A stretch of DNA of 14,000 nucleotides. Source: Bordetella parapertussis. Its GTDB lineage: Bacteria; Pseudomonadota; Gammaproteobacteria; Burkholderiales; Burkholderiaceae_C. Both the position numbers and the translations under genes were made by a program. Location: assembly GCA_945888535.1 (NCBI GenBank), contig CAMDAN010000068.1, positions 1 to 14,000 of the forward strand. The letters run 5' to 3'. The notes beneath the pieces are model-generated. The model saw only the letters and a list, made by a program, of their open reading frames with translations, did not search any database and had not been told where the DNA came from. Shown here one piece after another: positions 1-14,000 of the stretch (position 1 is its first letter; every line of letters starts with the position of its first letter).

Positions 1-1863
1 AAGCAAGGCATTGATGTTTTTTTGCTCCGTTTCCAAGTCGGAAATCGTTTGGGGCAGGGTGTCTAACTCGCGCTGCTCTTTGTAGCTCAGTTTGCGAACC
101 TTGGGTGTGGGTTGCGCTGGCGCGGCTGCAACGATGGCAGGAGCTGATGGAGGCGGCTCGGTAGAGGCGTTTTGATCACGGCCGTAGTTAAACGGCTTAG
201 CGCCTTTTTGTCCTTGGGCTTGGGCCAAGGCGCTGGCGCGTTTGCTTTGGATGAGCCAGTCTTGTACGCCGCCTTCATACTCGCGCCAACGGCCTTCGCC
301 CTCCGATGCAATGGTGCTGGTGACCACATTGTCTAAAAAGGTGCGATCGTGGCTGACCAAAAAAACCGTTCCATCGTAGTTTTGTAACAGGTCTTCCAAC
401 AACTCCAAGGTGTCAATATCGAGATCGTTGGTCGGTTCATCGAGCACCAACACATTAGCGGGACGCGCAAACAAACGTGCCAGCAACAAACGGTTTCGCT
501 CGCCGCCGCTTAACGATCTGACCGGCGAGTTAGCTCGGGCTGGAGAAAACAAAAAGTCGCCAAGGTAGCTTTTGACGTGTTGGCGCTTGTTGCCAATTTC
601 AATCCATTCGCTGCCCGGACTAATGAAGTCTTCCAGCGTTGCGTCCATGTCTAAGGCATTGCGCATTTGGTCAAAGTACGCCACTTGAATATTGGCGCCT
701 TGGCGCACCGTGCCCCAAGCGCTCTCGCCGGGGCTGGGTGCGGGGGCATTTTGGGGCGCAGGGTCTGGTGCAAGCTCGCCCAAGATGAGTTTGAGCAGCG
801 TGGTTTTGCCTGCGCCATTGGGTCCGAGCAGGCCGACCTTATCGCCGCGCAAAATCGTGGCTGAAAAATCGCGAACAATGGTTTTGTCAGGCCCAGCGCC
901 AGAGCGAGAGGCAAAGGTTTTACTGACGTGGGTTAATTCCGCCACCAGCTTTCCGCTGGCTGCGCCACTGGCGACATCCAATTTGACGCTTCCGACTGCG
1001 TCACGACGCGCCTCGCGCGTGGTCCGCATGTTTTCCAGGCGCGTAATTCGGCCTTGGGCGCGGGTTCGACGGGCTTCAACGCCTTTGCGAATCCATACCT
1101 CTTCTTGGGCCAAAAGTTTATCGGCGCGGGCGTTAATGACGGCTTCTTGCGCCATTTGTTCCTCTTTTTGCAGTAAATAGGCCGCAAAGTTGCCGGGATA
1201 GGATAAAAGCTGGCCGCGGTCGAGTTCGACAATGCGGGTCGCGACGCGGTCTAAAAACGAGCGGTCGTGGGTGATGGTGATCACGCTGCCTTTGAACTCA
1301 ATAAGTAAGTCTTCCAGCCATTCAATGGAGTCCAAGTCCAAGTGGTTGGTGGGCTCGTCCAGCAGCAAAACGTCCGGTTGCGTCACCAAAGCCTGGGCCA
1401 AGGCTACGCGTTTTTTGGTTCCGCCAGAGAGCGTGCGCACCACGGCTTGGGGGTCCAGGTGCAAGCGGTGCAGGGTTTCGCTCACACGTTGTTCCCAGTT
1501 CCAGCCGTCCAGCGACTCAATCTCGCTTTGCATGGCGTCTAAATCGCCGTGTCCTTGCGAGTACTCCTCAATCAGGTGGCGAATCCGGGCCAAGCCCAGG
1601 CTCACCGATTCGAAAATCGTGTCATCAGCCTCTAGCGTAGGTTCTTGGGCCACGTAGGCGATTCGGGTGTTGTTTTGGATCTGCAGGCTGCCGTCGTCGG
1701 GCTTTTCCATGCCTCCCAAAATTTTGAGCATCGACGATTTGCCCGCGCCGTTGCGGCCAATCAGGCCGACGCGTTCTGCTGTTTCGAGGGAAAAGCCTGC
1801 ATGGTCTAGCAGGGGAACGTGCCCAAAAGCGAGTTGGGCGTCAAGTAAAGTAATCAGTGCCAT
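1..1863 (-). CDS. uup: ABC-F family ATPase, Uup type (3' end outside window)
   Basis: Soluble tandem-ATPase protein of the ABC-F family, which acts on ribosomes or nucleic acid and is not a transporter; E. coli Uup is linked to precise transposon excision and ribosome function. The 621 visible residues hold two nucleotide-binding domains: Walker A GRNGAGKS near 36-43, signature LSGG near 145, Walker B DEPTNHLD near 169-176; then a charged linker (EEVWIRKGVEARRTRAQGR) and a second GPNGAGKTT near 347, LSGGERNR near 451 and DEPTNDLD near 475. The tail (KLSYKEQRELDTLP and onward) is the start of the Uup C-terminal coiled coil, which separates it from EttA and YheS. The ATG at 1863 gives the usual N-terminus. 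A Pro/Ala-rich stretch of about 15 extra residues (around 366-383) sits in the second ATPase domain. The membrane-protein gene ends only 10 nt upstream, so the two are probably co-transcribed. Confidence 0.93.
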   Translation of the reverse strand, partial: MALITLLDAQLAFGHVPLLDHAGFSLETAERVGLIGRNGAGKSSMLKILGGMEKPDDGSLQIQNNTRIAYVAQEPTLEADDTIFESVSLGLARIRHLIEEYSQGHGDLDAMQSEIESLDGWNWEQRVSETLHRLHLDPQAVVRTLSGGTKKRVALAQALVTQPDVLLLDEPTNHLDLDSIEWLEDLLIEFKGSVITITHDRSFLDRVATRIVELDRGQLLSYPGNFAAYLLQKEEQMAQEAVINARADKLLAQEEVWIRKGVEARRTRAQGRITRLENMRTTREARRDAVGSVKLDVASGAASGKLVAELTHVSKTFASRSGAGPDKTIVRDFSATILRGDKVGLLGPNGAGKTTLLKLILGELAPDPAPQNAPAPSPGESAWGTVRQGANIQVAYFDQMRNALDMDATLEDFISPGSEWIEIGNKRQHVKSYLGDFLFSPARANSPVRSLSGGERNRLLLARLFARPANVLVLDEPTNDLDIDTLELLEDLLQNYDGTVFLVSHDRTFLDNVVTSTIASEGEGRWREYEGGVQDWLIQSKRASALAQAQGQKGAKPFNYGRDQNASTEPPPSAPAIVAAAPAQPTPKVRKLSYKEQRELDTLPQTISDLETEQKNINALL

Positions 1864-1873
1864 GTGCGGGAGA

Positions 1874-2413
1874 TTATCCCCTGCGCAGGCGGCCTCCTGC
1901 GGCTAGAGCGAACTTAAAAGCGTAAAGCAACAAGACAGCCCCAAGCCAATCGCCTACTGCCATCGACCAGGTTTGGCTAAAGAAGTTGCCGCCGCTGCCT
2001 TGCCAGTAAAACCAGAGTTGGTGCATCACTGCGTTGAACGCCGCAAACACTACGGACAGTTTTAACAAGTCGGTTCCCGACAAGTTTGTCAGTTGGCGGT
2101 CCATGTGCATGAAGCGAATACCGACTTCACGCGCCAGCCACGGAGCCAAGCCCGAAATGACCCACGCGCCAAAAAGCGTGGGGCTTAAGAGTTCTGGGGG
2201 AGCGAGCAGCGATGTTATTGCGCTGCCTAAGACAATGCCGAGCGCGCCCCAATGTGAAAAAAGCAAAACGCCGATGAGTCGAACGCCGCTGGGTAAAAAA
2301 ATCAAAGAAATATGGGTGGAGAGAACGAGCGAAGGGAAAAGGGCCGCATTGAGAAAATACAGCCCGGCATACATAAAAGCCGTCCCAGCAACGATCAACC
2401 AGATCCTAATCAA
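1874..2413 (-). CDS. MASE1-like integral membrane protein, module copy B
   Basis: Not a family I can name with certainty. The 179 residues are almost all hydrophobic, with about five or six membrane segments (roughly 4-26, 34-68, 80-97, 115-137, 150-172). Marked motifs are FLPSGVRLIGVLLF and WGALGIVLG near 39-64, SGLAPW near 87 and LTNLSGTDLLKL near 108-119. Topology and the FLPSG element resemble the MASE1 sensory membrane domain, but no GGDEF, EAL or kinase output domain is attached. It is paralogous to the membrane protein at 2924-3481. The start is uncertain: the frame opens with TTG at 2413 directly after an in-frame stop, with no good ribosome-binding site; the first ATG is at 2374. It follows the winged-helix gene by 69 nt and precedes uup by 10 nt. 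Inference: a membrane sensor or partner for that regulator. Confidence 0.75.
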   Translation of the reverse strand: MIRIWLIVAGTAFMYAGLYFLNAALFPSLVLSTHISLIFLPSGVRLIGVLLFSHWGALGIVLGSAITSLLAPPELLSPTLFGAWVISGLAPWLAREVGIRFMHMDRQLTNLSGTDLLKLSVVFAAFNAVMHQLWFYWQGSGGNFFSQTWSMAVGDWLGAVLLLYAFKFALAAGGRLRRG

Positions 2414-2482
2414 TCAAGGTCACACTTAACCCTGTTGTGAGGCGCTTGCATTTCTAAAACAGCTGAACCGGTGAACGTATAT

Positions 2483-2839
2483 TTATGCGGCTCTGGCTTT
2501 TTCTAAGCACTGACCCATGCGCGAGAAATAATCGTTGGAGCCCTTGGTAGGAATCACGTACTTCACGCGGTTGTCTTCATCGTCGAGTTGCAGTGCCAGC
2601 AAGCCCTTCTGGCGAAGGAGCTTCAGGCGGCGGTGCGCAGTCGAGGGTGAAATCTCAGGCATGATTTCCATGGCTTCGAGCACGGTGATTTTTTTATCGC
2701 GGGCCCAAGCCAGTCCCAAAATATAGAGCATCCGCTCATCGGTGGCATCCAAGCTAGGAAAGCTGGGTAAGGACCGAACGGCGGCAACCAAGTTCAGGAA
2801 GTTCAAAAAAACCGACGCGTTATCAGAAGCTTTGGCCAT
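2483..2839 (-). CDS. Small winged-helix (MarR-like) DNA-binding protein, module copy B
   Basis: A 118-residue cytoplasmic protein with a winged helix-turn-helix. Helices run over about 33-80, with ITVLEAMEIMPEIS leading into the recognition helix STAHRRLKLLRQKG (66-79), then a wing with DDEDNRVKYVIPT (86-98). The wing pattern D-x-D-N-R-V-K is typical of MarR-like regulators, but the protein is shorter than MarR proteins (about 140-150) and has no separate ligand domain. It aligns without a gap to the 118-residue protein at 3683-4039, with about 65 identical positions by hand count. The ATG at 2839 is preceded by GAAGG about 10 nt upstream. The gene lies between the two membrane-protein genes on the same strand, and the AT-rich 84-bp gap upstream likely holds its promoter. 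Inference: a transcription regulator of its own module. Confidence 0.82.
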   Translation of the reverse strand: MAKASDNASVFLNFLNLVAAVRSLPSFPSLDATDERMLYILGLAWARDKKITVLEAMEIMPEISPSTAHRRLKLLRQKGLLALQLDDEDNRVKYVIPTKGSNDYFSRMGQCLEKARAA

Positions 2840-2894
2840 ACGAAGATTAACCCTTCATTATCAAAAAACATGTTTAAAACAGAATTAACTGGAT

Positions 2895-2914
2895 TAAATC
2901 ATTAAATTGATTTA
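2895..2914. promoter_or_regulatory. AT-rich inverted repeat between the two module copies
   Basis: TAAATCA, a 6-nt spacer, then TGATTTA form a perfect 7-bp inverted repeat in the AT-rich 84-bp gap (2840-2923) between the upstream membrane-protein gene and the second winged-helix gene. It sits about 56 nt upstream of the ATG at 2839, which suits an operator. With this base composition, chance is possible. Confidence 0.35.
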
Positions 2915-2923
2915 TTTGGCAAT

Positions 2924-3481
2924 TTAGGTGTTGTTTATTTTGCCGCTTCCCAAGCGGCTTCCGATGGTAATGCAGGCTTTGATGGCGTACAAAACGGCGA
3001 GTGTTCCCAAAATATTACCCACCATCCGAGACGACAGATTTTCAAAAAACGGCCCCGCGTAACCAAAAATCAGCAACCAGAGTTCCAAAGCGATGGCCGT
3101 TGCAACCGAACAGACAAAGCCTATTTTGAGCAAAGTCGTTGGGGTGAGGTTGGACAGGCTGGTGCGTAACTTCATGGCGTAGATGGCGAAACTCGACCCC
3201 GCCCATGGTGCCAGGCCGGTAAGGATGCAAGCGCCGGTGTTAATCAAGCTGAAGTCGGAAGAGAAATCTTGCGTTGACATAAGGCCTCCCAATACGATGC
3301 CCAATGCGCCCCAGCCGCCAAACAAAATCACAATCAGCAAAGACAGGCCGCAGGGTAAAAACAACCACGTAAAGCCGTTGTTCAGTGGCAAAAAGCCAAA
3401 CACCCACTCGTTAAGTGCGGAAACCAACATAAACGCCAAGGCCGATAAGGCGACACTTGCGCTTGTAATCAAAGAGGGCAT
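2924..3481 (-). CDS. MASE1-like integral membrane protein, module copy A
   Basis: A 185-residue polytopic membrane protein with about five or six hydrophobic segments, paralogous to the protein at 1874-2413. Shared blocks are LFLPCG (about 40-45) matching IFLPSG, GGWGALGIVLGG (55-66) matching SHWGALGIVLGS, TGLAPW matching SGLAPW, LSNLTPTTLLKI matching LTNLSGTDLLKL, and a last helix with NILGTLAVLYAIKA matching DWLGAVLLLYAFKF. No cytoplasmic output domain is attached. I chose the ATG at 3481 because it gives nearly the same length as the paralogue; an in-frame TTG at 3526 would add 15 residues, and neither has a strong ribosome-binding site. A hairpin terminator at 3595-3640 lies between this gene and its winged-helix partner, so it may be attenuated or have its own promoter. 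MASE1 likeness is judged from topology and motif feel only. Confidence 0.75.
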   Translation of the reverse strand: MPSLITSASVALSALAFMLVSALNEWVFGFLPLNNGFTWLFLPCGLSLLIVILFGGWGALGIVLGGLMSTQDFSSDFSLINTGACILTGLAPWAGSSFAIYAMKLRTSLSNLTPTTLLKIGFVCSVATAIALELWLLIFGYAGPFFENLSSRMVGNILGTLAVLYAIKACITIGSRLGSGKINNT

Positions 3482-3535
3482 ACGGGCTTTCAGTCGGGTA
3501 AAAAACTTCAAGCAGTATGTTGGCAAACATGCGCG

Positions 3536-3657
3536 TGGGTGTTCGGTTTACCAAGCGCGACTTACTACCCAAAACGGTAAGTTTCCCCCCAATGAAAAAC
3601 CCCTGCGAAATCCGTTGACCGGACCTGGCAGGGGTTTTTTAGCGCTTGGGTGTTCGG
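3536..3657. repeat. 11-bp direct repeat flanking the intra-module hairpin
   Basis: TGGGTGTTCGG occurs at 3536-3546 and again at 3647-3657. Inside this, CCAAGCGC (3551-3558) and GCGCTTGG (3642-3649) form a perfect inverted pair around the terminator. The 201-bp gap between the winged-helix stop and the membrane-protein ATG therefore holds layered repeats and no gene. Confidence 0.5.
3595..3640. terminator. Bidirectional-looking intrinsic terminator
   Basis: AAAAACCCCTGC (3595-3606) and GCAGGGGTTTTT (3628-3639) make a perfect 12-bp stem over a 21-nt loop that contains a smaller stem (TCCG at 3611-3614 with CGGA at 3620-3623). Reading on the minus strand, the stem ends in GGGG followed by five T, so it would stop transcripts leaving the winged-helix gene at 3683. 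The plus-strand reading also ends in a run of T. Its position inside the two-gene module is unusual. Confidence 0.8.
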
Positions 3658-3682
3658 ATTTGCTATTTCGAAATTGTTAGCT

Positions 3683-4039
3683 TCAAGCTGCGTTCGCAGT
3701 GGCCATACATTTGCCGAGTTGTCCAAAATACTGGTGGGCGGCTTTTGTCGGGACGACGTATTTGATCCGGTTGTCGATTTCATCAAGGTTCAGGTCGATC
3801 ATGCCTTTTTTGCGCAAGAGTTTGAGTCTGCGGTGGGCGGTGGTGGTTGAAATTTCAGGCAGCATCACCATCGCTTCAAGCACCGTGATTTTCTTTTCCT
3901 TGAACCACGCCGTGGCTAAGGTGTTGAGCATCTGAACCTCTACGGCATCGAGATCCGGGAAGCTTGGCAACGCGCGAATTGATTGAACAAGGTGCAGGTA
4001 CTTCAAATACATCTGCGAAAGATCGGTATTTTTGGACAT
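3683..4039 (-). CDS. Small winged-helix (MarR-like) DNA-binding protein, module copy A
   Basis: A 118-residue protein, exactly collinear with the one at 2483-2839. The central DNA-binding part is the most conserved: ITVLEAM, PEIS, the recognition helix TTAHRRLKLLRKKG (about 66-79) and the wing DEIDNRIKYVVPTKA (86-100). The N-terminal region shares LPSFPxLDA (24-32). There is no metal site, cofactor motif or signal peptide. The ATG at 4039 follows a 12-bp palindrome (4047-4058), and the 151-bp upstream gap holds a perfect 13-bp inverted repeat. It is first of the four module genes on this strand, downstream of mmsA, with no clear terminator between. Inference: autoregulator of its module, possibly controlled by the neighbouring membrane protein. 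Confidence 0.82.
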   Translation of the reverse strand: MSKNTDLSQMYLKYLHLVQSIRALPSFPDLDAVEVQMLNTLATAWFKEKKITVLEAMVMLPEISTTTAHRRLKLLRKKGMIDLNLDEIDNRIKYVVPTKAAHQYFGQLGKCMATANAA

Positions 4040-4046
4040 TGTGGAT

Positions 4047-4058
4047 CCGCTTAAGCGG
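4047..4058. promoter_or_regulatory. 12-bp palindrome just upstream of a start codon
   Basis: CCGCTTAAGCGG is a perfect palindrome ending 7 nt before the ATG at 4039. It covers the place where a ribosome-binding site would lie, so it could be a protein-binding site or a small RNA structure affecting translation. Short enough to be chance. Confidence 0.35.
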
Positions 4059-4110
4059 TCTCATAGTAGGTATTGAAACAACGTATGTTGTTTTCCAACG
4101 AAACGCAATA

Positions 4111-4144
4111 TTACCTATTGCATTGAGGATTATGCAATAGGTAA
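4111..4144. promoter_or_regulatory. Perfect 13-bp inverted repeat, candidate operator
   Basis: TTACCTATTGCAT (4111-4123) and ATGCAATAGGTAA (4132-4144) match perfectly as an inverted repeat with an 8-nt spacer. It lies 71 nt upstream of the winged-helix start at 4039 and 46 nt beyond the mmsA stop. No run of T follows on either strand, so it is unlikely to be an intrinsic terminator. Dyad size and spacing suit a dimeric winged-helix or LysR protein. A half-site-like TAGGTATTG occurs at 4066-4074. Confidence 0.6.
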
Positions 4145-4168
4145 CTGTCGTGAATCTGACCCAGACTA

Positions 4169-4180
4169 CGCCTTAAGGCG
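4169..4180. other. 12-bp palindrome downstream of mmsA
   Basis: CGCCTTAAGGCG is a perfect palindrome 10 nt past the mmsA stop. No T run follows on the minus strand, so it is a weak candidate for a terminator or mRNA 3' stem. Confidence 0.3.
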
Positions 4181-4190
4181 CAGTTGAGGC

Positions 4191-5696
4191 TTATTTGCTA
4201 CTTGGGAAGCTAAACATCGCGCCTTCGCGCACGCCAGCCGAGGGCCAGCGTTGGGTGATGGTTTTGCGTTTGGTGTAAAACCGCGCAGCGTCGGGGCCGT
4301 AGGCGTGTAAATCGCCAAACAATGAGCGTTTCCAGCCGCCAAACGAGTGGTAAGCCACGGGAACTGGCAAAGGCACGTTGACACCGACCATGCCGACCAA
4401 AATATTGTCGGTAAAGTAGCGCGCCGCTTCACCGTCGCGGGTGAAGATGCAGGTTCCGTTGCCGTATTCGTGGGCGTCAATCAGGTCCATGGCTTCTTGT
4501 AGCGTTTTCACACGCACCACGCCCAACACCGGTCCAAAAATCTCTTCTTGGTAAATCTTCATCCCAGGCTTGACGTTGTCAAACAAGCAGGCACCCAAAA
4601 AGTAGCCTGCTTCGTGACCTGCGACTTTGACGTTGCGTCCGTCCACAATCAGGTTCGCGCCTTCGGCAACGCCTTGGTCAACATACGCTTTGACCTTCTC
4701 AAAATGCGCCTTGGTAACCAAGGGTCCCATGTCCATGCCGGCATCGGTTCCTGGGCCCACTTTCATTTTTGCAATTTCGACCTTAAGGCCTGCAATGACT
4801 GCTTCAGCGGTTGCATCACCCACCGCAACAACCAAAGGAATCGCCATACAGCGCTCGCCGCACGAACCGTAAGCTGCGCCCATCAAAGCGTTAACAGCAT
4901 TGGGTACATCGGCATCAGGCATCACTACGGCGTGGTTCTTTGCGCCGCCCAAAGCCTGAACCCGTTTGCCATGGGCACAGCCGGTGGCGTAAATGTATTC
5001 CGCAATCGGGGTCGAGCCGACAAAGCTAATGGCTTTGACGCGGGGGTCGGTGAGCAAGGTATCTACGGCTTCTTTGTCGCCGTTCACCACATTCAAAACG
5101 CCTGGTGGCAAACCAGCCTCGAGTGCCAACTCAGCGACACGCAAGGTGCTGCTAGGATCGCGTTCTGAGGGTTTCAAAATAAAGGTGTTGCCGCATGCAA
5201 CCGCCATAGGCCACATCCATAAAGGCACCATGATGGGAAAGTTAAACGGCGTGATACCTGCTGTAACGCCTAAAGCTTGAAACTCGCTCCAAGAATCAAT
5301 GGCAGGCCCGACGTTTTTGCTGTGCTCACCTTTAAGGAGTTCGGGGGCGTAGCTGGCGTACTCGACGTTTTCAATACCGCGCTGCAATTCGCCCATGGCG
5401 TCAGCCAATACTTTGCCGTGCTCGGCGGTGAGGAGTGCGCACAGTTCATCAGCGTGTAGCTCTAACAACTCTTTGAGCTTGCTCATCACGCGGGCGCGTT
5501 TGAGCGGGGGCGTATTGCGCCACGCGGGGTAAGCCGCGTGGGCATTGGCAATGGCCTGTTCTACGGTGAGCTTGTCGGCTAAAAGCAAACGTTTTTCTGC
5601 CTTGCCAGTGGCGGGATTAAAAACGTCGGCTTGGCGGGCGCCGCCTTGGGTGCGCTTGCCGCCGATGAGGTGGCCAATGAGAGGAAGTGAGGACAT
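4191..5696 (-). CDS. mmsA: CoA-acylating (methyl)malonate-semialdehyde dehydrogenase
   Basis: Oxidises malonate semialdehyde (or methylmalonate semialdehyde) with NAD+ and CoA, releasing CO2 and giving acetyl-CoA (or propionyl-CoA); cytoplasmic. The 501-residue length is normal for the family. Family marks are the core FNFPIMVPLWMWPMAVACGN (about 151-170), ILKPSERDPS, the NAD loop FVGSTP near 226, ALGGAKNH near 248, and the catalytic cysteine in GERCMAI near 283. The usual ALDH general-base glutamate before LGG is replaced by alanine, as is typical for CoA-dependent MmsA enzymes. EEIFGPVLG near 382 is also present. The ATG at 5696 is 27 nt after the aminotransferase stop, so the two form an operon; that context favours the beta-alanine role (BauC-like) over valine or inositol catabolism, where the relatives MmsA and IolA act. 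Confidence 0.92.
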   Translation of the reverse strand: MSSLPLIGHLIGGKRTQGGARQADVFNPATGKAEKRLLLADKLTVEQAIANAHAAYPAWRNTPPLKRARVMSKLKELLELHADELCALLTAEHGKVLADAMGELQRGIENVEYASYAPELLKGEHSKNVGPAIDSWSEFQALGVTAGITPFNFPIMVPLWMWPMAVACGNTFILKPSERDPSSTLRVAELALEAGLPPGVLNVVNGDKEAVDTLLTDPRVKAISFVGSTPIAEYIYATGCAHGKRVQALGGAKNHAVVMPDADVPNAVNALMGAAYGSCGERCMAIPLVVAVGDATAEAVIAGLKVEIAKMKVGPGTDAGMDMGPLVTKAHFEKVKAYVDQGVAEGANLIVDGRNVKVAGHEAGYFLGACLFDNVKPGMKIYQEEIFGPVLGVVRVKTLQEAMDLIDAHEYGNGTCIFTRDGEAARYFTDNILVGMVGVNVPLPVPVAYHSFGGWKRSLFGDLHAYGPDAARFYTKRKTITQRWPSAGVREGAMFSFPSSK

Positions 5697-5723
5697 GAAA
5701 GCTCAAGTAAAGTTAAAAAATGC

Positions 5724-7100
5724 TTATTCGGTGGCGTTGATGGCTTCGCCTAAGGCGTTGATCAAGCTGTCAATTTCTGACTTTTCGATGATAAAGGGCG
5801 GTGCGAGAGCAATCGTGTCGCCGCTGTAGCGCACATAAAAGCCTTTCTCAAGGCATTTCATCGCGACCTCATAAGGCCGTTTTAAAGGCTCGCCGGGTAC
5901 GGCTGCGAAAGTAAACCCCGCGGCCAAACCGATGTTGCGAATATCGGTAATGTGTTTTGCGCCCTTCAGGCTGTGAACCGCTTGTTCAAAATAGGGCGCA
6001 AGACTGGCAACACGCTCGACCATATTTTCTTTCACCAACACATCCAAGGCCGCAATACCTGCCGCGCAAGCCACGGGGTGCGCCGAGTAGGTGTAACCAT
6101 GGGCGAGTTCGAGCGCGTACTCTGGGCCGCCTACGGCCATGAACGTGTCGTACATCTCTTTCTTGACGACAACGGCGCCCAAGGGTTGCGCACCGTTGGT
6201 AATTTGTTTGGCGCAATTCAAAATATCAGGCGTGACACCGAAATAGGCAGAACCGGTGTAAGCGCCCATGCGACCAAAACCGGTAATGACTTCATCAAAA
6301 ATCAACAAAATATTGTTAGCCGTGCAAATCTCACGTAAGCGTTGCAAATAGCCTGGTGGTGGTATCACGACACCGCCTGAGCCCGACATGGGTTCGACAA
6401 TCACAGCGGCAATGTTCGATGCGTCATGCAGCGTAATGAGCTTGAGCAATTCGTCCGCCAACTCAATGCCGTTCGGTGGCATGCCTCGCGAAAACACGTT
6501 GCTGGCCAATTGGGTGTGAGGCAAATGATCGGCCTCAATGCCTTGACCAAACATTTTGCGGTTGGGGCCAAGGCCACCCACGGAGATACCCGCAAAGTTA
6601 ACGCCGTGGTAGCCTTTCTCACGCCCGATAAAACGGGTTTTGGTACCCATGCCTTTGGCACGCCAGTAAGCGCGTGCCATCTTCAAGGAGGTGTCAGCGC
6701 ACTCCGAGCCTGAGCCGGTAAAAAACACATGGTCCAAACCTGCGGGCATGAGTTCAGTAATTTTGTTGGCCAACTCGAATGACAAAGGGTGACCGTACTG
6801 GAAAGCAGGTGAGAAATCCAAAGTGCCAATTTGGCGACTGACTGCTTCCGTAATTTCGGGGCGGCCATGGCCTAATCCGCTAGACCATAAGCCTGACAAT
6901 CCGTCCAAAATTTTGCGGCCATGCGAGTCGGTGTAATACGCGCCTTTGGCGCTCACCATCATGCGGGGGTTGGCTTTGAAGTTGCGGTTGCCGGTGTAGG
7001 GCATCCAGTGCGACTCCATCCACGCTGCGTCGTTCGGAAACGTCGAGGTGGAGGTCACTGCGGCGTGACTTTGTTGGGTGGTGTTGTCGTTAAGCTTCAT
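5724..7100 (-). CDS. bauA: Beta-alanine (omega-amino acid):pyruvate aminotransferase
   Basis: PLP-dependent class III aminotransferase that moves the terminal amino group of beta-alanine to pyruvate, giving malonate semialdehyde and L-alanine. Family signatures include ESHWMPYTGNRNFKANPRMM (about 29-48), the phosphate-binding GSGSE (129-133), GREKGYHGVNFAG (159-171), IFDEVITGFGR with the PLP-contacting Asp (267-277) and the Schiff-base lysine in CAKQITNGAQPLGAVV (Lys about 298). Length 458 is close to the roughly 450 of Pseudomonas homologues. The ATG at 7100 has a good ribosome-binding site (GGAG about 8 nt upstream). It is followed by mmsA, which uses its product, and is divergent from a LysR gene, the likely regulator. 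Related enzymes act on taurine or polyamine-derived amines, so other omega-amino substrates remain possible. Confidence 0.92.
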   Translation of the reverse strand: MKLNDNTTQQSHAAVTSTSTFPNDAAWMESHWMPYTGNRNFKANPRMMVSAKGAYYTDSHGRKILDGLSGLWSSGLGHGRPEITEAVSRQIGTLDFSPAFQYGHPLSFELANKITELMPAGLDHVFFTGSGSECADTSLKMARAYWRAKGMGTKTRFIGREKGYHGVNFAGISVGGLGPNRKMFGQGIEADHLPHTQLASNVFSRGMPPNGIELADELLKLITLHDASNIAAVIVEPMSGSGGVVIPPPGYLQRLREICTANNILLIFDEVITGFGRMGAYTGSAYFGVTPDILNCAKQITNGAQPLGAVVVKKEMYDTFMAVGGPEYALELAHGYTYSAHPVACAAGIAALDVLVKENMVERVASLAPYFEQAVHSLKGAKHITDIRNIGLAAGFTFAAVPGEPLKRPYEVAMKCLEKGFYVRYSGDTIALAPPFIIEKSEIDSLINALGEAINATE

Positions 7101-7142
7101 GGTTTTCTCCAGTTTGAGGGGTGTGGAAGTGACAAAACGCCT

Positions 7143-7170
7143 ATTGTGGTGATTTCTGTTACTCTCGCAA
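7143..7170 (-). promoter_or_regulatory. Candidate promoter for the bauA-mmsA operon
   Basis: On the minus strand TTGCGA (7170-7165), a 16-nt gap and CACAAT (7148-7143) give a plausible sigma-70 pair, with four of six consensus bases in each box, ahead of the ATG at 7100. A LysR-type dyad adjoins the -35 box. Confidence 0.35.
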
Positions 7171-7186
7171 AGTGAGACCTATCACT
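7171..7186. promoter_or_regulatory. Candidate LysR operator between bauA and its regulator
   Basis: AGTGA (7171-7175), a 6-nt gap and TCACT (7182-7186) form an inverted repeat in the 102-bp divergent region. GTGAT at 7149-7153 and ATCAC at 7181-7185 give a second, wider pair. Position next to the candidate -35 box suits control by the divergent LysR protein. Confidence 0.45.
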
Positions 7187-7202
7187 ATTTAGTTGCCAGT
7201 TT

Positions 7203-8159
7203 ATGAAACTAACAAACCCCGCCCCTGCCCCCGTTCGCTCCGCGCTTGGCCAGTTCAGTGACATGGATTTGCGTTTACTGCGTGTGTTTAGAGCCGTGGT
7301 GGACTGTGGCGGTATGGCGGCGGCGGAGTTGGAACTCAACATTGGCACTTCCACGGTGAGCCGCCACATCAAAGATTTGGAAACCCGTTTGGGCTTGGTG
7401 TTATGCCGAAGGGGCCGGGCGGGTTTTGCGTTGACCGCAGAAGGTCAAAAAATTTATGCCCAAACGACCCAACTCCTTGCTGCAACCGATGCGTTTAGAA
7501 GCAGTGTGGATGAGATTCACCAGCGTATGGGCGGGCAGTTGCAAGTGGCGGTTTTTGATAAAACAGTCAGCAATCCACAGGCCAAAATCTCCCAAGCGAT
7601 TGCCCTGTTTACCAAACGCGCTCCCGATGTCGGGCTCAACCTGCACGTAGCAACTCTGAACGGGATTGAGCGCGGTGTTCTTGACGGCCAGTTTCATTTG
7701 GGCATTATTCCGGGCCACCGCAACTCCGATACCTTGACCTACTCGCCCTTGTTTGGTGAAAGCATGCGCTTGTACTGTGGCGAAGGCCATGCGTTTTTTG
7801 GGGCTGACCATGGCGCTCTGGATTGGGACGCGGTTCGCGCCCAGCCTTTTGCGGGCTTGGGCTACCACTCGCCTAATTTGCAAGTGAGTCAACGCTTGAA
7901 CCTGACCCGCGCAGCGACCGGGTTTGATCAAGAGTCGATCGCCACTTTTATTTTGTCGGGCCGGTATCTGGGCTTTTTGCCTGACCATTACGCTCGGAGC
8001 TTTGTTACTAGCGGAAAGATGCAGGCTGTTAAACCCGAGCTCTTTCAATACGACTGTGATTTTTTGGCGATCACCCGCCGTTCGCCGCAGGCCTCTCGCG
8101 CGACGCGGGCATTTTTGGAGTGTTTAGAAAAAGCCCACCTCAACCTTGGTAAAACTTAA
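7203..8159 (+). CDS. LysR-family regulator, divergent from bauA-mmsA
   Basis: A 318-residue LysR-type transcription factor. After a 20-residue leader, the N-terminal winged helix-turn-helix covers MDLRLLRVFRAVVDCGGMAAAELELNIGTSTVSRHIKDLETRLG (about 21-64), followed by CRRGRAGFALTAEGQKIY and a periplasmic-binding-protein-like effector domain from about 110. In place of the usual S-x-A-A the helix reads GGMAAAELEL, a mild variant. The ATG at 7203 gives the leader; an ATG at 7263 would begin exactly at the DNA-binding domain, and neither has a strong ribosome-binding site. Its divergent position, 102 bp from the aminotransferase, implies it controls beta-alanine or amine catabolism, probably as an inducer-dependent activator. 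Its last 20 bp overlap the convergent dadA end. Confidence 0.9.
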   Translation: MKLTNPAPAPVRSALGQFSDMDLRLLRVFRAVVDCGGMAAAELELNIGTSTVSRHIKDLETRLGLVLCRRGRAGFALTAEGQKIYAQTTQLLAATDAFRSSVDEIHQRMGGQLQVAVFDKTVSNPQAKISQAIALFTKRAPDVGLNLHVATLNGIERGVLDGQFHLGIIPGHRNSDTLTYSPLFGESMRLYCGEGHAFFGADHGALDWDAVRAQPFAGLGYHSPNLQVSQRLNLTRAATGFDQESIATFILSGRYLGFLPDHYARSFVTSGKMQAVKPELFQYDCDFLAITRRSPQASRATRAFLECLEKAHLNLGKT

Positions 8160-9429
8160 ACGCCATCGCAGGTGCCTGACCGCCCATTAGCTCGGCCAAG
8201 GCTTTGCCTGAACCTGCACCGTGGGTCCAGCCCAAGGTACCGTGGCCTGCGTTAACCCACAGGCCTTTGATTTTGGTTTGGCCGATAAACGGAATATTGG
8301 TGGGTGTGGCGGGGCGCAAGCCCGTCCAGTAGCGGGGGTTGCCCCCTTCTTCCTCGGTGCGGGTATCGCACATGCCTGGCCAAACCTCTTCAACGCGCTT
8401 AGACAACATCTGGCAACGGGCGCGTGCCAAGGGGCTGTCTAGCCTGAGGTCGTAGCCGCCGACTTCGATGGTGCCAGCTACGCGGATTTGATCGCCTAAG
8501 CGCGTGATAGCGATCTTTTTTGCATCGTCAATCGTGGAGACCATGGGCGCATCTTGCGGCTTCAAAATATCAAATGTGGCGCTATAGCCTTTGCCCGGAT
8601 AAATGGGCAAATCGACCCCGACGGATCGCAGCAAGTGCGCGCTGTAAGAGCCGCAGGCAACCACCACATGGTCGGCGGTGTGCGGTTGATCCTGGCCTTG
8701 TACTTTGACAGTGGGTTGGCCTTCGCGATTAAGGTGAATGCTTTCGATGGCGTGGTTGTATAGAAACGCAACGCCGCGATCAGCGCAGCGTTGTGCCAAG
8801 GCTTGGGTGAACACCATGGCATCGCCGGACTCGTCGCTGGCGGTGAATGTTCCGCCTAAGATCTTGTGCGCAAAATTTTTCAGCGAAGGTTCGATTTTCA
8901 AAAGCTCGGCGCGACTGATCACTTTGCGGTCTACGCCGTATTTACCCATCAGGGCGGCGGCTTGGGCGGCGGAATCAAAAGAGGCTTGGTCACTGTAGTA
9001 GTGGGCAATGCCGCGCTCGACCCGTTGAAAGTCAATGCCTGTGGCGGCAATGATTTCCTTGAGGGCGAGGTGGCTGTAAGCGCCAAGCGCGACCAGTTGT
9101 TGCACATTGCGCTCAAAAGAGCGGTCGTTGCAGTTGGCTAAAAATTGCAAGCCCCAGCGGTATTGCCGCCAGCCTTCGCCCAAGGGATTTTGAGGGCGAA
9201 ACAACAAAGGCGCTTCTTTGCTGAACATCCACTTCAAAGCCTTCAAAGGCGCTTCCCGGTTGGCCCAGGGTTCGCAGTAGCTCACTGAGATTTGCCCCGC
9301 GTTGGCAAAACTGGTCTCCATGGCGGCGTCAGTTTGCCGATCCATCACTGTGACCGTATGCCCACGCTCAGCCAAATGCCAAGCGGTACTGATACCAATG
9401 ATGCCGGCGCCTAAAACAATAATTTTCAT
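8140..9429 (-). CDS. dadA: D-amino-acid dehydrogenase, FAD-dependent
   Basis: Membrane-associated flavoenzyme that oxidatively deaminates D-amino acids (D-alanine to pyruvate and ammonia), feeding electrons to the respiratory chain. The 429 residues match E. coli DadA in length and order: FAD-binding GAGIIG near 7-12 with Asp 30 ending the second strand, METSFANAGQIS (about 37-48), PLKALKWMFSKEAPL (61-75), VACGSYSAHLL, YPGKGYS, and the C-terminal RYWTGLRPATPTNIP and GHGTLGWTHGAGSGKALAELM. The ATG at 9429 is 85 bp from the ATG of the divergent ArgP-like gene. The 3' end overlaps the LysR gene by 20 bp. With the neighbouring aminotransferase, which makes L-alanine, it could recycle alanine to pyruvate given a racemase. 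Substrate range cannot be read from sequence. Confidence 0.92.
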   Translation of the reverse strand: MKIIVLGAGIIGISTAWHLAERGHTVTVMDRQTDAAMETSFANAGQISVSYCEPWANREAPLKALKWMFSKEAPLLFRPQNPLGEGWRQYRWGLQFLANCNDRSFERNVQQLVALGAYSHLALKEIIAATGIDFQRVERGIAHYYSDQASFDSAAQAAALMGKYGVDRKVISRAELLKIEPSLKNFAHKILGGTFTASDESGDAMVFTQALAQRCADRGVAFLYNHAIESIHLNREGQPTVKVQGQDQPHTADHVVVACGSYSAHLLRSVGVDLPIYPGKGYSATFDILKPQDAPMVSTIDDAKKIAITRLGDQIRVAGTIEVGGYDLRLDSPLARARCQMLSKRVEEVWPGMCDTRTEEEGGNPRYWTGLRPATPTNIPFIGQTKIKGLWVNAGHGTLGWTHGAGSGKALAELMGGQAPAMAFKFYQG

Positions 9430-9490
9430 AGATTGCAGTGTGACGGATAGGGCGAATTTGTAACAGCAAAATCACCTTGTTTGCGAAAAC

Positions 9491-9505
9491 ATTAGTTTGG
9501 TTAAT
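9491..9505. promoter_or_regulatory. LysR-type box in the dadA/argP-like divergent region
   Basis: ATTA, seven bases, TAAT: a perfect dyad containing the T-N11-A core of LysR recognition sites. It sits directly before the regulator's start at 9515, where binding would block its expression. It is part of a longer motif shared with the 12957-12977 site. Confidence 0.5.
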
Positions 9506-9514
9506 ACTAGAGCC

Positions 9515-10432
9515 ATGCGAAATTACGATCCTGACGCGCTAGAGTGCCTTGCCGCCATTGTGGAACAAGGCGGGTTTGAACGCGCGGCGGTGCGCTTGTC
9601 GATTACCCAGTCGGCGGTGTCGCAACGCCTTCGGGCATTAGAAGCCCAGGTGGGAACAGTGCTTTTAGTGCGCAGTCGCCCCGTTAAACCCACCAGCGCT
9701 GGGCGTTTGCTGATCAAGCACGCGATGCAGATGCGCTTGCTGCGGGCCGATTTGGAAACCGATTTACAAGACTTAGCTCCCGGCGCGAGCAAAGAGGAAG
9801 ACCGGGTTTCCATCGCTATTAACGCCGACAGCATTGCAACCTGGGCTTTGGGCGCGTTGGATCCTTTGATCCATGCGGGTTTGCCTTTGGAAATCATCAC
9901 CGACGACCAAGACTTTACCCACGACTGGCTGCGCGAAGGCTTGGTGCTGGGTTGTGTGACGACGCTTCAACAGGCCTTGCGGGGGTGCAAAGTGGTGTCC
10001 TTGGGCGCGATGCATTACGTGGCCGTTGCCAGCAGCAGTTACTCCCAAACGAAGTGCCCAGACGGCCTCACGCCCCACAATTTTCGTGACATTGCTTTTG
10101 TGGCTTTTAACCGCAAAGACGACGGGCCTGCGGAGTTTGTGGCGCGGGCTTTGGGGCTGCGGCGGGTGGCTTTGAACCAGCGCTTTGTTCCAAGCGCGGA
10201 CGGGCAATTGCGTGCTGCCTTGTCGGGTTGGGGTGCAGCTGTTTTACCCCGCTTGCGTGTTCAAACGCATTTGGATTCTGGCGACTTGGTGAATCTGGCG
10301 CCTGCACATTTTTTGCCAGTTGATTTGTACTGGCACTGCTGGAACCTCGATTCGCAAGTGATTGACCGGCTGACCGCAGCTTTGGTTGGCGCGGCAGAAC
10401 AAGCGCTCGCAAAAAATACTACAGAGTCATAA
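9515..10432 (+). CDS. ArgP/LysG-like LysR-family regulator
   Basis: A LysR regulator of about 305 residues very close in pattern to E. coli ArgP (IciA) and LysG, which sense basic amino acids and usually control the arginine/lysine exporter. Matching marks are the HTH EQGGFERAAVRLSITQSAVSQRLRALE, LLVRSRPVKPTSAGRLL, INADSIATWALGALDPL in the effector domain, GALHY-like GAMHYVAVAS, FVAFNRKDDGPAEFV and the C-terminal LYWHCWNLDSQ. I prefer the ATG at 9515 to an in-frame TTG at 9497 because it aligns with the ArgP N-terminus. Here the divergent neighbour is dadA rather than an exporter, so its target may be D-amino-acid oxidation; an exporter elsewhere is not excluded. It is followed after 47 bp by a TetR gene on the same strand. 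Confidence 0.88.
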   Translation: MRNYDPDALECLAAIVEQGGFERAAVRLSITQSAVSQRLRALEAQVGTVLLVRSRPVKPTSAGRLLIKHAMQMRLLRADLETDLQDLAPGASKEEDRVSIAINADSIATWALGALDPLIHAGLPLEIITDDQDFTHDWLREGLVLGCVTTLQQALRGCKVVSLGAMHYVAVASSSYSQTKCPDGLTPHNFRDIAFVAFNRKDDGPAEFVARALGLRRVALNQRFVPSADGQLRAALSGWGAAVLPRLRVQTHLDSGDLVNLAPAHFLPVDLYWHCWNLDSQVIDRLTAALVGAAEQALAKNTTES

Positions 10433-10479
10433 AAAAGTCTGGGGCAATAATTTAAAAAGCATCGGGCTAAAATTCAAAC

Positions 10480-11094
10480 ATGACTTCTACACCGCAACCC
10501 AAAGTGTCTTTCAAAGCCCAGATGTTGCAGGCCCGCGAGGACGCGATTATCCAAACGGCCAGTCGCTTGCTCGCCGAAAAAGGATTTGAAGCGATGACGG
10601 TGGATGAAGTGGCCGCCAGTGTGGGCATTGCCAAAGCCAGTTTGTACAAACACTTCCCCAGCAAAGAAGACCTCGCCGCCGCCGCAATGGTGCAGATCAT
10701 GCGAAGAGCGCAGGACTTTATTGGAGCGCTCCCCGCGCAGTCGGCGATGGACCAACTGCGCACCGTGGCGCGCTGGACCATGGAGCTCAAGCTCAAAGGC
10801 GAGATGCCTAACTTGCCTAGCCAAAACTCTACCTTGCGCGCCAAGTTGATGGCTGACAAAGCGTATATGGACGGGCTCATCGATGTGAGTGACCGCCTAG
10901 GCGAGTGGATTGAAGCCGCCCAAGCCCAAGGGCAGATCAACCCCGCATTGCCTGCCATCGCGGTGCTTTACACCTTGTACGCCCGCGCTTGCGATCCGGT
11001 GTTGGAGTTCTTAAAAATGGGCGGTCAACACGAGGACGCACAAATCATTGATCTGGTCATGTGCAGTTGTTTTGAAGGGCTCGCCGCGCGGTAG
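10480..11094 (+). CDS. TetR/AcrR-family transcription regulator
   Basis: A 204-residue TetR-type repressor. The DNA-binding domain lies at about 20-68: DAIIQTASRLLAEKGFEAMTVDEVAASVGIAKASLYKHFPSKEDL, with the classic recognition helix ASLYKHFPSKEDL. The rest is all-helical, and its ligand cannot be told. The ATG at 10480 has no clear ribosome-binding site. It follows the ArgP-like gene by 47 bp and could share its transcript. It converges on the metallophosphoesterase gene with a 17-bp gap, so no divergent target is visible; the regulated gene must be elsewhere or be itself. Confidence 0.88.
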   Translation: MTSTPQPKVSFKAQMLQAREDAIIQTASRLLAEKGFEAMTVDEVAASVGIAKASLYKHFPSKEDLAAAAMVQIMRRAQDFIGALPAQSAMDQLRTVARWTMELKLKGEMPNLPSQNSTLRAKLMADKAYMDGLIDVSDRLGEWIEAAQAQGQINPALPAIAVLYTLYARACDPVLEFLKMGGQHEDAQIIDLVMCSCFEGLAAR

Positions 11095-11111
11095 TGGGAC
11101 CAGCGGCAGCC

Positions 11112-11960
11112 TCACACTTCAATCGTTGAGCCTGCCCGAAAAAGCGTCTGTTCATTTTTTCGCGCATACCCCAAGGGGTTGGCGACCACACGGCATCCTT
11201 GGTGCAAATAATCTTGCGGGGCATGCAAATGGCCATGCAGCCACAACTGCGCTTGCGGTAGCAAATCATCCAACGCGTTACAAAAGCCAGCCGTCCCCGG
11301 CACCAAACCGTAGCGCGGATCGGCACTTCGCAAGCTAGGCGCAAAGTGGGTGACTACCACCGTTGTTCCGTCAAAGGGCTGGGCTAAGGCGTCGCGCAAC
11401 CAGGCCTGGCATTGCAGTGCATGTTCACGCACGGCATCGGCTAAAAATGGCGAACCGTTTCGGGCGGTGTTGGTTTTTTTGAGGTAAAAATTTGCCGCCC
11501 GAAAAGCCTTGTCACGGGCTTTGAGTTGCTGGGTGAGTTGCGAAGGTGAATGGGGTGTGTCGGGGCACAAGGCATCAAAGTCGGTCCACAGCGTAGTGCC
11601 AATAAACCGCACGGTTTTACCCACTTTGTCAGTCCATGGCGCAAGCCACACTTCGCGCTCTAACCACACCATGCCCAAGCGCTCGCAGGTCTCGCGCAGT
11701 CTGGCGTGGGCGTGGTCAAAGTCCATCCCGTCGTATTCGTGGTTTCCGGGCAGGTACAACACCGGCGTGGGCCATCCCTGCAAAGGAGAAAAGCCGGGCA
11801 AGCCAAAATCCGAGTCTTGGAGCAAAGACCCGTTTTGGTAGGAGCCGATGTCACCGGCCAAGACCAACAGGTCTGCGCCGGGAGCGCTCTGCGCTTGGGG
11901 CGAAGCCAAAAACTGCGGCTGAGACTCCAAGTGGAGATCGGAAAAGAGTTGCAACTTCAT
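11112..11960 (-). CDS. Calcineurin-like metallophosphoesterase
   Basis: A 282-residue cytoplasmic hydrolase of the calcineurin-like superfamily with two metal ions. The five motif blocks are all visible: D-x-H in SDLHLE (Asp 8, His 10), GDIG (Asp 37), GNHEYD (72-77), THFAPS (His about 205) and GHLHAP (243-248). Substrate is unknown; relatives cleave nucleotides, phosphodiesters or phosphoproteins. The ATG at 11960 was chosen because MKLQLFSDLHLE is the standard N-terminus; a longer open frame runs upstream, but only inside the preceding gene. The start overlaps the LysR stop by ATGA, so translation is likely coupled. There is no signal peptide. Confidence 0.88.
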   Translation of the reverse strand: MKLQLFSDLHLESQPQFLASPQAQSAPGADLLVLAGDIGSYQNGSLLQDSDFGLPGFSPLQGWPTPVLYLPGNHEYDGMDFDHAHARLRETCERLGMVWLEREVWLAPWTDKVGKTVRFIGTTLWTDFDALCPDTPHSPSQLTQQLKARDKAFRAANFYLKKTNTARNGSPFLADAVREHALQCQAWLRDALAQPFDGTTVVVTHFAPSLRSADPRYGLVPGTAGFCNALDDLLPQAQLWLHGHLHAPQDYLHQGCRVVANPLGYARKNEQTLFRAGSTIEV

Positions 11961-12934
11961 ACCGCCAGATCCATGTTCGGAGATGGAAACGCCAGCGTTG
12001 CGACGGCTTGAATTTGGTTGCGAAACCAGGTGTGCGCGCTGTCTTGGTGATGGCGACTGTGCCAAAGGGCGTCTACGTGAATGGGTGCCACTTCAAAAGG
12101 CAATTCGCGCACAGCAAGCTCCGATTCAAAGCCGGTGACGTTTAAAAAATGCCGTGGCAAAACAGCGAGTAAATCAGAATTGGCAACCACCTTTCCCGTG
12201 GTGAAAAATTGATTCACTGTCAACACCACGCGCCGGGTTTTATTGAGGCCAGCAAGGGCTTCATCAATCAGTCCAAAAGCTCGGCCTGAAAAACTCACCA
12301 GCGTGTGGTTGGCTTGGCAGTAGCTATCTAGAGTCAAGGGTTGCGCCGCTAAGGGATGGTCTTTGCGCATCACGCAAACGTAATCACTGGCAAAGAGGCG
12401 TTGGTGAAAGAACCGCGGTGAGCCGCTGGCTTGGGTCAGCGAAGCGAGTTCCGACAAAACGCCAGGGAAGTGTCCAATTGCTAAGTCGGCTTGCCCCTCT
12501 TCGAGCATGCGCCTGGGGTCGCGCGTGGTGAGTGGTACCACGTGTAAAGACACGCCAGGCGCTTGGCTGGTGACAGTGTTGATGAGCCCCACCATCAGCT
12601 CGGCGGCGGTGGCGTCTGCCAAGGTCAGAACGAACGTGTTGGTTGTGGTGGCGGGAGAAAATTTTTGAGGCGCGAGCGTGAGTTCTAAGTGCTGCAACGT
12701 TTCGCGAACCTTAGGCCACAAGGCCAAAGCCCGCGCGGTCGGTTGCAAGCCGCGCCCTTGGCGAACGAGCAACTCATCATCGAGCGCTACTCGCAAACGG
12801 CGCAATGCATTGCTGACAGCGGGCTGTGTTAACGCGAGAACGTTGGCCGCTTTGGTGAGGCTGCCTTCGGCCATGACGACATCAAAGACTTTCAGCAAAT
12901 TCAGGTCAAAGGTGCGGATGTTGAGTGGGAGCAT
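11957..12934 (-). CDS. LysR-family regulator (NodD/LeuO-like type)
   Basis: A 325-residue LysR regulator. The N-terminal FDLNLLKVFDVVMAEGSLTKAANVLALTQPAVSNALRRLR (about 9-48) is the DNA-binding domain, followed by a co-inducer domain with FVLTLADATAAELMVGLI and a C-terminal PIHVDALWHSRHHQDSAHTWFR. The RTFDLNLLKVFD start and the WH-x-R-x-x-x-D-x-A-x-x-W tail are typical of the NodD/SyrM/LeuO-like branch. It starts at the ATG at 12934, with a long dyad (12948-12973) just upstream. Its last codons overlap the metallophosphoesterase start, so regulator and enzyme are one transcription unit, an unusual arrangement for LysR proteins. The divergent small membrane-protein gene is another possible target. 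Confidence 0.9.
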   Translation of the reverse strand: MLPLNIRTFDLNLLKVFDVVMAEGSLTKAANVLALTQPAVSNALRRLRVALDDELLVRQGRGLQPTARALALWPKVRETLQHLELTLAPQKFSPATTTNTFVLTLADATAAELMVGLINTVTSQAPGVSLHVVPLTTRDPRRMLEEGQADLAIGHFPGVLSELASLTQASGSPRFFHQRLFASDYVCVMRKDHPLAAQPLTLDSYCQANHTLVSFSGRAFGLIDEALAGLNKTRRVVLTVNQFFTTGKVVANSDLLAVLPRHFLNVTGFESELAVRELPFEVAPIHVDALWHSRHHQDSAHTWFRNQIQAVATLAFPSPNMDLAV

Positions 12935-12947
12935 TTCTATATATAGA

Positions 12948-12973
12948 TTTGGTGAATAGTATTAATCACCAAA
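12948..12973. promoter_or_regulatory. Long inverted repeat, candidate LysR operator
   Basis: TTTGGTGA (12948-12955), a 10-nt spacer and TCACCAAA (12966-12973) form a perfect 8-bp dyad in the 102-bp gap between the divergent LysR and small membrane-protein genes. It is 14 nt from the LysR start at 12934. The adjoining CTATATATAG palindrome (12937-12946) could supply a -10 element. Confidence 0.6.
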
Positions 12974-13024
12974 CTAAAGTGGACTAACACTAGTGTAAAC
13001 CCTAAGATCACGCACATGTTTATC

Positions 13025-13030
13025 AAGGAG
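13025..13030 (+). promoter_or_regulatory. Ribosome-binding site that fixes the small membrane-protein start
   Basis: AAGGAG lies 6 nt before the ATG at 13037, which makes that start far likelier than the ATG at 13016. Confidence 0.7.
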
Positions 13031-13036
13031 TCTTCT

Positions 13037-13429
13037 ATGTCTCGCTTTACTTTTACTGAATTTGCTGGCGCTTCATCTTTCAATGGCGCTTCCGTAGTGG
13101 CTCCAAAATCGGAAGCCACACGCACGTTGGCCGGGCTCATGCTCGCCGGTGTGATGGCTGCGATGTTGGTGGTGGCCGATCAAGTGATCGACAACTGGGC
13201 CGACGGCCATTTGCTTTTAGGCTGGGTCGCTTTGTGGAGCGTGGTGTTTGCTGGGTTGGCTTTCTTTTCTCGCCCATTACGCAAAATCACCATGGCCTTG
13301 GCTGCCAGCGTGGATCGCCAAATGAAAGAGGCTGCCCAAATTCGCCGTGAAGAGCAAATGTGGGCGTTTGCTAACCGTGACCCCCGTGTCATGGAAGAGC
13401 TACGCGCCGCTGTGGCGCGCGCTTCTTAA
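13037..13429 (+). CDS. Small two-helix membrane protein of unknown function
   Basis: I do not recognise the family. The 130-residue protein has a polar N-terminus (SRFTFTEFAGASSF), two hydrophobic segments at about 33-50 (TLAGLMLAGVMAAMLVVAD) and 61-80 (LLLGWVALWSVVFAGLAFF), then a charged, helix-forming C-terminal tail rich in Arg, Glu and Lys (KEAAQIRREEQMWAFANRDPRVMEEL), probably cytoplasmic. It resembles small inner-membrane proteins common in Comamonadaceae genomes. The ATG at 13037 is chosen for its strong ribosome-binding site. It is divergent from the LysR gene and ends with its stop codon overlapping that of the PEP carboxykinase gene (13426-13429). Confidence 0.75.
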   Translation: MSRFTFTEFAGASSFNGASVVAPKSEATRTLAGLMLAGVMAAMLVVADQVIDNWADGHLLLGWVALWSVVFAGLAFFSRPLRKITMALAASVDRQMKEAAQIRREEQMWAFANRDPRVMEELRAAVARAS

Positions 13430-14000
13430 GCTGCCAGGCGTTGTTCGAACTGCGCCTTGGTCTTTTCCAAGGCCGCAGGCAAGTGGTACGCCAGTTGGCT
13501 AAACAACTCGGTGTGAAGGGCAATTTCTTGCTTCCAGTCGGCCTTGTTTAAGCTGGTCACAGTTGCAAACTCGGCCGGCGTAAACGCCAAACCTTTCCAA
13601 GTTATCTCCGCGTAGGTGGGGCTCACGCCAAAGCCGTTGTCAACGCCTTGCGCTTTGCCTTCAAGGCGGTCGATCATCCACTTCAAGATGCGCATGTTTT
13701 CGCCGTAGCCCGGCCAAACAAATTTGCCGTCCTCGCCTTTGCGAAACCAATTGACGCAGTAAATGGCTGGCAACTTCGCGCCAGACTGGGTGAGTTTGTC
13801 ACCCATATCTAACCAGTGCTGAAAGTAATCGCTCACGTTGTAGCCCGTAAAAGGCAGCATCGCAAACGGGTCGCGGCGCACTACGCCTTGTTGGCCCGCA
13901 GCCGCGGCCGTGGTCTCAGAGCCCATGGTGGCTGCCATATATACACCTTCAACCCAGTTGCGGGCTTCGGTCACCAAGGGCACGGTGGTTGAGCGGCGAC
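13426..14000 (-). CDS. pckG: Phosphoenolpyruvate carboxykinase (GTP), C-terminal part
   Basis: Cytoplasmic enzyme that converts oxaloacetate and GTP to phosphoenolpyruvate, CO2 and GDP in gluconeogenesis. About 191 of roughly 600 residues are inside the window; the N-terminal part lies past base 14000. Family marks are VYMAATMGSET, RRDPFAMLPFTGYNVSDYF, VNWFRKGEDGKFVWPGYGEN and RILKWMIDR. The two Phe residues that stack on the guanine in GTP-type enzymes are seen in NWF and KFVW; the third aromatic position is Tyr (PGYGEN). No start codon is visible: the frame runs open to the window edge, and the GTG at 13983 is internal. It converges on the small membrane-protein gene. Confidence 0.93.
   Translation of the reverse strand, partial: RRSTTVPLVTEARNWVEGVYMAATMGSETTAAAAGQQGVVRRDPFAMLPFTGYNVSDYFQHWLDMGDKLTQSGAKLPAIYCVNWFRKGEDGKFVWPGYGENMRILKWMIDRLEGKAQGVDNGFGVSPTYAEITWKGLAFTPAEFATVTSLNKADWKQEIALHTELFSQLAYHLPAALEKTKAQFEQRLAA

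Follow-up and report, generated by a model that had tools for sequence, protein, structure and literature searches.

We report here a two-gene module of Burkholderiales, characterized by a short winged-helix protein of the MarR type (H) and a small membrane protein (M), which is present in two tandem copies in the window, the 14,000-nucleotide stretch of Bordetella parapertussis DNA under study. H and M are a real, recurrent pair. We propose, with a probability of roughly 0.45, that they constitute a regulatory module in which M would be the membrane receptor and H its DNA-binding output, held or released by M. This reading is drawn from four observations: the receptor-type fold predicted for M, the DNA-binding fold of H, the absence of an output domain in M, and a linkage between the two genes that is kept through rearrangement.

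Organization of the duplicated array

Along the minus strand the genes are arranged in the order ALDH, H2, M2, H1, M1, Uup, with an M after each H (Table 1). H1 and H2 align from end to end without gaps, with 65 of 118 residues identical and 94 similar (pairwise alignment, E 2e-52); M1 and M2 are identical at 60 of 159 positions with a single gap column (pairwise alignment, E 4e-27). The duplication of a two-gene module claimed in the original prediction is thus borne out by the reading frames, and the motifs that it had named as common to both M proteins (FLPxG, WGALGIVLG, GLAPW and LLK) are visible in the M1/M2 alignment. The ATG at 3481 is kept in four sequences, which suggests that M2 starts there rather than at 3526.

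Table 1. Features of the array and its flanks (positions in the window)
Feature	Position	Strand	Description
Putative Uup-type ABC-F ATPase	1..1863	-	downstream flank; 621 aa, start 1863; name read from sequence
M1	1874..2413	-	small membrane protein of 179 aa with TTG as start, or 166 aa with the ATG at 2374
H1	2483..2839	-	second winged-helix protein, 118 aa; more divergent H
M2	2924..3481	-	divergent copy of small membrane protein; frame open to 3526
Box ACTTACCGTTTTGGGTAGTAAGT	3560..3582	-	upstream of M2
Terminator-like hairpin H2/M2	3596..3639	-	outer stem of 12 bp, then T residues on the minus strand
H2	3683..4039	-	MarR-type winged-helix protein, 118 aa; nearer of the two copies to the relatives' single-copy H
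Inverted repeat in H2 leader	4111..4144	-	34 bp, 13-bp arms
Putative aldehyde dehydrogenase-like gene (ALDH)	4191..5696	-	upstream flank; name read from sequence

H and M as a recurrent pair

Two genome samples, one of the family (299 genomes) and one of the order (300 genomes), were searched with H and M profiles. In the family sample, where all matches were kept, H is found in 28 genomes, M in 27 and both in 25. In the order sample H (E<=1e-6) is found in 28, M (E<=1e-10) in 25 and both in 24; here 91 genomes have an H match at E<=0.001, those beyond the 28 counted being partial or weak, and weak M matches in long frames (G677, G712, G910) were excluded. The co-occurrence has a one-sided Fisher p of 6e-31 in the family and 3e-30 in the order, kinship being ignored in both figures. 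H stands without M in G102, G178, G256, G707, G751, G852 and G904, and M without H in G883 as well as in G214 and G240, whose M matches are weak and lie inside long frames. In the order sample only G883 combines a strong M with the lack of H, and its M adjoins a photolyase-like gene, so named from its sequence (L177:1-1425, 1474-2796). In a sample of the class (321 genomes) H is matched in 40, two of them strongly (G004 and G133) and the others at E>=3.7e-6; strong M matches are those of G004, G133 and G483, that of G334 is weaker, and six more fall within long proteins.

The pairing seen in the window therefore holds outside it: M accompanies H in 25 of the 28 genomes with H in the family sample and in 24 of the 28 in the order sample, and 33 of the 46 distinct genomes that carry both have the two genes within about 400 bp of each other, in several orientations (G189 being counted by virtue of a weaker H found only in locus L084), the genes being apart in the other 13. 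The commonest arrangement of adjacent pairs is the tandem one, H then M. Divergent pairs are found in G133, G277, G282, G628, G696, G795 (twice), G841 and G911; in G738 M precedes H, in G671 the two converge, and G097 has an H flanked by two M genes. Three pairs are present in G727 and two each in G222 and G245. In 5 of the 23 tandem pairs examined (L065, L074, L076, L153, L160; L065 and L076 are close kin) there is a 4-base overlap between the H stop and a possible M start. 

Further arrangements depart from the simple pair. Two M genes stand in tandem in L090 (90-656 and 1480-2049) and L133 (923-2025); in L133, which belongs to G334, the M tandem directly follows a 105-residue frame that reads as winged-helix-like and that the H profile missed. 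In L180, L181 and L182 M lies apart from H, divergent to a larger putative WYL-type regulator (read from sequence), H being located elsewhere in these genomes. A third partner gene was sought and rejected, no Pfam family exceeding two members among the 70 flanking ORFs (picked from 90); likewise, there is no H-M fusion, as judged by length, among the 120 listed of 144 relatives.

Across 50 adjacent pairs the H and M trees have 19 of 47 splits in common (200 shuffles: mean 0.18, maximum 2), and the H and M distances correlate at 0.71, a value reached in 0 of 2000 permutations. Such matching argues against partner swapping, and not for contact between the proteins, because shared inheritance alone yields the same.

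History of the doubling and constraint on the copies

Scanning genome contigs with H2 recovered 36 loci, all on MAG contigs labelled Burkholderiales, Comamonadaceae, Rhodoferax, Comamonas, Sulfuritalea or beta proteobacterium. ALDH and Uup bracket the pair wherever the contig extends far enough. Between them, L001, L002 and L003 have the arrangement H-M-H-M, and L004 has H-H-M. The remaining 32 have one H, with M next in 28; in L016, L030, L031 and L032 the contig stops in or just past H (three assemblies account for both L030-L032 and L034-L036, which resemble the two halves of split loci). The 28 loci in which M follows the single H represent one synteny and hence count as one inheritance event. 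One MAG assembly, JAIPDD01, holds both L002 and L004; as these are two versions of the locus, it is probably a mix of two strains or species. 

In quick trees built without bootstrap, H2 groups with the single-copy H proteins (SH-aLRT 97) with H1 as sister to that set (84), and M1, M2 and the single-copy M proteins form one clade (87) with no settled inner order. These positions therefore place the doubling within the window's clade: the single pair that originally lay between ALDH and Uup would have given rise to H-M-H-M either before the clade split, followed by loss, or after the split, H1 and M2 then having changed fast. The stretch 2924-4150 has no match in a plasmid collection, and an origin as a plasmid gene was rejected.

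The copies differ in their constraint. When the window is compared with L001, L003 and L004 (NG86), dN/dS is 0.03-0.12 for H1 and H2, 0.11-0.16 for M1, and 0.30 and 0.50 for M2. The comparison of L003 with L001 gives 0.35 for M2 and 0.12 for M1; that of the window with L002 gives 0.82 and 0.32, but at a dS of only about 0.03. An in-frame TAG interrupts M2 in L001 (a MAG sequence, so that it may be an assembly error), and L004 is devoid of M2. By these sequence comparisons, M2 shows relaxed constraint and both H genes remain constrained. Among 12 single-pair loci (66 comparisons) mean identity is 90% for H and 49% for M. Between the window (1874-4039) and L001, dS is 0.12 for M2, 0.35 for H2, 0.55 for H1 and 1.1 for M1; since it differs so strongly along the array, recombination between lineages at the locus is suggested.

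Folds and family relationships of H and M

H is modelled as a MarR winged-helix fold with a single C-terminal helix (99-117, monomer model); MarR proteins are dimers whose N- and C-terminal helices build the ligand pocket. In the model, and by weak profile matches, it resembles MarR regulators such as PefR, MepR and short SarA-like members; it differs from members of that family in its 118-residue length and its one C-terminal helix, and both window copies fall under the Pfam cut-offs (H1 scores 17.8 bits against MarR_2, cut-off 27, and H2 has no MarR match). A metagenome protein of 196 aa (P0003) comprises two H domains in series.

For M, the closest sequence family is MASE1 (PF05231), the sensor domain of histidine kinases and diguanylate cyclases. 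The label ‘MASE1-like’ of the original prediction fits in part: 41 of 74 M family members match PF05231 at E<=1 (best 2.8e-10), but M1, aligned to positions 9-164 of the 299 in the profile, scores 14.9 bits, under the cut-off of 29.8, and M2 has no Pfam match at E<=10. M is about half the length of the MASE1 domain of some 300 positions and, unlike MASE1 sensors with their fused output domain, M1 and M2 stop after the membrane part; none of the M relatives listed exceeds 219 aa, in searches restricted to 0.55-1.75 times the query length. Kinship to E. coli UhpB was rejected, as the profile comparison gave a probability of 3 with the wrong half aligned; hence it is the Pfam profile that ties M to MASE1. 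A solved MASE1 structure was not found by way of UhpB, whose PDB matches at E<0.05 all lie within its residues 270-497, nor did the M profile match any PDB sequence at E<=1.

The AF2 model of M1 is a well-packed multi-helix fold, inside whose helices the conserved M residues sit, and its best structural matches are the S-components of ECF transporters, which make up the best 21 rows of a VIA-align comparison. M would thus have its predicted fold in common with the six-helix S-components of ECF vitamin transporters (ThiT, RibU, FolT, BioY, BtuM); the Pfam tally of the M members includes no S-component family. S-components and 5TMR-type receptor kinases have one common fold according to the main text of Partipilo and Slotboom (2024; PMC11109136), in which neither ‘MASE’ nor ‘HTH’ occurs. 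Like the 5TMR-LYT receptor kinases YpdA and BtsS described there (PMC11109136), M would use this fold group for sensing; in those kinases the output is fused to the receptor, whereas the partner of M is a separate winged-helix protein. At E<=1 the 74 M members match 22 families, none of which is the 5TMR-LYT family itself (PF07694).

The main rival to our reading is an ordinary pair of transporter and regulator: M would be an importer of the S-component-like type that works alone, and H a local MarR-type regulator that controls M and senses the imported compound, or a metabolite of it, in the cytoplasm. It accounts for the adjacency of the genes equally well and is, by our estimate, only somewhat less probable. 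One line of evidence against it is the helix-1 AXXXA motif, with which S-components contact EcfT and which, in the text of PMC11109136, 5TMR-type receptors lack. M1 has the motif, but at the aligned position it is present in just 7 of 41 diverse M members (18 of 74 closer ones), and is hence not conserved over the diverse set. Anywhere in helix 1 it occurs in 39 of 74 closer members (21.7 expected by shuffling) and 14 of 41 diverse ones (10.7 expected), so on the scale from receptors without it to S-components with it M appears mixed. EcfT (PF02361) is unmatched in 29 of 38 pair-bearing genomes, which may be incomplete, and matched in 10 of 14 control genomes, though an importer that is truly solitary could do without it; the 38 were taken from the 50 genomes known with both genes (the 46 of the samples plus G001, G002, G003 and G005). 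Also against the importer is the nearest sequence family, MASE1, being one of sensors. The two H and one M of L004 can coexist under the split receptor and the importer alike.

Proposed mode of action

On the split-receptor reading, M would be a membrane receptor that stands alone and folds like an S-component, in effect half a MASE1 without output domain, and would bind a small ligand; H, a short MarR-type DNA-binding protein, would be its separate output. Depending on its ligand state, M would hold H at the membrane or release it, and H would control the promoter of its own gene and possibly a few more. PtsG is described as holding Mlc at the membrane; the likeness to Mlc/PtsG would lie in the proposed way of working only, with no sequence relation claimed. 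The split two-part sensor of the original prediction survives in part: M has no output domain and the pairing is real, yet the doubled state, with M2 relaxed, interrupted by TAG in L001 and missing in L004, is unlike two stable sensors. One point absent from that account is that the ligand-binding part may be M itself: the fold predicted for M binds small ligands elsewhere, so the split would be one into receptor (M) and output (H). In the window's lineage, with one M relaxed or being lost, two H genes would be served mainly by M1; the lineage thereby offers a natural experiment, in which the module is doubled, one M is relaxing and both H genes are constrained.

A broader and more tentative claim is that the pair represents a recurrent signalling system of Burkholderiales that has no name and consists of two proteins, a MASE1-related receptor of S-component fold standing by itself and a separate minimal MarR-type DNA-binding protein through which it acts. 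That the original prediction knew of no named system with this pairing agrees with the literature as far as our searches reach: with most subscription papers outside them, they yielded no paper joining MASE1 with S-components or with the MarR family, none on UhpB with MASE1 and UhpC, none on the S-component fold with a transcriptional regulator, and none pairing any of MASE1, winged helix and Limnohabitans. If true, the proposal would join two questions, namely the ligands of MASE1-type sensors and signalling by S-component-fold proteins: MASE1-type sensors would enter the S-component fold group, and in the module the receptor side of this transporter-receptor fold would exist in split form. 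Since its two genes together encode only about 300 residues and are in most cases self-contained, the module would allow ligand and contact to be tested in a laboratory host.

We consider it improbable that M is a membrane-active effector, disturbing or protecting the membrane, which H silences as in toxin-antitoxin or stress cassettes: two small genes that often overlap or diverge, with repeated duplication and loss, would suit such a cassette, but M has no match in a defence library at E<=0.1, its model is a well-packed fold rather than a small pore-like peptide, and its conserved residues lie within helices. As a candidate defence gene, H was likewise rejected, its matches to CRISPR-associated regulators being weak (E 0.0007 or more). 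Least probable by our estimate is a link by shared inheritance in one order without joint function, which the near-confinement of both families to the sampled order (strong H in 2 of 321 class-sample genomes) and the single synteny of the 28 single-pair loci would fit, but against which H and M remain neighbours despite changed orientation, changed flanks and repeated duplication.

Non-coding stretches around H2 and M2

The H2 leader (4040-4190) contains three consecutive inverted repeats that are strongly kept in L001-L003, and a 111-nt stretch of it folds better than 200 of 200 shuffles (z -4.6). The 34-bp inverted repeat is a possible operator or RNA hairpin. An RNA element was rejected, with no consensus structure across 19 single-pair leaders and two Rfam matches in 1700-4400, both far under the gathering scores. 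A common H operator was also rejected: inverted repeats occur upstream of several H genes, but the top 9-mer is found in just 3 of 30 upstream stretches, two of the three being the same place.

The gap of about 200 bp between H2 and M2 contains a terminator-like hairpin with T residues, kept in four sequences (spotted by eye, and absent from the terminator-scan list); H2 and M2 are hence probably not one simple transcript in the window. The first 21 bases of the box ACTTACCGTTTTGGGTAGTAAGT are present once per genome in three related genomes, and the box was accordingly rejected as a dispersed repeat. The non-coding stretch 3482-3682 as a whole is conserved about like coding DNA, with a mean column identity of 92% in the four-sequence alignment, though M2 is relaxing.
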